Virus record (IMG/VR): IMGVR_UViG_3300022074_000030
Span: 1 to 64,000 of that record
DNA: 64,000 nt
Direction: 5' to 3' (one strand)
Origin: a virus
Below, in pieces: positions 1-64,000 of this stretch (position 1 is its first letter; every line of letters starts with the position of its first letter). The notes beneath the pieces were generated by a model. That model worked only from the letters and a program-made list of their open reading frames with translations, did not search any database and was not told the DNA's origin. The position numbers were made by a program, and so were the translations under genes.

Positions 1-237
1 AGCATTTGTTTGTATATATATTTTACTAGTTGCTGATGATGGTGTGATTGTTACTGCAGAATTTGTTGCAACAAAAGAATTTGAAGTGGTACTGTTAGCC
101 GCTGAATTTTTGTGAGTCACAACTTGTATTACATGCCCTGGCGCATTTAGTACATGTCCACTCGCGATCTCTACAGTCGTAGGAGTTGCAGAAGTCGCTA
201 GTCCTTGAATTTTTTGTACACTTAATGTGCCTGCCAT
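1..237 (-). CDS. Fibre/adhesin protein, partial (3' end beyond window)
   Basis: This is the first 79 codons of a minus-strand gene that runs off the left edge. The protein starts MAGTLSVQKIQG and contains SGHVLNAPGHVIQ, a block shared with the proteins at 1825-2394 and 5578-6081. It therefore belongs to the same family of short virion adhesins. The start ATG overlaps the stop of the upstream gene (TAATG), so translation is probably coupled. A role in the tail fibres is inferred from the family and the neighbours; the C-terminal domain cannot be seen. Confidence 0.75.
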   Translation of the reverse strand, partial: MAGTLSVQKIQGLATSATPTTVEIASGHVLNAPGHVIQVVTHKNSAANSTTSNSFVATNSAVTITPSSATSKIYIQTNA

Positions 238-566
238 TATGTAATCTCCAAAATACTCAGCGCCACGTCAATTGATGTTGCTGCACTTGAACTGACCTTA
301 ATTACATCGGCTGCGTTCATAACAACCTTTTGATCTCCACCTACAGCGACTAAAGAACTACCTATTGGAATAGGAGCATCTTTAACTAAGTAACAACTAT
401 CACCACCATTATTTAATAATGTAACATCTGCAGTTATCGCAGAAGATGTGGTGTTAGCTAAGTTCATTCCTATAATTGTTGTAGCCGTTGCACCCGGGCA
501 TGTATATACAGCCGAGTCTGAAAGACCTATATTCTTTTTTGTTTCTAACTTAAATGTATTTGCCAT
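237..566 (-). CDS. Small virion beta-protein (paralogue of 3531-3872)
   Basis: The 109-residue protein starts MANTFKLE and is clearly related to the 113-residue protein at 3531-3872. Both have a DSA-x-YTCP segment near residue 20, IIGM/VIGM near residue 32 and a VGGDxK block near residue 76. The predicted content is beta-rich with no membrane segment. It lies three bases after the 68-residue gene and overlaps the next gene by one base. Similar small proteins are common next to fibre genes in marine myoviruses, so a fibre or fibre-cap role is inferred. No enzymatic motif is visible. Confidence 0.7.
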   Translation of the reverse strand: MANTFKLETKKNIGLSDSAVYTCPGATATTIIGMNLANTTSSAITADVTLLNNGGDSCYLVKDAPIPIGSSLVAVGGDQKVVMNAADVIKVSSSAATSIDVALSILEIT

Positions 567-569
567 GTC

Positions 570-776
570 TTATCCTAACGCGATTGCTAATGCCACAGCA
601 GTACCTGCCGGGTCTGCTAATCCAGTTAAATCACCTGCAGAGTCTACTGCCACTGAACGTGCGACAAATGCCACGTCTGCAGAATCTAAAATTCTATCGT
701 GAGTTTTACCGTTGATTGTAAGATTTTGATTGATTATAATGCCGTTCTTTACGACAAAATCTTTTTGTGTTGCCAC
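570..776 (-). CDS. Small virion-associated protein (paralogue of 3876-4073)
   Basis: This 68-residue protein is rich in Asp, Ala and Ser, with a DSADVAFVARSVAVDSAGDL segment. It is the first gene after a late promoter at 804-811 and precedes the 109-residue beta-protein. The same order (late promoter, about 65 residues, about 110 residues) occurs at 3531-4086, so the two units look like copies. Function is unknown; the context suggests a fibre component or fibre assembly factor. Confidence 0.6.
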   Translation of the reverse strand: MATQKDFVVKNGIIINQNLTINGKTHDRILDSADVAFVARSVAVDSAGDLTGLADPAGTAVALAIALG

Positions 777-803
777 CGGTTCCCTCTCCCCAATGTTTTA
801 TAC

Positions 804-811
804 TATTTATA
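804..811 (-). promoter_or_regulatory. T4-type late promoter TATAAATA
   Basis: An exact TATAAATA on the minus strand lies 27 bases before the 68-residue gene at 570-776, in a 48-base gap between genes. In T4 this octamer is the whole late promoter, read by the gp55-type sigma factor with gp33. Confidence 0.75.
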
Positions 812-824
812 TACTTTTAACTTT

Positions 825-1349
825 TTATTGTGCAATTTCCTGTATTATTAATTCTGACTGCACACTTTGATAAGAAAATACCCAAGATGAACCAGAAGAT
901 TGAGCTGACAATTGGTAGGCAACTGTGTTGTTACCAGCTGTAACCCCATCCATCAAACAAGCGTGACTAACTACATATCTTTGGTCACCAAACGTTTCTG
1001 GATAACCAAAGGCTCCAAGTTGAGTGCTGCTACCTTGAGAACCATTTAACAAAAATCTGCCAGCAGCCCAAGCGCTGGTTCCAGATCCAGTGGTTTTTCG
1101 AAAATTCGGACAGTGTGCAAAACATAAAAATTTACTGCCAGCGATACAGTTTGGCACTGTGGTTTCCATACACGTAGTATTACCAGCTCCAGTATTCATT
1201 GTGACTGCTGTGGTTGTTGTAAACCTATGAGTCTGTATTACTGTTCCAGCTGGAAGTCTAGCAGCTGCAATATTAGAACTTGTAGTTAAAAAATCACTGC
1301 CTTGCACTAAGTTTGCTGTTGGTACTTTTTTTACTCTCGTTAATGCCAT
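825..1349 (-). CDS. Tail fibre/adhesin protein ending EIAQ
   Basis: The 174-residue protein starts MALTRVKKVPTANLVQGSDF and ends QEIAQ. That C-terminal end is shared with the 189- and 167-residue proteins at 1825-2394 and 5578-6081. The body is Thr/Ser/Gly-rich and beta-like, as in small phage adhesins, with three Cys residues in the middle (CMETTVPNC and FLCFAHC). The N-terminus differs from the common fibre tag of its neighbours. It is inferred to be a receptor-binding or fibre-tip component. Confidence 0.65.
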   Translation of the reverse strand: MALTRVKKVPTANLVQGSDFLTTSSNIAAARLPAGTVIQTHRFTTTTAVTMNTGAGNTTCMETTVPNCIAGSKFLCFAHCPNFRKTTGSGTSAWAAGRFLLNGSQGSSTQLGAFGYPETFGDQRYVVSHACLMDGVTAGNNTVAYQLSAQSSGSSWVFSYQSVQSELIIQEIAQ

Positions 1350-1357
1350 GCCCTCTC

Positions 1358-1828
1358 CTACACTATCGACAATGATCCGTTAATGACTACTGAAACTCCT
1401 GAGTCAATCGTAATTGGTCCACCTACTACCGCATTATCATTTGAGTCTAAAGTAAATCCTGTTTGTATTCTGTTCGTATTCTTTCTTACCGGCGTATTGG
1501 TAATCGCAATCGCATCATTTAATTTTACAGCAGTAATCGTATTATCTGAGACTGTATTAGTACTATGTGCGTGTCCCATTGCAGTAATAAAATCAATTGC
1601 ATCGGTAGAATCAATCGCTTCTGAAAATGTTATAACACTGCCGTTTACTGTGTATGCTGAGTTCGGTGATTGTATTACACCGTTAACTGAAACGATTAAT
1701 TGTTCAGCAATAAAGTTTGGTTGTGGTATCGTATTGATCTTAAGTGTATATGATGAATCACTCGTACCAGTGATCGCATCCATTCTTTGATATATGCCAA
1801 ACTGTGGAGATTTACCGAGAGTACTCAT
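1358..1828 (-). CDS. Tail fibre protein with C-terminal VVGP-IDSGV-ING module
   Basis: This 156-residue protein starts MSTLGKSPQFGIYQRMDAIT, like the N-terminus of the 287-residue fibre protein at 2666-3529. Residues about 30-80 form a VNGVIQSP-type Ig-like fibre domain that also occurs in the large fibre. The C-terminus (GGPITIDSGVSVVINGSLSI) is shared with the proteins at 6650-6877 and 8590-8976. Its start overlaps the stop of the upstream gene by four bases. A virion fibre role is inferred. Confidence 0.7.
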   Translation of the reverse strand: MSTLGKSPQFGIYQRMDAITGTSDSSYTLKINTIPQPNFIAEQLIVSVNGVIQSPNSAYTVNGSVITFSEAIDSTDAIDFITAMGHAHSTNTVSDNTITAVKLNDAIAITNTPVRKNTNRIQTGFTLDSNDNAVVGGPITIDSGVSVVINGSLSIV

Positions 1829-2394
1829 TGTGCGATCTCCGTTACTGATATGAAGCTAATACCTCTTTCGTAGTCATTAGTAGTTGTATCATTAACAGAC
1901 TTGTTAATATGAATAGTAGTACCAGCGTTAGTAATTGCTCCAACTTTATAAGTAATTTGATTAGTAGTTGAAGGAGCATCAAAATAACTATAGTGAGCTA
2001 CTTCAGGAGTGCTACTCCCATCAGTAGAATAACTTATAGCTGTATTTGTAATACCACATAATGTAGTTCCTACTTGTGGGTGTGCTAATTTCGTAGAATC
2101 TCTGTAAAAAAACCAAACAGAATCATAAGGAGCAGTTGAATCTGCCCATTCATGGAATATATGAGCATCTATTCTAATTATAGATGATGTACTTTTAGGT
2201 GTAATATTTACAGATAAAACATCTATAGCTGTACTTGTATCAGCACTTATACTCACAGTAGTTGTGCTAGTATATTGTGTAAAGAGCATTTGCAACACGT
2301 GCCCTGGTGCATATAAAACGTGTCCACTCGCAACGTTTATAGTGTTACTACTACTCGCCGAACCCTGTATATTTTGAACTGTTAATGTACTCAT
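1825..2394 (-). CDS. Tail fibre/adhesin protein (SGHVLYAPGHV family)
   Basis: This 189-residue protein has the common N-terminal tag (MSTLTVQNIQG, then a SGHVLYAPGHVLQ block at about residues 24-36) and ends VTEIAQ. It is related to the 167-residue protein at 5578-6081 and the partial protein at the left edge. Its middle part is beta-rich with ITPKSTSSIIRI, a pattern common in marine phage fibre proteins. No enzyme motif is seen. It is inferred to be a short exchangeable receptor-binding protein. Confidence 0.72.
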   Translation of the reverse strand: MSTLTVQNIQGSASSSNTINVASGHVLYAPGHVLQMLFTQYTSTTTVSISADTSTAIDVLSVNITPKSTSSIIRIDAHIFHEWADSTAPYDSVWFFYRDSTKLAHPQVGTTLCGITNTAISYSTDGSSTPEVAHYSYFDAPSTTNQITYKVGAITNAGTTIHINKSVNDTTTNDYERGISFISVTEIAQ

Positions 2395-2397
2395 TAT

Positions 2398-2649
2398 TTA
2401 TATCTTTAAATTTTCTAAGTGTGCTGCATACGCAGCTTTGACTTTATTAGTATGAAACTGTGTAACCATAGCCTTTACATCTGCGCTTTCGCTAGATGAA
2501 TCTGAGTTTGGTGAAATGGTATGTCTGTGAAAACTTCTTGAAATCTCCACGCCATCTTCTTCAATAATAGTAGCAGTTCTCACTTGAATGTGCTTGAATT
2601 CGCCTACTACTTCAATTTTATCTTGTTCTGTACGTTTTGTAATAGCCAT
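2398..2649 (-). CDS. Small conserved protein with EDG-EISRS-HRH motif
   Basis: The 83-residue protein starts at MAITKRTEQDKIEVVGEFKH. This ATG is chosen because GGAAGAG lies just upstream; the longer reading frame would overlap the 287-residue gene. It shares KIEVVG near residue 10 and EDGVEISRSFHRH near residue 30 with the 96-residue protein at 4089-4379. Both sit between fibre genes. Function is unknown; a fibre assembly or structural role is inferred from position. Confidence 0.65.
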   Translation of the reverse strand: MAITKRTEQDKIEVVGEFKHIQVRTATIIEEDGVEISRSFHRHTISPNSDSSSESADVKAMVTQFHTNKVKAAYAAHLENLKI

Positions 2650-2665
2650 TATTTCTCTTCCTTTA

Positions 2666-3529
2666 TTATCCTGTTCTATATGTACAAGTAAAATACATAT
2701 CAGTTCCATTTTGAAATACATTACTATTAGCGGCATTAGTATTTCCACCACCAGCTGCTATGTAAAAGAATCTTATTGTCGTAGCGTTTTTCATTGGCGC
2801 TGGAGTTATAGATGAAACATTTTGAGCAAGGCCTGCACAGTGAGCAACATGGCTATCACCGTTAGCATTATATTCAGTAATATTTGAAACAGCGAAAGGT
2901 AAGCCACTTATTTGACTTACTGAACCAGTCCCTTGAGTGTTAACATATACATTACATACAATAGTAACCATATTTCCAACTTTAGTATACTTGCCAACTT
3001 GTGAATTATAAACAGTGTTACCGCCTAAAGAAGGTGTCCAACTTCCTTCTTCATAATCGTCCAACGTATTTGCCGAACCTGTACCTCCGATTGCCACACC
3101 TGCACTTGCAGTAATTAAACCGGTATTAACTAATGTACCACCAACTGTTACGTTTCCACTAAATGCCGGATTACCTGATACTCCACCTGTTAAAGTTGTA
3201 GCACCCGTTACTGACAATGTTTCTGAGAGACTCATAGTTGATGCAGTTATCGCAGCATCAACTGGTAATCCTGCAGTTTGTATTGCCTTACCTTGAAATA
3301 TTACATAGAAACTATCAGACGAGTTTACTGCACCTGTCATAGTCAAAGTTGTACCAGATGCATTGTAAGCAACCGCTGGTTCTTGTCTCGTATTATTTAC
3401 AAAGACTTCAATATCAGAAGCTTGTGATACACTCTGTTGTAAAGTATATGATGTACCACCGTTACCTGTAATAGATTGCTTTTCAGTTGACACATGTTGT
3501 GTGGCTGGTTTTTGACCTAGTGTTGACAC
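2666..3529 (-). CDS. Tail fibre protein with DYEEG-WTP domain
   Basis: In this 287-residue protein the N-terminal part (to about residue 100) has an Ig-like VFVNNTRQEP fibre domain. The C-terminal half has DDYEEGSWTPSLGG followed by GKYTKVGNMVTIVCNVYV. That domain is widespread at the distal end of phage fibres and is also found here at 4392-5177. The C-terminal domain is the likely receptor-binding part. The domain assignment is by recalled family pattern; the receptor is unknown. Confidence 0.75.
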   Translation of the reverse strand: MSTLGQKPATQHVSTEKQSITGNGGTSYTLQQSVSQASDIEVFVNNTRQEPAVAYNASGTTLTMTGAVNSSDSFYVIFQGKAIQTAGLPVDAAITASTMSLSETLSVTGATTLTGGVSGNPAFSGNVTVGGTLVNTGLITASAGVAIGGTGSANTLDDYEEGSWTPSLGGNTVYNSQVGKYTKVGNMVTIVCNVYVNTQGTGSVSQISGLPFAVSNITEYNANGDSHVAHCAGLAQNVSSITPAPMKNATTIRFFYIAAGGGNTNAANSNVFQNGTDMYFTCTYRTG

Positions 3530-3530
3530 G

Positions 3531-3872
3531 TTATGTTTGCTCCACGAATGATACTATAATATCTAATGAATCTGAATCCGATGATACCGCTTTTAATATA
3601 TTTCCTGTTTGCATAATGATTTTATGATCACCACCTACAATAACTTCGGTACCGCCTGGTGCTATTGTAGCATTTTTTACAATATGTGCAACTTGTCCTG
3701 CTGCTCCGCCCGAATCTTGAATACCTGCACTAAAATTAACATTGTTGTTTGATAAAACATTTGCGGCAGACATGCCGATAACAATCGTTTTAGTAGCACT
3801 CGGACAAGTATATAATGTAGCAGAATCAGTACTTAATTGTGTATGCAATAAATTTTTTAATGTATTTGCCAT
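3531..3872 (-). CDS. Small virion beta-protein (paralogue of 237-566)
   Basis: The 113-residue protein starts MANTLKNLLHTQLSTDSATL and is related to the 109-residue protein at 237-566 (YTCP, IVIGM and VGGDHK blocks). It follows a 65-residue gene and a late promoter, repeating the layout at 237-811. It is probably a virion component; no catalytic motif is visible. Confidence 0.7.
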   Translation of the reverse strand: MANTLKNLLHTQLSTDSATLYTCPSATKTIVIGMSAANVLSNNNVNFSAGIQDSGGAAGQVAHIVKNATIAPGGTEVIVGGDHKIIMQTGNILKAVSSDSDSLDIIVSFVEQT

Positions 3873-3875
3873 TTG

Positions 3876-4073
3876 TTATCCTCCGAAAATCAATGAATTA
3901 AGCAAAGCCTGATTATCGGCAATTGTTGTTACTTCTGATGAATCAGTAGAAATTAAAAGAACTTGCGATGAATCGAGTAATCCCGGAACTTCAATAGTTC
4001 TATCTATGTTGATTTTATTATCAACTACTGTGACTGCTTGTCCAAAGTCTGCTAATTCTCTTGCTTTTGTCAT
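3876..4073 (-). CDS. Small virion-associated protein (paralogue of 570-776)
   Basis: This is a 65-residue acidic protein (starts MTKARELADFGQ, ends LLNSLIFGG) with LLDSSQ and STDSSEV segments. It lies directly after a late promoter at 4079-4086 and before the 113-residue beta-protein. That is the same unit as at 570-811, although sequence similarity to the 68-residue copy is weak. Function is unknown. Confidence 0.6.
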   Translation of the reverse strand: MTKARELADFGQAVTVVDNKINIDRTIEVPGLLDSSQVLLISTDSSEVTTIADNQALLNSLIFGG

Positions 4074-4078
4074 ATTGC

Positions 4079-4086
4079 TATTTATA
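4079..4086 (-). promoter_or_regulatory. T4-type late promoter TATAAATA
   Basis: An exact minus-strand TATAAATA fills most of the 15-base gap between 4073 and 4089. The start codon at 4073 lies so close that the mRNA would have almost no leader. Confidence 0.7.
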
Positions 4087-4088
4087 CC

Positions 4089-4379
4089 TTATGGTGTGGT
4101 TTGCGCTTCTATAGCAGTTTTGTAAGCTGCTTTTATATCATCAGTCCACACTGCATTGGCTACTGCTTGTACTTTGGTGTCTTCTGAACTTATGTCGGTA
4201 TCTGTGTGTTTCCATGTATCGCCACTTTTTGATGATGAACATGGTTGCAGAATGTGCCTATGTCTTGACCTACTTATTTCTGTGCCATCTTCTTTAATGA
4301 CTGTATCGGTAGCTACTTGTATGCTCCAACCACCAACAACCTCAATCTTTTCTACTATTGTTTGTTTTTCTATTGCCAT
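4089..4379 (-). CDS. Small conserved protein with EDG-EISRS-HRH motif
   Basis: This 96-residue protein (starts MAIEKQTIVEKIEVVGGW) is a paralogue of the 83-residue protein at 2398-2649. It shares KIEVVG and EDGTEISRSRHRH and is longer in the middle. It sits just downstream of the 261-residue fibre gene. Function is unknown; it is probably linked to fibre structure or assembly because both copies accompany DYEEG-type fibre genes. Confidence 0.65.
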   Translation of the reverse strand: MAIEKQTIVEKIEVVGGWSIQVATDTVIKEDGTEISRSRHRHILQPCSSSKSGDTWKHTDTDISSEDTKVQAVANAVWTDDIKAAYKTAIEAQTTP

Positions 4380-4391
4380 TTAAAACTCCTA

Positions 4392-5177
4392 TTATAATGC
4401 ATAAGTACAAGAAAACTGTAATATCCCTGAAGTTGCACAAGAACTGTATTGAAATTCATTTACGGCAGTATTTTTTAATATAACTCCTGCACCTAAAAAT
4501 CTTACTGCAACTATAGCTGTGTTATCAATTAAGTTACTAACTCTACCCATCGTAAATTGACAACTTTCTTCAGTACTATTTCCACTAAATGGAAAACCTT
4601 CAATATTTACACTTGAACCATCTGAAGTATCAAGTCCACTAGCAACATTAATTGCACAAGTAAGATAAACAATATTACCTATTTTAGTGTATCTTCCAGT
4701 TCTACTTGTAAAAGTAGGTGCAGAAACATTTGCAAAAGATGGAGTCCAAGTACCTTCTTCATAATCGTCAAGTAGATTGCTATCTGCTGCAGATGTTGTG
4801 CCTAAATATATTCCATAACTACTATTACTAGGTAACCAATTACCATTTTTAAATATTTTCCATTTTGTTTCTAGTGTTCCACCATTTCGTGTTTGAAAAG
4901 CTAAGTTACCTTCATTAGAACCACTATGTGATTCACCAACAATCTTTGCAACTTCTCTCGTAGTTCCACCACTATCTTTACTTTTAAAGCTAATTGCTGG
5001 TCCTGTATTAGCTGAATGAGAACTTGTATCTTCTAATGTTAAAGTTGAAGTATCACTTGCGATATCGACTATTGTATTTGGTGATGAAGTTCCAATGCCT
5101 AATTTTTGACCTGACGGAATCGTTACGGTGGTACCTTGAGCACCTTGTATTTGATCTGTCTTAATTATACCTGTCAT
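4392..5177 (-). CDS. Tail fibre protein with DYEEG-WTP domain
   Basis: This 261-residue protein has the N-terminal tag MTGIIKTDQIQGAQGTTVTI, followed by a SGQKLGIGTSSP segment typical of phage fibre shafts. The C-terminal domain starts at DDYEEGTWTPSF (about residue 137) and continues RTGRYTKIGNIVYLTCAINV, matching the C-terminal domain at 2666-3529. The distal domain is probably the receptor binder. The start overlaps the next upstream gene by four bases. Confidence 0.77.
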   Translation of the reverse strand: MTGIIKTDQIQGAQGTTVTIPSGQKLGIGTSSPNTIVDIASDTSTLTLEDTSSHSANTGPAISFKSKDSGGTTREVAKIVGESHSGSNEGNLAFQTRNGGTLETKWKIFKNGNWLPSNSSYGIYLGTTSAADSNLLDDYEEGTWTPSFANVSAPTFTSRTGRYTKIGNIVYLTCAINVASGLDTSDGSSVNIEGFPFSGNSTEESCQFTMGRVSNLIDNTAIVAVRFLGAGVILKNTAVNEFQYSSCATSGILQFSCTYAL

Positions 5178-5581
5178 GCTAAGTCTCCGTGTATTGCACC
5201 ACTATATTTTACTGAATCTGCCAAAGCACCATTTTGATAATGCGTGTGTTCATGTGTAGATGTTGCCATAGCTCCTGCATTTGCAAAAAAAGCATTTCCA
5301 CCACTTGCAGTAGTAAATTGATGACCTATTGTTAAAGCAGAATCATCATTAGACATATTATTAGTATATGTAACTCTGATATTTCCAGTTCCTACATCTG
5401 TTAGAGAACTTGTATTAAAGCTATCAGCATAACTTGTTCCAGCTCCAACAGCTTGAACCCATGCCTTCGCCAACCCTTGATTTAATGTAGTACCAGCAGT
5501 TCCTTCACCTTGTATAGGAGATGAAACGGTGATATTAGTTCCAGTTCTTACTGCTAACTCATTGACTTCAATCTTACTCAT
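5174..5581 (-). CDS. Tail fibre/adhesin protein
   Basis: This 135-residue protein (starts MSKIEVNELAVRTGTNITVS) has an N-terminal tag related to its neighbours. It is followed by a domain with GLAKAWVQAVGAG, IRVTYTNNMSNDDSA and a His-rich HEHTHYQNG loop. Such short proteins with a WV-x-F/V core occur in fibre clusters of marine phages. It overlaps both neighbours by four bases (ATGA type). A structural, beta-rich adhesin is inferred. Confidence 0.68.
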   Translation of the reverse strand: MSKIEVNELAVRTGTNITVSSPIQGEGTAGTTLNQGLAKAWVQAVGAGTSYADSFNTSSLTDVGTGNIRVTYTNNMSNDDSALTIGHQFTTASGGNAFFANAGAMATSTHEHTHYQNGALADSVKYSGAIHGDLA

Positions 5582-6081
5582 TGTGCAATCTCCATAACTG
5601 TAATAGTGGCTTGTGCTAAATCGTTACGCATTCTTACATTACCTGAGGAAACTTTTATATATAATTTGTATGTGACTGCGTTAGTGGTTCCTACAGAGGA
5701 ATCATTAACAAAAACAGGTTGTTGAGTAAGAATTCTAGAATTACTTACGCGATTATAATATTGATGGCCATCATAGGTACCTGTTCCATCACCTAAAAGC
5801 GTTCCATCTTTATGAATAGCTAACATAGCTCTATCCGTGCTTTCATAATCCATATTAATACTTGTCATGATTACCATAGCACTATTTACGAATTTTGGTG
5901 TTATAGTTGCAAAAACAGCTGTAGCTGCATATGATGTGCTACTAAAAGTCGCCTCAGCATTGTCAGTGCCCATTGCAACCTGAATAACATGCCCTGGTGC
6001 GTTTAACACGTGTCCACTTGGTATCTCAATAGTACTACCGTGACTTGCCTGTATCTTATCTGTTTTTAATATACTAACCAT
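5578..6081 (-). CDS. Tail fibre/adhesin protein (SGHVLNAPGHV family)
   Basis: This 167-residue protein starts MVSILKTDKIQASHGSTIEI and then has SGHVLNAPGHVIQVA. It ends VMEIAQ, matching the family at 1825-2394 and the partial protein at the left edge. Beta-rich middle with ITPKFVNSAMVIMTS. It is inferred to be a short receptor-binding fibre component that shares an attachment tag with several neighbours. Confidence 0.73.
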   Translation of the reverse strand: MVSILKTDKIQASHGSTIEIPSGHVLNAPGHVIQVAMGTDNAEATFSSTSYAATAVFATITPKFVNSAMVIMTSINMDYESTDRAMLAIHKDGTLLGDGTGTYDGHQYYNRVSNSRILTQQPVFVNDSSVGTTNAVTYKLYIKVSSGNVRMRNDLAQATITVMEIAQ

Positions 6082-6089
6082 TTTTTACC

Positions 6090-6653
6090 TTACATATATG
6101 CTAAAGCGCAGGACCCGCCATTTAATGTCTGTCCACCAGCTTGTATTCTTACTGTTGTTATTGGATTAGAAAGAGCTTTATATCCAGCTGAATTAGAAAC
6201 ATAATCTTGATGTCTGATTTGTGCATGATAATAAAATTCATTTGGCACAGTACTGATCATGTGAACAAATCCAGAAATTGCATTATTAGCTGCATTTTCG
6301 AAATATATTAAAAATATAGTTGTGCTATCTTGATGGCCACCATCATTTGTATGACCGCCGCCAGTGAATGTTACAGTTGATTTATAACCACTTGTTTCAA
6401 TTCCACCACTATCTCCTATTTGAACACCTACGCTTGCAGTTGAACCAGCATGCTGAAAATCTTTTAAACTTAAAAATATTTGTCTTGCTGAATTAGGTAC
6501 TGTAAAATCTTTTGATGTACCACTCGTCGTTGCTTGTGATGCAACTTGTGTAATAATAGAGTTATTAAATGTAACAACACCGCCACTACTTACATTCATA
6601 GCATTTGTTCCATTTGGATGTTGTATACTCTGTGTTCCTAAAATACTCGTCAT
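6090..6653 (-). CDS. Tail fibre/adhesin protein
   Basis: This 187-residue protein begins with the tag MTSILGTQSIQHPNGTNAMN and SSGGVVTF. The rest is a Ser/Thr/Gly- and His-containing beta domain with FTVPNSARQIFLSLKDFQHA, a pattern reminiscent of jelly-roll phage adhesins. It overlaps the 75-residue gene by four bases. A fibre role is inferred from the shared tag and location. Confidence 0.7.
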   Translation of the reverse strand: MTSILGTQSIQHPNGTNAMNVSSGGVVTFNNSIITQVASQATTSGTSKDFTVPNSARQIFLSLKDFQHAGSTASVGVQIGDSGGIETSGYKSTVTFTGGGHTNDGGHQDSTTIFLIYFENAANNAISGFVHMISTVPNEFYYHAQIRHQDYVSNSAGYKALSNPITTVRIQAGGQTLNGGSCALAYM

Positions 6654-6877
6654 ACTATTGTTAACACTCCGTTAATTTTTAAGTTTACGTCTGAATCTAT
6701 ACTATATGGTCCTACCACCATCGCACGTTCTGCAGAATCGATCGTAACATTGGTACCTAAGTTTGCATAGTTAATGTTAAAACTTTGTTTGATACCCTTA
6801 CCTCCTGTGACTAAAACTGCAGGTGATGCTGAATCACCATCAGGATATTGTATTTCTTTTACACCTATTACGCTCAT
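6650..6877 (-). CDS. Short fibre protein: tag plus VVGP-IDS-ING module
   Basis: The protein has only 75 residues. The N-terminal tag (MSVIGVKEIQYPDGDSA) is followed by the C-terminal module MVVGPYSIDSDVNLKINGVL that also ends the proteins at 1358-1828 and 8590-8976. It is essentially two fibre modules joined without a body, which suggests a connector or a deletion product. It overlaps both neighbours by four bases. Confidence 0.68.
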   Translation of the reverse strand: MSVIGVKEIQYPDGDSASPAVLVTGGKGIKQSFNINYANLGTNVTIDSAERAMVVGPYSIDSDVNLKINGVLTIV

Positions 6878-7170
6878 GATATTTTTATCTCATCAGATCT
6901 TTGTTTACGATTTTTATAGTCACTTCTTGCAGTTATGAGTGCAACAAAGTCTGCTTGATTGCTTGGTATAGGATCCGTAAAACTCTCGTCATTCATAAGT
7001 CTTGTGGTCCAGTCCTGTTGCATGCGCTTCCAACAGTTGTTTATTTTACCTGCTATTGCACCGTCAATCCAACTATCTATTCCTGCATTGTCTGTATCAT
7101 TATATAAATCATTAGACAAAATCTTCTGTTGTATATCTGTTAATGTTATTGTTTTCGTATAATTTGCCAT
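6874..7170 (-). CDS. Conserved hypothetical protein in fibre cluster
   Basis: This 98-residue protein starts MANYTKTITLTDIQQKILSN and contains a WIDGAIAGKINNCWKRM helix around residues 34-50. It is mostly helical and unlike the beta-rich neighbours. Small proteins of this pattern are common beside fibre genes in marine myoviruses, but their function is not known. A chaperone or assembly factor is possible. Confidence 0.65.
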   Translation of the reverse strand: MANYTKTITLTDIQQKILSNDLYNDTDNAGIDSWIDGAIAGKINNCWKRMQQDWTTRLMNDESFTDPIPSNQADFVALITARSDYKNRKQRSDEIKIS

Positions 7171-7206
7171 TTTAATCTCCTTTATGATTGAGCTGTTTCA
7201 CTCTGG

Positions 7207-7980
7207 CTAACATATTAAAGCACCATTAAAAAACGTATGACTATGAGATATTGTTGCTTGAGCAGTACCGGCTTGCTGGTATATATGAACATATGCAGTA
7301 TCACCTGCATCCATGTCTGCTAAAGCCGAACCTTGCATTGTAAAAGTACCTATATCTGAGCCAAATATACTGGATTGTACAGGAAAATCATATGTTTCGT
7401 TGCTTGTGACAATCGCAAAATACAAATATCCTGCTTCATTATCTAAGTAGTTGTAAAGATATATACCTGTATTAAGCTGATATCTACCAGTTACAGGTGC
7501 AGTAAAAGTTTTAGTTGATGTATCAAAATCTCCGTTTTGATCAAATCTCTCTACTGTAACAGGGATGTGTGTATATACATTAATTGGTAAAGTCGAAGTT
7601 CCAGAACCATGAGCCCCAAAAGCAGATTGATGTGGCATAGTTACATGACCATTAGCATCAATTCTGATTCTTTCTACATTATCATCATAGATACGAAATG
7701 TACCACCAGTCGTTGCAATATCAAAAACACCATCATCATCTTTTAAAACAAGTGTTGAACTAGCTTGTGAAGCATCTCCTATTGTAGCTGTCTTACCGCC
7801 GACCACACCTTGTAAATAAGATGATGTGTTTGATCCACCTAAACCAACATTACCTGTAATATCAAGTGTACCGCCTACGGTTGCAGCTGCACCAATAGCC
7901 AAGCTTCCACTTGAATCCAACGTCATTATATCGGTTCCGTTTGGATACTGTATCTTTTTTATTCCAAGTGTGCTTGTCAT
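7207..7980 (-). CDS. Tail fibre protein with C-terminal C1q-like domain
   Basis: In this 257-residue protein the N-terminal tag (MTSTLGIKKIQYPNGTDIMT) is followed by a beta shaft. From about residue 130 there is a C1q/TNF-like jelly-roll pattern: FDQNGDFDTSTKTFTAPVTG, YQLNTGIYLYN, then ADMDAGDTAYVHIYQ and a final FFNGALIC. C1q-like domains trimerise and are common as phage receptor binders. The domain call is by pattern only. Confidence 0.75.
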   Translation of the reverse strand: MTSTLGIKKIQYPNGTDIMTLDSSGSLAIGAAATVGGTLDITGNVGLGGSNTSSYLQGVVGGKTATIGDASQASSTLVLKDDDGVFDIATTGGTFRIYDDNVERIRIDANGHVTMPHQSAFGAHGSGTSTLPINVYTHIPVTVERFDQNGDFDTSTKTFTAPVTGRYQLNTGIYLYNYLDNEAGYLYFAIVTSNETYDFPVQSSIFGSDIGTFTMQGSALADMDAGDTAYVHIYQQAGTAQATISHSHTFFNGALIC

Positions 7981-7984
7981 GTTT

Positions 7985-8590
7985 TTATCCTACTCTGTAG
8001 CCAAGCATGTATGTCATCATTTGGGTTGAATGACCCATTACATGGTTATCTGTAGCACTGCTATTAGTATAGTTATACATGTTACCTCTTAAATCAACAT
8101 AATCACTAGAACCATTAAAATAAACTAATGAATTTACTTGGACTTCAATTTCTTTACCTGCACCTACTTTCATGCACATTTGACCAATAGGTCTTGAAGT
8201 ATCATTAGCTGACAAATATGGAGATGCACCATTAGAATGACTATGGCTTCCATTTTTATAAAGATAAGCATTCATATTAACGTTATCATCAGCAGCTTTA
8301 GGTCGAAAACTAAGTTTACATTCAATGTAATAAAAGCCTGCTACTTGTGGTGTGTAGCGGTAATTGGAAGTATTAAAATAACTATCTGTATCAAAAACTT
8401 TTGTATTAAGACCAACTATGTCAGTACTACTAGATGCGATATTTTGATTTGCACCTAAATATACTTGGAATAAACCTAAGTTGTTTCTAACCATATCAAC
8501 TTCACCAGAACTATTAATCGTCATAGCACTTGTCCCTGCCTGATTCTTAATTGTATCAGTTTTTACTTCATTTACTTTTATATCACCCAT
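7985..8590 (-). CDS. Tail fibre protein with C1q-like domain
   Basis: This 201-residue protein starts MGDIKVNEVKTDTIKNQAGT and SAMTINSSGEV, a variant of the common tag. From about residue 45 it shows a C1q-like pattern: VFDTDSYFNTSNYRYTPQVA, GFYYIECKLSF, AYLYKNGSHSHSNG. It ends with YMLGYRVG. It is probably a trimeric receptor-binding protein and a partner of the neighbouring C1q-like protein. The start ATG shares one base with the upstream stop. Confidence 0.74.
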   Translation of the reverse strand: MGDIKVNEVKTDTIKNQAGTSAMTINSSGEVDMVRNNLGLFQVYLGANQNIASSSTDIVGLNTKVFDTDSYFNTSNYRYTPQVAGFYYIECKLSFRPKAADDNVNMNAYLYKNGSHSHSNGASPYLSANDTSRPIGQMCMKVGAGKEIEVQVNSLVYFNGSSDYVDLRGNMYNYTNSSATDNHVMGHSTQMMTYMLGYRVG

Positions 8591-8976
8591 TATACTACCA
8601 TCAATGTTCCGTTAACTGTTATCGTTACACCTGAATCCACATTAAATGGACCTACTAGCAATCCATTACTGTTTGAATCGATAGTGTGACTTCTCGATAA
8701 ATTTTTTGGATTTGTTCTCAAATCAGCTGCAATCTTTCCAGTAATTGTTGTTGTTGTTATAATTGTATTTATACTAGCTGAGTCGGCTGCATCTTGTCGT
8801 AAAGCAATATAAGCAGAATCAACTTGAAAACCAATTGCCGAATCAATCATAGACTGAGTTGCTGCAGAATCAGTTCCTGCAGTTTGTCTTGCTTGAATAT
8901 AATCGGAGTCTATCAAACCTTGAACATGAGTATCAACATTTGCATGTAGGTTAAATGCTTGAATTTTTGTTGCCAT
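8590..8976 (-). CDS. Fibre protein duplicated from the large fibre C-terminal region
   Basis: In this 128-residue protein residues about 18-70 (GLIDSDYIQARQTAGTDSAA, then SAIGFQVDSAYIALRQ) closely match a segment in the C-terminal third of the 1896-residue fibre next to it. The C-terminal end (VGPFNVDSGVTITVNGTLMV) is the module shared with 1358-1828 and 6650-6877. It overlaps the big fibre gene by one base. It is probably a fibre-associated structural protein made by recombination of existing modules. Confidence 0.7.
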   Translation of the reverse strand: MATKIQAFNLHANVDTHVQGLIDSDYIQARQTAGTDSAATQSMIDSAIGFQVDSAYIALRQDAADSASINTIITTTTITGKIAADLRTNPKNLSRSHTIDSNSNGLLVGPFNVDSGVTITVNGTLMVV

Positions 8977-11900
8977 TATGCAGGTGTCCTTATTTCTCTA
9001 AGTTTAAAACTAACATTTGTTTTTGTTGGTGTAAGTTTTAATCTGACATTACCACTATTTATATCTGCATCAAAAGTACCAAGTGTTGAATCTAATAATA
9101 CTTGTCCGTAAGTTGTCATAGCCACATTTGTACCATTATGTGTTAATAAAATTTCTTCGGCATGATAGCTATTACTCGAATCATGTTCAAGTTGTGCTAC
9201 ATATTTCATTGTTCTAAAACTAGCTGCCGCAAATGTATGAATGATTTGATTCGAACCAGTTGTGAGTAAATCAGAATCAATTGCTCTTATTCCATTTATT
9301 TCTACAGTAGAGGCTTTAGCGAGTGATACAACCTCTACGATACTTCCTGCGCTTACTGCAGAATCAAATACAATAGATGTTCCATTAGTTGCAGTAAAAT
9401 CTTTTCCTGTTGCGAGTCTTGCACCGTTTAAGTAAACTTCTACTTTTCCTACATCATATGCTAATGTTGTTCCAGATGAATCCTGTCCACTTACAGAATC
9501 TGATAATGCATCTATTGTGTAAAGATAAGGTTTGTAATCTCTCAATACTAAATTAGAAGAAAGTAATTGATGTGTTCTGACTTCTATTTCTGAAGATGAA
9601 TCTGGTGCAGAGTCAAGTGTTAGAGTAGTTCCGGAAATACTATATGTATTTGTGTGTTGTAATAAACCATTGACAAATACAAATGCATCATCAGAGTCAG
9701 CTGGAGCCTCCGTTAATGTAAAAGCTTTAGTAGAATTATCGCCTGAAAAACTACTTGTTGAAACGTTATTAATTGTTCCAGTTGTACCGCTACCACCTGT
9801 TATTGTGATTGTTTTAGTTGCACCTGATCCAGTTGCAGTTACATTATCACCTACAAAGTTTAGTGTAGTTGCAGAAGTTGATAGAGAACTACCTTCTTCT
9901 TGAACTGTTATAGCTCCGCCGGATTGTCTTAATTGTATATAAGCTGAATCAACTTGAAATCCAATTGATGAATCTATCATGGCTTGTGTTGCAGCAGAAT
10001 CCGTGCCTGCAGCTGTTCGTGCTTGAACATAATCAGAATCAACTAATTGTATCACTGCGGCAGAATCAATGTTTCCACTTAATGCAGTTACTGATGCAAA
10101 TGATAAGTTACCACTACCATCAGTTCTAATTACATGATTATTAAGACCGTCTGATGTTGGGAATATCAATCCTGCTGCAGTTAGCTTATCAAACTTTGCA
10201 GAGTCAGCTGAAACTTCACCGGTTACGTTTACACCAGAATCTGTTGTTGCTAATCTTGCAAGATTATTAAAGAATAATGATACCGCACCGCCTGATAATG
10301 CTGTAATTTGGTTTTCGGTACCTGCTGCATTTTGAACTGTTAAGTTATTTGTCTGAAGTTGTAAAGAACCTGTTCCAGCATCTTGAATTACACTGTGACT
10401 TCCAGTGTGGAATATTTTTAAATCACTATCATTACCTACTGATAACTTAGCTAAGCCACCCGCAGCTCCTCCATCTGGTGCTTGTATTCCAGCAGCATTC
10501 ATAAGAGTGATTGTTGCAGCGGAATCAGTACCTGGCGATTGTCTTGCCTGCACATAGGCTGAGTCAATTAATTGTATTGCTTCAGCTGAATCTATACTGT
10601 ATTGCCTTACTCTCGCTGGTGTGTGATATAAATTAGTGCTTCCTTCAGGTAGATCATCAGTATTAACTTGGTTTGTACCTGTACCAAAATCAATATGTGT
10701 GTCATCGATACCATCAGCTTTAAGTGTTACTGCACCTGATGATACATCAAAATGATCACTACTAAAAGATGCTATACCTTTGTTAGATGATGTAGCATCC
10801 TCACCAGATATTGTACCACTTGAAAAATCTATGCCTTCTCCAGCATTTATATAACTTTCTACTCGTGCATTTGTATAGTAAAGATTAGTACCTTCAGTTA
10901 AATTTGTTGTTGTGAAACCTGTAAAGTTACGTGTACCAATTTGTAATGCATGACCCATATAACCATGAGAAGAACATTGATAATGTAATACAGGAGGAGT
11001 AGCTTCTGTTATAGCTATTTCGGCATATGTTGCTGTAGTGGTTACACCTGTTGTATACTGTGTTGTTTTTGCAGCATCATAATAAAATCTAAATGGATGA
11101 TTTGACATATCACTTGAACTAAGTGTAAAACGATATGTTCTTCCAAGTTTTAAATTTATTACTGGAGATTCTGTTCCATCTATATAATAAGCTTGTCCAC
11201 TACCACCACTGTAAACATGATTAACCTTTGCAGCAACTGTTACTGCAAAATTCTTTGTATCAGAATCATGCTGATTTCTTTCAACTGCGGTGTTTGCTGA
11301 ATCTTTAGCAAAGAAATAATCACTATCAAAATTGTTAGCTGTGTAAACTGATTCAACATCAAAGCTAAATTCACCAGTGCCAGAGTTATAAGATAAGTCT
11401 CCACCAGCAGAAAACATTCCACGTACATTAGCAGAGTCGATATCGATAGTTCGACTTGAAGCTATATTACCACCGCCAGTTAAACCTTTACCAGCAACTA
11501 TAGAAACTCCGGTATGAGCTACATGTTCGTCTGCAACAAAGCCTGATAAATTATCGTGTCTTATTATTGGCTCATAATATGTTAAAAGTTCAGCAGAATC
11601 AATTGCTAAATCACGAGTTGATGCAATTGTTCCACCGCCTTTTAAACCAAAACCTGCTGTTATTGATACATCGCCGTGAGCAACATGTTCATCAGCTACA
11701 AATCCTGACAGATTATCATGTCTTATTATTGGTTCATAATATGTTAAAAGTTCAGCTGAATCAATTGCTAAATCCCTGGTAGATGCAATAGTACCTCCAC
11801 CTTTCAAACCAAAACCTGCTGTAACTGAAACTGAAGTATGATCTATATGTTCATTTGCAACAAATCCAGTTAAATTATCGTGTCTTATTATTGGTTCGTA

Positions 11901-14666
11901 GTATGTTAAGAGTTCTGCAGAATCTATGGCAAGATCACGAGTAGATGCGATATTGCCTCCACCTTTAAGACCAAAACCTGCTGTTATCGACACACCGCTG
12001 TGTGCAATGTGTTCATCTGCTACGAATCCTGATAAATTATCGTGTCTTATTATTGGTTCGTAATATGTTAAAAGTTCAGCCGAATCGATAGCCAAATCTC
12101 TTGTTGATGCAATAGTGCCTCCACCCTTTAAACCAAATCCTGCAGTTATTGAAACTCCGCTGTGTGCTACATGTTCATCTGCCACAAAATTAGTAAGAGC
12201 GTCATGATCTATAGATGTGATATTTCCAATATCAGCAATTAATAAAGTTGGTATTCTTGCAGAATCGATAGTGCCTGTTAAAGATGCTGCAGGTAAATTA
12301 GTTAATGATGCACCGGAACCTGAAAATAATGGTGCATTTATTTCTCTATTTGAAATAAATTTAGCACCGGAATGTTGATAATTGAATGTAGGATTATTGA
12401 CAATGGCTGAATCACCCCAAGTAAATCCCGCACCATTAAGTGCTGAACTATCTGCTGCGCTATCAGCTATAACAATATTTTTATCTTTTAATACAATGGT
12501 TGATGAATTAATTGTAGTTTGAGTACCTTCAACTTGAAGGTTGCCCATAATCTTTACTGTACCAGTAGCATCTCCAATTGCGGCTGGATCAATTATTAAT
12601 TCAGCTGGACCTCTTAATTGTGCAAATGTTGGTGTAGCCGCAGAATCCAAAGGCTGAGGACCTCGAATATCTCCTGTACTACTATTGTAAGATATGCCGT
12701 TACTTGCACTAAAATGTGCTCTAACTTCTGACGATGACGGTCCAGTGTAAGTAAATACTCCTGTTGAATTGTTATAAGAAAAGCTTCCATCACCACTTAC
12801 GTCAGTTGCAGAAAATATTTTTTTAATATTTGATGAATCAACTTGTATATCATCAGCATTTGCTATTATACCTTTTCCACCAACAACATTTAAAGTTCTT
12901 GTGGATGCAATATTACCGCCGCCAGTTAAACCAGCACCTGCGGTTATTGAAACACCGCTATGAGCTACATGTTCATCAGCTACAAAATCACCGAAATCAT
13001 CATGTTTGTAAAGTGAATATAATTCTGATGAATCAATACTTAAAGTATTAGTGGTACTGTTATAAGCTAAACCAGCTCCACCAGTGCCGGCCTCATCGAG
13101 TGCAACATTGAAGTCGCTATCAAAATTAGCTTTAGTGTATACTTGTTCAACGTCAAATTCAAATCTACCTGTAGAAGAATCATAACTTAAATCACCACCT
13201 GCAGAGAAATGTGATCTAACTTCTGAAGCACTTGGTCCTGTGTATGTAAATACACCTGTTGAATTATTGTAACTAAAAGAACCATCACCACCAGCATCAG
13301 TTGCGGAAACATAGCCACGTATGGTTTGTGTAGTAGTTGATCTAGCTAGGTCTGAATCAAACCCTAAATATTCTCCACTTATAGTGGTTGATGAAAGTGT
13401 AGTTATTGTCGCTGAATCAACAGTTGCAGCTGCAGCATTCACTGAAGCATAATTTAACGTAGAACCTGATATGTCTGTAATTAATGCGCTGTCAGCAGTA
13501 ATAAGTGGAACTGTAGCTGAATCACCACGTATACTTCCTGTAACTGTTACACCAGAATCTGTTGTTTCAAACCTCTTTACGTTATTATAATAAAGTTCAA
13601 CTGCTCCATCATTATTAAAGAAAGCAAAATCTTTGGTGGTTGCTGCATTTAATAATCTAACAGTATTGCCTCTTAATTGTAGTTGACCTGTGGAATTTTG
13701 TATAATACTGTTAGAGGCGTTGTGCCAAATCTGTAAGTCATTATCATTACCAAATTTTGCTTTGTAGTTATCACCGAACTCAAGAGCTTTATCTGATTTA
13801 TCAAATAATATAGCACCTGATGAATCAAATGTAACATCACCAGCAGCAGTAATATTTGTAAATGTAGGATTAGCTGCAGAGTCTAAAGGTTGTGGTAATC
13901 TAAAGTCACCTGTTGTACTATTATAATTTAAACTATTACTTGAACTGAAATAACCTCGAATGTCTTGTTTAAAGTTTGCTTCTAATTCTGCAGAGTCAAT
14001 ACTCAGTGTGTTAGTAGCATTATTATAAGTTAAACCTACACCTTCAAGAACAGCACTGTCAAGCGTTACATTGAAATCAGAATCAAAGTTTTCTTTTGTG
14101 TATACCTGTTCAACATCAAATTCAAACACACCAGTGCTGGCATTATATGAAAGATCACCGCCACTGGCAAACATATTTCTAATTTGTTGTATAGAACCTT
14201 GTAAATTAAAATTTACTGGAGCACCAACACTGTCTGTGGCTGCAAAACCTCCACTTGAATCTTTTAAATTTATGCTACCTAAGTGTATTGTAGTTCCACT
14301 TAAATATAAATCTCTAAATTTCTTAGCACTATCACCTAAGTCAAATGAACTGTCTAATGTAGGAACAATGTGGCCTTTAGTAGTAAGACCTGTTACAACT
14401 GGTGTTTTATCTGAGTCTATGGCAATAATTAATTTATCATTACCGGGCGAATATTCTCTTGCTAAACCTTGGCCGACATCGAATGTAAAGTTCTTAAATG
14501 CACTTTCAGCTGAATCATAGACTAATATTTGACCATCGGATTTAGTCGCAACACTGAAGTCTGAAAAGTTATCAATGGACAATCCAGTTTGAGCAGTACT
14601 TATTGGTGTACCAACTACAATCTTTTTTATGAAAGTTTGTTGGCCTGTGACGACCTTAATTGCCAT
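8976..14666 (-). CDS. Giant tail fibre protein with repeats and cupredoxin-like insert
   Basis: This is the largest gene of the window, 1896 residues. It is built from repeated beta modules rich in IDSA/DSA motifs: three or more copies of SYNNSTGVFTYTGPS-x-SEVR, and four complete 54-residue repeats with a fifth partial one in the middle. A cupredoxin-like segment lies near residues 1145-1250. VDSDYVQAR-type repeats and two VNGLLQ/LNGARL Ig-like domains lie near the C-terminus. It is the likely main side or long tail fibre. No chaperone or endosialidase domain is visible. It ends ten bases or fewer before a chain of overlapping small fibre genes. Confidence 0.85.
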   Translation of the reverse strand: MAIKVVTGQQTFIKKIVVGTPISTAQTGLSIDNFSDFSVATKSDGQILVYDSAESAFKNFTFDVGQGLAREYSPGNDKLIIAIDSDKTPVVTGLTTKGHIVPTLDSSFDLGDSAKKFRDLYLSGTTIHLGSINLKDSSGGFAATDSVGAPVNFNLQGSIQQIRNMFASGGDLSYNASTGVFEFDVEQVYTKENFDSDFNVTLDSAVLEGVGLTYNNATNTLSIDSAELEANFKQDIRGYFSSSNSLNYNSTTGDFRLPQPLDSAANPTFTNITAAGDVTFDSSGAILFDKSDKALEFGDNYKAKFGNDNDLQIWHNASNSIIQNSTGQLQLRGNTVRLLNAATTKDFAFFNNDGAVELYYNNVKRFETTDSGVTVTGSIRGDSATVPLITADSALITDISGSTLNYASVNAAAATVDSATITTLSSTTISGEYLGFDSDLARSTTTQTIRGYVSATDAGGDGSFSYNNSTGVFTYTGPSASEVRSHFSAGGDLSYDSSTGRFEFDVEQVYTKANFDSDFNVALDEAGTGGAGLAYNSTTNTLSIDSSELYSLYKHDDFGDFVADEHVAHSGVSITAGAGLTGGGNIASTRTLNVVGGKGIIANADDIQVDSSNIKKIFSATDVSGDGSFSYNNSTGVFTYTGPSSSEVRAHFSASNGISYNSSTGDIRGPQPLDSAATPTFAQLRGPAELIIDPAAIGDATGTVKIMGNLQVEGTQTTINSSTIVLKDKNIVIADSAADSSALNGAGFTWGDSAIVNNPTFNYQHSGAKFISNREINAPLFSGSGASLTNLPAASLTGTIDSARIPTLLIADIGNITSIDHDALTNFVADEHVAHSGVSITAGFGLKGGGTIASTRDLAIDSAELLTYYEPIIRHDNLSGFVADEHIAHSGVSITAGFGLKGGGNIASTRDLAIDSAELLTYYEPIIRHDNLTGFVANEHIDHTSVSVTAGFGLKGGGTIASTRDLAIDSAELLTYYEPIIRHDNLSGFVADEHVAHGDVSITAGFGLKGGGTIASTRDLAIDSAELLTYYEPIIRHDNLSGFVADEHVAHTGVSIVAGKGLTGGGNIASSRTIDIDSANVRGMFSAGGDLSYNSGTGEFSFDVESVYTANNFDSDYFFAKDSANTAVERNQHDSDTKNFAVTVAAKVNHVYSGGSGQAYYIDGTESPVINLKLGRTYRFTLSSSDMSNHPFRFYYDAAKTTQYTTGVTTTATYAEIAITEATPPVLHYQCSSHGYMGHALQIGTRNFTGFTTTNLTEGTNLYYTNARVESYINAGEGIDFSSGTISGEDATSSNKGIASFSSDHFDVSSGAVTLKADGIDDTHIDFGTGTNQVNTDDLPEGSTNLYHTPARVRQYSIDSAEAIQLIDSAYVQARQSPGTDSAATITLMNAAGIQAPDGGAAGGLAKLSVGNDSDLKIFHTGSHSVIQDAGTGSLQLQTNNLTVQNAAGTENQITALSGGAVSLFFNNLARLATTDSGVNVTGEVSADSAKFDKLTAAGLIFPTSDGLNNHVIRTDGSGNLSFASVTALSGNIDSAAVIQLVDSDYVQARTAAGTDSAATQAMIDSSIGFQVDSAYIQLRQSGGAITVQEEGSSLSTSATTLNFVGDNVTATGSGATKTITITGGSGTTGTINNVSTSSFSGDNSTKAFTLTEAPADSDDAFVFVNGLLQHTNTYSISGTTLTLDSAPDSSSEIEVRTHQLLSSNLVLRDYKPYLYTIDALSDSVSGQDSSGTTLAYDVGKVEVYLNGARLATGKDFTATNGTSIVFDSAVSAGSIVEVVSLAKASTVEINGIRAIDSDLLTTGSNQIIHTFAAASFRTMKYVAQLEHDSSNSYHAEEILLTHNGTNVAMTTYGQVLLDSTLGTFDADINSGNVRLKLTPTKTNVSFKLREIRTPA
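11425..12190 (-). repeat. Tandem 162-base (54-residue) repeats inside the giant fibre gene
   Basis: There are four full copies and one partial copy of a unit running from FVADEHVAHSGVSITAGFGL through KGGGTIASTRDLAIDSAE to YYEPIIRHDNLSG. Protein copies are almost identical, but codons differ between copies at many third positions (for example the tcagcagaatcaattgct and tcagctgaatcaattgct versions). This indicates repeats kept by selection on the protein. A diverged relative of the unit occurs near 12,960. Coordinates are approximate. Confidence 0.8.
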
Positions 14667-14673
14667 TATTTCC

Positions 14674-15027
14674 TCACTTAGTTACGGATGGAGTTACTTG
14701 TATGCGCCCTTCCATAATTCTTTCGACTATGGTGTTGCCAGTTCCACTTTCGGCATGAGATAACTCAACATCATATACATGTCTCCCCGCCTTCAACGCA
14801 TCAGTTTGTGCATTGGTAAGAGATAACGTAGCTGTGCCATCAGTGTTACTCGTTATTTGTGTAGTAAACGCTGTTGCTTCAGAACTGTCTGTGTTGAAAG
14901 TTTTCTTTATCTTACCCGCTACTGAATATCCTAAGAGATTCTTAGCTGCGCCGTTAATGTCGACTAAGTGAAGTTCTATAGTGGTGTCTGTACCTTGATC
15001 AATGGTAAATTCGTGAAATTGGGCCAT
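14674..15027 (-). CDS. Conserved small virion protein (Ig-like), fibre cluster
   Basis: This 117-residue protein starts MAQFHEFTIDQGTDTTIELH and ends MEGRIQVTPSVTK. The all-beta pattern with GKIKKTFNT and an AGRHVYDVELSH strand resembles BppU-N or Ig-like baseplate/fibre adaptor domains found in front of fibre genes of marine phages. It is the first gene after the late promoter at 15081-15088 and directly precedes the giant fibre gene. An adaptor between baseplate and fibre is a reasonable inference. Confidence 0.7.
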   Translation of the reverse strand: MAQFHEFTIDQGTDTTIELHLVDINGAAKNLLGYSVAGKIKKTFNTDSSEATAFTTQITSNTDGTATLSLTNAQTDALKAGRHVYDVELSHAESGTGNTIVERIMEGRIQVTPSVTK

Positions 15028-15080
15028 GAAATACTCCAGTTGATTTCTTTGTCGGACGTCCCCGCCCCTGCCTTTAGATC

Positions 15081-15088
15081 TATTTATA
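15081..15088 (-). promoter_or_regulatory. T4-type late promoter TATAAATA
   Basis: An exact minus-strand TATAAATA in the 73-base gap between 15027 and 15101. It would drive the 117-residue gene and the giant fibre gene. Confidence 0.75.
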
Positions 15089-15100
15089 CAAAAAAGATTC

Positions 15101-16264
15101 TTAAAAGCCTTTAACTGAAGTTATTCCTGTATGTTGGCTGCTGTCGAGAAGTGCAGTGCCTTTGTTTAAATCATTTATTGATAATGGATTGCCGCTTCCA
15201 TCAGTATTTGGTAATGTATGTGTAATGCTATACGAACCGTCAGTTGAATTTCTTGTACCTGTAATTGATGCACCTGATGCAACAGATGATCCACTTAAAG
15301 GATTATTGCTACCACCAACAGTAACTGTATGATCGGTATTATTAGTAAATGTAAATTTTCTACCTGTTGCTGTTTCAAAACATTTAACGTCTCTTATCTG
15401 ACAGAATGCACCTCGACCATTTTCGAGCTCTACAACAGCCCTACCGTTATTAGCATCTATGTATATTGCAACACCGGTTTGACCTGCATTACCGTTATTA
15501 ACACGCTGAAACGCACTAAACCACCGACAAAAACGATAAGTCGCTCCACTGTAAGTGTGTGTTGTATTTGTTGTAGGAGGAAAACTGCCGTTTACACCCG
15601 TAATTGGCCCATCAGTACGATTACCGTCTTCCATAAATGCGTGTGTAAACGTCATGCTAAAATCTGATCTTATAACATTAGTTAAATTTGGACCACCAAA
15701 GTTTGATGCAGTAGACGTATTATAATAAACACCATGTGTTCTATGAGATGTTCTATTGCTTCCACTGCTTGGAGGATACGCGTGAACTGTTCCAGCACCA
15801 TCTCCCCATGTTGTACCACCTCCTGAACCATAACTATTACCAGGGTCTGCCCTAATATCATTAATAGTTTGATTAGTAAACGTATGATTCGTATCAACTA
15901 GAACTTGTGTAGTGTCACCATTAGTTGCAGTTGTTGTACCAGTATGACTTGTGCTGGCTTGTGCAATCGTTGTTGTTTTTCCTGTAGCTCTTACTGCTCC
16001 GTCACCTTTTAATTCAATCTTAACACTTCCAGGCGTATCCATATCTAACGGTGCATCTGATCCATTATCGATGTCGAATCCATTTGTATCTAAGATGACT
16101 TTTTTATGATTAGTAGTTGAGTCTAATGTTAGTTGACCAGATACATTGCCTGTCAGTTTGTATAACTGTATTGGAAGATTTATTTTTGCACCGGCTTTTG
16201 AATTTAAACTTCCGGCTGAGTTAACCTCAGTGAAACCAAGATTTGAAATAAGTGGAGCACCCAT
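15101..16264 (-). CDS. Tail fibre/adhesin protein
   Basis: This 387-residue protein starts MGAPLISNLGFTEVNSAGSL. It contains LDSTTNHKKVILDTNGFDID, a GSGGGTTWGDGAGT loop and an ATGRKFTFTNNTDHTVTVGG strand. It is Thr/Ser/Gly/Asn-rich and beta-like throughout, as expected for a distal adhesin. No repeat of the common fibre tag. It is inferred to be a structural fibre protein; the receptor is unknown. Confidence 0.7.
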   Translation of the reverse strand: MGAPLISNLGFTEVNSAGSLNSKAGAKINLPIQLYKLTGNVSGQLTLDSTTNHKKVILDTNGFDIDNGSDAPLDMDTPGSVKIELKGDGAVRATGKTTTIAQASTSHTGTTTATNGDTTQVLVDTNHTFTNQTINDIRADPGNSYGSGGGTTWGDGAGTVHAYPPSSGSNRTSHRTHGVYYNTSTASNFGGPNLTNVIRSDFSMTFTHAFMEDGNRTDGPITGVNGSFPPTTNTTHTYSGATYRFCRWFSAFQRVNNGNAGQTGVAIYIDANNGRAVVELENGRGAFCQIRDVKCFETATGRKFTFTNNTDHTVTVGGSNNPLSGSSVASGASITGTRNSTDGSYSITHTLPNTDGSGNPLSINDLNKGTALLDSSQHTGITSVKGF

Positions 16265-16271
16265 ATATCAC

Positions 16272-17021
16272 CTATGATTTAACTGTTTCAACAAAAGAGA
16301 ATGCCGTACCGTTGTAGAATCCAACTGCAAGGTCAACTGAATTACCAAGTGATATACCTTGTGATACGCCACTATGAGTCCAATCGATTGTAAGATTGTT
16401 ACTACCTGTAATTTTATCTACTACTACAGTTTGTCCTACGTTTAAACTACCATTTGCAATTTGTAATGTGATATCACCTGATGTAGTATCAACTCTTACA
16501 TATTGATCATCACTTGTACCCGGTGTAAATGTTTGAGAGCTCGTGATTGTTGACGGGTTAGCAACTGCACCCGGGCCTGTATATGTAAATACACCAGTTG
16601 AACTATTGTAAGCTAATGATCCACTACCACCAGCGTCTGTAACTGAAACTAATCCTCTTATTACTGATGAATCAACTGAAAGATTACCACCTGCAAAATC
16701 AATACCATGACCTCCACTGATGTGTGAACGTACACTATCGGCACTTGGTCCAGTATAAGTTATATTTCCAGTAGCTGAATCATAAACTAATCCTCCATCA
16801 CCTCCAGCATCGAGAACTTGAAGTGAATTTCTTGCTATGGTAGTAACGTCCGCTGAGTCAGTTTTATCTATCGCAACTTTTAATTCGTTAATAGCACCTA
16901 CAACATCTGAATCTACTGTTGTATTGAGATTAGTTAAATCACCAATTGTATTTGATAATTGGTTTGTCTTTGTAACCCAGTTGGTTACGGTGTCTGTTAG
17001 GTTAACTGTAGTTTTAGCCAT
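16272..17021 (-). CDS. Tail fibre protein
   Basis: In this 249-residue protein the N-terminus (MAKTTVNLTDTVTNWVTKTN, QLSNTIGDLTNL and VGAINELK) is a helical fibre attachment segment seen in many marine phages. The middle shares YNSSTGVFTYTGPGA and SADSVRSHISGGHGIDFAGG modules with the giant fibre. The C-terminus is a small beta domain ending FYNGTAFSFVETVKS. It is probably a fibre subunit paralogous to parts of the giant fibre. Confidence 0.75.
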   Translation of the reverse strand: MAKTTVNLTDTVTNWVTKTNQLSNTIGDLTNLNTTVDSDVVGAINELKVAIDKTDSADVTTIARNSLQVLDAGGDGGLVYDSATGNITYTGPSADSVRSHISGGHGIDFAGGNLSVDSSVIRGLVSVTDAGGSGSLAYNSSTGVFTYTGPGAVANPSTITSSQTFTPGTSDDQYVRVDTTSGDITLQIANGSLNVGQTVVVDKITGSNNLTIDWTHSGVSQGISLGNSVDLAVGFYNGTAFSFVETVKS

Positions 17022-17220
17022 CTAATTTCTCTATAATTTGAGTTAACATTTTTTTAATATCACCGACTTCATCTTTTAAATTTTCAAACTCTTGTTCTTT
17101 TTGCTTTCTTTCAAGCTTTCTTTTTCTAGCTTCACTGATTTCATTTTTATTTATATTCAATATAGCACCAGTAGACGTATCTCTTACTAAATCGCTATGT
17201 CCTTCTACATTTTTATACAC
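17014..17220 (-). CDS. Small coiled-coil protein conserved near baseplate genes
   Basis: The 68-residue protein has an N-terminal VEGHSDLVRDTSTGAILNIN segment and then a charged coiled coil (ARKRKLERKQKEQEFENLKD, about residues 30-66). It overlaps both neighbours by eight bases, so it is translated with them. Small proteins like this are conserved beside the baseplate/fibre operon of T4-like marine phages. Function is unknown; a scaffold or joint role is possible. Confidence 0.72.
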   Translation of the reverse strand: MYKNVEGHSDLVRDTSTGAILNINKNEISEARKRKLERKQKEQEFENLKDEVGDIKKMLTQIIEKLDG

Positions 17221-18793
17221 TTAATGCAATTACTCTTAAATTTCTTATTATTGGTGTATATGCTTGATCAGTACTTCTTAAAACAATTTTTGTTTGATAC
17301 TTTTTAAAAGGAGTTAAGTCACCACCTAATCCACCATGTAAATAAGTATACTGTCTAAATGTGAGTGGATTGTCGTCACTTGGTACTGTAGTTTCTTGTG
17401 TAAGTAAAGTAAAAGTTTGTTCTCTAATATTTTCATCCGCATCACATGTTCTCACAAATACTTGAAAATCTGTAGTAGAAGGTCTATTTGCATCTATTAA
17501 TATTTTAACCCCAACTGCTTCTTCTTCGAGAATAATTGGTCTAGATAAATGTTTTGAAGCAGCACTTCCTCCTACAACTGAAGTTTCATCAACAAAGTTT
17601 AATGGTACATTGAACCCATCAGTTATACTAGATGCTTGCTTGTCAATTACATTTGATATGAGTCCAACTGAAGATCTTTGTAAATCAAGCATTGGTCCGT
17701 AATTCGAATCTTGAAATAAATCTACTTCCATTTCGAGTGATTTTACTCCCGCACCAAGTTCAGAATTTTCTGCGCTGTCGTGCGCAACTAAATTCAATCT
17801 CGGAAATGAAGTATTTTGCAATAATCTTATTGTTTTAAAATCAGTGTCTTTTTGAAAAGCAGTTCCAACTCCACCATACGACTTAGATGAAGTGGTTTTT
17901 ACAGAAAGATTAATATCAGCACCCGGCGGTACTAACGTTTGTATATTTGGAAATAATGTACTGTAAGATATGTTTTTAGTAGATTGTACGGCAGAACCTC
18001 CTGCAATAGCATCTGAATCTGCAGCAGAATCAGCAGTGAATGTATAACCCGTAAAATCCATTGCAGTAATATTATATCTCTTATTTAATGTTGATGCAAA
18101 TATTCCACCAACACCAGCTGAATCTACTCCAGATAAAACAACTGGTTGACCAACTTGCATACCGTGATGAGGATGGAATACTTTCACATTAGTTGATCCA
18201 GCTGTTGTTGTTATCGGGTTATTCTGTAACAATTGTTTTGGAACAGACGCATTCTTAAGTATTACCTTTGATGTTCTTGTTTTAAACTTAGCTCTATGAA
18301 TTCTGAATGTTAAGTCTTGATTTTGTGCTGCAGTAAAAGTTTTTGAATTTTGAGAATAAAACAAACTACCTAAAGTAGGTTGTTTATTAACTCTTTTTTC
18401 AGTAGAACCTACAACAAATTCATTTATTTCTGCAACATAAACTTCATAGTCTTTTGAATCTGCAGTTATTACTAATGCATAATCTCTTTGACCACCTAAA
18501 TAAAGGGGTTCATCTAGTTCAAATGCGGTTGCTGTTGTTGCATCTGCTGAAATACTGGCACCTCCAGCAAACGTACTTCCGGGTAAAGATTTAACGCTGC
18601 CGGGAATAACTTCACTTGAAGAAGGAAACCCATTATTCATAGGTCTTATTTCTATTTGGATAGGTGCATTTTCATCAGCTGCTTTTAAATATAAATCTAC
18701 TTTCGTGATATAGATACCACTAGGTTCTGCAACATAAAATGATTGAGCTAGTGGCTGTTTACCTACTTTATATCCTGTTTTACTTACTGCCAT
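17213..18793 (-). CDS. Virion structural protein, baseplate-fibre region
   Basis: The 526-residue protein starts MAVSKTGYKVGKQPLAQSFY. The VAEPSGIYITKVDLYLKAAD block and later IEIRPMNNGFPSSSEVIPGS match a structural protein that in marine T4-like phages sits next to the DUF4815-type protein. All-beta, no enzyme motif. It is probably part of the baseplate periphery or a fibre connector. The exact T4 counterpart is not clear; gp9- or gp10-like roles are possible. Confidence 0.75.
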   Translation of the reverse strand: MAVSKTGYKVGKQPLAQSFYVAEPSGIYITKVDLYLKAADENAPIQIEIRPMNNGFPSSSEVIPGSVKSLPGSTFAGGASISADATTATAFELDEPLYLGGQRDYALVITADSKDYEVYVAEINEFVVGSTEKRVNKQPTLGSLFYSQNSKTFTAAQNQDLTFRIHRAKFKTRTSKVILKNASVPKQLLQNNPITTTAGSTNVKVFHPHHGMQVGQPVVLSGVDSAGVGGIFASTLNKRYNITAMDFTGYTFTADSAADSDAIAGGSAVQSTKNISYSTLFPNIQTLVPPGADINLSVKTTSSKSYGGVGTAFQKDTDFKTIRLLQNTSFPRLNLVAHDSAENSELGAGVKSLEMEVDLFQDSNYGPMLDLQRSSVGLISNVIDKQASSITDGFNVPLNFVDETSVVGGSAASKHLSRPIILEEEAVGVKILIDANRPSTTDFQVFVRTCDADENIREQTFTLLTQETTVPSDDNPLTFRQYTYLHGGLGGDLTPFKKYQTKIVLRSTDQAYTPIIRNLRVIALSV

Positions 18794-18815
18794 CTAATAT
18801 CTCCTAAAATAATCA

Positions 18816-21800
18816 TTATGTCCATCCTCCGCCACCAAATCCACTATTATTGCTCTGACTGGTTTCTGTATCTTGACAAGGATCATCACCCTGTTCAACA
18901 GTAGATGAGGCATTTAATCCACGGCTTCCATAAACACTTGAAGCATTACCATAAACACTACCTAAATTTCCGTAAGTCCCTGAAGAAGCAGTAGCGGGGT
19001 TGTATGTTCCAGCTTGCATAAGATCCATTGGCCCAGACCACACTCCATCTAAAGTATAATTGCTTAAATTTACATTAGCAAGATCTTTATTTGATACCCA
19101 TGTATTACCACCATCGAATGATCTATAACCTCGATTATCCGGATTAGTTACATAATCATAATCGTCACCGCCACCATTGCCTCCTGAGTAATAATAAGGT
19201 CTATATATTATTCTTGTTGATATATATTCCGCTTGTTTTGTATCAATAAATCCAGAGGATGTATATGGTGCTGATGATATTGCTGCAGCATTGACTTCTT
19301 TGTCTACACTTATATCAAGTATTTTAAATTGTCGTGTACCAGTTCTTATTTTAGTTGTTTCATTATTTGGTACAATAAACGATCCTGATATAAATCCATT
19401 TGGATCGGTGACTAATGTTGATGCGCCATCTGGGTGTGTAGTAATATTTTTTAATGTATTTCCGAAATCTGAATCGGTGTCAGAATAAAATTGAAAAGAA
19501 CCTTCACCACCGGCTCCATTCGTTAAATCACTTATATTATTTCCATCTAAGAATGTGAAAACTCTTGTATTAGGTCTTAATCCTGATGCTTTGAAATAAA
19601 CTTTTCGTGCTCTCATAAAATGAGATAATACTGATTCAATAACTCTGTCTTCTACTAAATTTAATATAGATTCATTTGTAACAACTCTTTCAACAGCCTG
19701 ATCTGTAGTAGTACCGGCCCAATCATAGACATGATTATTGAATAAGTAAGAAGGTCTTCTTGAAATTGTTGACCCGCCAGGAACTATTTTATCTGGTAGT
19801 CTTTCAACATCTCTCCACTCGTCAGAAGCTGGTGATAATGTTATAGTTCCAGCAAATATTGAAACTGCGAATGGATTTATTTTTATTCCTTTACTAGCAG
19901 TTGTTTGATTTATATAAACTGCTTCATCATGAGTTGGATATATGTTATCACCTTTTTTAATTGTATTTGTAGAACTTGCTGAATCATAAACCATTCTTAA
20001 TTGATCTTCATTAAAAAACGCTCTCAGTTGTTGTTTTTGTAGATCAATAGATGCTCTGTATTCATTAGAAGGAGTGATTTGAGAAAAGCTATGGTTTTTA
20101 AAGTTGTCAACTAAAAACCCACTTTTTGTTCTATTATTACCAGATGAGTCAAGGACTTCAAGATTTTTTGTATCAAGTTCTAATAAATTCAATGTAGTAA
20201 ATTCTTCGAGCCTATCGACACGTTTTTCAATTCGTCCTATATCTTTCATAGTAAATCTTCTATAGTTGAATCGACTTACTGAAACATCAGAGTCATTTAA
20301 CGTTGCGGGATTCATTCCAATATCAAATAAAGGAAGAGTGCCTTCAAGCTTATCTGGAAATAATGGGTTAAATGATGGTGCACCATCTACTAAAGAAAAG
20401 TTAGAATTACGATCTATTGATAATTTACTAGCAAGGCCTAAATTATATGTAGCATCTGTTGTTATAGTTGTGCCAACTTTAGGTAGTTCCAACATAGTTG
20501 AACCGCTTGTATTAAAATTACCGGCTGAATCTGCAACTGATCTAAAATCTATGAAATCTCTTAAATTTACAACTTCTCCGGCAGGAGTTTTGAAATCAGG
20601 TATTTTATTATAATCAACTTGACCGCTGTAAGAGTTTACAGAAAAATAGTCTCCAGATGTACTTGGTTCAAAAAATTTATACTTAACAAAAATATCACCT
20701 GCTGGAGCAGATTGACCACCAGCCAATATTAGTCTCCCTGGTTCATACCTTGATGGTCTTTGACCGTTATCTAAAATAAATCTACTTGAATAATTAGTAC
20801 TACTATCACCAGCTTTCACTATTTCATCAACTTCAAATATATCTGCACGTTTTAAATTAATGAATTTAAAACCAGCACCATCTGATTCAACAGTGTTAGT
20901 TAAATTAAAAGTAGTTAAAGTTTTTGTTTTTGGAGATGTTTGAGTTTTACTTATAAAAGATGCAAATTCTATATTTGATGAACTCGCAATTGTTGCAACA
21001 GGACCACTTGTTCCAAAATCTACAGTTCCGCCTGTTCCACCGCCTGTTAAATTGATAGTAGGTGATGTTATAGCCACATCACTATCTGCTTTTGCGAAAA
21101 CAAAATCATCTGTTTGTGTATAAATTTCACCAGCTGTAGTTAGTCCTGTTAAAGTTATTACACCAGAACTATTAGCTGAAAGATTAGTAAATTTTCTTTG
21201 AGCCGTATATGTTAAATCTGTAAGTGACTTCGCTCTTGGTTTAGGTAATGGAAATAAGCTGAAGTCATTAGCAGCTTCTTTCAATATTGCCTTTGAATTT
21301 TCAAGTTTAACATCAAAATAATTACTTGTTGATGTACCTATGCTTTTTACATTACGAAAAGCATTTCCTGAATTTAATTTAATGTCTGTAAGATGCATCT
21401 TTAAGTCAGTACCACTCTTCGTAATAGCTTTAATTCTCGCAGTTCCAAGTGTACTACCACCGTGTTCTACAGCTGATCTTAAATTCATTTCTTCCATTTC
21501 ATTAAAGTTTGGAATACCGTTCGTAGTTGTAGAACCACCTACACTTACGTCTACTAAGACGTGATGACCTAATGTTGTACCTACGGGTTCATTGTTGATT
21601 ACTGCCGTTTGTGAGGGTTTGAGTATTCTTAATGTGGTAGGATATCCTCTGGTTGCTCTGTAACCATCGACTACAACCGTACCATCACTTATTTTCAATA
21701 ATAAATGTGTATTTTCTGAATCTAATTCAAATCTTGCGTTAAAAGGTTTTACAATGTAGTCACCAGAATTTTCTCTTATACGTGTAGCGATTAAATCATT

Positions 21801-22673
21801 TGGTATATTATATGCATTATCAGCTTCAAGTGCTTCAAATATAGCGCCATTAAATATAGTTGCAACATGAATAAAATTTTCGCTGGCTGATAAATCAGTG
21901 CGTTCTGCAATACTTAAAGTGATACGATATCTATCTGCGCCAGGTGCACTTACATTAGGAACCGCACCTTGATTATCATACAATGCATTATTATCACTTG
22001 CATTGACAACTTCTTCAACAACTTTAAAACCAATATCCGTACTTGGTGTATCACTATACTTTGATATTATTTTACTTTGATCTTGAGTAAATACAAAATT
22101 ACCACGTGCATAATATATACCACTACGTAGTGTAGCCTGTGTTCCTGTTCCCGTGGAAGGATCTGCTAATGTAGAAAGTTTTACTTTTAAATCTGTTCCG
22201 TCTGAAACATCCATAATTTCATTAGACGCCATTCTCTGTGTTACAACATCACCACTACTTTGTGCAGAACTGGTGTTTGTATATTTTACATAAAGTGTAG
22301 CAGGGTCACTGCCAGCTGCAGCAACTGCTTCTAATATCGTTGCAACAATACTTGAGGTTTGACCAGTAACAGTTTTGCCAACAAGTGAAGTAACATCTGT
22401 AGGCATGACGTGTGAAGGATCCGTTTCATCTAATTTAATAAATTCATACTGCGGATTGATGTTGCATCCACCGGGTTTTACAACTACACCTTCTTTAAAA
22501 ACATTATTACCGAATCTTTCAATTTGTTTTTGTAATATTGTTTGTAGTTGTGTTAATTCTCTTGCTTGTAATCCTACACCCGAATTAAATAATATTCTAT
22601 GATAGTTATCACTATCACGAAAATCATCTTTATACGTACTTGATAAGGTGGTTTCTGTAAACGTTGTCGCCAT
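18816..22673 (-). CDS. DUF4815-type large virion structural protein
   Basis: In this 1285-residue protein the N-terminus (DDFRDSDNYHRILFNSGVGL, QARELTQLQTILQKQIERFG) is the signature of DUF4815 proteins of marine myoviruses. Beta-rich middle, and a C-terminal Gly/Ser/Asn-rich tail with SQSNNSGFGGGG. Position beside gp8 and gp6 suggests a baseplate wedge or fibre-carrying protein, perhaps the functional replacement of T4 gp7 or gp10 (inference). It follows the gp8 gene by 12 bases. Confidence 0.8.
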   Translation of the reverse strand: MATTFTETTLSSTYKDDFRDSDNYHRILFNSGVGLQARELTQLQTILQKQIERFGNNVFKEGVVVKPGGCNINPQYEFIKLDETDPSHVMPTDVTSLVGKTVTGQTSSIVATILEAVAAAGSDPATLYVKYTNTSSAQSSGDVVTQRMASNEIMDVSDGTDLKVKLSTLADPSTGTGTQATLRSGIYYARGNFVFTQDQSKIISKYSDTPSTDIGFKVVEEVVNASDNNALYDNQGAVPNVSAPGADRYRITLSIAERTDLSASENFIHVATIFNGAIFEALEADNAYNIPNDLIATRIRENSGDYIVKPFNARFELDSENTHLLLKISDGTVVVDGYRATRGYPTTLRILKPSQTAVINNEPVGTTLGHHVLVDVSVGGSTTTNGIPNFNEMEEMNLRSAVEHGGSTLGTARIKAITKSGTDLKMHLTDIKLNSGNAFRNVKSIGTSTSNYFDVKLENSKAILKEAANDFSLFPLPKPRAKSLTDLTYTAQRKFTNLSANSSGVITLTGLTTAGEIYTQTDDFVFAKADSDVAITSPTINLTGGGTGGTVDFGTSGPVATIASSSNIEFASFISKTQTSPKTKTLTTFNLTNTVESDGAGFKFINLKRADIFEVDEIVKAGDSSTNYSSRFILDNGQRPSRYEPGRLILAGGQSAPAGDIFVKYKFFEPSTSGDYFSVNSYSGQVDYNKIPDFKTPAGEVVNLRDFIDFRSVADSAGNFNTSGSTMLELPKVGTTITTDATYNLGLASKLSIDRNSNFSLVDGAPSFNPLFPDKLEGTLPLFDIGMNPATLNDSDVSVSRFNYRRFTMKDIGRIEKRVDRLEEFTTLNLLELDTKNLEVLDSSGNNRTKSGFLVDNFKNHSFSQITPSNEYRASIDLQKQQLRAFFNEDQLRMVYDSASSTNTIKKGDNIYPTHDEAVYINQTTASKGIKINPFAVSIFAGTITLSPASDEWRDVERLPDKIVPGGSTISRRPSYLFNNHVYDWAGTTTDQAVERVVTNESILNLVEDRVIESVLSHFMRARKVYFKASGLRPNTRVFTFLDGNNISDLTNGAGGEGSFQFYSDTDSDFGNTLKNITTHPDGASTLVTDPNGFISGSFIVPNNETTKIRTGTRQFKILDISVDKEVNAAAISSAPYTSSGFIDTKQAEYISTRIIYRPYYYSGGNGGGDDYDYVTNPDNRGYRSFDGGNTWVSNKDLANVNLSNYTLDGVWSGPMDLMQAGTYNPATASSGTYGNLGSVYGNASSVYGSRGLNASSTVEQGDDPCQDTETSQSNNSGFGGGGWT

Positions 22674-22685
22674 ATTATTATCCTA

Positions 22686-24047
22686 CTAAAGTGTAACTAC
22701 TACTTTGATGTCTTCTGTTTGTGATGCATCTCTTATAACTGGTGCTCTATTTTCTATATATAAAATATCTCCAGAAGTATTTATGAGATCTTCAACGGCC
22801 GGAGCCGCATTAATTGTTCCTGTATTACCTTGTTCATCTGTTAATGTATCACCTATACCAAAAGGTGTATAACCTGTACTATCTGTTTGATGAAAGTAAA
22901 CATCGCTATCCGAAACTTGGTTTACATATGCTTTTGCTGGTGGTACAGTGTTATTAAAAATTAACTCGTCAACTGCTAGATTTCCTGCAAATGTTAAGTC
23001 AGTTTTTAAGAATCTTAAAGCTTTACCTGTAGTTGCTGTTAATGTACCAGCAGCTGAATCCTTTGGATTTTTTATTAACATAACTTGTCTAAAATCTACA
23101 TTAGTTCCTGCTAAAAAGTCTCCACCTTCTATTCCAGATGGTTTAGCATTAAACATTAATGATGTTGCCTTTAATTCATCTCTTGGATCAGCACCTATAC
23201 CATTTGGTGGACCTAGTACTGCACGTGCCACTGCACCACTTCCTCCGCCACCTGTTATCGTTACAGATGCATTTGTAAAGTTTTTACCTGATCCTGAACT
23301 TTCATTTAGCATTTCGATCTTAACAACAGATCCTCCAGACACTGTTGCTGTGGCCTGTGCACTATCACCTATAGCTCTTGAATTTCCTGTTAATGTTATT
23401 GAAGGTGCACTTGTGTAACCGGAGCCTCCGTTAGTAACTGCTACGTTTAATATCCTACCAGCTACAGCTGAATCTTGAACTGTTGCTTGTTGAACTTCAA
23501 TGGCAGTTAAACCAGTACCACCTGCCGAATCTAATATTTTTTCTACTGGCACAAAGTTAGCTGACAAGAATGCACTTGCATTTGAAGCACTTAATGCATA
23601 TAAAAATTTCCACGTGTATCCATCAGATGTTTTAAATGCATTTTGAGAAGTTCCTGTTGGTTTTACGGTTGATACGTTTGCAGCTCCATTAGCATTTTTA
23701 CTTTGTTGTAAACATATATAAACTTGGTTATCTTCAGTTAAAACATAATAACTGTTTGTAGGTATTGCTGCTACATTATCATCAAATGCATCATACACAG
23801 AACCTGAAGACCAATTTCTTCTTGGTATAACAAATGATGCTCCTGCAACTGCCTTTACTGATTGCAAAGCATTTTGTGCTTCTCTGATAGTTCTCGGTGT
23901 GTCGGTTGGAGTCGGAACAGTTTCAGTAGAATTCCACTGATCATTTTTTCCAATTCCAATGTAATACCTACCAGTAAGGTTTTTCACTTCATCAAATATA
24001 TTTTGCATGAATTGTTTTTTAAATGGGTCTGTAATTATTGCTGACAT
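22686..24047 (-). CDS. gp8: Baseplate wedge protein, gp8-like
   Basis: The 453-residue protein has the N-terminal block FKKQFMQNIFDEVKNLTGRY, then YIGIGKNDQWN and TPTDTPRTIREAQNAL. This is typical of gp8-like baseplate wedge subunits of marine T4-like phages; T4 gp8 itself is shorter. C-terminal parts contain Gly-rich VTNGGSGYTSAPSITLTG repeats. It lies between the DUF4815-type gene and a fibre-like gene. The wedge assignment rests on recalled family pattern and context. Confidence 0.75.
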   Translation of the reverse strand: MSAIITDPFKKQFMQNIFDEVKNLTGRYYIGIGKNDQWNSTETVPTPTDTPRTIREAQNALQSVKAVAGASFVIPRRNWSSGSVYDAFDDNVAAIPTNSYYVLTEDNQVYICLQQSKNANGAANVSTVKPTGTSQNAFKTSDGYTWKFLYALSASNASAFLSANFVPVEKILDSAGGTGLTAIEVQQATVQDSAVAGRILNVAVTNGGSGYTSAPSITLTGNSRAIGDSAQATATVSGGSVVKIEMLNESSGSGKNFTNASVTITGGGGSGAVARAVLGPPNGIGADPRDELKATSLMFNAKPSGIEGGDFLAGTNVDFRQVMLIKNPKDSAAGTLTATTGKALRFLKTDLTFAGNLAVDELIFNNTVPPAKAYVNQVSDSDVYFHQTDSTGYTPFGIGDTLTDEQGNTGTINAAPAVEDLINTSGDILYIENRAPVIRDASQTEDIKVVVTL

Positions 24048-24057
24048 ATTCTATTCC

Positions 24058-24990
24058 TTATGATACCGTTACTTCACCTTGGTTTCCTACTAAAAACCAG
24101 TTTGATCCGTCCCATATACAAGTACAACCATCGTTCTGTGCTAGAACAAATTTAGTACCTTGTGCAAAGTTAGTTGGTGTAACGTGCATTGCACCTGCAC
24201 CTTTGTTTGTAAAAATTTTATATTCACCTACAGTTGTTCCGTCCGCTAATGATACATCTAGTTGAGAACCTTTGTTACCTATTATTAAAGTTGCTGCCGT
24301 ACTTGCTGCACCATTTGCAGTTATAGTTGAAGAACTAAAAGCTGCTTTATTAAGTTCAACAGAACCTGTGCCTTTTGGTGTCATAATAATGTTTAAATCA
24401 GTTCCACCACCTGTAGCAGAAAGTGTAGGTCCAGTTGTTGATGCACCGTTTGCAATTGTTAATTCGTTAACCGCACTACCTGTAGTTGTAAATTTTATGA
24501 ATTCGTTTCCAGCTGCATCATTAAGCGATGTACCAATCTTAGGAGTATTTATGGTTGGTGATGTTAATGTTTTATTAGTTAATGTATCGGTTGTAGCTCT
24601 TCCTACAAGTGTATCCGTTGATGTAGGTAAAGTTAAAGTACCAGTGTTTTTAATTGATGCTATAGTTGGTACTGTTAATGTTTTATTAGTTAATGTTTGA
24701 ATTGTATTATTAAGAGTAACTGTACCAGTTGAATCTGGTAATGTTATAACATTATCTTGTGTTGCATTTGTAGATTTTAATCTTGTTTCAAAATCATTAG
24801 CCGAAGAACCTTCAAATACTACTGCATCATTTTCTAAAGTAATTTGTGATGATAGATTACTACTATCTCCTCCACCGAGTAATGCATATACTTCAGCAAA
24901 GTTTGCATTTATCTTGGTGCCAGCAGTTCGTAATGTATCTCCATTACCATCATTTGCTGAGCTACCTATGCCTATATTTTGTCTAGTCAT
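24058..24990 (-). CDS. Virion structural protein with repeated TLTNKT motifs
   Basis: The 310-residue protein starts MTRQNIGIGSSANDGNGDTL and RTAGTKINANFAEVYALLG. This N-terminal attachment domain is widespread in marine phage fibre or baseplate proteins. It is followed by repeats of TLTNKTL (about residues 100-155) and a C-terminal cap with NDGCTCIWDGSNWFLVGNQG. Trimeric fibre architecture is likely. It is the first gene after the late promoter at 25014-25021. Confidence 0.75.
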   Translation of the reverse strand: MTRQNIGIGSSANDGNGDTLRTAGTKINANFAEVYALLGGGDSSNLSSQITLENDAVVFEGSSANDFETRLKSTNATQDNVITLPDSTGTVTLNNTIQTLTNKTLTVPTIASIKNTGTLTLPTSTDTLVGRATTDTLTNKTLTSPTINTPKIGTSLNDAAGNEFIKFTTTGSAVNELTIANGASTTGPTLSATGGGTDLNIIMTPKGTGSVELNKAAFSSSTITANGAASTAATLIIGNKGSQLDVSLADGTTVGEYKIFTNKGAGAMHVTPTNFAQGTKFVLAQNDGCTCIWDGSNWFLVGNQGEVTVS

Positions 24991-25013
24991 TTAATCTTTC
25001 CTAATAATAGTTC

Positions 25014-25021
25014 TATTTATA
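25014..25021 (-). promoter_or_regulatory. T4-type late promoter TATAAATA
   Basis: An exact minus-strand TATAAATA in the gap between 24990 and 25035. It would drive the structural genes from 24990 downward. Confidence 0.75.
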
Positions 25022-25034
25022 CTAAAAACACTCG

Positions 25035-26003
25035 TTATGAATTAAAAGATGAATCAAATTGTTCATTGTCCATAGTCTCGAGAGCAAGTGAGAAGTCTGG
25101 TCTTGCTGTTCCTGCACTGTCACCTATATCACTATCATCAAATGTAAACGATTTAACAGTTAATATTTCATTAACACTACCATAGATAGTATTTAATTGA
25201 TTAGCAGGTATAGATTGATATTTATCAATTGTTTGACCAAGCTGTGATCTAAGACCTCCGCTATCAATTGATAATCCGCCTGATAAAAGTGTCATTTGAG
25301 TAAATGGTGCAATAGCACTCATAACTGCAGATGATATAACACCGGGGTTACCACTATCTGGAGATGCTAATGGTGCACTTAATGTTCCTACAGCTTCTAC
25401 ATCCGTTTGGACTGAACCTGCAATATAAAACCCTGCAGGATGCACAAACTTTTTATATAGTTCTATCCAAGTGGTTTGCGCTAATGGACTTTTAATTAAT
25501 ATAGAATAAATTTGGTATAATGCATTATTTCTAATAAATTTATTTGATTCAGCACCAATTCTGCTCAACGGTCCAGCAGAATCATGACCTACAGTGAATA
25601 TATCATTCTTAGGATATTCTACTTCTACATTTTGTTGATAGAAAGCTCTAAAAAATTCTTCAATAGAAAACCTGCTTCCTTTAGTTCTATGCAGTTCATG
25701 TATTCTTTGTGCATAGAAATTAGGATCAGTAAAGTTGTCTCCAGTATTACCTGCGGCTATTTCAGATATTAATGTGCTCAAAAGCTTTGAAGGTACTTCT
25801 TGAGTATCACGTGTTTGATATATTTGTCTTAGTTGATTATCAAAGGAACTAACATCATCTGAATCTAAGTAGTCATAATACTTTTCTAAAAAAGTGACGA
25901 GCTTTGGAAAATCTTGTGTAAAAAATTCAGGTAAAGCATCACGTACTTTTCTATGAAGAAAGTTACGTGGTCTACGATTTTGATGATATTTAATTTCAGC
26001 CAT
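25035..26003 (-). CDS. Baseplate-region structural protein
   Basis: This 322-residue protein starts MAEIKYHQNRRPRNFLHRKV. It has a helical N-terminal half with FPKLVTFLEKYYDYLD, YAQRIHELHRTKGSRFSIEE and FFRAFYQQNVEVEYPKND. This type of protein always sits next to gp6 in marine T4-like phages as far as recalled. It is translationally coupled to gp6 (one-base overlap), so a wedge component, possibly replacing part of T4 gp7, is inferred. Confidence 0.72.
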   Translation of the reverse strand: MAEIKYHQNRRPRNFLHRKVRDALPEFFTQDFPKLVTFLEKYYDYLDSDDVSSFDNQLRQIYQTRDTQEVPSKLLSTLISEIAAGNTGDNFTDPNFYAQRIHELHRTKGSRFSIEEFFRAFYQQNVEVEYPKNDIFTVGHDSAGPLSRIGAESNKFIRNNALYQIYSILIKSPLAQTTWIELYKKFVHPAGFYIAGSVQTDVEAVGTLSAPLASPDSGNPGVISSAVMSAIAPFTQMTLLSGGLSIDSGGLRSQLGQTIDKYQSIPANQLNTIYGSVNEILTVKSFTFDDSDIGDSAGTARPDFSLALETMDNEQFDSSFNS

Positions 26004-27859
26004 TAATAACTCGAACTCGTTGTTGCTGAGGTTGAACCTCCACCTAGAGAAACTTGAGTTTCTTGATAGTCAAGTACTGCAGATGCCTTTGAAGCTGTAG
26101 TATCAATATCTAAAACCGTAGCTCTCAATGGACGTATTGTACTTTGATTTGCAGGTGTAGCTGAAAGTTTAATTGCATCTCCTGAAAAACTTGTAGGATT
26201 AAATCCAACTAAATCAACTCTTCCAGCTGCAGTGTTGTAAGAACCTATATTATCAACTTCTACTCCTCCACCTGTATTTACTATCTGTAAAACGTTAGAG
26301 TTTAATCTATTTTCAATAGTACATTCTTTTGAATTAAAAGTAAATCTTGAAGATGTTATAATTTTAAATGTGTCATCTGATACGGCTAACGCTACAGGAA
26401 AAGTTATATTGTAATTTTTAGCTATGCCTAAAGACGGTATTAATCTTTGTTGAACCTTTATCGACATTTTTGTATTTAATATAGCTTCGTCTATTTCATC
26501 AATGATAGTTAATAAGTTTGATCTTCTAAAAACACTTCCAAATTTTTTCAAGTTATTTGAAAAGAATGTATTGATGCTTGTTTGTACTGTGTCTTGTGTA
26601 GCTCCTGATGTACTACTCGTTAAATCTGGATCAAAGTTAAATGTAGTAGATAATTCCAAAAATGTAGTTTGCGGATCTATAAACTCAGTATCGATACTGG
26701 CAACTGCAAAGTTATTTGTTAACTCACTTATAATTCGTGATTTGACATCTAACTGAGTTGCATCATCTACATCTGATTTAAATTTTAATGACACATACAC
26801 TCTGCCGTAAACAGGAGGATCGTTGTCCGCTCCACCCCAAGATGTAACATCATCGATGTATGATCCGTAGTTAGTTAAAATTTGTGCTGTATAATCTTCA
26901 GCCGTTACCATTCGTCTTTGAGATGTAAAATACAAAGGAGCATTTTGTCTGATTGATTCTATGCCTTCTCTAAATGATCCACCTGCTGCAGCCGATGTAG
27001 TAGTACTTACAATATTAACACCACTTACTTGCGCTGTTGTTGAAAAGATACTTGCACCGTTAGCATCAGGTCCTTTTGTAGATAAGTAATCTATTACAAT
27101 TTTATTACCTGCTTCTGGAGCTTTACCTGTGCTTATACCATCTCCGAATATTACTTCATAATATCCATTAGGTACTTCTTTAATTTGATAGTGTGTAGAA
27201 GCAGCAGTTATTCTAGTTGCTTCTTTAATGTTAGTGTAAGTATCAAAGGTAGAACCACCTGCATCATCAAATACTCTAACACGTATTGTAGTCGTATCCA
27301 TAGTTAAATCAGGTATGACATATATTTGCGAATCAGTTGTGTCACCTACAAAGAATGTTTTTGTTTTTTCTATTCCTTCATAAATTGGAATATCCGATAA
27401 GCCTTGAGATGTTTTAAATGTATATGTACCTGACGAATTAGGCACTGCAGTGTATGCTTCTCTCGTTTGAAAAGTATAACTAACACTATCTATTGAAGTT
27501 GTGAATTGTGTGTTTCTTGGTAAAGTAATCAAACTCGGTCTGTTAACATCTGCTATAGTGATGGTGATTGCAAGTTTAGCTAATGATGAGGCATAAGATC
27601 TTGGAACATAACCTAAAGCTTCTGCATGAGATATAATAGAACTTCTTAATTGTGCGGTATTTAAAAAACTTTCATTAAGTGCAAAGTTAGTTGTCAATCC
27701 ATTAAAGTGTGTATTGTAAGCTAATACATCTAGTATGTTACTTAAACCAGAAGCTTCAAAATCATAATCAGCAAATTCATTTTGTCTTTTAAAATAATCT
27801 TTAAGTCTTGTTTTGATGGTATCAAAATCGAGATCTGTTGATGTTATTGTTGTTGCCAT
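26003..27859 (-). CDS. gp6: Baseplate wedge protein gp6
   Basis: The 618-residue protein contains DTIKTRLKDYFKRQNEFADY and NILDVLAYNTHFNGLTTNFA near the start, then SHAEALGYVPRS. These are hallmarks of the gp6/phage Mu gp47 (baseplate J-like) wedge protein. The length is close to T4 gp6 (660). gp6 forms the ring that holds wedges together and triggers sheath contraction. It directly follows gp25, the usual pairing. Confidence 0.9.
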   Translation of the reverse strand: MATTITSTDLDFDTIKTRLKDYFKRQNEFADYDFEASGLSNILDVLAYNTHFNGLTTNFALNESFLNTAQLRSSIISHAEALGYVPRSYASSLAKLAITITIADVNRPSLITLPRNTQFTTSIDSVSYTFQTREAYTAVPNSSGTYTFKTSQGLSDIPIYEGIEKTKTFFVGDTTDSQIYVIPDLTMDTTTIRVRVFDDAGGSTFDTYTNIKEATRITAASTHYQIKEVPNGYYEVIFGDGISTGKAPEAGNKIVIDYLSTKGPDANGASIFSTTAQVSGVNIVSTTTSAAAGGSFREGIESIRQNAPLYFTSQRRMVTAEDYTAQILTNYGSYIDDVTSWGGADNDPPVYGRVYVSLKFKSDVDDATQLDVKSRIISELTNNFAVASIDTEFIDPQTTFLELSTTFNFDPDLTSSTSGATQDTVQTSINTFFSNNLKKFGSVFRRSNLLTIIDEIDEAILNTKMSIKVQQRLIPSLGIAKNYNITFPVALAVSDDTFKIITSSRFTFNSKECTIENRLNSNVLQIVNTGGGVEVDNIGSYNTAAGRVDLVGFNPTSFSGDAIKLSATPANQSTIRPLRATVLDIDTTASKASAVLDYQETQVSLGGGSTSATTSSSY

Positions 27860-28333
27860 TTATCTTAACCTTGTTAAATTTAATTCTACTGAATCTTGTT
27901 GTAAAGTAGCTACTATTAAAAAATTTACTTTGACTCTTACTTCGTGTCTATCTGGACTTACTACGCTCGTAATATTTATTACTCGAGCTCTTGGTTCAAA
28001 CATTTCAATGGCTCTTGCAATATCACTTTCTAAATTTACATCATCTATTTCAGTGCTTAATCTAAACAACATGGCAGAAAGGTTACCACCAAACCTATGC
28101 ATAAAAGGTCTTTCGGTGAAATTAGTTAATAATAAATTTCTTACTGCTTGTTTTACAGCAGCTCCACTTGTTTTTTTAAAAACATCTGCACGTAAATTTG
28201 TTCCATCACTATCTAATCCTATAAATTTTGCAGCAAAGGATAAATCAATATCTTGATCAACACGTGTTCGCGAAACAGCTATACTGGTTTTATTAAGATT
28301 TCCATCTTCATTTGAAAAAACTCTTGTAGGCAT
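27860..28333 (-). CDS. gp25: Baseplate wedge protein gp25 (lysozyme-like fold family)
   Basis: The 157-residue protein shows AVKQAVRNLLLTNFTERPFM, HRFGGNLSAMLF and IARAIEMFEPRARV, the GPW/gp25 family core. This conserved protein contacts the sheath and initiates its polymerisation. The length fits (T4 gp25 is 132). It lies between a late promoter and gp6. Confidence 0.92.
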   Translation of the reverse strand: MPTRVFSNEDGNLNKTSIAVSRTRVDQDIDLSFAAKFIGLDSDGTNLRADVFKKTSGAAVKQAVRNLLLTNFTERPFMHRFGGNLSAMLFRLSTEIDDVNLESDIARAIEMFEPRARVINITSVVSPDRHEVRVKVNFLIVATLQQDSVELNLTRLR

Positions 28334-28356
28334 TCTGTTTCCTTAAGTATATGTTC

Positions 28357-28364
28357 TATTTATA
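28357..28364 (-). promoter_or_regulatory. T4-type late promoter TATAAATA
   Basis: An exact minus-strand TATAAATA in the 38-base gap between 28333 and 28372. It would drive gp25, gp6 and the next structural gene. Confidence 0.78.
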
Positions 28365-28371
28365 CATAAAA

Positions 28372-29322
28372 TTACGTATAACCACCCGATGAACCTCCTG
28401 ATGAACCTCCTGATGAACCTCCTGCTGATGATCCACCTACTTCATTAGAAGGATACAGCGTATATAAATTTGCATTGTAACTTTTTACTCCATGATTTTG
28501 ATTAGACAATGGCATCCAAAATTCTATCTCAGGATATTCTATAAATGTATGTTTATGAAAACTTTCTCCAACTTTACTTTGATCCAGATATATCGGATAA
28601 AAATAACCCTTTTGGCCAGATGAACCGCCGAAGTTACTAGTTCCAAATACTGCATATACTTTATCTTCGTCTAAAGGTTGTGGTGCAGTAGTTTTCGGTT
28701 CTTCTTGACCAACTTCTAAAAATTCACCTGTAGCTTGAACGGCATTGTTAAATCGTGTTTCTATTACTTCATCATATGTTACACTCCAAGGTGCTATTAT
28801 TTCAGGCATTATTAGTACAATATCTACATGCAATCTACCATCAGGTGTGTAGCTGTCATAGTTAAGTATTATTTTATCATAGTTAATATTGTTTTTAAGA
28901 TAAACAGCTAAATCGAATGTTTTATCAAATGCTATTTGACCATCTTCTCCTATGAGTTCATATACTACTGCTCTTCCATTAGTCTTTAAATAATTTATAC
29001 CATCTGTTACATCTAAATTTTCTGTAGGTCCTTCTCTGTAATATCCTTCAGACACAACTAATCTAAACTTTTCAAATCCTTTTGCACCTCGTAATCCTGG
29101 CGATGAGTTGATAGTTTGCATCACTTGAGCGTGTAAATAATATTGCTTAGCTAACAATAACCTATCTGCTGTAGTTAAATGATTTATACTAGTAGGATCG
29201 CCATAACTACCTAAGAATTTAGATAGTGTAATGCTTTGTGCTAATCGAGTACGACGTGTTATTTCAGGTTGAAACGTAGGATCGTACTGAGCGTCTGGTA
29301 TTATGTCTAACGTAAGTGCCAT
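28372..29322 (-). CDS. Baseplate-associated protein with Gly-Ser tail
   Basis: This 316-residue protein starts MALTLDIIPDAQYDPTFQPE and contains HLTTADRLLLAKQYYLHAQV, YYREGPTENLDVTDGINYLK and YTPDGRLHVDIVLIMP. It ends in a repeated SSGG linker with four near-identical units (GGSSGGSSGGSSGGY). It is conserved next to the spike gene in marine phages, but I do not recognise an enzymatic family. The low-complexity end could be a flexible tether in the baseplate hub. Confidence 0.65.
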   Translation of the reverse strand: MALTLDIIPDAQYDPTFQPEITRRTRLAQSITLSKFLGSYGDPTSINHLTTADRLLLAKQYYLHAQVMQTINSSPGLRGAKGFEKFRLVVSEGYYREGPTENLDVTDGINYLKTNGRAVVYELIGEDGQIAFDKTFDLAVYLKNNINYDKIILNYDSYTPDGRLHVDIVLIMPEIIAPWSVTYDEVIETRFNNAVQATGEFLEVGQEEPKTTAPQPLDEDKVYAVFGTSNFGGSSGQKGYFYPIYLDQSKVGESFHKHTFIEYPEIEFWMPLSNQNHGVKSYNANLYTLYPSNEVGGSSAGGSSGGSSGGSSGGYT

Positions 29323-30698
29323 TATGTTTGATATACTTTCGATTTAGGATTAGAAGGTCCCATAGGTTCACTTCCTCTTTGTGATTTATCTTTAATACTA
29401 ACTGACTTTCCAAATTGCGGAGGTATAGTGTTTGCAAAGTTTTTAGAAACTAAACCTTCTGATATAGCCTCACCAACAAACGTTTCATTTGCAATTGTAT
29501 TTGGATCACGTAATTTAGATCTAACTGATTTTGTATTTAATTCTGTTTCTGAAATTCCGCCATAGTTTCTACTTTTGTTGATAGTATATTTTAAATCTTC
29601 AAATGTATCTACTTCAACTTGTCGTATTCCTACAATTGGTGATGTAGTTAATGCATCGTTAATGACAGTAGCATTAAGTGTTTTATCATTTCCAGTTGTG
29701 TCTGTTACAGTGTTTGTTGGAGCTGATGCTGATCCACTTGCACCAATAGATCCAGCTGTTCCAGCTTTTTGTGATTCTACTGCTTTATCAGCTGTGCCTT
29801 TAACGTCACCTGTAAATGTTGGTCCGGTCACACCTGCTGTAAAAGTAGCCGAAGTTGCAAATATATTTTTAGCACGTTTAGTTACGTTGGCTCCACCCAT
29901 AAGTCCAGTTTCTCCAATGACGGTTATGTCAGTTGCAGTTATAGAAGTGTTAGGTGATGATGAAATAATTTTAGATTCACTCGTCATTACTAAGTCACCA
30001 GCTGCATCCATTTCAATTATGCCTTTAACTATATTATCATAGTTACCTTTTATTATTTGTGTTTTATTACTTAAAACTGTTTGTGTATCTGCGCCTACGA
30101 TTGTTTCAGCTTTATTTTGTCCTATTTCTGTGGTTTTGTTTTTAGCAATGGTTTGTATTGAATTACTTTTTATAACTTCTTCCTTATCCCCTACAACATT
30201 TACATTAAAGTCACCACCAACTTCTAAGTCAAAATCACCTGCAACTTTCATTTTTAAGTTACCATTGTATACTACTTCACCATCACCTTCAACAATAACT
30301 TTTTCATTAGCTGCCACGATTCTTATTGCATTGTTAGTAGAACTATAAATCACAGTTCCATCCGCACGCATCTCTACGCCTGAACCAGTTCTGTGCCGAA
30401 TCATAACTCTTTCACGGCCATTAGTATCATCATACTCTATTATATGACCTGATGATGTTTCTTTAACTTGGTTCTCAGGATATTGCGTAGAAGGCTCATC
30501 ATTTAATTCTAAATCGACACCGGGTACACTTCCACCAATATATACATTAGCAACTCTTGTACCACGTGCAATGTTGTTTACTCCAGAAACACCTACGTAT
30601 TCTTTCCTAGGAAATCTTTTGTCTGGATCAGATCTTCCATCATCTGGATTAATTAAATCACTAAATTCATTTGGATCTACATTATCGATATCAGCCAT
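29322..30698 (-). CDS. gp5: Baseplate spike beta-helix (gp5 C-terminal type)
   Basis: In this 458-residue protein the first part has an OB-like GTRVANVYIGGSVPGVDLEL segment. It is followed by repeating beta-prism units (SGHIIEYDDTNGRERVMIRH, KMKVAGDFDLEVGGDFNVNV, VGDKEEVIKSN), the needle fold of gp5/VgrG that punctures the outer membrane. The lysozyme domain of T4 gp5 is absent here and lies in a separate gene at 32815-33666. The C-terminal part contains fibre-like FTAGVTGPTFTGDVKGTAD. Confidence 0.8.
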   Translation of the reverse strand: MADIDNVDPNEFSDLINPDDGRSDPDKRFPRKEYVGVSGVNNIARGTRVANVYIGGSVPGVDLELNDEPSTQYPENQVKETSSGHIIEYDDTNGRERVMIRHRTGSGVEMRADGTVIYSSTNNAIRIVAANEKVIVEGDGEVVYNGNLKMKVAGDFDLEVGGDFNVNVVGDKEEVIKSNSIQTIAKNKTTEIGQNKAETIVGADTQTVLSNKTQIIKGNYDNIVKGIIEMDAAGDLVMTSESKIISSSPNTSITATDITVIGETGLMGGANVTKRAKNIFATSATFTAGVTGPTFTGDVKGTADKAVESQKAGTAGSIGASGSASAPTNTVTDTTGNDKTLNATVINDALTTSPIVGIRQVEVDTFEDLKYTINKSRNYGGISETELNTKSVRSKLRDPNTIANETFVGEAISEGLVSKNFANTIPPQFGKSVSIKDKSQRGSEPMGPSNPKSKVYQT

Positions 30699-32815
30699 TA
30701 TCTACCTCTATTTTGTTTTAAGGTTGAGCCGAGTGTTTTAACACTGTTTGCATCTGTGTTTACTTTATTAACAATGTTATTAATCAACTTATTGTTTTCT
30801 TTCATTTTAGCTTGAGCTGCTTTATAATCTCTGTCAAAATTTGCTTTAACATCACCGTCTGGTAAATTTTCTGCACCTCGTTTTGCTGCGACTGCACTTA
30901 AACTTTCGCCATTCAGTAAATCTATAGTCGCACCTGCTTTTTTAATCGCTCCGTTTACATCATTATTTAATCTTCTACTTTCACTTAATTCAGTTATGGC
31001 TGCATTACTTGAAGAATATGATATAGGTTTTGTTATAGTAGATGAAGTGCTGGCAATAATTGCGGGTTTTGTAACTGCAGTTTGCAGCTTAGGTGGAAAT
31101 TCATCAAGGTTAGTAAGATCATCATAACGATAAACAAACCTATATTTAGATCTTATATTTTGTCTTACATCAAAAGTATTTTGTACACGGTCACTCGCTT
31201 CACTAGTAGAATACACACCGCAATCTGGAAATACAGTGAACCATGCTTTTAAAAATCTATCATATGTTTCAAATTGTTTAGCGTTAGGAGGTGTTCCACC
31301 AGAAAGTATAGTTAATTGAGCACCAGTTTTATAAAATCTTGGATACGCCGAAGGTGTACGAGTTTTATCTATTGGCCTTCCTCTTTGTAAACTTCCATCT
31401 GTTAGAATTATATAGTGAGAGTTTATTCCGTATTCATTAGGCCTTATTGATATTCTTTCTATTGCTGTTTCAGCTGCTGTTTTACCATCAGATGCAGTAT
31501 TAGTATCATAAATTTCTCTAGTTAACACACGCAGTTGAGCCCTTTTAACTCTTTCTTGCATATCTTTAGCATTAGCTTTTTCAGGTGGTCCAGTATATTT
31601 TGCGGGTTCATGAATAAACAATCCTCCTATAAAATCATCACCTGTATTTTTTGGCCCTCTTCGACTTTCTTGAAACTCTGTGACTAACTCTTCAACTGAA
31701 TTTACAAATGTATATTCGTAGCTTTCAGGAGTTGCGTATCCAGCATAAGCATTTTGATCTTGTAATACATATGAAATAGTAGGAGTACCTACACTCACCA
31801 AGCTACCTTTGTTTACATAATTAGAAATATTAGTTTGTGATCCACCCGCTTCAATTAAATCGGATGTTATTCCATTAAAAGAAGGAATTCCATTTTTAAT
31901 ATCACTAAATATAGAACCTACTTTATTTAGTAGATTGCCAATAACTTGTGGAAATAAGTTTTGTTTACTTCTACCTAATCCTGAAAATGCGCTGAGAGGA
32001 TTAAAATTTAAAAATGCAGAATTTTGTAAAGATTTTAATTTATCTTTGTATATTTTAGATGATGCCTGTACAGCAACGGTAGAAGGATTGTTTTCAGGTT
32101 TTAAAGATTCAATAGTTCTTGATGGACTAATAGAAACATTTGACGCGTATGTTCTTATTTTTTGTGGAGGAAGACTTGCAAAGTTTTTCTGCAGCTGTTT
32201 AAGTAGAGCTGCAGGAGATCCGCTTGTAACAATTTTCTTTAATGATGATGTTCCGGTTGGAGCAAATCCAAAAGCTTTTGTTAATTCACTTTGACTTGAT
32301 GTAGTCGGTAATAAACTACCATCACCTGCAGAAGCAGTAAATATTACAGGCATAGTTCTTTTAGTTATAGTTTCACCTTCTTTAGCAAAAGGTGTTAAAG
32401 ATTTAAATCCACCAGTTTCATTATAGTTTCCTATAGTTGCGCCATCATTACTAATTTTATCAGTTTGTGTATTTTCTAATTTAGTAGAGAAAAACGGTTG
32501 ATTATTTTTAGCCGCGCGATTGACATCTTCTTTTGTTATTAATTTTCCAAACTGATCTCTTTGTGGAAGGGTAGAGGCTTCGTAGTCAATCTCTAACTCT
32601 GTATCAAAATTTTTTCTAATCGTTAAAATTAATGTTGTTGAATTAAATTTCCACAAACTGCCAGGAATTTTTGTGTATCTATGAGTTGGTCCAGAATTAT
32701 TTAAATAAATTCTTCTATACTCTGGATTAATAAGACGCCTCATTTGAACCATACTAACCTGAAAAGTACCTGATGGTAATTGTATTTTGTCTCCTCTAGC
32801 TATAAATTTTGCCAT
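30698..32815 (-). CDS. Baseplate hub protein with amidase-like domain
   Basis: This 705-residue protein has a C-terminal half with GGLFIHEPAKYTGPPEKANA, then NSHYIILTDGSLQRGRPIDK. This resembles the N-acetylmuramoyl-alanine amidase (amidase_2) pattern with a first His (IHEP) and a second His (SHYII). The expected third metal ligand is not obvious (FPDCGV may hold it), so activity is uncertain. It sits between the spike and OB/lysozyme genes, so it is probably a virion hydrolase used during DNA entry. It overlaps both neighbours by one base. Confidence 0.65.
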   Translation of the reverse strand: MAKFIARGDKIQLPSGTFQVSMVQMRRLINPEYRRIYLNNSGPTHRYTKIPGSLWKFNSTTLILTIRKNFDTELEIDYEASTLPQRDQFGKLITKEDVNRAAKNNQPFFSTKLENTQTDKISNDGATIGNYNETGGFKSLTPFAKEGETITKRTMPVIFTASAGDGSLLPTTSSQSELTKAFGFAPTGTSSLKKIVTSGSPAALLKQLQKNFASLPPQKIRTYASNVSISPSRTIESLKPENNPSTVAVQASSKIYKDKLKSLQNSAFLNFNPLSAFSGLGRSKQNLFPQVIGNLLNKVGSIFSDIKNGIPSFNGITSDLIEAGGSQTNISNYVNKGSLVSVGTPTISYVLQDQNAYAGYATPESYEYTFVNSVEELVTEFQESRRGPKNTGDDFIGGLFIHEPAKYTGPPEKANAKDMQERVKRAQLRVLTREIYDTNTASDGKTAAETAIERISIRPNEYGINSHYIILTDGSLQRGRPIDKTRTPSAYPRFYKTGAQLTILSGGTPPNAKQFETYDRFLKAWFTVFPDCGVYSTSEASDRVQNTFDVRQNIRSKYRFVYRYDDLTNLDEFPPKLQTAVTKPAIIASTSSTITKPISYSSSNAAITELSESRRLNNDVNGAIKKAGATIDLLNGESLSAVAAKRGAENLPDGDVKANFDRDYKAAQAKMKENNKLINNIVNKVNTDANSVKTLGSTLKQNRGR

Positions 32816-33666
32816 TATCCATTCACCAATTTATCGAATACTTCTTTTGCGTAGCTTATTCTTTTTTCTGTATGTGCAAATTGTTTATTAGGTCTTTCAT
32901 AATTATCTTGAAATAACTCAGCTGCTCTCTTGACCGTAGTTGATTTTCTTAATGGGCCATCACCTAGGTAGTTAAATGTTTCTAATTCGTACTTAGTAAA
33001 TAATAGTTGTGCACCTAGCGTTAAATGATCTAAACCTAAGTTAGCTGAATATTCTCTTAGTTGACCTAATCTATTGCCAGCCGCTTTTGCTGGATTCCAT
33101 TGTGCTATTCCAACTGAACCTTCACCTTGAAATCCTGATACTGTTGTTGGGTCAAGTGATGGACCACATTCTACACAAAAGTTACCTATAATACCACAAG
33201 CTTGTTCTACAGTATAATCACCACCTTCTTCTGAAACAAAGAAATTAAATGCTTTTTCAATGTTAGTGTTTCCATCTAAATCTATATCTATATTTCCTAT
33301 TCCAGATTTTTTATTAAACGATGGATATGATGGATCAGCATCACCGCTTTGGTTAGCATAAGTTTCTATCTTAGGTATTGATCCTATGACTAAAGGCAAT
33401 TGTGAATTTCTTCCATCTAAAAATATACCGTATACTTGTGCTCTTGGTTTTAAACTACTGTTAGCACCTAAACCTGAACTACCGCCTTCTGTTACAGGTA
33501 TTGCGACTTGAGCCCAAGGTAAGTCTGCATTAGGTATTAATGTAGTATCTGGAGTATGTATACCTTGTATACGAACTTTGACTCTATCGAGTTTAAGTGG
33601 ATCATTCACATCTATAACTAATCCTATAAACCATCTACTGTGATCACCATAAAAGATTTGACTCAT
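32815..33666 (-). CDS. gp5: gp5-like OB fold fused to tail lysozyme
   Basis: In this 283-residue protein residues 1-105 form the gp5 N-terminal OB fold (WFIGLVIDVNDPLKLDRVKV, RIQGIHTP, YGIFLDGRNSQLPLVIGS). Residues about 130-280 resemble phage tail lysozymes (VEQACGIIGNFCVECGPSLD, SVGIAQWNPAKAAGNRLGQL, REYSANLGLDHLTLGAQLLF). It probably degrades peptidoglycan during penetration. T4 places lysozyme and needle in one polypeptide; here they are separate. It overlaps gp27 by four bases. Confidence 0.82.
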   Translation of the reverse strand: MSQIFYGDHSRWFIGLVIDVNDPLKLDRVKVRIQGIHTPDTTLIPNADLPWAQVAIPVTEGGSSGLGANSSLKPRAQVYGIFLDGRNSQLPLVIGSIPKIETYANQSGDADPSYPSFNKKSGIGNIDIDLDGNTNIEKAFNFFVSEEGGDYTVEQACGIIGNFCVECGPSLDPTTVSGFQGEGSVGIAQWNPAKAAGNRLGQLREYSANLGLDHLTLGAQLLFTKYELETFNYLGDGPLRKSTTVKRAAELFQDNYERPNKQFAHTEKRISYAKEVFDKLVNG

Positions 33667-35015
33667 AATGAAAAATCCTCTTCTAATGAAGCAAGTCTAC
33701 CACACAACAACGTGGTAGTGTAAAAAGCTTCGAATGCGTGCCTTGCAGAAACAATTACGTAATCACCTGATTTTTTAGTATCAAATTTTAGTATGTCACT
33801 GTTTTGTGCTGAACTTTCATTATCTATAAACAGCACTCTTATAGTTTTCCCTATCGTGTAGTTTTCATCTCCAGTCAAAAACTCTCGACCTCTTACAGTT
33901 ATTTCTATAGGTGATTTAGCTAAAAATGATTTTAAAGCTCCTGATATTATTTTCTTTCTATGATTTCCTGCATTATCATCATCATGTAAACTTCTAAAAT
34001 TTTGTAATCCATTTACATATGCGCCTGATTGCGATATTTGTGTTACAGACCTAGCATTATACGTAGAAATATTTTTACCATTTAACTTATATTCAGGTGC
34101 ATATACATATCTTTCATTCCTGCCGCCTAATAAATTGTTAGAAGCTAATTCTTGAAACACATCTTCTACATCAAATTTAACTCTATATGGTACTGCCGTC
34201 ATTGTATTATAAAAATAATATTCTGCTCCAACAAATCCATCATCTATAAGTGAATGCAGATTTTCTGTATCTGCTATTTTGAAATTTAAAATATTGTAAT
34301 GTTTAGTTGAAACAACTGGATTTGTATCCAAACTTGGAGCGTATATAAAAGGTACTGCAGTGTTCAACACTGGATCACTTAATATTGAACCTAAATCTCT
34401 CATTATTAGATTTTCAGTTCCTAATACTGAATACAAATAATACGGCATACCAGTTTGACTCAATGCTCGTGATTTTAACCAATTACTTGCTTCTATAGGA
34501 TTTAAATTTGGTATTATAACTTTTAAATCATTTATTAATTCATCACCTAAAACTAAAAGTTCTCTATCAAGATATTCACTCATAATTTTACTAATAATAG
34601 ATCCTGGACTACCGGTGTAAGATCTACTTATATTCTGCAAAGATGATTTAAAAGTGTGATATTCTGTACAGTGAATCATAACTGATTCTGCTGCTTCATC
34701 AACTTTGACAATCTTTTCAATACGATCTATTAAAAATTCTTTTGTAATAAAATTTCCTTCATTAACCTCTTCAGATTGAGCTAATGATAGTGTTAGTTTT
34801 TCTCCACCTTGAAAATCTATATCTTGAACTATATTATTCGTGTCTGCAAAGACAACTTCAGCCGTTAAATACGGATTATCAATATGCTCAAATATTTGAA
34901 ATGAAGCTATCAATCTTTGAATATCAGCTTTGAAATCAGGAGATCTATCGCTATTAGTTATAAACGCAGATACTATTTGATAATCGGTTTGGGCATCAAT
35001 TGGAAATTCAGACAC
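33663..35015 (-). CDS. gp27: Baseplate hub protein gp27
   Basis: The 450-residue protein contains FQIFEHIDNPYLTAEVVFAD, GGEKLTLSL and DRIEKIVKVDEAAESVMIHC near the start, and NPIEASNWLKSRALSQTGMP. This is the pattern of gp27-like hub proteins that form the cup binding gp5. T4 gp27 is 391 residues. It is adjacent to gp5-type and gp53 genes, as expected for hub and wedge. Confidence 0.82.
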   Translation of the reverse strand: MSEFPIDAQTDYQIVSAFITNSDRSPDFKADIQRLIASFQIFEHIDNPYLTAEVVFADTNNIVQDIDFQGGEKLTLSLAQSEEVNEGNFITKEFLIDRIEKIVKVDEAAESVMIHCTEYHTFKSSLQNISRSYTGSPGSIISKIMSEYLDRELLVLGDELINDLKVIIPNLNPIEASNWLKSRALSQTGMPYYLYSVLGTENLIMRDLGSILSDPVLNTAVPFIYAPSLDTNPVVSTKHYNILNFKIADTENLHSLIDDGFVGAEYYFYNTMTAVPYRVKFDVEDVFQELASNNLLGGRNERYVYAPEYKLNGKNISTYNARSVTQISQSGAYVNGLQNFRSLHDDDNAGNHRKKIISGALKSFLAKSPIEITVRGREFLTGDENYTIGKTIRVLFIDNESSAQNSDILKFDTKKSGDYVIVSARHAFEAFYTTTLLCGRLASLEEDFSL

Positions 35016-35016
35016 A

Positions 35017-35760
35017 TCATTCTCTTATTGCTTTTTTGTAACTAGTTACTAATGTATTTATTAAGTTAGGTCTTATGACTCTTATTAACCTTAAGCTTTC
35101 ATTTACATTGTAGTATGCTTGTTCGTTAGTTATTTCATTTTTAGTTGCGCCAGGAGCTAACAAATTTCCGTCACCATCAACTCCTAAATCAACAATTCCG
35201 CCTGAAGTGTCAGTGTAATAGTTAGCTGCTTTATGTTCATCGGATGTAGAAACAATTGATAACGATTCAAGAGCACTTGCACTATTCGTAGAAGTAACTG
35301 TTTCACCTGATGTTGAAAAAGAAACTTTACCTTCAATTATAATTTGACCTAGATCAAGATTTCTTCTTATGATTTTTCCTGATGCACCAGAAGTATTACC
35401 TGAAACTATTTGACCAACTTTAAACTTAGTTGAAATATTTTCTCTGGTTGTTAATACCGTGTTTGGAAATATCTTTTTAATATATGTTTGAAATTCGTTA
35501 TTAATTAAAGGCCAACCTTGTTGTCTTATATTATCATTTAATAAGTAAAAAGTCCAGTAATGCAGTGGTGTATCATAGAGTTCTATGGAGACTTGATCTG
35601 GTCTATAACCTTCTTGTATATTATAAAAAGTTAAAAAAGATATATCATCTTTTATTTGATCTATAACATCAACGTATCTACTTAAATTTGTTGTTACTAC
35701 CGATCCGGCTTCATTACCATATAGGTAATTAATCTTTTGAAAGTTTTTAAAATATTGCAT
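35017..35760 (-). CDS. gp53: Baseplate wedge protein gp53
   Basis: The 247-residue protein contains DQIKDDISFLTFYNIQEGYR, PDQVSIELYDTPLHYWTFYL and LNDNIRQQGWPL. This matches gp53-like wedge proteins, which share the short P-x-x-YW-x-x-x-x-NDN block with T4 gp53 (196 residues). gp53 joins wedge ends around the hub. The middle insertion with SGNTSGASGKIIRR is an extra domain not in T4. Confidence 0.85.
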   Translation of the reverse strand: MQYFKNFQKINYLYGNEAGSVVTTNLSRYVDVIDQIKDDISFLTFYNIQEGYRPDQVSIELYDTPLHYWTFYLLNDNIRQQGWPLINNEFQTYIKKIFPNTVLTTRENISTKFKVGQIVSGNTSGASGKIIRRNLDLGQIIIEGKVSFSTSGETVTSTNSASALESLSIVSTSDEHKAANYYTDTSGGIVDLGVDGDGNLLAPGATKNEITNEQAYYNVNESLRLIRVIRPNLINTLVTSYKKAIRE

Positions 35761-37160
35761 TAGTAACCTTCCTGAATATCATCTTTGGAAAGAGTTTTGT
35801 ATTCTACAAAACTTAAAGTTAAATCTATTTCGTTTGGCGAACCATCTCTTCGCATAGCACCACCAGTTGGATTAACTGTTGTACTTACAGTTCTTAAGTA
35901 ACAATAATGTATTCTAGGAATATTTCTATTATGTACGCCGTTATAGTAAAAGTTTAATTTAAACATATTTGGAAATTTAAATCCAATATCAGCTGTTCCT
36001 ATTTTATAAACGTCTGGATACATTTGTTCTCTAAAATGTTTTACAATTTGTCTTACTTCTTCAGACTCACGCTGAGATCTAGCAATCATTTTAAATTGAA
36101 ATGTGAATTCTCTTAAACCTACGCCTCTAAATAGTGCTCTCATATTAGGATTTATTATAGCTCTATTTTGTAGTGTCAAAGCATTAGCAACACCGGATGA
36201 AAGCATACTAACTTTATCTATTATTCTAGCCGCACCTAATTTAAACGCTGTCTCACCTAATTCGTCATTACCTGTAGCTACATCTATCATGCTTGTAAAA
36301 GATTTACCAGCTTGGCTGATTGCTGCTTCTAATGCACCTTGTCCACCTTGCAGTGCAGATTCAACGCCTGCACCTAATGCTCCTAACGGTGCATTATCAT
36401 ATTGTGCGTTATCATTAAATTGCATTGTAAGAGGAAAGTACATATCGACTACAGGTGCACCTTGAACTTCAACTGGATGAAGTCTGCCACTTAACGTATT
36501 TCCTAATTCTTTTACTGCATTAGAACTTGCAACTTCGTCATATTTATTTGAAACATAACTTGAGACGGTATTTGCTGCAGCCTTTGCTCCTCCTATAGCA
36601 GTGTCTACTAATGTTGCACCTTTACCAGAAGCGTCTGCATTAGTATTGCTTTTTCCAGATGATGTTGCAACTGCTCCACCATAAGCTCCAGGACTAAGCC
36701 TAGGTCCAGTTTCTCTAAAGTCATCCACTACAAGTTGAGCTTTTTGATCAGCCGATTTTGCAACAGATTTAGCACCTTTAGTGTTATCAGTAGCTATTTT
36801 GTTAAATCGTTTTTGTGTATTTCCATCTTGTATTACTTTCATTTCAAACATTCTAAATTGAACTCGTGCTTGATATGCTCCGCCTTCAGTTTCAAGTGGA
36901 TACTTCAAATCAGATTTTCGAGAAAATCCTGAAAGTAAACCTCCTAAAACATCTCTTGCACTATTTAATAGATCTGATAAACCCTCGGTATCTACATTTT
37001 TAACTACATCACCTACATCATTTATGGCTTTTGTATTCCCAGGGCCAAAAGGCGATAAAGGCGATGTTGTATCACTAACACCACCAGCTAAAGTTTCTCC
37101 ATTAGGTCCAATTTTATTTAAAGATGTGGTTGAAACACCTGCTAATCCTATATCTGACAT
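35760..37160 (-). CDS. gp48: Baseplate tail-tube cap protein, gp48-like
   Basis: In this 466-residue protein the C-terminal third has NPNMRALFRGVGLREFTFQF, KMIARSQRESEEVRQIVKHF, and FKFPNMFKLNFYYNG. This is characteristic of gp48-like tube cap proteins, which share the tail-tube fold. The N-terminal half is long, Gly/Ala/Ser-rich and without recognisable domain. It is the first gene of the leftward baseplate operon after the late promoter at 37197-37204. A Shine-Dalgarno AAGGA lies upstream. Confidence 0.8.
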   Translation of the reverse strand: MSDIGLAGVSTTSLNKIGPNGETLAGGVSDTTSPLSPFGPGNTKAINDVGDVVKNVDTEGLSDLLNSARDVLGGLLSGFSRKSDLKYPLETEGGAYQARVQFRMFEMKVIQDGNTQKRFNKIATDNTKGAKSVAKSADQKAQLVVDDFRETGPRLSPGAYGGAVATSSGKSNTNADASGKGATLVDTAIGGAKAAANTVSSYVSNKYDEVASSNAVKELGNTLSGRLHPVEVQGAPVVDMYFPLTMQFNDNAQYDNAPLGALGAGVESALQGGQGALEAAISQAGKSFTSMIDVATGNDELGETAFKLGAARIIDKVSMLSSGVANALTLQNRAIINPNMRALFRGVGLREFTFQFKMIARSQRESEEVRQIVKHFREQMYPDVYKIGTADIGFKFPNMFKLNFYYNGVHNRNIPRIHYCYLRTVSTTVNPTGGAMRRDGSPNEIDLTLSFVEYKTLSKDDIQEGY

Positions 37161-37196
37161 GATAATCCTTATAGATATTATTAAATATTATTTTTC

Positions 37197-37204
37197 TATT
37201 TATA
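37197..37204 (-). promoter_or_regulatory. T4-type late promoter TATAAATA (leftward)
   Basis: An exact minus-strand TATAAATA in the 53-base divergent gap between gp48 and gp4. On the plus strand, TATAACAA at 37201-37208 overlaps it and could be a weaker copy for gp4. Confidence 0.75.
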
Positions 37205-37213
37205 ACAAAAAAC

Positions 37214-37717
37214 ATGGCTTATTCGGGTAGATACACAATCAAAAATGCATCAAAATACAAAGGTGATGCTAATAATGTTATATACAGATCTTTATGGGAA
37301 AAAGCTGTGTTTCAATGGTGTGATAAAAATCCTAAAGTAAAGCACTGGAGTTCTGAAGAAATTGTAGTTCCATATTACTATGAAGTAGATAAAAGGTACC
37401 ACAGATATTTTGTTGATATGAAAATAGTGTTTGAAGATAAAACGTTATTAGTTGAGATAAAACCTGAGAAAGAAACACTTCCACCTACAGGCCCGCGAAG
37501 AACTAAACAGTATATATCTGAAGGATTATCATATGTTAAGAACATGAATAAATGGGAAGCTGCTACAGAATATGCAAGAGATAGGGGTTGGCAGTTTCAA
37601 ATATGGACAGAAAAAACATTACAAGAAATGAAATTACTAAAAGGACCGGTTCCCGGAAAACTAAAGAAGCTAACACCATACAAACCTTTTCGAAAAAAGC
37701 GTAGAAAAAAGTTATAA
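37214..37717 (+). CDS. gp4: Head completion nuclease gp4
   Basis: The 167-residue protein starts MAYSGRYTIKNASKYKGDAN and has SLWEKAVFQWC and a PD-(D/E)xK-like site (YHRYFVDMKI with D68, VEIKPE with E81 and K83). This is the TnsA-like endonuclease fold of T4 gp4. gp4 trims or completes DNA ends and heads before tail joining. T4 gp4 is 150 residues. No Shine-Dalgarno lies upstream; TATAACAA ends five bases before the ATG, so the message could be leaderless (inference). Confidence 0.9.
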   Translation: MAYSGRYTIKNASKYKGDANNVIYRSLWEKAVFQWCDKNPKVKHWSSEEIVVPYYYEVDKRYHRYFVDMKIVFEDKTLLVEIKPEKETLPPTGPRRTKQYISEGLSYVKNMNKWEAATEYARDRGWQFQIWTEKTLQEMKLLKGPVPGKLKKLTPYKPFRKKRRKKL

Positions 37718-37720
37718 ATA
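37713..37720 (+). promoter_or_regulatory. T4-type late promoter TATAAATA overlapping gp4 stop
   Basis: An exact plus-strand TATAAATA overlapping the gp4 stop codon (37715-37717). The next ATG is at 37726, about where T4 late transcription would begin. The downstream mRNA would therefore be leaderless. Confidence 0.65.
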
Positions 37721-37725
37721 GTCTT

Positions 37726-38316
37726 ATGAGTAACTTATTTCAAAAACTAGAACTTGAAGCTTTTCGTGCAGGAATTAATCCTCGTACACAAGAATCACGT
37801 GAATGGTTTCGTAAAAGAATTCAAAAACTTACAAGAGTCAACCGTGATGCTTTAATGAGAGAAGATGAAATTAATCGTAGAGCATCTCATAGTTATGGTT
37901 CTATGTTTATGTACTTTTATGATCCTAAGCATAAAGACAAATTACCTTTTTACGACAGGTTTCCATTAACCATACCAGTTGAACCAGCTCCTGGCGGATT
38001 CAGAGGAATAAATTTACATTATCTACCTCCAGTGTTGAGAGCAAAGTTTTTAGATGCATTATTAGATGCAACCAATAACAAAAAATATGATGAATCTACG
38101 AGATTTAAATTAACATACGATTTGTTAAAAGGTGCACGTAAAATGAGATATTTTCAACCATGTTTTAAACATTATTTGCTTGCACACGTTAAATCACGAT
38201 TTGCTGAAGTGCCTGCACCTGAATGGGAAATAGCAGCATTTTTACCTACTGCACAATGGGAGAAAGCATCTGCAGGAACAGTTTATCAGAATTCAAGGAT
38301 GAAAGTAAATGGCTAA
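37726..38316 (+). CDS. Conserved structural-region protein between gp4 and gp54
   Basis: The 196-residue protein starts MSNLFQKLELEAFRAGINPR and contains YGSMFMYFYDPKHKDKLPFY, GFRGINLHYLPPVLRAKFLD and GARKMRYFQPCFKHYLLAHV. It is well conserved in marine T4-like phages beside gp4. By position it might be the DNA end protector (gp2) or a neck or baseplate component, but I cannot assign it. It has no visible Shine-Dalgarno and overlaps gp54 by eight bases. Confidence 0.75.
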   Translation: MSNLFQKLELEAFRAGINPRTQESREWFRKRIQKLTRVNRDALMREDEINRRASHSYGSMFMYFYDPKHKDKLPFYDRFPLTIPVEPAPGGFRGINLHYLPPVLRAKFLDALLDATNNKKYDESTRFKLTYDLLKGARKMRYFQPCFKHYLLAHVKSRFAEVPAPEWEIAAFLPTAQWEKASAGTVYQNSRMKVNG

Positions 38317-38989
38317 TACTATTGAAGATCTTAAAGCATTAATGAACACCAAGTTAGGTTTTGCAAGACCTAACAAGTTTTTGGTTACATTACCTACTGT
38401 AGGAGTTGGTGGTGGTTTGCTAAGTGGTATAATAGGTGCATTCAGTGGAATGGGTGGAGGAGCAAGTCCAAGAGAATTAAATATATTATGTTCAAATGCA
38501 ACCATGCCAGCAAAACAGGTACTCACTAATGATAGAAGAATTGGAATGGAATTTCAAAAAGTAGCTTATGGCTATGCTGTAGATGATGTAAGCATGACAT
38601 TCTATTTAATGAATGACTATGGAATAAAAGATTATTTTGATAGTTGGAGAAGTACTATACTCGATGAGTTTGGTCAAGCATCTAACTACAAGAACGAATA
38701 TGCTAAAACAGTAACTATACATCAATTAAGACAACCATTGAAAGGTTTTAGCAAACAAGTCGGACCAATAAGATTTAATGCTGGTCTCGGCGGAGGAAGT
38801 GTTTATTCAGTAGATTTATTGGATGCTTTTCCAATAGCATCTAGTGCAATTGAATTAAACAATGAACTCGACGGTTTAGTGCAATTAACAGTTACATTTG
38901 CATATACAAACTGGAGAAGAGCTAGTGGTGGACAAAACTTTATCAACATGGATATTGACACACCACTTGGCGGAATTGATATAATATAG
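38309..38989 (+). CDS. gp54: Baseplate tail-tube junction protein, gp54/tail-tube fold
   Basis: The 226-residue protein starts MANTIEDLKALMNTKLGFAR and has ARPNKFLVTLP, CSNATMPAKQVLTNDRRIGM, DDVSMTFYLMNDYGIKDYFD and a final GLVQLTVTFAYTNWRRA. This is the gp19/gp54 tube fold. Being next to gp26 and the tape measure gene, it is more likely the junction protein gp54 that starts tube polymerisation than the major tube gp19 (inference). AAGGA precedes the start. Confidence 0.75.
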   Translation: MANTIEDLKALMNTKLGFARPNKFLVTLPTVGVGGGLLSGIIGAFSGMGGGASPRELNILCSNATMPAKQVLTNDRRIGMEFQKVAYGYAVDDVSMTFYLMNDYGIKDYFDSWRSTILDEFGQASNYKNEYAKTVTIHQLRQPLKGFSKQVGPIRFNAGLGGGSVYSVDLLDAFPIASSAIELNNELDGLVQLTVTFAYTNWRRASGGQNFINMDIDTPLGGIDII

Positions 38990-38999
38990 GAGTGAATTA

Positions 39000-39716
39000 A
39001 TGAGCTTATTGCCAAAACTAAATGATGTTCCAAAGTATAACATTATAATACCATCAAACAATCAAGACATAACAGTAAGGCCTTTCTTAGTTAAAGAAGA
39101 GAAAATAATGTTAATAGCTTTGGAATCACAAGATCCAAAACAAATAGCTGGTGCCGTTTTAGATACTGTAACATCTTGCATAATGGATGACGTCAATGTA
39201 AATGCACTTACATCATATGACGTTGAATATCTATTTTTACAATTAAGATGCAAATCAGTAGGTGAAACTACAGACTTATTATTAAAGTGTGATGATTGTG
39301 CACATGAAAATAAAGTTAATTTTAATTTAAATGATATTAAAATGAATGTTAAAAGCATTCAAAATAAAGTTAAGATAACAGATCAGATTGTATTAGAAAT
39401 GAGACATCCTTCTTTCGTGTCACTAGCTAATAATGAAAAAATAACTAGTGAAAAAACTACTACTACCGAACAAATATTTTCTTTAATAAAAGAATCAGTA
39501 ATTTCAGTTATTAACGGCGATAGTAGAATAGATATGAAAGAAGTAAACATTGATGAATTTCAAGAATTTTTAGAATCTATGACTCAAGAACAATTTTCAA
39601 ATATTAGAAGCTATATTGAAAACATTCCAAAGTTAAGCCATGGCATTAAATTTGAATGTGAAAAGTGTAGTCATAATAATGAAATAGCAGTAGAAGGATT
39701 GCAAAGTTTTTTATAA
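39000..39716 (+). CDS. gp26: Baseplate hub/tail assembly chaperone gp26
   Basis: The 238-residue protein starts MSLLPKLNDVPKYNIIIPSN. It contains RPFLVKEEKIMLIALESQDP and two Cys pairs that look like a zinc ribbon (LLKCDDCAH, FECEKCSHNN). This is the T4 gp26-like family of hub assembly proteins. Its last codons AGT TTT TTA TAA contain a slippery heptamer (39707-39713) leading into the gp51-like frame. Both the short form (238) and a fused form (298) may be made. AGGAG precedes the start. Confidence 0.85.
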   Translation: MSLLPKLNDVPKYNIIIPSNNQDITVRPFLVKEEKIMLIALESQDPKQIAGAVLDTVTSCIMDDVNVNALTSYDVEYLFLQLRCKSVGETTDLLLKCDDCAHENKVNFNLNDIKMNVKSIQNKVKITDQIVLEMRHPSFVSLANNEKITSEKTTTTEQIFSLIKESVISVINGDSRIDMKEVNIDEFQEFLESMTQEQFSNIRSYIENIPKLSHGIKFECEKCSHNNEIAVEGLQSFL

Positions 39717-39805
39717 TTAGTCTATCTCATACATCGTTGCAAAACCATTATAAAACTCATTTTGATTTAATGCAACATCATAAATATTCATTGAGTGAGA
39801 TAGAC
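39707..39805 (+). promoter_or_regulatory. Putative programmed -1 frameshift site with stem-loop
   Basis: The heptamer T-TTT-TTA (39707-39713) is in register with the gp26 codons and is followed at once by the TAA stop. After a 6-base spacer, GTCTATCTCA (39720-39729) can pair perfectly with TGAGATAGAC (39796-39805). GTTGCA (39736-39741) can pair with TGCAAC (39771-39776) inside it. This is the layout of known -1 frameshift signals. Confidence 0.72.
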
Positions 39806-39895
39806 GGATTGATACCATGGGAAAAAGACGTATATATTAGTATGCTAGTAGATTACATTAAAGAAAAAGAAATGGAAAACTCAAATAGGAATTAA
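39713..39895 (+). CDS. gp51: gp51-like C-terminal chaperone frame, probably read by frameshift
   Basis: This 60-codon frame is in -1 register to gp26 and ends at 39895, four bases before the tape measure gene. It contains HHKYSLSEIDGLIPWEKDVY followed by ISMLVDYIKEKE. This resembles the short gp51/tail-chaperone block (H-x-Y-S-x-x-(E/D)-(I/L)-...-PWE-(K/R)-(D/E)-(I/V)-Y). No ATG with a Shine-Dalgarno exists before that block; the first ATG (39770) lies inside it. Translation as a gp26 fusion of 298 residues is therefore favoured. This start is the first codon after the slip, not an independent initiation. Confidence 0.72.
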   Translation: MISLSHTSLQNHYKTHFDLMQHHKYSLSEIDGLIPWEKDVYISMLVDYIKEKEMENSNRN

Positions 39896-39899
39896 GTAA

Positions 39900-41618
39900 A
39901 TGGCTCCAAGAAAAACTTTAAATGATGTAGTAGAACAGTTAAAAGTTAATAACCAAACTACTGTTGATATAGACACTGGTATAGCTGGTTTAGAGAATCA
40001 ATTTGGAAAATTTTTCACAGATTTAAAAAGACAAAAGCTGGAAGATAGTAGAGAAGCAAAAGCGGCCAAGAGCGTAAACGTAGCTCCGGCTGTTAAACAA
40101 GCTGCAGGCGGCAAAGGCGGATCTGGATCAAGTATTTTTGGCGGTGTAGGAAAACTTGGTTTCTTAGGAGGATTGGGTGCGTTAGCTGCAGGTATAGGTT
40201 CAGCTGCAGGTGCAATATTAGCAGGACTAGGCCCAGCCGGTGTAGGACTAGGTGCTTTCTTTTTAGGATTAGCTGGTGCTGAGGCTATAATAAACAAGTT
40301 TGCATCAGCTGACGCTGGTGAAGGTATAAAAAAATTATTAATTAATTTATCTGAAGGTTTAAGTTCATTTAGCAATAGATCATTTATTGCACTTGGAACA
40401 GTATTAGCTGCAGGTGTTCTGTTTCCAAAATCTACAGTAAAAGGTTTAGCTGCAGTAGGTTTAGGCCTAGCTGCATTTTTTACTGCTCTCGCAGGATCAG
40501 ATAAATTAATACAAATGATGAATGGTGATGGTGGTGCGAATTTAAACACACTATTAACAAATATCGCAGGAGGCTTAGACGCATTTAGCACTAAATCATT
40601 TCTAGCTCTTGGAGCAGCTATGAGTGCAGGTGCACTTCTTTCATTATTTCCCGGTGGGACTAAAGCAGCAACACTTGGTTTAGCAGCAATTGGAATCGGT
40701 ATTGGAGCTTTTATTACATCTATAGCCGGCATATCTAAGTTAGGAGCGGTGTTAGGCATCGATGGAAGTGCATTTAAAGTTCTAATGACTAATATGGCTG
40801 CAGGTTTAAATGAGCTTACCGCTCTTGAAACTGAAGGATTATTGACAAAAGTTGGAGCAATAGGATTAATAGGGCCTGCCGTACTTGCGGCTATAACGAG
40901 TTTCACTGCAGCACAAGGCGTTGATAGTTTAATAAATGGTGCTAAAAAAGTTATAAACTTTATAACATTTGGTGCAGCTGGATTAGAAGACCAAGCTACT
41001 GCACGAAAAGGAATGATTCGAGATCTTGTAGATGCTATGAAACCTTTACAAGAAATACCATCTAATCTTGGAACTCAACTCGACTTATTAAGTTCTGGTT
41101 TACTAAAATTTGTTAAATCATTTAACCAAGCTGCTAACGATTTAGACATTGAAAAAATTACTAAAACATTTTTAGAGCTCGGAGCTACATTATCTATGAC
41201 TCGTAATTTAGTTTTTGCTATGGCTAACGGTGGTGAATTTAAAAAACCCGGATTACTTAATAAAATAGCACGAGGTCTAAATTTAGGTGGAAAAATAGAG
41301 TTTGGAGAAGAAGGAAGTGGCGGACTTTTAGATCCTGCATTAAAGACAGACGATTTAGTAAAACAAGTACAAAAGATTAATTTTACTCTTGGCAAAACAA
41401 ATATAGTACCGACTGCTGGTCCAGCAATTACACCAAGTAGTAAACCAGTGACTGCTAGTAGCAATCCATCAGAAGGTGGAGGTAATGTTATTTCTACAAA
41501 CACAGTAAACTCAGGTAATGTATACAACAGCGCCGGATTTGCTATTAACTCATCCGGCGCCAATGATCCTAGAAATATGTTTGGTACTCAAGCGCATAAC
41601 GCAGCTGGATTATTCTAA
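39900..41618 (+). CDS. gp29: Tape measure protein (gp29 position)
   Basis: The 572-residue protein is Gly/Ala-rich and hydrophobic in the middle. Three tandem modules of about 75 residues recur (LLINLSEGLSSFSNRSFIAL, LLTNIAGGLDAFSTKSFLAL, LMTNMAAGLNELTALETEGL), each followed by a glycine-rich hydrophobic stretch. The length is close to T4 gp29 (590), and it directly follows the gp26/gp51 chaperone locus, the usual place. It probably sets tail length, enters the cell membrane at infection, and binds the hub. It ends overlapping the convergent gp32 stop by four bases. Confidence 0.75.
   Translation: MAPRKTLNDVVEQLKVNNQTTVDIDTGIAGLENQFGKFFTDLKRQKLEDSREAKAAKSVNVAPAVKQAAGGKGGSGSSIFGGVGKLGFLGGLGALAAGIGSAAGAILAGLGPAGVGLGAFFLGLAGAEAIINKFASADAGEGIKKLLINLSEGLSSFSNRSFIALGTVLAAGVLFPKSTVKGLAAVGLGLAAFFTALAGSDKLIQMMNGDGGANLNTLLTNIAGGLDAFSTKSFLALGAAMSAGALLSLFPGGTKAATLGLAAIGIGIGAFITSIAGISKLGAVLGIDGSAFKVLMTNMAAGLNELTALETEGLLTKVGAIGLIGPAVLAAITSFTAAQGVDSLINGAKKVINFITFGAAGLEDQATARKGMIRDLVDAMKPLQEIPSNLGTQLDLLSSGLLKFVKSFNQAANDLDIEKITKTFLELGATLSMTRNLVFAMANGGEFKKPGLLNKIARGLNLGGKIEFGEEGSGGLLDPALKTDDLVKQVQKINFTLGKTNIVPTAGPAITPSSKPVTASSNPSEGGGNVISTNTVNSGNVYNSAGFAINSSGANDPRNMFGTQAHNAAGLF
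41530..41560. other. GC-rich 9-bp hairpin at convergent gene ends
   Basis: GCGCCGGAT (41530-41538) and ATCCGGCGC (41552-41560) form a perfect stem with a 13-base loop inside the last codons of the tape measure gene. No T-run follows on either strand, so this is not a classical terminator. It is conspicuous because the surroundings are AT-rich and two operons converge here. Confidence 0.55.
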
Positions 41619-42502
41619 GCATCTTCCTTTGCTAACTTAGCAAAATAAGACATGGTGTCTTCATCTTCAGAACTGATTTCTTCAACTGTAACAGGTTCAA
41701 CTGCTGCAACTGGATCATTCATCTTGATTTCTTCTTTTACTGAATATGAACCTGCATTCATTTCTTCACCAAGAACTCTCATCAATTTAGCTTTAAGTTC
41801 ATCATATGTCTTGTAGTTCTTTGGATTAGTGAACTCAGTAATATCGTGCATTTGGTTATACACTTCTTCAAGTTTAGCTTCATCACTTTCAAGAAAAGGA
41901 GATGGAGAAGCAAACTCTGACTTATCATAGTTTCTATAACCTTCAACATTTCTTATCTTAAGTTTGAAGTTAGCACCTTCCCAAAAATCAAATGCATCCA
42001 TTGGAGTTTCATCTGCAAACTCCGGATTCATTTTATCCATAATCTTATCGAAGATTTTCTTTCCAAATTTATATAGAAATACTTTACCTTCGTTTTGAGG
42101 TGCTGATGGATCTTGAACTACATATATGTTTGTAGCATAATGTAATCTTCTTTTTTGAGATCTTGCTTTTTCTTTATCGGCATCAATACCAGAATTCCAA
42201 AGCCTTGAATTTAATTCACCGACTGGATCGGTTTGACCTATTGATGTAAGTGAGTTTTCAATATACCATAAACCAGTTGGACCTTTAAAGCCGTGATCCC
42301 AATATCTTACAAATGGTATTGCACCATCTGCACCCGGAAGAAATCTGATAACGGCATAACCATTACCTGCTTTATCAACTGTAGGTTTCCACACTCTTTC
42401 ATCTACGTAAGACTTTTGTTCGCCTCCGCCAACGGATTGTGCTGCTTCTATAATTTTATTGATGTTTGAACCGCGATTGCGTTTTAATGTTTCAAATGAC
42501 AT
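41615..42502 (-). CDS. gp32: Single-stranded DNA-binding protein gp32
   Basis: The 295-residue protein (T4 gp32 has 301) shows AGNGYAVIRFLPGADGAIPF, WDHGFKGPTGLWYIENSLTS, GKVFLYKFGKKIFDKIMDKM, WEGANFKLKIRN and an acidic C-terminal tail (EEISSEDEDTMSYFAKLAKE). It coats ssDNA in replication, recombination and repair and recruits partners by its tail. His70 matches the first zinc ligand of T4, but the three Cys ligands are replaced (N83, then TDPVGE), so no zinc site is expected. It ends convergent with the tape measure gene. Confidence 0.93.
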   Translation of the reverse strand: MSFETLKRNRGSNINKIIEAAQSVGGGEQKSYVDERVWKPTVDKAGNGYAVIRFLPGADGAIPFVRYWDHGFKGPTGLWYIENSLTSIGQTDPVGELNSRLWNSGIDADKEKARSQKRRLHYATNIYVVQDPSAPQNEGKVFLYKFGKKIFDKIMDKMNPEFADETPMDAFDFWEGANFKLKIRNVEGYRNYDKSEFASPSPFLESDEAKLEEVYNQMHDITEFTNPKNYKTYDELKAKLMRVLGEEMNAGSYSVKEEIKMNDPVAAVEPVTVEEISSEDEDTMSYFAKLAKEDA

Positions 42503-42568
42503 AGTATTGTCTCCTTATTTGCTGAAATATTAACTGTATTATTACATTGTGTAGTATTATATATACGA

Positions 42569-42811
42569 CTACTCAAATAGTGATGAGTCAATGGAATTCT
42601 TTTTAGGTAAAAAGTTTAAGTCCATTGCCTCTGCTTCAAGCTTATCTTTAATGACAGGTGATATGAACTTTCGGATATCTTCTATTTCGATATCATTAGT
42701 TTCACAGACTTTAATGATAGCATCCATATATGGTATCTTAAGTTCACCAACTGTACTTTCGATAAGCTTTGTAAATTTAGACTTTGTTAAAAATTGTTCT
42801 TCTATTTTCAT
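42569..42811 (-). CDS. gp33: Late transcription coactivator gp33
   Basis: The 80-residue protein starts MKIEEQFLTKSKFTKLIEST and contains IPYMDAIIKVCETNDIEIED, IRKFISPVIKDKLEAEAMDL and NFLP, the compact gp33 pattern of marine T4-like phages (T4 gp33: 112). gp33 bridges RNA polymerase and the sliding clamp for late promoters, which fits the TATAAATA sites here. It is next to gp32, as in T4. Confidence 0.8.
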   Translation of the reverse strand: MKIEEQFLTKSKFTKLIESTVGELKIPYMDAIIKVCETNDIEIEDIRKFISPVIKDKLEAEAMDLNFLPKKNSIDSSLFE

Positions 42812-43953
42812 TTGTCTAAAACCCTTAGTAAGATTGTATCTTTATTGATTCTACCATTAGGTACTTTCGTTTTAGTTTTAAGAGTTTCCCAAGCATCATT
42901 TATTTGCTTTGGTGTTTTCTGTAAAACAATCGGTAAGAAATCAAGTGGTTTACGTAAACACACTGTTCTACTTAAACCTGTTGAAATATTCTTAATGGTT
43001 GAACCAGATATTTCAAATCCATTAGGACTTTCGGTAACATATTCAATAATCATTTTACTTTTAGTATTGAATGCATATAACCTTGTCTTTGTAGGTATTT
43101 GAATTGGATTGATTGATACGATTTTGAAATCGATATCTTCTTTCTTATATTGTACTTTAGCAACTTGCTTATCAACTGACTTAGGTCTTTTGATTTTAAC
43201 ATTTCTTGATGCTTTAGTTGCAGACCTAATTCTTTCTAAGTCTTCCAACATTGCAGTACATATTTTAATTCGTTGATTGAGAGTTGACCTTTTTAGGTGG
43301 GAGTAACCTTCAACTGCTTGATCACATCGTTTGTGGTAAGCATCCTCATAGTCAAGGAGCCAACCCTCAATCATAGGCTTAACGTGGCTTATAGCTGTAT
43401 TCGTTAGGCCGTGGTACTTGAATCTATCATATATATTGATTGTGGCTTCGTCACCATCGATCCACTTGTCTTCTAGTTCAAGTAATTCTTGCATAATAGT
43501 ATTATTAATCTTACGTACTAATTTTTCTTGTGGTGATATAGTAATTATATTACTTTTAGCTTTTCTTTCAGCTTGCTTTTCTTTGTAAATGATTTTACCT
43601 TTTTCGATTAATGGTATCATCTTGTCAAACAAATGAGATAAGAAATCTGGAGCTTTATCAGACTCAACTGTTTTATTTAAATCGTTGTTATACCAAAAAG
43701 CTGTAGCTGCATGATGTGTCATAGTAAAATGATATTCTGGATTAGCTAAAATATATTTAGATGGTTGTGGAAAGTTTTTCTTAATCCAAGTTTTAATTTG
43801 ACTTATGCAATCTTTCTTATCAACTTGTAAATGAAAATAATCTTTTACTGCATCAAATCCTTTATCAATTGGAACACCAGCTAAACCAGTTCTAGCTCTT
43901 GCTCTTAATACTTTCTTTTTAGTCTTTTTACCTTTTAGTGCTTGTAAACCCAT
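42808..43953 (-). CDS. Conserved hypothetical protein upstream of gp33
   Basis: This 381-residue basic protein starts MGLQALKGKKTKKKVLRARA. It contains IKTWIKKNFPQPSKYILANP, YHFTMTHHAATAFWYNND, and a C-terminal region with FKIVSINPIQIPTKTRLYAF and NTKSKMIIEYV. It overlaps gp33 by four bases. Homologues sit at the same place in marine T4-like phages, as far as I recall. Basic and partly helical, it could bind nucleic acid, but no motif supports a specific role. Confidence 0.75.
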   Translation of the reverse strand: MGLQALKGKKTKKKVLRARARTGLAGVPIDKGFDAVKDYFHLQVDKKDCISQIKTWIKKNFPQPSKYILANPEYHFTMTHHAATAFWYNNDLNKTVESDKAPDFLSHLFDKMIPLIEKGKIIYKEKQAERKAKSNIITISPQEKLVRKINNTIMQELLELEDKWIDGDEATINIYDRFKYHGLTNTAISHVKPMIEGWLLDYEDAYHKRCDQAVEGYSHLKRSTLNQRIKICTAMLEDLERIRSATKASRNVKIKRPKSVDKQVAKVQYKKEDIDFKIVSINPIQIPTKTRLYAFNTKSKMIIEYVTESPNGFEISGSTIKNISTGLSRTVCLRKPLDFLPIVLQKTPKQINDAWETLKTKTKVPNGRINKDTILLRVLDK

Positions 43954-43967
43954 ATTAAACTCCCATT

Positions 43968-44213
43968 CTATATGTTATGTGTTTTGATGTAATCATGTGT
44001 AGCGCCAATAACCATATTAGGATATTCGCCTAAGTATGTACCAGCATCTAACATTTCTCTAGTAACTAAGTGTTTATGCATATGTTGTATATTATCATAG
44101 TTAGCAAGAATGTCTTTACCTAACTGATCAAACTCGTGATCAGTTATTAAATTTTTATCCAGCTTATAATATGCATAAGAACACATTAGATATTTTGCTA
44201 TAGGATTTTTCAT
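43968..44213 (-). CDS. Small conserved hypothetical protein
   Basis: The 81-residue protein starts MKNPIAKYLMCSYAYYKLDK and has LITDHEFDQLGKDILANYDN, a helical pattern reminiscent of the N-terminal adenylation-domain helix of NAD-dependent DNA ligases (DxEYD-like EFDQL). The catalytic part of a ligase is absent. It shares one base with the upstream 66-residue gene. Function is unknown. Confidence 0.65.
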   Translation of the reverse strand: MKNPIAKYLMCSYAYYKLDKNLITDHEFDQLGKDILANYDNIQHMHKHLVTREMLDAGTYLGEYPNMVIGATHDYIKTHNI

Positions 44214-44413
44214 TATGCATGACCTCTTAATTTAAGAGACTCTTGCATTGCTTCAGTATCGGTGTAATACTTATCCTGATGAGCAATGTTGATTTTAGTA
44301 GATATGGCTGCTGCCAATCCACTGTTCTTTTCGATGAGCTTTTGTGCAAACTCATCTTGGTGAATTGGTGACATAGCTTCTAGTTGTTTGATAATTGTAT
44401 CATAATTAAACAT
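44213..44413 (-). CDS. Small hypothetical protein
   Basis: This 66-residue protein starts MFNYDTIIKQLEAMSPIHQD; the ATG at 44413 is used because CGGGAG lies eight bases upstream. Helical and acidic, with FAQKLIEKNSGLAAAISTKI. It is the first gene after the early promoter at 44446-44474. Function is unknown. Confidence 0.62.
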   Translation of the reverse strand: MFNYDTIIKQLEAMSPIHQDEFAQKLIEKNSGLAAAISTKINIAHQDKYYTDTEAMQESLKLRGHA

Positions 44414-44445
44414 AATATAAACTCCCGATTTTTTATTATAGTTAT

Positions 44446-44474
44446 ATTCTACCACAGTTTTACGTAAATGTAAA
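44446..44474 (-). promoter_or_regulatory. Early sigma70-type promoter (TTTACA - 17 - TAGAAT)
   Basis: On the minus strand, TTTACA at 44469-44474 and TAGAAT at 44446-44451 are 17 bases apart. The -35 box lies in TTTTTTCCTTTACA, a block repeated at three other promoters. It drives 44413 and the genes below it. Confidence 0.75.
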
Positions 44475-44497
44475 GGAAAAAATGCACAAAATGCAAA

Positions 44498-44860
44498 TTA
44501 ATTTCTCCTCATTGTTGAGTACTCTTTAGGATCTGCATCTTTAGTTACAGGTACCATGTTAGATTTATGCATGGTGGCGATACCTGTAATGAATGTACCT
44601 GTGTACGCATTTGTTTTAGACTTACCAACAACTTTACCTACATAGTTGCTTGTTGGTAGAGAACGTGAGTGTTCCTTGTAATTAGGAGCACTAATGCCTG
44701 AATCTTTCTTTTTGTTTTTAAGTTGACTAGGATGTACACCGCGTGACATAAGCCACTTATCATGTTCAGCTTGAGCTTTTTGCCAACCGGCTTTGCGGAA
44801 AGGCTTTTTCTTTTTAGTACTATTGTTATTGTAATAAACTGGTAACAGATGCATTGTCAT
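44498..44860 (-). CDS. Conserved hypothetical basic protein
   Basis: In this 120-residue protein, KKKPFRKAGWQKAQAEHDKW and LMSRGVHPSQL resemble small basic proteins common in T4-like cyanophages and pelagic phages. Function is not known. It overlaps the 81-residue membrane protein gene by 35 bases; an ATG six bases further in (44854) is an alternative start. No catalytic motif. Confidence 0.65.
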   Translation of the reverse strand: MTMHLLPVYYNNNSTKKKKPFRKAGWQKAQAEHDKWLMSRGVHPSQLKNKKKDSGISAPNYKEHSRSLPTSNYVGKVVGKSKTNAYTGTFITGIATMHKSNMVPVTKDADPKEYSTMRRN

Positions 44861-45071
44861 AATTTACGGCTCCAAATAATTTAGTTAAATCAATATATCC
44901 ATAGTTGATTGCAAATAGTATACCTACAACAATCATGATAATTAGTGCATTACGAAAGAACCAACCAACTATGGAAAAGAATACTCCTACAATCAATGCT
45001 CCAGCTACCGCGAAGAAGAGGAGTTGAAAAAATAGTGGAAGCATTGATTGTATCTCGGAAGGACTAGGCAT
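44826..45071 (-). CDS. Small membrane protein with two transmembrane segments
   Basis: The 81-residue protein has hydrophobic stretches at about residues 11-35 (LPLFFQLLFFAVAGALIVGV) and 42-60 (ALIIMIVVGILFAINYG). It is predicted to lie in the inner membrane. The gene overlaps both neighbours. Role unknown; an early host-modifying membrane protein is possible. Confidence 0.65.
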   Translation of the reverse strand: MPSPSEIQSMLPLFFQLLFFAVAGALIVGVFFSIVGWFFRNALIIMIVVGILFAINYGYIDLTKLFGAVNYDNASVTSLLQ

Positions 45072-45261
45072 AAAGCTCTAGCTCCTTTTGTGCCTCCTCA
45101 GGAGTGGCAAAGTAACCACTGTACCTGTTGTACGGCTGGATAAATCCTTCGGACTTATCTATCTTGCCAACATACCAACCGGCAGCTGAGGCCATAACGA
45201 TGGCTTCTGATACACCATCATTATCGAATTGAATATCTTTGATTTCTTTTTGAATTTGCAT
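45064..45261 (-). CDS. Small conserved hypothetical protein
   Basis: This 65-residue protein (starts MQIQKEIKDIQFDNDGVSEA, has AAGWYVGKIDKSEGFIQPYN) is compact and acidic. It is the first gene after the early promoter at 45298-45326, so probably expressed early. Function is unknown. Confidence 0.62.
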   Translation of the reverse strand: MQIQKEIKDIQFDNDGVSEAIVMASAAGWYVGKIDKSEGFIQPYNRYSGYFATPEEAQKELELYA

Positions 45262-45297
45262 TTTAGTTTCTCCGCTTTTTTAATTTTTAATAGATAT

Positions 45298-45326
45298 ATT
45301 ATACCATATTTTTTAGCAGATGTAAA
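45298..45326 (-). promoter_or_regulatory. Early sigma70-type promoter (TTTACA - 17 - TATAAT)
   Basis: TTTACA at 45321-45326 and TATAAT at 45298-45303 (minus strand) have a 17-base spacer. The -35 box is inside TTTTTTCCTTTACA, as at 44469. Both boxes are perfect or near perfect. Confidence 0.85.
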
Positions 45327-45369
45327 GGAAAAAATGCATTTAATTTAAAAAAAGTGATTAACATGTTAA

Positions 45370-45552
45370 TTATGTTTTATCTCTTTGAATAGCATCTGGT
45401 CCAGAGTTAGATGATAACTCTGAACTTTTATTTTGCAAAGCATCCAGCTGCGCTCTAAGTTCTTTTATACGATTATATAAAGTATACTTTTCTTTAGTTT
45501 CTTCAGCTAGTTGCTTTTTAAGTAGATCAATATTAGTGAAAGGTTTCTTCAT
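45370..45552 (-). CDS. Small coiled-coil protein
   Basis: This 60-residue protein starts MKKPFTNIDLLKKQLAEETK at 45552. The longer reading frame would lie inside the upstream gene. A coiled coil spans about residues 10-44 (LYNRIKELRAQLDALQNKSS), followed by a Ser-rich end. It overlaps the upstream 66-residue gene by 20 bases. Function is unknown. Confidence 0.55.
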   Translation of the reverse strand: MKKPFTNIDLLKKQLAEETKEKYTLYNRIKELRAQLDALQNKSSELSSNSGPDAIQRDKT

Positions 45553-45733
45553 CTTCAACTTCCTCCAACTTAAATATAAATTCGATACCGTTATCATTAT
45601 GAGATTGATGAACCATTTCGCCAAGCTCATAGTCTTGATCTTCAACGGTAAAAACTATTTCATTTTCGTCATTAAATTTTTTAGCGGTTGCTTTTTTGAA
45701 ATCGATAATATTGGATTTATTTTTTTTAGACAT
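45533..45733 (-). CDS. Small acidic hypothetical protein
   Basis: This 66-residue protein starts MSKKNKSNIIDFKKATAKKF and ends in an acidic segment (FKLEEVEDEETFH). It is the first gene after the early promoter at 45819-45847, with AGGAGAA upstream. No family recognised. Confidence 0.6.
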   Translation of the reverse strand: MSKKNKSNIIDFKKATAKKFNDENEIVFTVEDQDYELGEMVHQSHNDNGIEFIFKLEEVEDEETFH

Positions 45734-45818
45734 TAGTTTCTCCTGTATTTAGTTACTATGTTCCTGTACCAATTGCTGGTGCAGATGTGTTCTAAATACT
45801 TTTTTACTTTATAGATCT

Positions 45819-45847
45819 ATTATACTATAGTTTTCAACAAAAGTAAA
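45819..45847 (-). promoter_or_regulatory. Early sigma70-type promoter (TTTACT - 17 - TATAAT)
   Basis: TTTACT at 45842-45847 and TATAAT at 45819-45824 (minus strand) are spaced 17 bases, inside TTTTTCCTTTACT. It shares extended sequence with the promoters at 44446, 45298 and 48770. Confidence 0.83.
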
Positions 45848-45858
45848 GGAAAAAGTGA

Positions 45859-46260
45859 TTAACTTGTTAAATGCTTCGCGTGTATTTTACAACCTATAAA
45901 GTTGTTATAATAATCTTCACGTAATAGTACATCATTATCAAATTGTAGTTTTGCTTCATGATATGACATATCACCTTTAGTCTTACAGAGTCTTAAGATC
46001 TTTCGACTGAAGGTTTTCTCTCCTCGTGATTCCACAAGTCTACGTACTTCATCTGATGATCCGTAATATTCTTTCCAGTCAGATTCAGTACGTGTTCGTA
46101 CGCGTCTCTTACGTGTTTTAGTGATGGGGAGCGTTTTAGGTTTCCAGAAATTCTTCTTTCCAATATATTTTTTACCGGTGTCGATTTCTGTGATTTCGTA
46201 TACAAAGCCTTGATACTCCTCTGGCGTAGTTTCAAATAGTTTATTATTGTAATGCCACAT
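45859..46260 (-). CDS. GIY-YIG endonuclease, SegE-like
   Basis: The 133-residue protein has the GIY-YIG pattern in GFVYEITEIDTGKKYIGKKN (VY at residues 20-21, YIG at 32-34), then the basic RKRRVRTRTESDWKEYYGSS and SRKILRLCKTKGDMSYHEAK. It is similar to SegE-type phage endonucleases. It may act as a free-standing homing or recombination endonuclease. It lies next to the ribonucleotide reductase cluster, a usual location for such genes. No sign of an intron is seen in the neighbour genes. Confidence 0.82.
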   Translation of the reverse strand: MWHYNNKLFETTPEEYQGFVYEITEIDTGKKYIGKKNFWKPKTLPITKTRKRRVRTRTESDWKEYYGSSDEVRRLVESRGEKTFSRKILRLCKTKGDMSYHEAKLQFDNDVLLREDYYNNFIGCKIHAKHLTS

Positions 46261-46268
46261 AATGTTAT

Positions 46269-46397
46269 TTATTCAGATGATTCAACTTCCTCTGGCTCTG
46301 CTCTTCTTCCACACATTGAACAGAAAGTAGGTTCTTTGTAAGATGCTACATATGTTATTTCATCACACTCTTCACACTCTATTTTGTAATCCTTCAA
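46269..46397 (-). CDS. Tiny zinc-ribbon-like protein (TTG start)
   Basis: This 42-codon reading frame starts at TTG (46397), overlaps the upstream gene by 26 bases, and ends at 46269. It encodes CxxC pairs (IECEECDEITYVASYKEPTF, then CSMCGRR) followed by an acidic tail, a typical zinc-ribbon pattern. It is supported by the Cys spacing and tight coupling; the start is uncertain. It may be an RNA or protein binding factor. Confidence 0.6.
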   Translation of the reverse strand: MKDYKIECEECDEITYVASYKEPTFCSMCGRRAEPEEVESSE

Positions 46398-46536
46398 TGA
46401 TCTCTCTCTTTCTTCTATCAGATGCTTTAAACCACTCAGCTATTTCATGAGTAGTTCTTCCACATCCAATACATAGTTCATTTTCAACTTTACATATTTT
46501 TACGCAAGGTGAAACTATCTTAGAAGTCGATTTCAC
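46372..46536 (-). CDS. DUF1289-type Cys-rich protein
   Basis: The 54-residue protein has SPCVKICKVENELCIGCGRT and THEIAEWFKASDRRKREII, the DUF1289 signature with four Cys. The start is uncertain: GTG at 46536 is chosen because AGGTGG lies upstream in the 3' end of the reductase gene. A longer form from 46578 is possible. DUF1289 proteins are small soluble proteins of unknown function, often near iron-sulfur or redox genes. It overlaps the reductase stop by 17 bases. Confidence 0.78.
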   Translation of the reverse strand: MKSTSKIVSPCVKICKVENELCIGCGRTTHEIAEWFKASDRRKREIIEGLQNRV

Positions 46537-48733
46537 AGGCACCACCTGCGCATGCGGCTGCAGCGAGTGTATCAACATCGGTATACTTCTTTTCTGTTAT
46601 ATCTTCTTTCCAATCAATTTGTTTTAAATTTGATTGAATCTTTTTCCATTTATGCAATAGGTATGCGTCTTTTAGACAACCTTCAGATACTTTAGTATCT
46701 CCATCACAATAATTATCTGCAAAGTTTTCAAATCTACGCACCCAATCTTTTCTAGCAGAATTCTCTGAAGACTCTACTGATAAGTCTAAACCAAAGCCTT
46801 GTGCAGTTGAACATGCATCCCATAGGTTTGGATATACTTTAAGTGCATCTACAACTAAGCCTGAAGCAAATATAGATGCATCACCATATTTCTTAACCAT
46901 AGTCTTGGAATCAATGACACCTGTATTAGGAGCTTGATTATAGTCTTTATCGCCAGTCATTGCTAAAAATGAAATACCTGCAAATGCATCACGATTTTCA
47001 TAAACATATTTTTCTACATTATCCCAATCATCTACAATGATAGTATTTGATACGTTATGTCTTATACCTTTATCTGCACAAAGATCTTCATTAGTACCAG
47101 TTTCAACCCAATGCTTTTGAGCTTTCTTAACAAGTTCAAGGTGTTTAATACCTAGCAAATCATCTTTATACATTGAACCTTTCTTAGGTAGTATTGGAAA
47201 TGAAACAACTACATCAGTACCTGTTGATGACCATACTGACTCTTCAACCATATATGGATTAGTCTTCATGATTGCTTGAGTAATTTCTGATTCTTTATTC
47301 ATCTGCACATTTCTAATGTACATATTCGAATGTTCGGCATGAATACCCGACGCTGTTTGTAATAATACGGATGCATTACCACTTGGTTTTACACAAGTTG
47401 TTCTTGCAGCTGCATTAATACCTATTATCTGTGCAACTTCTTTGTTAACTTCTTTAACAATTTTTGCACCTTTTTCAAGTATCTTTTCATTAAAAAGAAT
47501 ATCTGGATTATTCATCCATCCAGTTATGGAGACTCCAAGTAATGCTTCTCTATCGAATATCAATTTAGAAGTATCGGTTAAAAACTTAAAGTCTGTGTAC
47601 CCTGCTTGTAGGGTACCGAGGATAGACGCTGCTCGGCATGCCTTATAAAAGTCCTCCTCGGTATTGCATTTGCCTCCGTTGATTTCAGTTAGGTTGCAAC
47701 CTTGCCAACCTGACTTTTTATTGATCTGAGGATACATACCAATCTCCACACATGGATTTGTAGTATGTTCTGTAGACTCAACGAAAACGAATCCGGGTTC
47801 ACCAAATTGCTTGACTGATTCCATGATCTTTCCAAACTCTTCTGGTGTGGTCTTATCTCTTACAATAACTGCAGAGTTATTTGACCTTCCTCTTTGAGGA
47901 TTATCCATGAACCAATTACCAGTTTTAGCATTCATCATTTCTTCATCATCTGGTGAGAAAAGACAAATTGTTGCTGACCTACGTACGCCACCCGACAATA
48001 CAGCATCAGCTGCATGCATTGTAATATCATATGCGTTTATAGGTTTTAACGGTGTTGGTTCTTTGGAATCTAATACAATACCTTGAAGTAAATGTTCTAT
48101 TTTATCTAGTGATTTACGTAAACCTTCTGGTCCTGGTGCTTTAAAGCCGCCAGATATTTTAGCACCTTTAGGTCTTATTTGCGATAAATCAAAGAAAACT
48201 CTTCTTCCTTCGTAGTCTGGATATTTACCTCCACCAACGAAAAAAGATGACATTAAAATGTCTAATGCTGAAGCCCAACCTTCAATTGAATCTTCAACTA
48301 TATAACCTTTCGCTTGTTTAGTTCTATTTTGAATTTTCGGTAATTTTTTGATATGATGCTTTTGTACAGAGAAACCTGCACCAGCACCACATAACAAGAT
48401 ATAGAATACCTCGCCAAAAAATTCCGGCCTATTAATATATGAAGATGTACAGTTGTACATTCTCATTTGATGTTTCATTAATTGATCACCACCAAACTGT
48501 AGAGCTCTTTGAGCACCAAGAACACGCTGTTCTTTATATGCTGTACGTGCTTCTTCTACAAATGGTTGTAGTCTATTATTATTAGTAATATAGTTTTGTT
48601 CGTGCATATCGATTACACGATCTACAGCCTCATCCCAAGTTTCATATCTTCCTTCGCTCTCTTTATATCTTGAGTAGCCTTCGTAAAACTTCGTTTGAGA
48701 CAAAAAATTCCTTGTGTCAACAAATTGTTGCAT
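46520..48733 (-). CDS. nrdJ: Class II (B12-dependent) ribonucleotide reductase
   Basis: The 737-residue protein has almost the length of the monomeric Lactobacillus enzyme (739). It has the N-x-C-x-E core (NPCVEIG, C328 and E330), a second Cys in GCNLTE (C346), an N-terminal Cys in MYNCTSSY (C95), and the C-terminal CAGGACEIDF pair (C728/C733) that shuttles electrons. It converts ribonucleotides to deoxyribonucleotides with adenosylcobalamin and needs no oxygen or diiron partner. It supplies dNTPs for phage replication; the host must provide B12. It is driven by the early promoter at 48770-48798. Confidence 0.93.
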   Translation of the reverse strand: MQQFVDTRNFLSQTKFYEGYSRYKESEGRYETWDEAVDRVIDMHEQNYITNNNRLQPFVEEARTAYKEQRVLGAQRALQFGGDQLMKHQMRMYNCTSSYINRPEFFGEVFYILLCGAGAGFSVQKHHIKKLPKIQNRTKQAKGYIVEDSIEGWASALDILMSSFFVGGGKYPDYEGRRVFFDLSQIRPKGAKISGGFKAPGPEGLRKSLDKIEHLLQGIVLDSKEPTPLKPINAYDITMHAADAVLSGGVRRSATICLFSPDDEEMMNAKTGNWFMDNPQRGRSNNSAVIVRDKTTPEEFGKIMESVKQFGEPGFVFVESTEHTTNPCVEIGMYPQINKKSGWQGCNLTEINGGKCNTEEDFYKACRAASILGTLQAGYTDFKFLTDTSKLIFDREALLGVSITGWMNNPDILFNEKILEKGAKIVKEVNKEVAQIIGINAAARTTCVKPSGNASVLLQTASGIHAEHSNMYIRNVQMNKESEITQAIMKTNPYMVEESVWSSTGTDVVVSFPILPKKGSMYKDDLLGIKHLELVKKAQKHWVETGTNEDLCADKGIRHNVSNTIIVDDWDNVEKYVYENRDAFAGISFLAMTGDKDYNQAPNTGVIDSKTMVKKYGDASIFASGLVVDALKVYPNLWDACSTAQGFGLDLSVESSENSARKDWVRRFENFADNYCDGDTKVSEGCLKDAYLLHKWKKIQSNLKQIDWKEDITEKKYTDVDTLAAAACAGGACEIDF

Positions 48734-48769
48734 CTCGTTTACCTCTTACCTTTTTGATTATTTGTATCT

Positions 48770-48798
48770 ATTATATATTAAAAATGAATCTTTGTAAA
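48770..48798 (-). promoter_or_regulatory. Early sigma70-type promoter (TTTACA - 17 - TATAAT)
   Basis: TTTACA at 48793-48798 and TATAAT at 48770-48775 (minus strand), 17 bases apart, preceded by AGTCC. It drives nrdJ, which starts 37 bases downstream. Confidence 0.84.
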
Positions 48799-48805
48799 GG
48801 ACTTT

Positions 48806-49021
48806 TTAATCATTTTTTGAAAAATATTTTTCTATCATTTCAATTCTATCATGTGCCGAAGCCATCTTATCGAGTTCTGCAATTACAGCTTCAGTTACAT
48901 CACTGTGTTCTCCTATACCGGCCGGCATAGTTTGGTATACTTTAATGTTAGCCTTATGTACTTCAAGTTGTCCTTCAGCATGTTTCTTAGCTGCTAATAA
49001 TAAATGATCGCCTGCTTTCAA
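48806..49021 (-). CDS. Small conserved helical protein
   Basis: This 71-residue protein starts MKAGDHLLLAAKKHAEGQLE and has VAIAELDKMASAHDRIEMIE-like helices in its second half. Small proteins of this form are common in cyanophages and pelagic phages, with no known function. It is the last gene before the nrdJ promoter. Confidence 0.62.
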   Translation of the reverse strand: MKAGDHLLLAAKKHAEGQLEVHKANIKVYQTMPAGIGEHSDVTEAVIAELDKMASAHDRIEMIEKYFSKND

Positions 49022-49030
49022 TTTAATCTC

Positions 49031-49621
49031 CTATATGATTTTTGCGTTTACTTTTCTATGTTTATTCCAAGCAACAAATCCACCTATTCTTAAAGCCCAA
49101 TAAGCTAATTTATTTAATAGATGAAATCCATTTTGCTCAATGTTAATATCACGAAATATTAGATCTGCTTTTTTCTGAGTAATATTTCCTATAGTTTTCT
49201 TTTTAGTTTTAGTATTTTTCAATAATGTTTCATACTTGTATGCAAAGTCATGTACTAATCCACCCATTAACAATACGCCTGTAGGTGATAGCCACGTATG
49301 TAAGAATTTTGGAATAGATGCACCGTCAAAAGTAAATCCTGCTGGAATGACATACCAATCTCCTTCCATTCTAAAAACCCAGTCTTCTGCAACCGTCCAA
49401 TTACGTGTACCCATTAGCCACATCCATATTGCTCCCCAAAAACCTTTACCTGCTGTAGGTATTGCTATAGGTTGTAGCTTTGGCATTTCTTTATATTCAA
49501 ATCCAATAATGACATCATCACAATCAACACCGAACATGTTAACTATAAATCCAATAATAATTAGTACACCAACCACAGTAAATTGCCACCACGTGACAAG
49601 TTGATCTATTATAAATTCCAT
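49031..49621 (-). CDS. DUF1353-type protein with N-terminal membrane segment
   Basis: In this 196-residue protein an N-terminal hydrophobic segment (WWQFTVVGVLIIIGFIVNMF) is followed by the DUF1353 pattern with a Trp-rich strand (GDWYVIPAGFTFDGASIPKF) and a conserved HDF (GLVHDFAYKYE). DUF1353 proteins are frequent in phage lysis or structural loci. It follows the o-spanin gene, sharing one base (TAATG). It is probably inner-membrane attached; the role is unproven but lysis-related by context. Confidence 0.7.
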   Translation of the reverse strand: MEFIIDQLVTWWQFTVVGVLIIIGFIVNMFGVDCDDVIIGFEYKEMPKLQPIAIPTAGKGFWGAIWMWLMGTRNWTVAEDWVFRMEGDWYVIPAGFTFDGASIPKFLHTWLSPTGVLLMGGLVHDFAYKYETLLKNTKTKKKTIGNITQKKADLIFRDINIEQNGFHLLNKLAYWALRIGGFVAWNKHRKVNAKII

Positions 49622-50016
49622 TACTTTTTCTCCTCTTTAGGTTTTACAGCTTTCTCATAATAAATTATGATTTCTTTCTGTTGATTTAAGTATCTTCTCA
49701 TTTCTGCAATATTTATTGCTAAGTTTTCATAATCTTTCATACTTAATGCAACATAAGCTAAGTCACCGTAAACTTCTTTAAAGTCCTTTACAAACTCTTC
49801 GTAATTATCTTTAGTGACTACAAAAACTCGAGTATTATTTAGTCTTAATGGTTTTGGTCTCGCTACTACTGGTATCGTTATTTGTTCTATCTTCGTTACC
49901 GTCTTTATTTCCGGTTCCATCCTCAGGCCGCTGCAACCAGCTAGGCTTGTTAGACTTATCAACATTACGACCAGTTTCTTCCATGATACCTTGCCACAAT
50001 TTAAAACTTGCGCCAT
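49621..50016 (-). CDS. o-spanin-like lipoprotein (Rz1-like)
   Basis: This 131-residue protein has a basic N-terminal signal peptide ending in a lipobox (SLTSLAGC, C28), then a short Pro-containing region (TIPVVARPKPL) and a helical C-terminus (EIIIYYEKAV). It overlaps the i-spanin gene by 182 bases in another frame, the classical nested Rz/Rz1 layout. It is expected in the outer membrane. It would join with the i-spanin partner to fuse membranes at lysis. Confidence 0.75.
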   Translation of the reverse strand: MAQVLNCGKVSWKKLVVMLISLTSLAGCSGLRMEPEIKTVTKIEQITIPVVARPKPLRLNNTRVFVVTKDNYEEFVKDFKEVYGDLAYVALSMKDYENLAINIAEMRRYLNQQKEIIIYYEKAVKPKEEKK

Positions 50017-50341
50017 TCATCTTTCCTTCTAAAACTTTTGAATCTTTTAAAGCTTCTACTACTAAATCTAGTTTACTTAATTTTTCTCTAAGTTCATCAC
50101 CATAAGCTTCTGCATTTTGTAATTTAATTTGCAGTTTGTTATTTAGATCAGACATCTTTTGAATATTACCCTTTAAAGCTGTAATACTTTTTTCAGATGT
50201 TTCAACTGCCGCTGTAAGCGTAGCATTATTTTTAGTGAGAACTGCTATTCTGTTTTGAGTAGTGTCATAGTAATATTTTGCGCCATAACCTACTATACCG
50301 ATTATGCCGATAATGAATATTAGAATATATAGCCTAGCCAT
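49835..50341 (-). CDS. i-spanin-like protein (Rz-like)
   Basis: The 168-residue protein has one N-terminal membrane segment (YILIFIIGIIGIVGYGAKYY), then a long periplasmic coiled coil (LTAAVETSEKSITALKGNIQ, LNNKLQIKLQNAEAYGDELR) and a low-complexity polar C-terminus. Architecture and overlap with the lipoprotein gene fit an i-spanin. Together with the o-spanin it should span the periplasm after endolysin action. No endolysin or holin is recognised next to it. Confidence 0.75.
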   Translation of the reverse strand: MARLYILIFIIGIIGIVGYGAKYYYDTTQNRIAVLTKNNATLTAAVETSEKSITALKGNIQKMSDLNNKLQIKLQNAEAYGDELREKLSKLDLVVEALKDSKVLEGKMNGASFKLWQGIMEETGRNVDKSNKPSWLQRPEDGTGNKDGNEDRTNNDTSSSETKTIKTK

Positions 50342-51128
50342 AATGGTCTTCGATGTATTTTCTAAATTTCTTTAAGAGCACTGGAAATTTATCTCTACGT
50401 AATCTTTTATCGTGTACATGCCTTGGACCCATGGCTGTCGTTGCGGGGTTTGGAATTGATGCAGTACTCGTTGAAGGGACATCTTCACTCGCAGCTTGAG
50501 CTGATCTCATGTTTTCTGGAGAAGGTGCACCTTTTTCACCTTTCTTTCTCATTCTTTTTCCAGATGCTCTACGCATACGAATGTTATGCCATAAACCTTT
50601 ATTTTTTTCTTCAATGTTTTCTTTTTGCATAGCTTTTGTCTTCTTCTTCATTTTGTTTATAAATGCTCGATAAACAGCTGCTGGTCCGGCTTTACCCATA
50701 ACTCTCGCTCTTTGTTCCATTGCAATTGCTGCTTGTATTTGATGAGCATGTTTTTTACCTGAGTTTTTTATTTTAGCTACCGATGCTTTAGCATCATCAA
50801 CAGTAGCAAACTTCAAACCATGAATCGTGCCTTTTGGATTCTCATCAGTATATAAATCACTATGTTTTTTACTATTAGCTGCTTGGCCTTTCTTTCTTGG
50901 TATTCTTTTTGTGGCTTCCATCATATCGGTTTTTGCGCTTTTACCTGATTGTTTTACAACTCGTAAAGGATTGCCTACTAAAGGTTCATATTTTTTCTGT
51001 GCAGCTTTAGCTTTCGTTTCAGAACTATAATATGCAAATGTATAACGAGACTTTGGAGCACTTGGTTGTACCACAACATGTGTATATTGTTTTACTTTGT
51101 CACCTTTTTGTCTACCAGCTATTCTCAT
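50334..51128 (-). CDS. Lysine-rich conserved protein, late operon
   Basis: This 264-residue basic protein has a THVVVQPSAPKSRYTFAYYS start region, TIHGLKFATVDDAKASVAKI, QIQAAIAMEQRARVMGKAGP, AAVYRAFINKMKKKTKAMQK, and RRASGKRMRKKGEKGAPSPE near the C-terminus. Related blocks occur in basic proteins of many marine phages, whose function is unknown. In this late operon it may be an internal head protein. It overlaps both neighbours. Confidence 0.7.
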   Translation of the reverse strand: MRIAGRQKGDKVKQYTHVVVQPSAPKSRYTFAYYSSETKAKAAQKKYEPLVGNPLRVVKQSGKSAKTDMMEATKRIPRKKGQAANSKKHSDLYTDENPKGTIHGLKFATVDDAKASVAKIKNSGKKHAHQIQAAIAMEQRARVMGKAGPAAVYRAFINKMKKKTKAMQKENIEEKNKGLWHNIRMRRASGKRMRKKGEKGAPSPENMRSAQAASEDVPSTSTASIPNPATTAMGPRHVHDKRLRRDKFPVLLKKFRKYIEDHYG

Positions 51129-51706
51129 CTAATTAATTCGCTTGCAGTTACATATACTTGTTTGTTTGTATTTACGTGTAATGCTTCATATATATCTACA
51201 CCAAAGACATCACCTACAGGATAACATTCATCTTGTATTCGTACTTGATCTTTTGGCCAAACTAACTCTGCACAAGATTCATTTATAAGTTTAGCATTCT
51301 TAACTCTGTAAATGCCCGGTGATAATTGTTTTTCATCTAGCACAAACCATTCATTCTTCTCATTTAAAAAATCTAATACTTCGATGTGACATTTTTCACA
51401 AATATTTTCTATTCCTTTTTGTCCGACTTTTTCTTTAATGAGGAAAAGCGCTGACGCAAAAGATCCGAGTTTACTTCCACCTCCTGGAAGTTTTGCAACG
51501 AGCCTTTTAAGGTTAGCGGCAAGGCGAATAAAAGGAGTATAAGCAGACTTTTTTTCATCGTCGTCCAATTTTACATCTTTCTGTCTTTTACCGTTTTCAT
51601 CAATGATACCTAATTTATAAGCGTCCCAATCTTTCCAATCCATAGCCATCATGCGTATGAATCGAAAAGTGTATGTAATGTCTGCCGCTCTTTTTAGTAT
51701 TCCCAT
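51125..51706 (-). CDS. Conserved hypothetical protein (T4-like marine phages)
   Basis: This 193-residue protein starts MGILKRAADITYTFRFIRMM and continues AMDWKDWDAYKLGIIDENGK, then IRLAANLKRLVAKLPGGGSK and a two-Cys ICEKCHIEVLDFL. The first block is highly conserved in marine T4-like phages (recalled pattern). Function is not known. Position in the late operon suggests a virion or assembly role. Confidence 0.72.
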   Translation of the reverse strand: MGILKRAADITYTFRFIRMMAMDWKDWDAYKLGIIDENGKRQKDVKLDDDEKKSAYTPFIRLAANLKRLVAKLPGGGSKLGSFASALFLIKEKVGQKGIENICEKCHIEVLDFLNEKNEWFVLDEKQLSPGIYRVKNAKLINESCAELVWPKDQVRIQDECYPVGDVFGVDIYEALHVNTNKQVYVTASELIR

Positions 51707-52074
51707 TAAATCTTCCTTAAAACATCAACCACATTAGGATCCATCGTAATTCCTGTATATTGATCATTTGTAATATAATTTAAAAATATTAAAAATGGTT
51801 TCACTACTGGCCAATGCTTTTCTTCTAATTTTAAATCTAATATATTCAAAGCAGCTTCAATACCAAACATATTAAAAATCACTATTAAATGATTTAATAT
51901 AAGTCGTTCAGATAATTCGTCTGATTCGATATAACGATTCAATAATCTCTTGATATATTTGAATCTTTTCAAATCTTCATTGAAATCATCTATATCAGAA
52001 AACTTTGGGTTACTATAGTGCTTAGCTGCATACAGTATCAAATTCTTTTCAGTTAGTTCTTTAAATCTTAACAT
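51706..52074 (-). CDS. Conserved hypothetical helical protein
   Basis: This 122-residue protein starts MLRFKELTEKNLILYAAKHY and contains YIKRLLNRYIESDELSERLI and LNHLIVIFNMFGIEAALNIL. Nearly all-helical, basic then acidic. It is a recurrent small protein of marine T4-like phages; its role is unknown. The start ATG shares one base with the next gene stop. Confidence 0.7.
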   Translation of the reverse strand: MLRFKELTEKNLILYAAKHYSNPKFSDIDDFNEDLKRFKYIKRLLNRYIESDELSERLILNHLIVIFNMFGIEAALNILDLKLEEKHWPVVKPFLIFLNYITNDQYTGITMDPNVVDVLRKI

Positions 52075-52093
52075 AAAAATATATATTCAAAAT

Positions 52094-52429
52094 TTAAAGT
52101 ACTTCTTTAAGCTCCTGAATTAAATCTGCCTTATTTTTTCTTCTATCAAGTTCAACGCCGTGTTCACGTCCTATTGCTTCAAGTTCTATCTTTGTCATAG
52201 ACCCTAACTCACTTGGGAGTGTATCATCTACAATAAGTTCTGCAGTAGCTTCTTCCATTGTTGTAGGAGATTCCTTTAGCATAGAGACTGTAGGTTTAAC
52301 ACCGTAATATTCATCTATTTGATCACTTGTTATTTTCCTTGAAACCAATAGTTCATTTGTCCTAGGATGTCTCCAACCAGATGGAGTAGGTACTGCATCT
52401 TTTTGAAAGTTAGGTGGTGATATTGCCAT
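52094..52429 (-). CDS. Small protein with C-terminal HeH/LEM-like helix pair
   Basis: This 111-residue protein has an N-terminal half with TPSGWRHPRTNELLVSRKIT. It ends MTKIELEAIGREHGVELDRR plus KNKADLIQELKEVL, the HeH/LEM-like helix-extended-helix found in many phage structural proteins and thought to bind protein or DNA. It is in the late operon next to the lysine-rich proteins. Confidence 0.72.
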   Translation of the reverse strand: MAISPPNFQKDAVPTPSGWRHPRTNELLVSRKITSDQIDEYYGVKPTVSMLKESPTTMEEATAELIVDDTLPSELGSMTKIELEAIGREHGVELDRRKNKADLIQELKEVL

Positions 52430-52440
52430 ATTATTTCCTT

Positions 52441-53547
52441 TTACTTATAAATTTCAGGGTGCATTGTTTTATGCTCCCCATCATAATGTTTCTTTAAGTA
52501 CTTTTGTAAGTTAGCTTTAGTACCAGTAGCATCTACTGCCATTGGACCAGCTTTTGGATTTTTCTTGATAGTGATACCATGCTTTTTTTCATGGCTACCT
52601 GCTTTGCCTGTAGTGTGATCAATATCAACAGTATGAATTTTATTCATGTCTTCAACCATTGCTACAGCATCTAATAAGCTATTGTTTATCTTCTTTCCAA
52701 ACATTCCGTATTCTTCGGCTGTAACTATTTTTGCAGATGGATCTTTTACTGGTGTTGCACTAGGTTTGATACTAAGATCACCTTTGTTCTGATCACCTTT
52801 TCTCATCTTCTTTCCGGGTGCACTTTTCTTGATAGCATCTGCAGTATCTTTTGCAGCTTTCATACCATCGGCTTCAACACTCTTTGGTGTTTTCATCATG
52901 TCCATTGCACCTTTAGAAGACTTTTGCTTTTCATCATACTCTTCTGGTTTAGTTGCACTCTTATAATGAGCTGCTCTATCACCTTCGTATAATGACATTA
53001 GTTTTTCTCTAAAAGACATTGTGCTCTCTTTAGCGAGTTTAGTGTGCGACACTAGCTTCGGAAAACTATGCTTAGGTTTACCTGTCTTAAATTTTCCAGC
53101 GTCTTTAGTTGTTCCAATAGCTGTCTGACTTAATGAATGAGCATCTTTAGCAGCTTTCTTATATTCTCCTTTACTATCATAAGAAGATAAATTACGAGCT
53201 TGTATATGAGCAGCATGTGCTTGTTTATGAATATCGATAGCGCGGCCGTGCATATCTTCGTCATCATAATTATGATTTCCATGATGAAATTCGGAATTAT
53301 GACGCATAGCGTGGCTTTTATGAGCCTTTGCCATGTCATTATGATAACTAAAGCTTTCGTTAACTGATTCTTTTTGATCTGCAATTTTATTTGCTAAATC
53401 TTTTTTCATAGTGACCGGATGAGTCTTTCCACCAAAGCTGAAATTCTTCTTTCCGTCTTTTGCCGCTGCAGCTGCCGCGCCATGGAAGGCAGTTCTTTCA
53501 TTTGCTGGAATATCTTCAGGTATATGATACTTGAAACTTTCTTCCAT
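52441..53547 (-). CDS. Lysine/histidine-rich protein, candidate internal head protein
   Basis: This 368-residue protein (the ATG at 53547 is preceded by AAGGAGA) starts MEESFKYHIPED, followed by AFHGAAAAAAKDGKKNFSFG. It has His-rich low-complexity stretches (ESFSYHNDMAKAHKSHAMRH) and an internal MSFREKLMSLYEGDR. The many lysines and I-P-E / L-Y-E sites resemble substrates of the T4 prohead protease. Internal head protein is the best guess; other families cannot be ruled out. Confidence 0.65.
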   Translation of the reverse strand: MEESFKYHIPEDIPANERTAFHGAAAAAAKDGKKNFSFGGKTHPVTMKKDLANKIADQKESVNESFSYHNDMAKAHKSHAMRHNSEFHHGNHNYDDEDMHGRAIDIHKQAHAAHIQARNLSSYDSKGEYKKAAKDAHSLSQTAIGTTKDAGKFKTGKPKHSFPKLVSHTKLAKESTMSFREKLMSLYEGDRAAHYKSATKPEEYDEKQKSSKGAMDMMKTPKSVEADGMKAAKDTADAIKKSAPGKKMRKGDQNKGDLSIKPSATPVKDPSAKIVTAEEYGMFGKKINNSLLDAVAMVEDMNKIHTVDIDHTTGKAGSHEKKHGITIKKNPKAGPMAVDATGTKANLQKYLKKHYDGEHKTMHPEIYK

Positions 53548-53558
53548 TTTTTTCTCCT

Positions 53559-53840
53559 TTACATCCATACGTGAGTTACGTAGGTTCCTATTGCTGCGGC
53601 AACAGCCACATATACAACTTTATTTATAATACTAACAGTCCTTGCGTTTTCATCACAAGTTTTCTGTATCTCGTCTAGTTTAACAGAGAGTTTATTCATA
53701 CGATCTCTCATATTATCGTGGTCGTCTTGTAATGCTATTATCTTCTCCTCTGCTCTTGCTAAAGATATCATAGCATCTGCTAACTTATCTATTTTAGACT
53801 CTATCCTGTCGAGTCTTGTTTCATTTGTTTCTGTGGCCAC
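53559..53840 (-). CDS. Coiled-coil protein with C-terminal membrane anchor
   Basis: The 93-residue protein starts at GTG (53840). Residues 1-65 form a coiled coil (ETRLDRIESKIDKLADAMIS, EKIIALQDDHDNMRDRMNKL) and residues 72-92 a single membrane segment (VVYVAVAAAIGTYVTHVW). It resembles the XhlA-type small proteins found near phage lysis genes. TAGTG overlap with the upstream 46-residue gene. Confidence 0.7.
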   Translation of the reverse strand: MATETNETRLDRIESKIDKLADAMISLARAEEKIIALQDDHDNMRDRMNKLSVKLDEIQKTCDENARTVSIINKVVYVAVAAAIGTYVTHVWM

Positions 53841-53980
53841 TACCTTTTTCCTTGTCCTCTATATCGTTTTAAACTTCTTCTTTTATGTTTATTCATAGTG
53901 GAAGTAGTTGGCTTACGACCAATAGATGTACCATGTTTTATTGTTTCATGTTCTAAAACAGTTTTAAAAGCTTTTGCCAT
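53840..53980 (-). CDS. Tiny basic protein (46 residues)
   Basis: This reading frame starts ATG (53980), sharing one base with the stop of the 54-residue gene, and stops TAG at 53840, sharing one base with the GTG of the next gene. It starts MAKAFKTVLEHETIKHGTSI and ends with KHKRRSLKRYRGQGKR, a strongly basic tail. The two perfect stop/start overlaps are strong support for it being real. Function is unknown; nucleic-acid binding possible. Confidence 0.65.
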   Translation of the reverse strand: MAKAFKTVLEHETIKHGTSIGRKPTTSTMNKHKRRSLKRYRGQGKR

Positions 53981-54144
53981 TACTCACTCTTCCAAATAGT
54001 CCAAACACCATAGGCAATTGCAATGCCTGCTGCAATCTTTGCGAGTGGTGATAAAAATAAAATCATAAGACCAAGAGCAATACAAACTGCTCCGTCCATA
54101 CTTGTTCTTTCTTTAATTCTTTCGTTTATCCAACCTTTGACCAT
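53980..54144 (-). CDS. Small membrane protein
   Basis: This 54-residue protein starts MVKGWINERIKERTSMDGAV at 54144, in a TAATG overlap with the upstream stop; GGAG lies eight bases upstream. One hydrophobic region (CIALGLMILFLSPLAKIAAG and IAIAYGVWTIW) forms one or two membrane spans. Role unknown. Confidence 0.65.
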   Translation of the reverse strand: MVKGWINERIKERTSMDGAVCIALGLMILFLSPLAKIAAGIAIAYGVWTIWKSE

Positions 54145-54458
54145 TACCATTTCTCCTTGTCTGCCCAATACGCAGCTGACATCTTTCCTTTAGCGATGTT
54201 CTTGCCATGACGAGCTTTAAATGATTTACGTTTTGCTTTCATTCTATCGGACTCTCCTTTCTTAGGAGCGCCTGCAGTTTCAGCACCTTGTTGACCAAAT
54301 CGTATAGTCTTAACTTTATCACCTTGTTTAGCAACCACGATATGACTACTTGTAGGATGCCCGGGTGTTCGTTTAGCTTTATTAAATCCAGCAACTCCTG
54401 CTCTTTTTAGTCTAGGGTCTTTTTCTTCTATAAACTTTTTAAATCTATCCAAACTCAT
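54144..54458 (-). CDS. Basic conserved protein with capsid-targeting-like N-terminus
   Basis: The 104-residue protein starts MSLDRFKKFIEEKDPRLKRA (ATG at 54458; a TTG nine bases upstream is the alternative). It continues AGFNKAKRTPGHPTSSHIVV, KTIRFGQQGAETAGAPK and KARHGKNIAKGKMSAAYWAD. This is a basic protein widespread in marine phages, related to DUF5872-like families (recalled). The N-terminal IEE is a possible prohead-protease site. Confidence 0.68.
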   Translation of the reverse strand: MSLDRFKKFIEEKDPRLKRAGVAGFNKAKRTPGHPTSSHIVVAKQGDKVKTIRFGQQGAETAGAPKKGESDRMKAKRKSFKARHGKNIAKGKMSAAYWADKEKW

Positions 54459-55356
54459 GACCTGCAATCCTTTTCATTTGTTTATTAAATTCGGCTTGAC
54501 CGGGTTTTGTTTTGTATAATTTTTTAGTAAGGCTACTATCTTTCTTACCTTTGATTCTATACTTAAATCCTTTTTCTTTATGTTCAGGATCTGTAGTCTT
54601 TACGAGTCTTCTCTTATATTGTGATTCATAAGACTCTGGACCTTTAGGTGCATCTGTAGCTTCCTTTTGACCGGGTGTTATTTTCTTCATAAGCTTTACA
54701 GATTCTGGTGTACCATAATCATATTTGTATTCTTTAACTTCTCTACCCTGTGCTTTATCTCTATAAGCTTTCTTAACTTTAGACACTTCTATTCTATCAA
54801 CATCTTTTATTAATGAAGGTTGTTTAACAATCTTACGTAATTGTTGTTTAAGTTCACCGGGTGTTTTGGCTTTCATGTACATTGTTGGAAGACCATCGAT
54901 CTCTACTTTAAAGTTTGTATCTTCTCTCCTTAAAGCACGTTTAGCAAGTGCCATTTTAGTATCATCAGCTTTTTTAAGTATTGTAATAGCATCAGCTTTC
55001 TTTTGCATGTCTCTAGCATCTTTACCCATAGTCCTAAACATTAATGGTTTCTTCTTAGTGCTTGGGCCTACTAAAGCTCTTCGTGTTTTAGCTTTAAACC
55101 TCTTCATCATAGACAGTTCGTTCTTTGGTTCGTTTCTATCGAGTTCTGGTTTTGTACCATTACGATTTAATTGCCCAAATAACTTTAATGCATTACCTGC
55201 AAGCTTAGCTTCTTGTGGTCCACGCTTAGCATCAAGATATGCAGCGATCGCCATGTCTCTTCTTTTCTTATCGCTCTTACCCTTAAACTGAGGAGCCTTA
55301 GACTTCTTAAAGTCTTTGATGTAAGAACCGATTCCGTCTTTTGGATCTAATGGCAT
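54445..55356 (-). CDS. Lysine-rich conserved protein, late operon
   Basis: This 303-residue protein starts MPLDPKDGIGSYIKDFKKSK, APQFKGKSDKKRRDMAIAAY. It contains FKVEIDGLPTMYMKAKTPGE, LKQQLRKIVKQPS and YDYGTPESVKLMKKI. Basic, with an acid-base pattern of internal head proteins. The family is common in marine phages with no known function. It overlaps the next gene by 14 bases. Confidence 0.68.
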   Translation of the reverse strand: MPLDPKDGIGSYIKDFKKSKAPQFKGKSDKKRRDMAIAAYLDAKRGPQEAKLAGNALKLFGQLNRNGTKPELDRNEPKNELSMMKRFKAKTRRALVGPSTKKKPLMFRTMGKDARDMQKKADAITILKKADDTKMALAKRALRREDTNFKVEIDGLPTMYMKAKTPGELKQQLRKIVKQPSLIKDVDRIEVSKVKKAYRDKAQGREVKEYKYDYGTPESVKLMKKITPGQKEATDAPKGPESYESQYKRRLVKTTDPEHKEKGFKYRIKGKKDSSLTKKLYKTKPGQAEFNKQMKRIAGHEFG

Positions 55357-55695
55357 TTACTTTTCTTTCTTGTATGTATGCTGACCATCAACATGATCGT
55401 CAGAATGTGTCATACCTTTTTTATGATAATTTAAATCGCCTAATCCTTTTTTATCATCAGAGTGATGAATTTGTAAAGCTTTATGTATTTGATGATCACT
55501 TCCATGAAAAGACATTGTGCTACCATCTTTATGATGCTTAACTGTAGCGCCTGTATTTTTATTAATATACTTTGCAAATTTTTTATTATCTGGACCATCA
55601 CCTTCATCATAGCCATGTTTAATAGTCATAGACGCTTTATTTGTTTTACTATGTTCTTCATTCATTTGCTGTCTTAATTCAAAGAAATCTCTCAT
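55357..55695 (-). CDS. His/Lys-rich small protein
   Basis: This 112-residue protein starts MRDFFELRQQMNEEHSKTNK. It then has low-complexity His/Lys/Asp-rich segments (VKHHKDGSTMSFHGSDHQIH and KKGMTHSDDHVDGQHTYKKE). The N-terminus resembles the capsid-targeting-like starts of its neighbours. A short internal head protein is possible; no known family. Confidence 0.6.
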   Translation of the reverse strand: MRDFFELRQQMNEEHSKTNKASMTIKHGYDEGDGPDNKKFAKYINKNTGATVKHHKDGSTMSFHGSDHQIHKALQIHHSDDKKGLGDLNYHKKGMTHSDDHVDGQHTYKKEK

Positions 55696-55704
55696 TTTTA
55701 GCTC

Positions 55705-55938
55705 CTATTTTGCGTTCATCGCCTTTGTCATTTGAGTGATGACTCTTTTCATATCACTCTTTGGAATTTGTATATGTTTACCTTTACCTCTTCCGTAATT
55801 GATTTGAAAGCTAGGTCCTTTTTTACCAGCAAATCTATCAATCTGAAAACCAGTTATGTCATCGGTATACATGTTAGTAGCTTCTTCTAAAGGTTGTGAA
55901 TTTTCACGTACCTCTTCTATTGCTCTTCTTAAACTCAT
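55705..55938 (-). CDS. Small basic protein
   Basis: This 77-residue protein starts MSLRRAIEEVRENSQPLEEA and then has DDITGFQIDRFAGKKGPSFQ, INYGRGKGKHIQIP. It could be an ssDNA-binding-like beta protein or a processed internal protein: I-E-E and L-E-E are candidate prohead-protease sites. It overlaps the next gene by four bases. Confidence 0.62.
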   Translation of the reverse strand: MSLRRAIEEVRENSQPLEEATNMYTDDITGFQIDRFAGKKGPSFQINYGRGKGKHIQIPKSDMKRVITQMTKAMNAK

Positions 55939-56975
55939 TTCATGCTCCTAACTTTTTTCTTAGTTCCAAAATCCTTTGTATCAGCTTTGGATATCATACC
56001 TTTGATACCTGCGCCAGGATCTGCTTTACCGTGGTAGCCATCAGCGTATCCGGGTGGAAGTTTTTTTACTTTGCCACCTTTCATTTTAAATGCTGCAATT
56101 GCTGCGTCATGTGCTTTCTTTTCAGCATCAGACATTGCTTCTTTTTTCATAAGTCTGTTTGTAGCTCTGTCTATACCGCGTACACGCATTGCAGCTTTTC
56201 TTTCAGGACTTTTCATATAATCTTGATCCGGACCGCCTAAACGACTTATTGCATCTTTATTACCTTGATCTTGTCCTTTATGATACATATCCCTTGCAGC
56301 CTTACCCATATAACTCTTTGCTAGATTTTTAGATATTTCTTTTACAGTAGCTTCTGCAGCAACTTTAGCAGGTTTCATTTTAGCTTTAGCTAATTCAATA
56401 CCTTTGTTACGTTTTACTTGATTCTTATGTGCGTCATCTCTTGATATCTTACCTACGTCTGCTCGTACATGCTTTTTAGATTTATCAATATCAGCCTTTT
56501 TAATATATCTGTCTAATGCGCTTTTTGATATTTCTTTTACAGTAGCTTCATTTTGTTTTCTAAGAACTGCTGCAACCTGAGGATGTTTATCGATATCTTT
56601 GGAAATTTTATTCATAGCTTTAACCGCACCAGTCATATTACCTTTTTTATATCGAGGATCAGATGCAATACCGATAGCTTGCTTTACATGTTTAGGATCA
56701 TGTGCTTCACCTACTGATTCTGTTTTCTTCTTACCTTTACCACTAAGATCAGAATCGGCACCGTAGTAAGTACCTTTACCTTTTCCAATGTATGAATTGA
56801 CTCTTGCCATTCCCCATTGTTGCGGTGTAGTTCCCGGTCTGTGACCTGTTCTCCAAGCAGCCATGCCTCTATTGTATACCTTTTTAAGCGTTCCATAAGA
56901 TATACCAGACTTAGCCGATTTCTTTTTGAGTCCTTCATTCTCAAGTAACTCATCAAAGGTTTTAAATTTAAGCAT
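55935..56975 (-). CDS. DUF5824-type basic protein, candidate internal head protein
   Basis: The 346-residue protein starts MLKFKTFDELLENEGLKKKS. It continues GISYGTLKKVYNRGMAAWRT, GHRPGTTPQQWGMARVNSYI, the DUF5824-like block (recalled). The central part contains two copies of ATVKEISK followed by basic repeats. The N-terminal segment resembles T4 capsid-targeting sequences. Cytoplasmic enzyme function is not evident. It overlaps both neighbours by four to eight bases. Confidence 0.7.
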   Translation of the reverse strand: MLKFKTFDELLENEGLKKKSAKSGISYGTLKKVYNRGMAAWRTGHRPGTTPQQWGMARVNSYIGKGKGTYYGADSDLSGKGKKKTESVGEAHDPKHVKQAIGIASDPRYKKGNMTGAVKAMNKISKDIDKHPQVAAVLRKQNEATVKEISKSALDRYIKKADIDKSKKHVRADVGKISRDDAHKNQVKRNKGIELAKAKMKPAKVAAEATVKEISKNLAKSYMGKAARDMYHKGQDQGNKDAISRLGGPDQDYMKSPERKAAMRVRGIDRATNRLMKKEAMSDAEKKAHDAAIAAFKMKGGKVKKLPPGYADGYHGKADPGAGIKGMISKADTKDFGTKKKVRSMK

Positions 56976-58158
56976 CTGCTTTACTCCTGTTTTTAATTTT
57001 TCTTACTTTTGCTCGATCTAACATTCTAGCATGTTTTATTTTATCGACCATTTTTTCTCTTTCAATTTTTTTCTTTGCGAACTCAACTGCATCTTCACCG
57101 TACATTCTTCTATATTTTAAAGTATGTTTACTTGGTTTAGTTTTTGCAGTTGCATCACCAGGTGCTTTTTTATAAGCAGCTGGATTGTCATCATCATATT
57201 TAGAATACTTTTTAAAATGTGCTAATCTTTTTTTCTTAGTTGATTTAGATAGTCCACCATAGTAAGGTGCAGGTTGTGTACCCGGTGCTTTCTTGACATC
57301 TGGGTCTTGCCTAACTTTTTTAGGTGCTTCTTTTTTCTTTTCTACTAGTTGAATATCAGTTAACCATTTTCTATAAGTCTTTCCATTAGATTCTACAATG
57401 ACATAATTGCTTCCAAGATTGGTAACATTACCGAGTTCGTCACTGCCCACGAAAGCAACATTATCGCCAATATCAAACAGATTTCCTTTAACATATGCCT
57501 CTCTTTCTTCAGAGACTGGAGTAAAGTGTAATGTAGTTTTATATTCTTTTTGTTCTTTTAATCCCATTCCACGGCGTACTTCATTATATACTTTCTTAGC
57601 TTCATTATTCGAAACACTTCTAGGTAATCCTTGTGAGAATTGTGTAAAGTCTCCTTTACTCGCCAAACTTCTCATCTTTGATGCTGACATACCTGATACG
57701 TCATCTGCATCCGGATCACGGTCTCCAGCTGAAATTACATTTATTTTGTTAAACTTATAAAGTCCGTGTCTTCCTTTTACACCATTGTATTTTTCTAATA
57801 ACTTTTTAAATTCATTAATCCTGTCTGAGCCAACAACCATATTGATATTCTTATATCCTTCTGAATACAATTTAGTTGCTGCATCAAATACATTCTTAAC
57901 TTTCTTATCAAGCATTACACTTCTGGCATGCTTTGGAAAAAATTTACGGACTGTCTTAATTTTATAGTTATAGTTCAAAGGGTTTTTCTTGTTATCTGTA
58001 GATTGAGATAGATACACTCTATATGGGTTACTACCTGATTTTTTAGATAACTCATTCATTAACTTTTCATGACCTGATGTAGGTGGATTCATACGTCCAA
58101 ACGTAAAGTATACGGTTTTGTCTTCTTCAATAAGAAATGATCTAAACGAATTTATCAT
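56968..58158 (-). CDS. Cytidylyltransferase/NMNAT-fold protein, possibly packaged
   Basis: In this 396-residue protein residues 1-160 carry a nucleotidyltransferase-fold pattern: GRMNPPTSGHEKLMNELSKK with TSGH (27-30) in place of HxGH, a GYKNINMVVGSDRINEFKKL segment, and GMSASKMR in place of the ISSTxxR motif. It may adenylylate or cytidylylate a small molecule; NMN or a sugar phosphate are possible. The C-terminal 200 residues are basic low-complexity. It starts MINSFRSFLIEE, capsid-targeting-like. Packaging into the head is inferred. Confidence 0.72.
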   Translation of the reverse strand: MINSFRSFLIEEDKTVYFTFGRMNPPTSGHEKLMNELSKKSGSNPYRVYLSQSTDNKKNPLNYNYKIKTVRKFFPKHARSVMLDKKVKNVFDAATKLYSEGYKNINMVVGSDRINEFKKLLEKYNGVKGRHGLYKFNKINVISAGDRDPDADDVSGMSASKMRSLASKGDFTQFSQGLPRSVSNNEAKKVYNEVRRGMGLKEQKEYKTTLHFTPVSEEREAYVKGNLFDIGDNVAFVGSDELGNVTNLGSNYVIVESNGKTYRKWLTDIQLVEKKKEAPKKVRQDPDVKKAPGTQPAPYYGGLSKSTKKKRLAHFKKYSKYDDDNPAAYKKAPGDATAKTKPSKHTLKYRRMYGEDAVEFAKKKIEREKMVDKIKHARMLDRAKVRKIKNRSKADA

Positions 58159-59252
58159 TAACCTTTTTTCCTCTGTACTTCTTTCTTACGTACGTCCTTA
58201 AATAATCTTTTAGCTAGTCTTTTTATTCTCTGCTGTAGCGCCGGCTTTTCTAATCTCTTTTCGATTTCTTTCTTCCTAGCAAATGTCAATTCGCCTTTAG
58301 GTATACCACGTGTAAGTTTCTTTGCAATTTGTGCACGGGCTTGTCGATTTGATCTTTTTTCAAGAGTCTTTTTATTAGCCATCTTTCTCATAGCTCTTTG
58401 ACGACCAATTTTAATTCTCGTCTTTAAACGCTTCATAAGTCTTGAGCGTTTCATTCTTTGTTGTAGGTTTAACGCTTCATCTACATCATTTGGCATCTCA
58501 TCTGGCCAAGTAGCTTCAATACTTTCTTTTTTAATACCTCTGCCAAGAGCCGTGAGATTAATATCGAGACGACCATACTTTCCATACATAGAACCTGGTC
58601 CTCCCAGATCCTTTACAAATTGTTTAGCATTATTTTCATTTTTGAAATATGCTGTAATATCATCTTCTGGATATGCAACACCTTTATTTTTTTTCAAGCT
58701 TGAAAAAATAAGTTCTGATTGAGAATCATTAAGACGATCTAAATACTCATCATCAATCATAACATAAGCTTTATAGTCTTTATGACTAGCTCCTAGTTCA
58801 TTATCAATTAGTCTTTTGTTTTTTCTCATTACTTTTACAATAGGTAACATTTTTTCATTAATTGACATGTCTTCTTTCATCAAACCGTTTAAGCTTTCCT
58901 TAGGATACATTCTAAATACTTTAGCACGAGCTTTATCAATATACTTTTTCTTATTACGTTCATAATCACCAGGATTTTTTGCTAGTGTTCTAGCGTGTTT
59001 AGTTATGTCAGATGGTTTAGTTGGTTTAAGAACCGAGGCTTCTTTTTTGACAATTTCTTTGTCAGTCTTAACCATACGTATGCCGACCTTACCGTCAGGC
59101 TTAACATATTTTTCTGGTTTTCTATCTGCTGATTGTACGCTCTCATTTCCGTGATATTGCTTCTTACGTTTCTGAGCGTAGTATTTGACTTCATCTGGTT
59201 CGCCTGGCTTATAATCTACAGACGTCATATGTTTAAAATCTAATGGTGCCAT
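58158..59252 (-). CDS. Highly basic conserved protein, candidate internal head protein
   Basis: This 364-residue protein starts MAPLDFKHMTSVDYKPGEPD (ATG at 59252, with GGAGG five bases upstream and TAATG overlap). The C-terminal 95 residues are extremely basic (MKRLKTRIKIGRQRAMRKMA, KRSNRQARAQIAKKLTRGIP). Proteins with this tail recur in marine phages. DNA-packing in the head is a good guess. It contains I-N-E/L-K-E sites; the exact role is unknown. Confidence 0.7.
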   Translation of the reverse strand: MAPLDFKHMTSVDYKPGEPDEVKYYAQKRKKQYHGNESVQSADRKPEKYVKPDGKVGIRMVKTDKEIVKKEASVLKPTKPSDITKHARTLAKNPGDYERNKKKYIDKARAKVFRMYPKESLNGLMKEDMSINEKMLPIVKVMRKNKRLIDNELGASHKDYKAYVMIDDEYLDRLNDSQSELIFSSLKKNKGVAYPEDDITAYFKNENNAKQFVKDLGGPGSMYGKYGRLDINLTALGRGIKKESIEATWPDEMPNDVDEALNLQQRMKRSRLMKRLKTRIKIGRQRAMRKMANKKTLEKRSNRQARAQIAKKLTRGIPKGELTFARKKEIEKRLEKPALQQRIKRLAKRLFKDVRKKEVQRKKG

Positions 59253-60481
59253 TAGTTCCTCCCCGGCTTGTCCCATCCTTTTATAATTTCTGGTGAAAAG
59301 TTGGCATATGAGAATTCCATACGATCAACTATTTTCACTGCATCACCACCAAGTTTGTCAATGGCCACATACCCTTCTTGACCCGTTACCTTATACCCAT
59401 CGCGAGTCTTAAGAAACGTTTGCGCGCCATTTAACTTATTAAGTATATTTATAATTTTTAATTTTGCTAGAACTATAGATTTTTGTAATTCAAACATCAT
59501 TTCTAAACTTATTTTATTTTGTGGTGAAAAGAATTTAAGTATATCGTTTAATTTTTGTACTTGAGCTGATTTACCTTTTTCGCTCTTTCTACTATCTATC
59601 TCTTTTTGAAACTTCAATTTTATGTGTGATATTAACTTCGTAACGTGGGATCTGGTGTTACCAATGACTTCACCTTTTCGTACAAATGTATTATTAAACG
59701 TTTCAATAAGTTGAGCAAGCTTTTCGTTATTTTCGAGAGTACGTAAGGTAGTACTAGAAATTTTATTAAAAATTTTGCCAGCATTGCTAAGATGTGCATT
59801 GACTTCCTCCGTATCTTTTTTAGTCATAGTAAATTGAGTCATATCTCTAAGCATTGCATCTTGTGACCAAACATTTTTAGTATTCTTAAACTTTGTAGTA
59901 TCTACACCGTATGATGCTTTCATAGTTTCAAATGTTTTACCTGTATATGTAGTATGCCATACTATACCAATTTTTGCAGCCTTAACTTTTTTAGCAGCTT
60001 CAGTTCCAGCAGGTACTGCATATACTATTGTATTGGGATGAAAGGTAACATAAGGTTTACCTTTTAGTTTTTTAGTTTTAACATCGCTTGAATCAAATAA
60101 GAAGTCACCTTGTACTACTCCTTTGATACCGAGTTCCGGTAAATACTGAAGAGCTTTTTTTAGTTTAGCATTAAGATCACCGCCAGTGTCGTCGTCAATG
60201 TCAGAATTAGTTTTATATACCTTTGGCGTGGCGTTGAAGATGCCTTTCTTAGCGACAAAAAATTTACCGTCACGAGGATCAGTACCAGCGAAAACAGCGG
60301 GTGCACCGTCCCACTTAACACTAACGTTTCCATCTTTAACTCCTGCTAACATGTCTCTCAATGAACGTAACGCAAGTATAGCTTGCCTTGTTCCATCAAC
60401 ACCGCCGTATAGAACCTTGTCCTCGATGTGAGTCATGTGTGTATTCTTTTGTTCTGATATATATTCTTTAAAATTAATCAT
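59252..60481 (-). CDS. Nucleotidyltransferase/ligase-like protein (DUF6267-like), possibly packaged
   Basis: The 409-residue protein contains VSVKWDGAPAVFAGTDPRDG, the KxDG motif I of the ligase/nucleotidyltransferase superfamily (K56, D58, G59). GVVQGDFLFD (about 121-130) resembles motif III, and YVTFHPNTIVYAV follows. Activity could be adenylation of a nucleic acid or protein; the target is unknown. The N-terminus MINFKEYISEQKN closely resembles the T4 capsid-targeting MKTYQEFIAE. It overlaps both neighbours by one base. Confidence 0.75.
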   Translation of the reverse strand: MINFKEYISEQKNTHMTHIEDKVLYGGVDGTRQAILALRSLRDMLAGVKDGNVSVKWDGAPAVFAGTDPRDGKFFVAKKGIFNATPKVYKTNSDIDDDTGGDLNAKLKKALQYLPELGIKGVVQGDFLFDSSDVKTKKLKGKPYVTFHPNTIVYAVPAGTEAAKKVKAAKIGIVWHTTYTGKTFETMKASYGVDTTKFKNTKNVWSQDAMLRDMTQFTMTKKDTEEVNAHLSNAGKIFNKISSTTLRTLENNEKLAQLIETFNNTFVRKGEVIGNTRSHVTKLISHIKLKFQKEIDSRKSEKGKSAQVQKLNDILKFFSPQNKISLEMMFELQKSIVLAKLKIINILNKLNGAQTFLKTRDGYKVTGQEGYVAIDKLGGDAVKIVDRMEFSYANFSPEIIKGWDKPGRN

Positions 60482-61908
60482 TATACGTATGCCTTTATAT
60501 AAACTGAAGAATCTTCAGTTTGTGATGCTGCAATATTAAATACGTTTGTAGCAAAATTATTTCTTGCAGAACTATTTGCTTTCATAATAGCATCACAAAC
60601 ATATGTTGTTGCTAACTTTGAATGAACATCTGCTGCTTTTCTAGTTTTTGGATAGTCATAAAAATCTACTTCTTTTATATTAGTATCTGCTCTCTGTACT
60701 GCACTCCAAAAGTTTTTTGTTTCAGCACCGATTTTTCCTGTAGATAACTGCGTATGAATTTTTCTAGCATCCATTGCTAACTTTTGGTTGTCAGGTAAAT
60801 TTCTTGCTCTTAAAAATTCTTTTGCAGCAAATCTAATTTGATCATAACCAACTTTACCACCTCTTGCGGTTTTACCGCCAATTTCCATATTCACTGCAGT
60901 GAAATCACTGAATGATCTAAAATCGAGTTCTTGTCCATCAATGTAAACTGTTGCACTTTTACTTGACCAAAATGTTTTCTTTGCTAGTACAAGTTTATTA
61001 AACTTTCTTTGTTTTTCTGGTAACCTATCTAAATTATATACGTCTAATTTTATTTTACCATCAAGTTTAAATTCCGGAACTAACTTAAGAGATATAGGAA
61101 CGATATCACGATCTCTAAAAGCTTTAGATAAACTTATATTTAATGAAGCAACTGAATGGCTTTGCAATACTTTACTAACATCGACATTTCTTTTAATTGC
61201 ATAAATATCTCCAGGATTCCACTTATCATTACTTAACCCAGGTCTTCCTTCAGATTTATAAGCTGCAGCTTTCAGATTATAAATTTCTTTCATTTTAGTT
61301 TTACCACGATATAAAATATGATCTTTATTTACGTATCCTTTTTGAATTAATTTTTTACCTATCATATAACCTGATCTATGCCATTGTGGATGATCATCAG
61401 TTAACTTAAGAAGAAGATCGAATTTTGTATCAACGTCAACGTCTCTATAAGCATCTTCCATTACACTCTTTTGCGTATAAAATTCATAAGGTTTATTTGT
61501 TCCATTTTTTATAAGTGCTGCTAACATAACACATTGTAAAGATTCGCCTTCAGATGTTTTACCTGATTCTCCACCGCCTTTACCTTTACCACCAAAATAT
61601 GTTGACTTTGCTATCTTAGGCAATTCTATTTTGCCTATATCAGTATCAACTTCTATAGAAGGTAATTGCTTAACTAGTTTAATATCTTTTTGAACTGCAG
61701 CTTTGTAATCATTAATGATTTTTTTATTATCACTAGTATTTTTAATAATAAATTCTTTTTGGTCTGGAGATCTAATAAGTTTTATTTTTCCAATAGCTGA
61801 CATCACTAAATCGAATCTTTCGGGTCTATCACGCCAACCAGAATTATCAAGTGCGTTAAACCCCATGCGCTCCTCCAAGTATCTCATGTATGATTTGAAT
61901 TTTAACAT
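60481..61908 (-). CDS. Large hypothetical protein with capsid-targeting-like start
   Basis: This 475-residue protein starts MLKFKSYMRYLEERMGF. It contains FDLVMSAIGKIKLIRSPDQK, STYFGGKGKGGGESGKTSEG, ESLQCVMLAALIKNGTNKPY, and a C-terminal TYVCDAIMKANSSARNNFAT. The Gly-rich segment with GESG may form a loop in a novel enzyme. I do not recognise the family; a structural or injected role is possible. It is the first gene after the late promoter. Confidence 0.65.
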   Translation of the reverse strand: MLKFKSYMRYLEERMGFNALDNSGWRDRPERFDLVMSAIGKIKLIRSPDQKEFIIKNTSDNKKIINDYKAAVQKDIKLVKQLPSIEVDTDIGKIELPKIAKSTYFGGKGKGGGESGKTSEGESLQCVMLAALIKNGTNKPYEFYTQKSVMEDAYRDVDVDTKFDLLLKLTDDHPQWHRSGYMIGKKLIQKGYVNKDHILYRGKTKMKEIYNLKAAAYKSEGRPGLSNDKWNPGDIYAIKRNVDVSKVLQSHSVASLNISLSKAFRDRDIVPISLKLVPEFKLDGKIKLDVYNLDRLPEKQRKFNKLVLAKKTFWSSKSATVYIDGQELDFRSFSDFTAVNMEIGGKTARGGKVGYDQIRFAAKEFLRARNLPDNQKLAMDARKIHTQLSTGKIGAETKNFWSAVQRADTNIKEVDFYDYPKTRKAADVHSKLATTYVCDAIMKANSSARNNFATNVFNIAASQTEDSSVYIKAYV

Positions 61909-61913
61909 GATTC

Positions 61914-61921
61914 TATTTATA
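61914..61921 (-). promoter_or_regulatory. T4-type late promoter TATAAATA
   Basis: An exact minus-strand TATAAATA five bases before the ATG at 61908, with a strong terminator 19 bases further upstream. It is the only clear late promoter for the run of genes from 61908 to about 48806. Confidence 0.78.
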
Positions 61922-61934
61922 ATAGTTTACAACT

Positions 61935-61968
61935 TAAAAAAGCGCCTCAGACTCGCATTGAGGCGCTT
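61935..61968 (-). terminator. Rho-independent terminator (10-bp stem)
   Basis: On the minus strand, AAGCGCCTCA (61959-61968) and TGAGGCGCTT (61940-61949) form a perfect 10-bp stem with a 9-base loop, followed by TTTTTTAAG. It ends transcription of the Na/Pi-like gene and insulates the late operon. Confidence 0.88.
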
Positions 61969-61991
61969 CTTATCACCGAAAGGAGGGTGAA

Positions 61992-62459
61992 TTAAAATCT
62001 TCCGAGAAATCTTGCGATGTGATGTACCCAAGGTAAGAGCATTACTGCCATAAAGAGATTTGCACCACTATGAGCTATAGCTATTCGTAGCGTATCACCT
62101 TTTGGCATGCCGTCTGATACAAAGAAACCTGCGAGCCATATAGTACCAGTAGTTCCTATGTTTGCTCCAAGAACTGCGGCAATGGCTGCTGGTAGTGGGA
62201 GAGCTCCACTTGCAACAAGAGCTATGATTGCAGTGGTAGATAATGATGAAGATTGCCAGAGCAGTGTCATAACAATTCCACCTATAAACATATAAATCGG
62301 ATTACCTAAAAAGAAGTTTAAGTGTTCTAAGTTTCCCATGGATTTCATTCCACCGGAAAACATTTTAAGACCTATATAAAAAACTATAAGTCCAACAAGC
62401 GCCGTTATAACGGGATTACCTAGTTCCATCTTACATACCTTTTTAATTAATTCGTTCAT
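61992..62459 (-). CDS. One-repeat Na+/phosphate cotransporter-like protein
   Basis: This 155-residue membrane protein has several hydrophobic spans (ALVGLIVFYIGLKMFSGGMK, YMFIGGIVMTLL). It has the Na/Pi cotransporter signature QSSSLSTT (69-76) and VLGANIGTTGTIWLA (97-111), and IAHSGANLF (127-135), which aligns with the FN part of the family. Full cotransporters (NptA/YjbB) have two inverted QSSS repeats; this protein has one, so it would need to dimerise. It is probably an auxiliary metabolic gene for phosphate uptake. A strong terminator follows. Confidence 0.78.
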   Translation of the reverse strand: MNELIKKVCKMELGNPVITALVGLIVFYIGLKMFSGGMKSMGNLEHLNFFLGNPIYMFIGGIVMTLLWQSSSLSTTAIIALVASGALPLPAAIAAVLGANIGTTGTIWLAGFFVSDGMPKGDTLRIAIAHSGANLFMAVMLLPWVHHIARFLGRF

Positions 62460-62470
62460 ACTAATATGTA

Positions 62471-62638
62471 TTACTTGCGTCTATCTCGGTATGTTACACT
62501 TTTATTAAACTTTTTTCTATGAGAAGATTTTTTTCTATCTTCTGCACGGTATTGTGGATCATAGTGTTCGTATCCGCGGATACCATTCTCTTTAGCCCAA
62601 GCAGCAATCATTTCTGGTCTATGTTTCATTCTACTCAT
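62471..62638 (-). CDS. Small basic hypothetical protein
   Basis: This 55-residue reading frame (ATG at 62638, stop at 62471) has an ATGA overlap with the upstream stop, which supports it. It starts MSRMKHRPEMIAAWAKENGI and ends KKSSHRKKFNKSVTYRDRRK. Basic, aromatic-containing. Function is unknown. Confidence 0.65.
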   Translation of the reverse strand: MSRMKHRPEMIAAWAKENGIRGYEHYDPQYRAEDRKKSSHRKKFNKSVTYRDRRK

Positions 62639-63042
62639 TTTTGAAACCTGACTGTATACGTTTTTCCTTCGTACTGGAAAGTGATTGACGAATGAGAGTA
62701 GACTGTTCGAGACTCTTCCTTATAACGCGTTTGATTCCTGCAGTATCTCTTAACACCGCCACTAGCGCTACTATTTGAATGACCAAGCATGCCACCAATA
62801 ATAGCTCCGATTGCACCACCATCTTTTTCTCCTTTGATGTTGTTACCTAATATTCCACCGATAATTGCTCCGGCAAGAGCATCTCCGGTCTTGTCACCCG
62901 ATGTGACTTGATCTCTACAAACTTCAACTGTATAAGGTGTTTGACTTATGACAGACTTATAGTGATCTCGTACTTGATTAGCGTATGCAGAACCTGTAAA
63001 AAATACTAAGCTTGCACATGCAATATACGTTAATCTATTCAT
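62635..63042 (-). CDS. Signal-peptide protein with glycine-zipper 2TM domain
   Basis: In this 135-residue protein an N-terminal signal peptide (RLTYIACASLVFFTGSAYAN) is followed by a glycine-zipper pattern (DALAGAIIGGILGNNIKGEK, DGGAIGAIIGGMLGHSNSSA) and a small C-terminal beta region with CRN and YEGKTYTVRF. It resembles the rickettsial 17-kDa surface antigen family and phage relatives. The predicted location is the outer membrane or envelope. The role is not known; it may modify the host envelope. Confidence 0.78.
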   Translation of the reverse strand: MNRLTYIACASLVFFTGSAYANQVRDHYKSVISQTPYTVEVCRDQVTSGDKTGDALAGAIIGGILGNNIKGEKDGGAIGAIIGGMLGHSNSSASGGVKRYCRNQTRYKEESRTVYSHSSITFQYEGKTYTVRFQK

Positions 63043-63269
63043 AATTGGTTTATCTCCTTCAACTGATCTACTAAACTTTTTGACTCTTTAGGATTTTCTT
63101 TAAGTTGTAAACGAGCTGCATACAATCTTTCAAGTCTTTTCTTTACTGACTTGACTTTTTTGGATTTACTTTCCCAAAAATTAATTTCATTTAATACTCT
63201 ATCCATTCCCATTGACATGGCTAGAGTATCTCTAACTACGCTTCTTCCTATCACTTCTTTAACTTCCAT
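63039..63269 (-). CDS. Small coiled-coil hypothetical protein
   Basis: This 76-residue protein starts MEVKEVIGRSVVRDTLAMSM and has a basic coiled coil in its second half (KSVKKRLERLYAARLQLKEN). It overlaps both neighbours by a few bases. No family recognised. Confidence 0.6.
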   Translation of the reverse strand: MEVKEVIGRSVVRDTLAMSMGMDRVLNEINFWESKSKKVKSVKKRLERLYAARLQLKENPKESKSLVDQLKEINQL

Positions 63270-63439
63270 AAAATATATTCTTCACCATTAGATTTCATGG
63301 TGATTGCAGGAACACCCGATGCTTTTGTCTTACCGACGTATTCCCATTCGTAGCCTTCTTTCATTTGAGAGTTGGCTGTGTTTCTAAAATCTTGAGTGTC
63401 CATACTGAACATACCAAGAACTAGTGCGATAATACCCAT
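63251..63439 (-). CDS. Small protein with hydrophobic N-terminus
   Basis: This 62-residue protein starts MGIIALVLGMFSMDTQDFRN, a short hydrophobic segment, then KEGYEWEYVGKTKASGVPAI and a basic end. It may be membrane-anchored with a small soluble domain. AGGAGG precedes the start. Confidence 0.62.
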   Translation of the reverse strand: MGIIALVLGMFSMDTQDFRNTANSQMKEGYEWEYVGKTKASGVPAITMKSNGEEYILWKLKK

Positions 63440-63467
63440 ATTTTCCTCCTAAGGTAAGAGAAGTAGC

Positions 63468-64000
63468 CTAAGCTACTTCCGCAAATTTTAATGCTGTATT
63501 AAGAGCATTTCTTTTTTTAATTTGGTTTCCACCAAACCATGATGAGTAAAGTCTGTTGTCAGAATTTCTACCTTGTAGATGATCTGTAACATACGTTACT
63601 GAATTAAATGCCTGCCACCAAGAACCTTCAGCAAACTTTGCGCCAGGTTGTTGCTCTAATGCATCATAACATGCAATGGCATTCTTGGAAAGAGTTTCCA
63701 TAGAAAGAGATTTATTTTGTACTCTCTTATCCGCAGTTCTTGGATAAACTGTATTGTAGAACTCAATAAGAGAATCAATGTTGTATCTCTTAGAACCAAG
63801 AAACTCAGCCATTTCTTTATAAGTCTTCAACTTATCGGAAGCGATGCCAAGAGCTTTCTTAACTTCGTTTGCGTTGAATTCAACTCTATGGCCGACTTTT
63901 ACAGACCTTTGAGCCTGTGCCTCGAGTGAAAGTGAAAGTGTATTGTTACATACAACTCTGATTGGTGTAAATCTAATATCGATAGACTTACCATATAAGT
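63468..64000 (-). CDS. DUF932-type protein, 5' part cut by window
   Basis: This is the C-terminal 177 codons of a minus-strand gene that continues past the right edge. The open frame includes RFTPIRVVCNNTLSLSLEAQ and KVGHRVEFNANEVKKALGIA. The region near 63830-63468 includes WWQAFNSVTYVTDHLQGRNS, the DUF932 pattern of phage and plasmid proteins of unknown function. A GAAGTAGC/GCTACTTC hairpin overlaps the stop codon and may weaken read-through. Confidence 0.75.
   Translation of the reverse strand, partial: LYGKSIDIRFTPIRVVCNNTLSLSLEAQAQRSVKVGHRVEFNANEVKKALGIASDKLKTYKEMAEFLGSKRYNIDSLIEFYNTVYPRTADKRVQNKSLSMETLSKNAIACYDALEQQPGAKFAEGSWWQAFNSVTYVTDHLQGRNSDNRLYSSWFGGNQIKKRNALNTALKFAEVA

Follow-up and report, generated by a model that had tools for sequence, protein, structure and literature searches.

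Does the short reading frame behind gene 26 of this marine T4-like virus encode a protein of its own, or is it the tail of gp26, reached by ribosomes that slip? The question is raised by a locus within the window, as we call the whole 64,000-nucleotide stretch of DNA analysed here (positions 1 to 64,000 of IMG/VR record IMGVR_UViG_3300022074_000030), in which gene 26 meets its stop codon directly behind a run of Ts and a gp51-like segment lies in the -1 frame. T4-like phages are among the commonest marine viruses. The tail assembly chaperone frameshift is known from lambda and other long-tailed phages (Levin 1993; Xu 2004); in lambda, G forms a coat on the tape measure and T brings in the tube protein (reviewed in PMC5009743). 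The original prediction for our locus was a -1 frameshift with an architecture like that of lambda G/GT, and comparison with related sequences now strongly supports it. We put at roughly 0.92 the probability that programmed -1 frameshifting yields a short chaperone, gp26 (TAC-N), and a long one, gp26-gp51 (TAC-NC), in the manner of lambda gpG and gpGT.

Results

Reading frames and gene context at the 3' end of gene 26

The features used below are as follows, with positions counted in the window.

38309..38989, + strand: protein of the tail tube family, encoded immediately before gp26 (phrog_45 tail tube, E=1.2e-28)
39000..39716, + strand: gp26, the putative short tail assembly chaperone TAC-N; zero-frame product of 238 aa (PF12322, phrog_150)
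39707..39713, + strand: slippery heptamer T-TTT-TTA, in register, with the TAA stop directly after it (from the sequence; present as T-TTT-TTN in all 289 relatives that carry the gp51 domain)
39713..39895, + strand: -1 frame extension, gp51 or TAC-C domain, read as the C-terminus of a predicted gp26-gp51 fusion (phrog_634)
39714..39716, + strand: zero-frame stop TAA, 0 nt after the heptamer (from the sequence)
39720..39730, + strand: 5' arm of the long-range stem, 6 nt past the heptamer (10/11 bases invariant in the window clade)
39736..39741, + strand: 5' arm of the nested stem, GTTGCA (compensatory U-A/C-G change)
39771..39776, + strand: 3' arm of the nested stem, TGCAAC (pairs with 39736-39741)
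39795..39805, + strand: 3' arm of the long-range stem, in the -1 frame Ser-Glu-Ile-Asp codons (pairing, fold)
39900..41618, + strand: presumed tape measure protein, 572 aa, with Gly/Ala-rich hydrophobic segments (position; weak tape measure matches of relatives' genes there)

The gp26 protein was identified as PF12322 (T4_baseplate) over residues 11-238, with E=3.5e-56 and 190.8 bits against a curated cut-off of 24.5, and as phrog_150 (E=6.7e-56). Its gene ends ...AGT TTT TTA TAA, confirming on the sequence that T-TTT-TTA stands in register before the stop. The -1 frame runs from 39713 to 39892 and closes with TAA at 39893-39895. The 60 codons and the gp51-like block that had been predicted for it were both found, the segment matching phrog_634 ("baseplate hub assembly catalyst") at E=2.1e-23 over profile positions 59-114 of 121. 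The predicted absence of an ATG with a Shine-Dalgarno sequence before the gp51 block was likewise borne out: no start codon of any kind with a Shine-Dalgarno sequence precedes the block in the -1 frame of the window, where the only starts are TTG at 39737 and a Met within the domain. The segment is a C-terminal domain only, in the -1 frame, and has neither the start codon nor the gp26-like N-terminal part of an independent T4-style gp51. A second T4-style gp26/gp51 paralogue was also sought in the record, a 66-kb fragment, and discarded, the single PF12322 match there being gp26.

An AlphaFold model of gp26 was confident (pLDDT 89). Foldseek comparison of the model with the PDB gave no significant match; the HK97 chaperone 2ob9 was among the few hits with a probability above 0.5, at a non-significant E=2.3 (probability 0.51, TM 0.44 on the target).

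The tape measure gene predicted at 39900 stands as regards position and the ATG with which the reading frame begins, whereas the frame itself matches no family in Pfam, PHROGs or phage records. Genes at the equivalent place in Melnitz and a Rhizobium phage gave weak tape measure matches (2.9e-8 and 1.6e-6). Since there is no family match for the frame itself and only these weak ones in relatives, the label is a positional one. Annotators of several relatives (loci L032 and L038 in our numbering) have named the presumed tape measure gene endolysin, lysozyme or late control gene D protein, and lysis-family profile matches in these genes suggest a fused lytic domain. Elsewhere in the window a gp5-like hub/tail lysozyme is split (29322-33666, minus strand) into an N-terminal part at 32815-33666 and another gp5-like part at 29322-30698, with a 705-aa open reading frame without any PHROG match between them (30698-32815).

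Conservation of the slippery heptamer

Relatives were gathered from IMG/VR, by means of several queries, and from isolates, with gp26 and not the junction as the criterion; 25 further loci were added from one stem-pattern search, which matched the window clade only. An HMM of the -1 frame domain then gave 289 loci, with both orientations counted once and a few contigs present twice, and removal of near duplicates left 181 representatives. A scan of genome contigs for more loci returned a single distant one (L283). By tblastn, 681 phage records contain relatives of gp26 and 545 contain a match to the gp51 segment.

Every one of the 289 loci (181 non-redundant) has an in-register T-TTT-TTN at most 22 codons before the gp51 domain. 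Isolates bearing it include phages of cyanobacteria (cyanophages), Pelagibacter, Methylophilales, Rhizobium, Stenotrophomonas, Vibrio and Pseudomonas. Among the representatives the heptamer is TTTTTTC in 128, TTTTTTT in 43, TTTTTTA in 8 and TTTTTTG in 2; the run comprises six Ts in 138/181 and eight in 16/181, and in 165/181 the zero-frame stop follows the heptamer either directly (0 nt) or after 3 nt. In 14 of the 181 (L014-L018 and Mosig-like loci) this stop comes 24 nt after the heptamer, making the short product of those loci eight codons longer.

The codon before Phe-Phe ends in T in 181/181 representatives, be it AGT, GAT, TCT, AAT, GCT or GGT (Ser, Asp, Asn, Ala, Gly). Other Phe-Phe sites within gp26 of the first 120 representatives show T-TTT-TT in 7 of 118 cases, and an in-frame slippery heptamer of any kind occurs at 173 of 28264 codons. 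From the residues and the codon usage of each gene, the heptamer was expected in 76 of the 181 representatives, against 181 observed; after thinning to 66 divergent loci the log10 probability of this excess was still -32, figures which ignore residual relatedness.

The relatives were also compared for a separate start codon. Near the junction, the -1 frame lacks any ATG, GTG or TTG in 63 of the first 120 representatives (about half), and a start with a Shine-Dalgarno-like match is present in only 5/120. A separate gp51 gene with its own start was rejected on the strength of this survey, and the original prediction, which had named the heptamer and separate starts of relatives as the point of comparison, was upheld. 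In the records LN828717, MT647606, MZ577098 and NC_015569 the putative frameshift extension is annotated as a short separate gp51 gene, or omitted, and KJ019054 has a gap where it lies, between gp26 and the next CDS.

RNA structure downstream of the heptamer

Both predicted stems are present in the sequence. GTCTATCTCA (39720-39729) is perfectly complementary to TGAGATAGAC (39796-39805), forming 10 bp that grow to 11 bp via 39730-39795 (U-G), and the 6-bp stem 39736-39741/39771-39776 is nested inside. The MFE fold of 39714-39820 includes the long stem (-21.9 kcal/mol, z = -2.9). Across the representatives, the best stem among those whose 5' arm lies 3-10 nt past the heptamer had a mean score of 19.4 versus 12.3 at control positions of the same loci, and exceeded the 95th percentile of controls in 61% and the 99th in 39%; strong stems begin mostly 5-6 nt past the heptamer. 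By this simple score about 39% of the representatives fall below the 95th percentile of controls, so that a stem may not be needed everywhere. The mean-MFE profile dips after the heptamer to -7.5 to -7.9 from about -5.2 elsewhere, which is modest because 45-nt windows miss long-range stems. Upon shuffling of synonymous codons with the protein held fixed, the stem had a mean z of 2.4 over the 181 loci, and for our own sequence 0/4000 synonymous recodings reached the observed stem score.

Three stem designs were distinguished by clade: a local hairpin, a stem with a loop of 64-66 nt and one with a loop of 84-88 nt. The 64-66 nt type is that of the window clade and recurs at 41-58% protein identity in L204-L208 and L304; in the divergent L304 (junction near 2363-2378, minus strand) the outer stem GTCTATCTCAT/ATGAGATAGAC is kept and the nested stem is absent. 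Mosig, Melnitz and their relatives have the 84-88 nt type with different arms, for example CCCTCTCTCA with TGGGAGAGGG, and a 3' partner in the Pro-Trp-Glu-Arg segment. Comparison of the stem among related phages, as originally suggested, shows a 5' arm that stays about 5-7 nt past the heptamer and a 3' arm whose place varies by clade.

The outer stem hardly varies within the window clade, the only differences being G-U changes and one C-G/U-A at the inner end, and its support therefore comes from conservation rather than from covariation. The nested stem contains either TTG with CAA or CTG with CAG, switched together in 12/12 window-clade sequences and synonymous on both sides. Covariation was also found in the 84-88 nt type, between the third bases of Leu and Glu, 90 nt apart (Fisher p=3e-7), and between those of the +5 codon and Arg (5e-7). 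The same two pairs did not covary in the other clades (p=0.39 and 1.0). In nearest-pair contrasts 22/25 and 27/28 changes were accompanied by a matching one and none by an opposing one; since duplicate contigs and comparisons across clades account for some of the pairs, fewer events than this are independent. The heptamer, the reading frame, the domain, the stem and selection on them are shown by comparison among sequences.

A role of the stem as terminator was considered and rejected, no terminator-like site having been found. The search for known RNA families gave only a sub-threshold match to snoZ39 on the opposite strand, which we take as chance.

Phages with separate genes 26 and 51

T4 had been cited as a phage in which gp26 and gp51 are separate genes. 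It does have two genes, adjacent and divergently transcribed; the contrast needs amending in that T4 gp51, judged by its profile matches (PF12322 over residues 1-201, phrog_634 over 147-246), is a paralogue of gp26 in which the C-terminal domain is already present. HMMs of gp26 and of the gp51 domain were built without T4 and searched against seven proteins. The gp26 model matched T4 gp26 (1e-19) and the N-terminal part of the stand-alone gp51 proteins, and the gp51-domain model matched the C-termini of those from 44RR, Kpn6N, EC-F2 and QL01 (2e-8 to 2e-6); T4 gp51 itself was not reported by the latter in this seven-protein search. Paralogy and C-terminal domain together make T4 look like a two-gene version of the same short/long pair.

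Seven T4-type phages with a full-length separate gp51 were compared (T4, Kpn6N, QL01, ZZ1, G5211, 44RR and EC-F2), and a T6 or A6 run is absent from the gp26 3' end in 7/7; T4 reads GAG TTC TTT GAG there. The slip site is thus present where no separate gene encodes the long form and absent where one does. The divergent T4 genes (L036, 7803-9229) share an intergenic region, which may set the short:long ratio without a frameshift. In Acinetobacter phage ZZ1 (L311, 1501-2255) the match to the stand-alone gp51 falls into two parts that lie in different frames, and an overlapping CDS with this name is mentioned in the record; this break may be a sequencing error or another frameshift.

Discussion

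In the mechanism that we propose, gene 26 would encode the short chaperone TAC-N, and the majority of ribosomes would terminate at the TAA at 39714. A minority would move one base back on T-TTT-TTA, with the tRNAs of the P and A sites pairing anew on the U run, probably aided by the stem that starts 6 nt downstream, and would then read 60 further codons. The product of this slip, extended by the gp51 domain, would be the long chaperone, TAC-NC. On the model of lambda gpG/gpGT, both forms would cover the tape measure protein with their gp26 part, and subunits of the tail tube or the hub would be brought in by the gp51 extension. The slip frequency would set the ratio of short to long form, and the lambda precedent suggests a role in tail length or hub assembly. 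What we infer is the occurrence and the frequency of slippage and the chaperone function of the products. T4-type phages would obtain the same two products from the paralogous genes 26 (short) and 51 (long).

Other origins of the gp51 block have to be weighed against this mechanism. Public annotation mostly treats it as a separate gene (S-PM2 gp51, Mosig, Melnitz, S-CRM01), which could be expressed by translational coupling or by re-initiation at a weak start such as TTG 39737 in the window or ATG in some cyanophages, and some relatives do have an ATG or GTG 9-15 nt past the heptamer. We nevertheless consider this very unlikely: the start-codon survey speaks against it, a start at the TTG of the window, which falls within the domain, would lose the conserved ISLSH block, stand-alone gp51 of T4-type phages also has a gp26-like part, and the in-register heptamers in 289/289 loci are left unexplained. 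Slippage of RNA polymerase on the T run, in place of the ribosome, would also give a fused product and draws on a homopolymer that is always present and reaches eight Ts in a few representatives. It seems even less probable to us, since the run is of only six Ts in most of them, transcriptional slippage usually needs runs longer than six, and the in-register phase and the conserved stem at 5-7 nt suit ribosomal slippage better. Hardly credible, finally, is a frame break that arose as a sequencing or assembly error, or a gp51 that is the decaying remnant of a once fused gene. Homopolymers are error-prone and the source record is metagenomic, but the identical break at the identical place in 289 loci, isolate genomes and several families included, in practice excludes error, and in the open -1 frame the protein sequence is conserved across large distances.

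The stems call for a judgement of their own. We give about even odds to a family-wide RNA stimulator whose 5' arm is fixed 5-7 nt past the poly-U heptamer and whose 3' arm has been relocated between clades, to a local site in many cyanophages, to Ser-Glu-Ile-Asp at ~65 nt in the window clade and to Pro-Trp-Glu-Arg at ~87 nt in the Pelagibacter/Methylophilales-phage type. If true, long-range frameshift stems with partner turnover in bacteriophages would be a new stimulator variant. It is rather doubtful that the inverted repeats are instead a by-product of the conserved protein or have some other function, such as regulating the next gene. The conserved codons that hold the 3' arms, the lack of a strong stem in some relatives and the frequent absence of a clear stimulator at lambda-type sites would fit such an origin; however, the stems exceed synonymous shuffles that leave the protein fixed, synonymous third bases covary between the arms and fail to do so in other clades, and the spacing of the 5' arm is typical of frameshift stimulators though the 3' partner moves. 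The covarying stems offer a testable set of candidate natural frameshift stimulators.

The short "gp51" genes entered in the records of such viruses probably do not exist as genes in their own right. With gp51 read as the frameshift tail of gp26, many records would need correction, as would the "reduced gp51" of Sullivan et al. 2010 (PMC3037559), who, in the part of their paper on this protein, describe cyanophage and marine vibriophage forms without about 200 N-terminal residues. Locus and domain are the same as ours; there they figure as truncated separate proteins with no frameshift proposed, whereas we read a gp26 frameshift extension.

The biology of the T4-like chaperone frameshift is largely known already. 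The chaperone genes of T4-like phages were identified by Vladimirov, Gautam and Davidson 2022 (Virology 566:9-15), as relayed by papers that cite them: PMC10885494 for T4-like phages with one short and one long gene, and PMC12846349 for poly-T slippery signals in T4-like TAC-N genes. The latter's account of Pakpunavirus Adele and other Vandenendeviridae resembles our locus in the poly-T -1 frameshift motif at the TAC-N 3' end and in an extension misannotated as a separate gene before the tape measure; it differs in the phage family and in the motif, GTTTTT, and its description of that motif mentions no covarying downstream stem. Among open-licence papers we found no description of covarying clade-specific stems, and the downstream structure may be a new element of the T4-type chaperone frameshift.

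With lambda gpG/gpGT our locus shares a short chaperone gene directly before the (here presumed) tape measure gene, a tail tube gene upstream, and a -1 slip near the 3' end with the extension in the -1 frame. Unlike lambda, it has the poly-U slippery site T-TTT-TTN, a stop mostly 0-3 nt on and a conserved downstream stem, and no sequence similarity to lambda-type chaperones was detected. With the T4 pair the likeness extends to the proteins, gp26 being homologous over its full length and the -1 frame domain to the C-terminal ~50 residues of stand-alone gp51; the difference is that T4-type phages rely on a divergent pair of paralogous genes and no longer have the heptamer, whereas here one gene would give both forms. 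T4's puzzling essential protein gp51 would thereby be linked to the general scheme of short and long chaperones, which one lineage would realize by a ribosome slip and another by two genes, the slip site being absent wherever the second gene is present.
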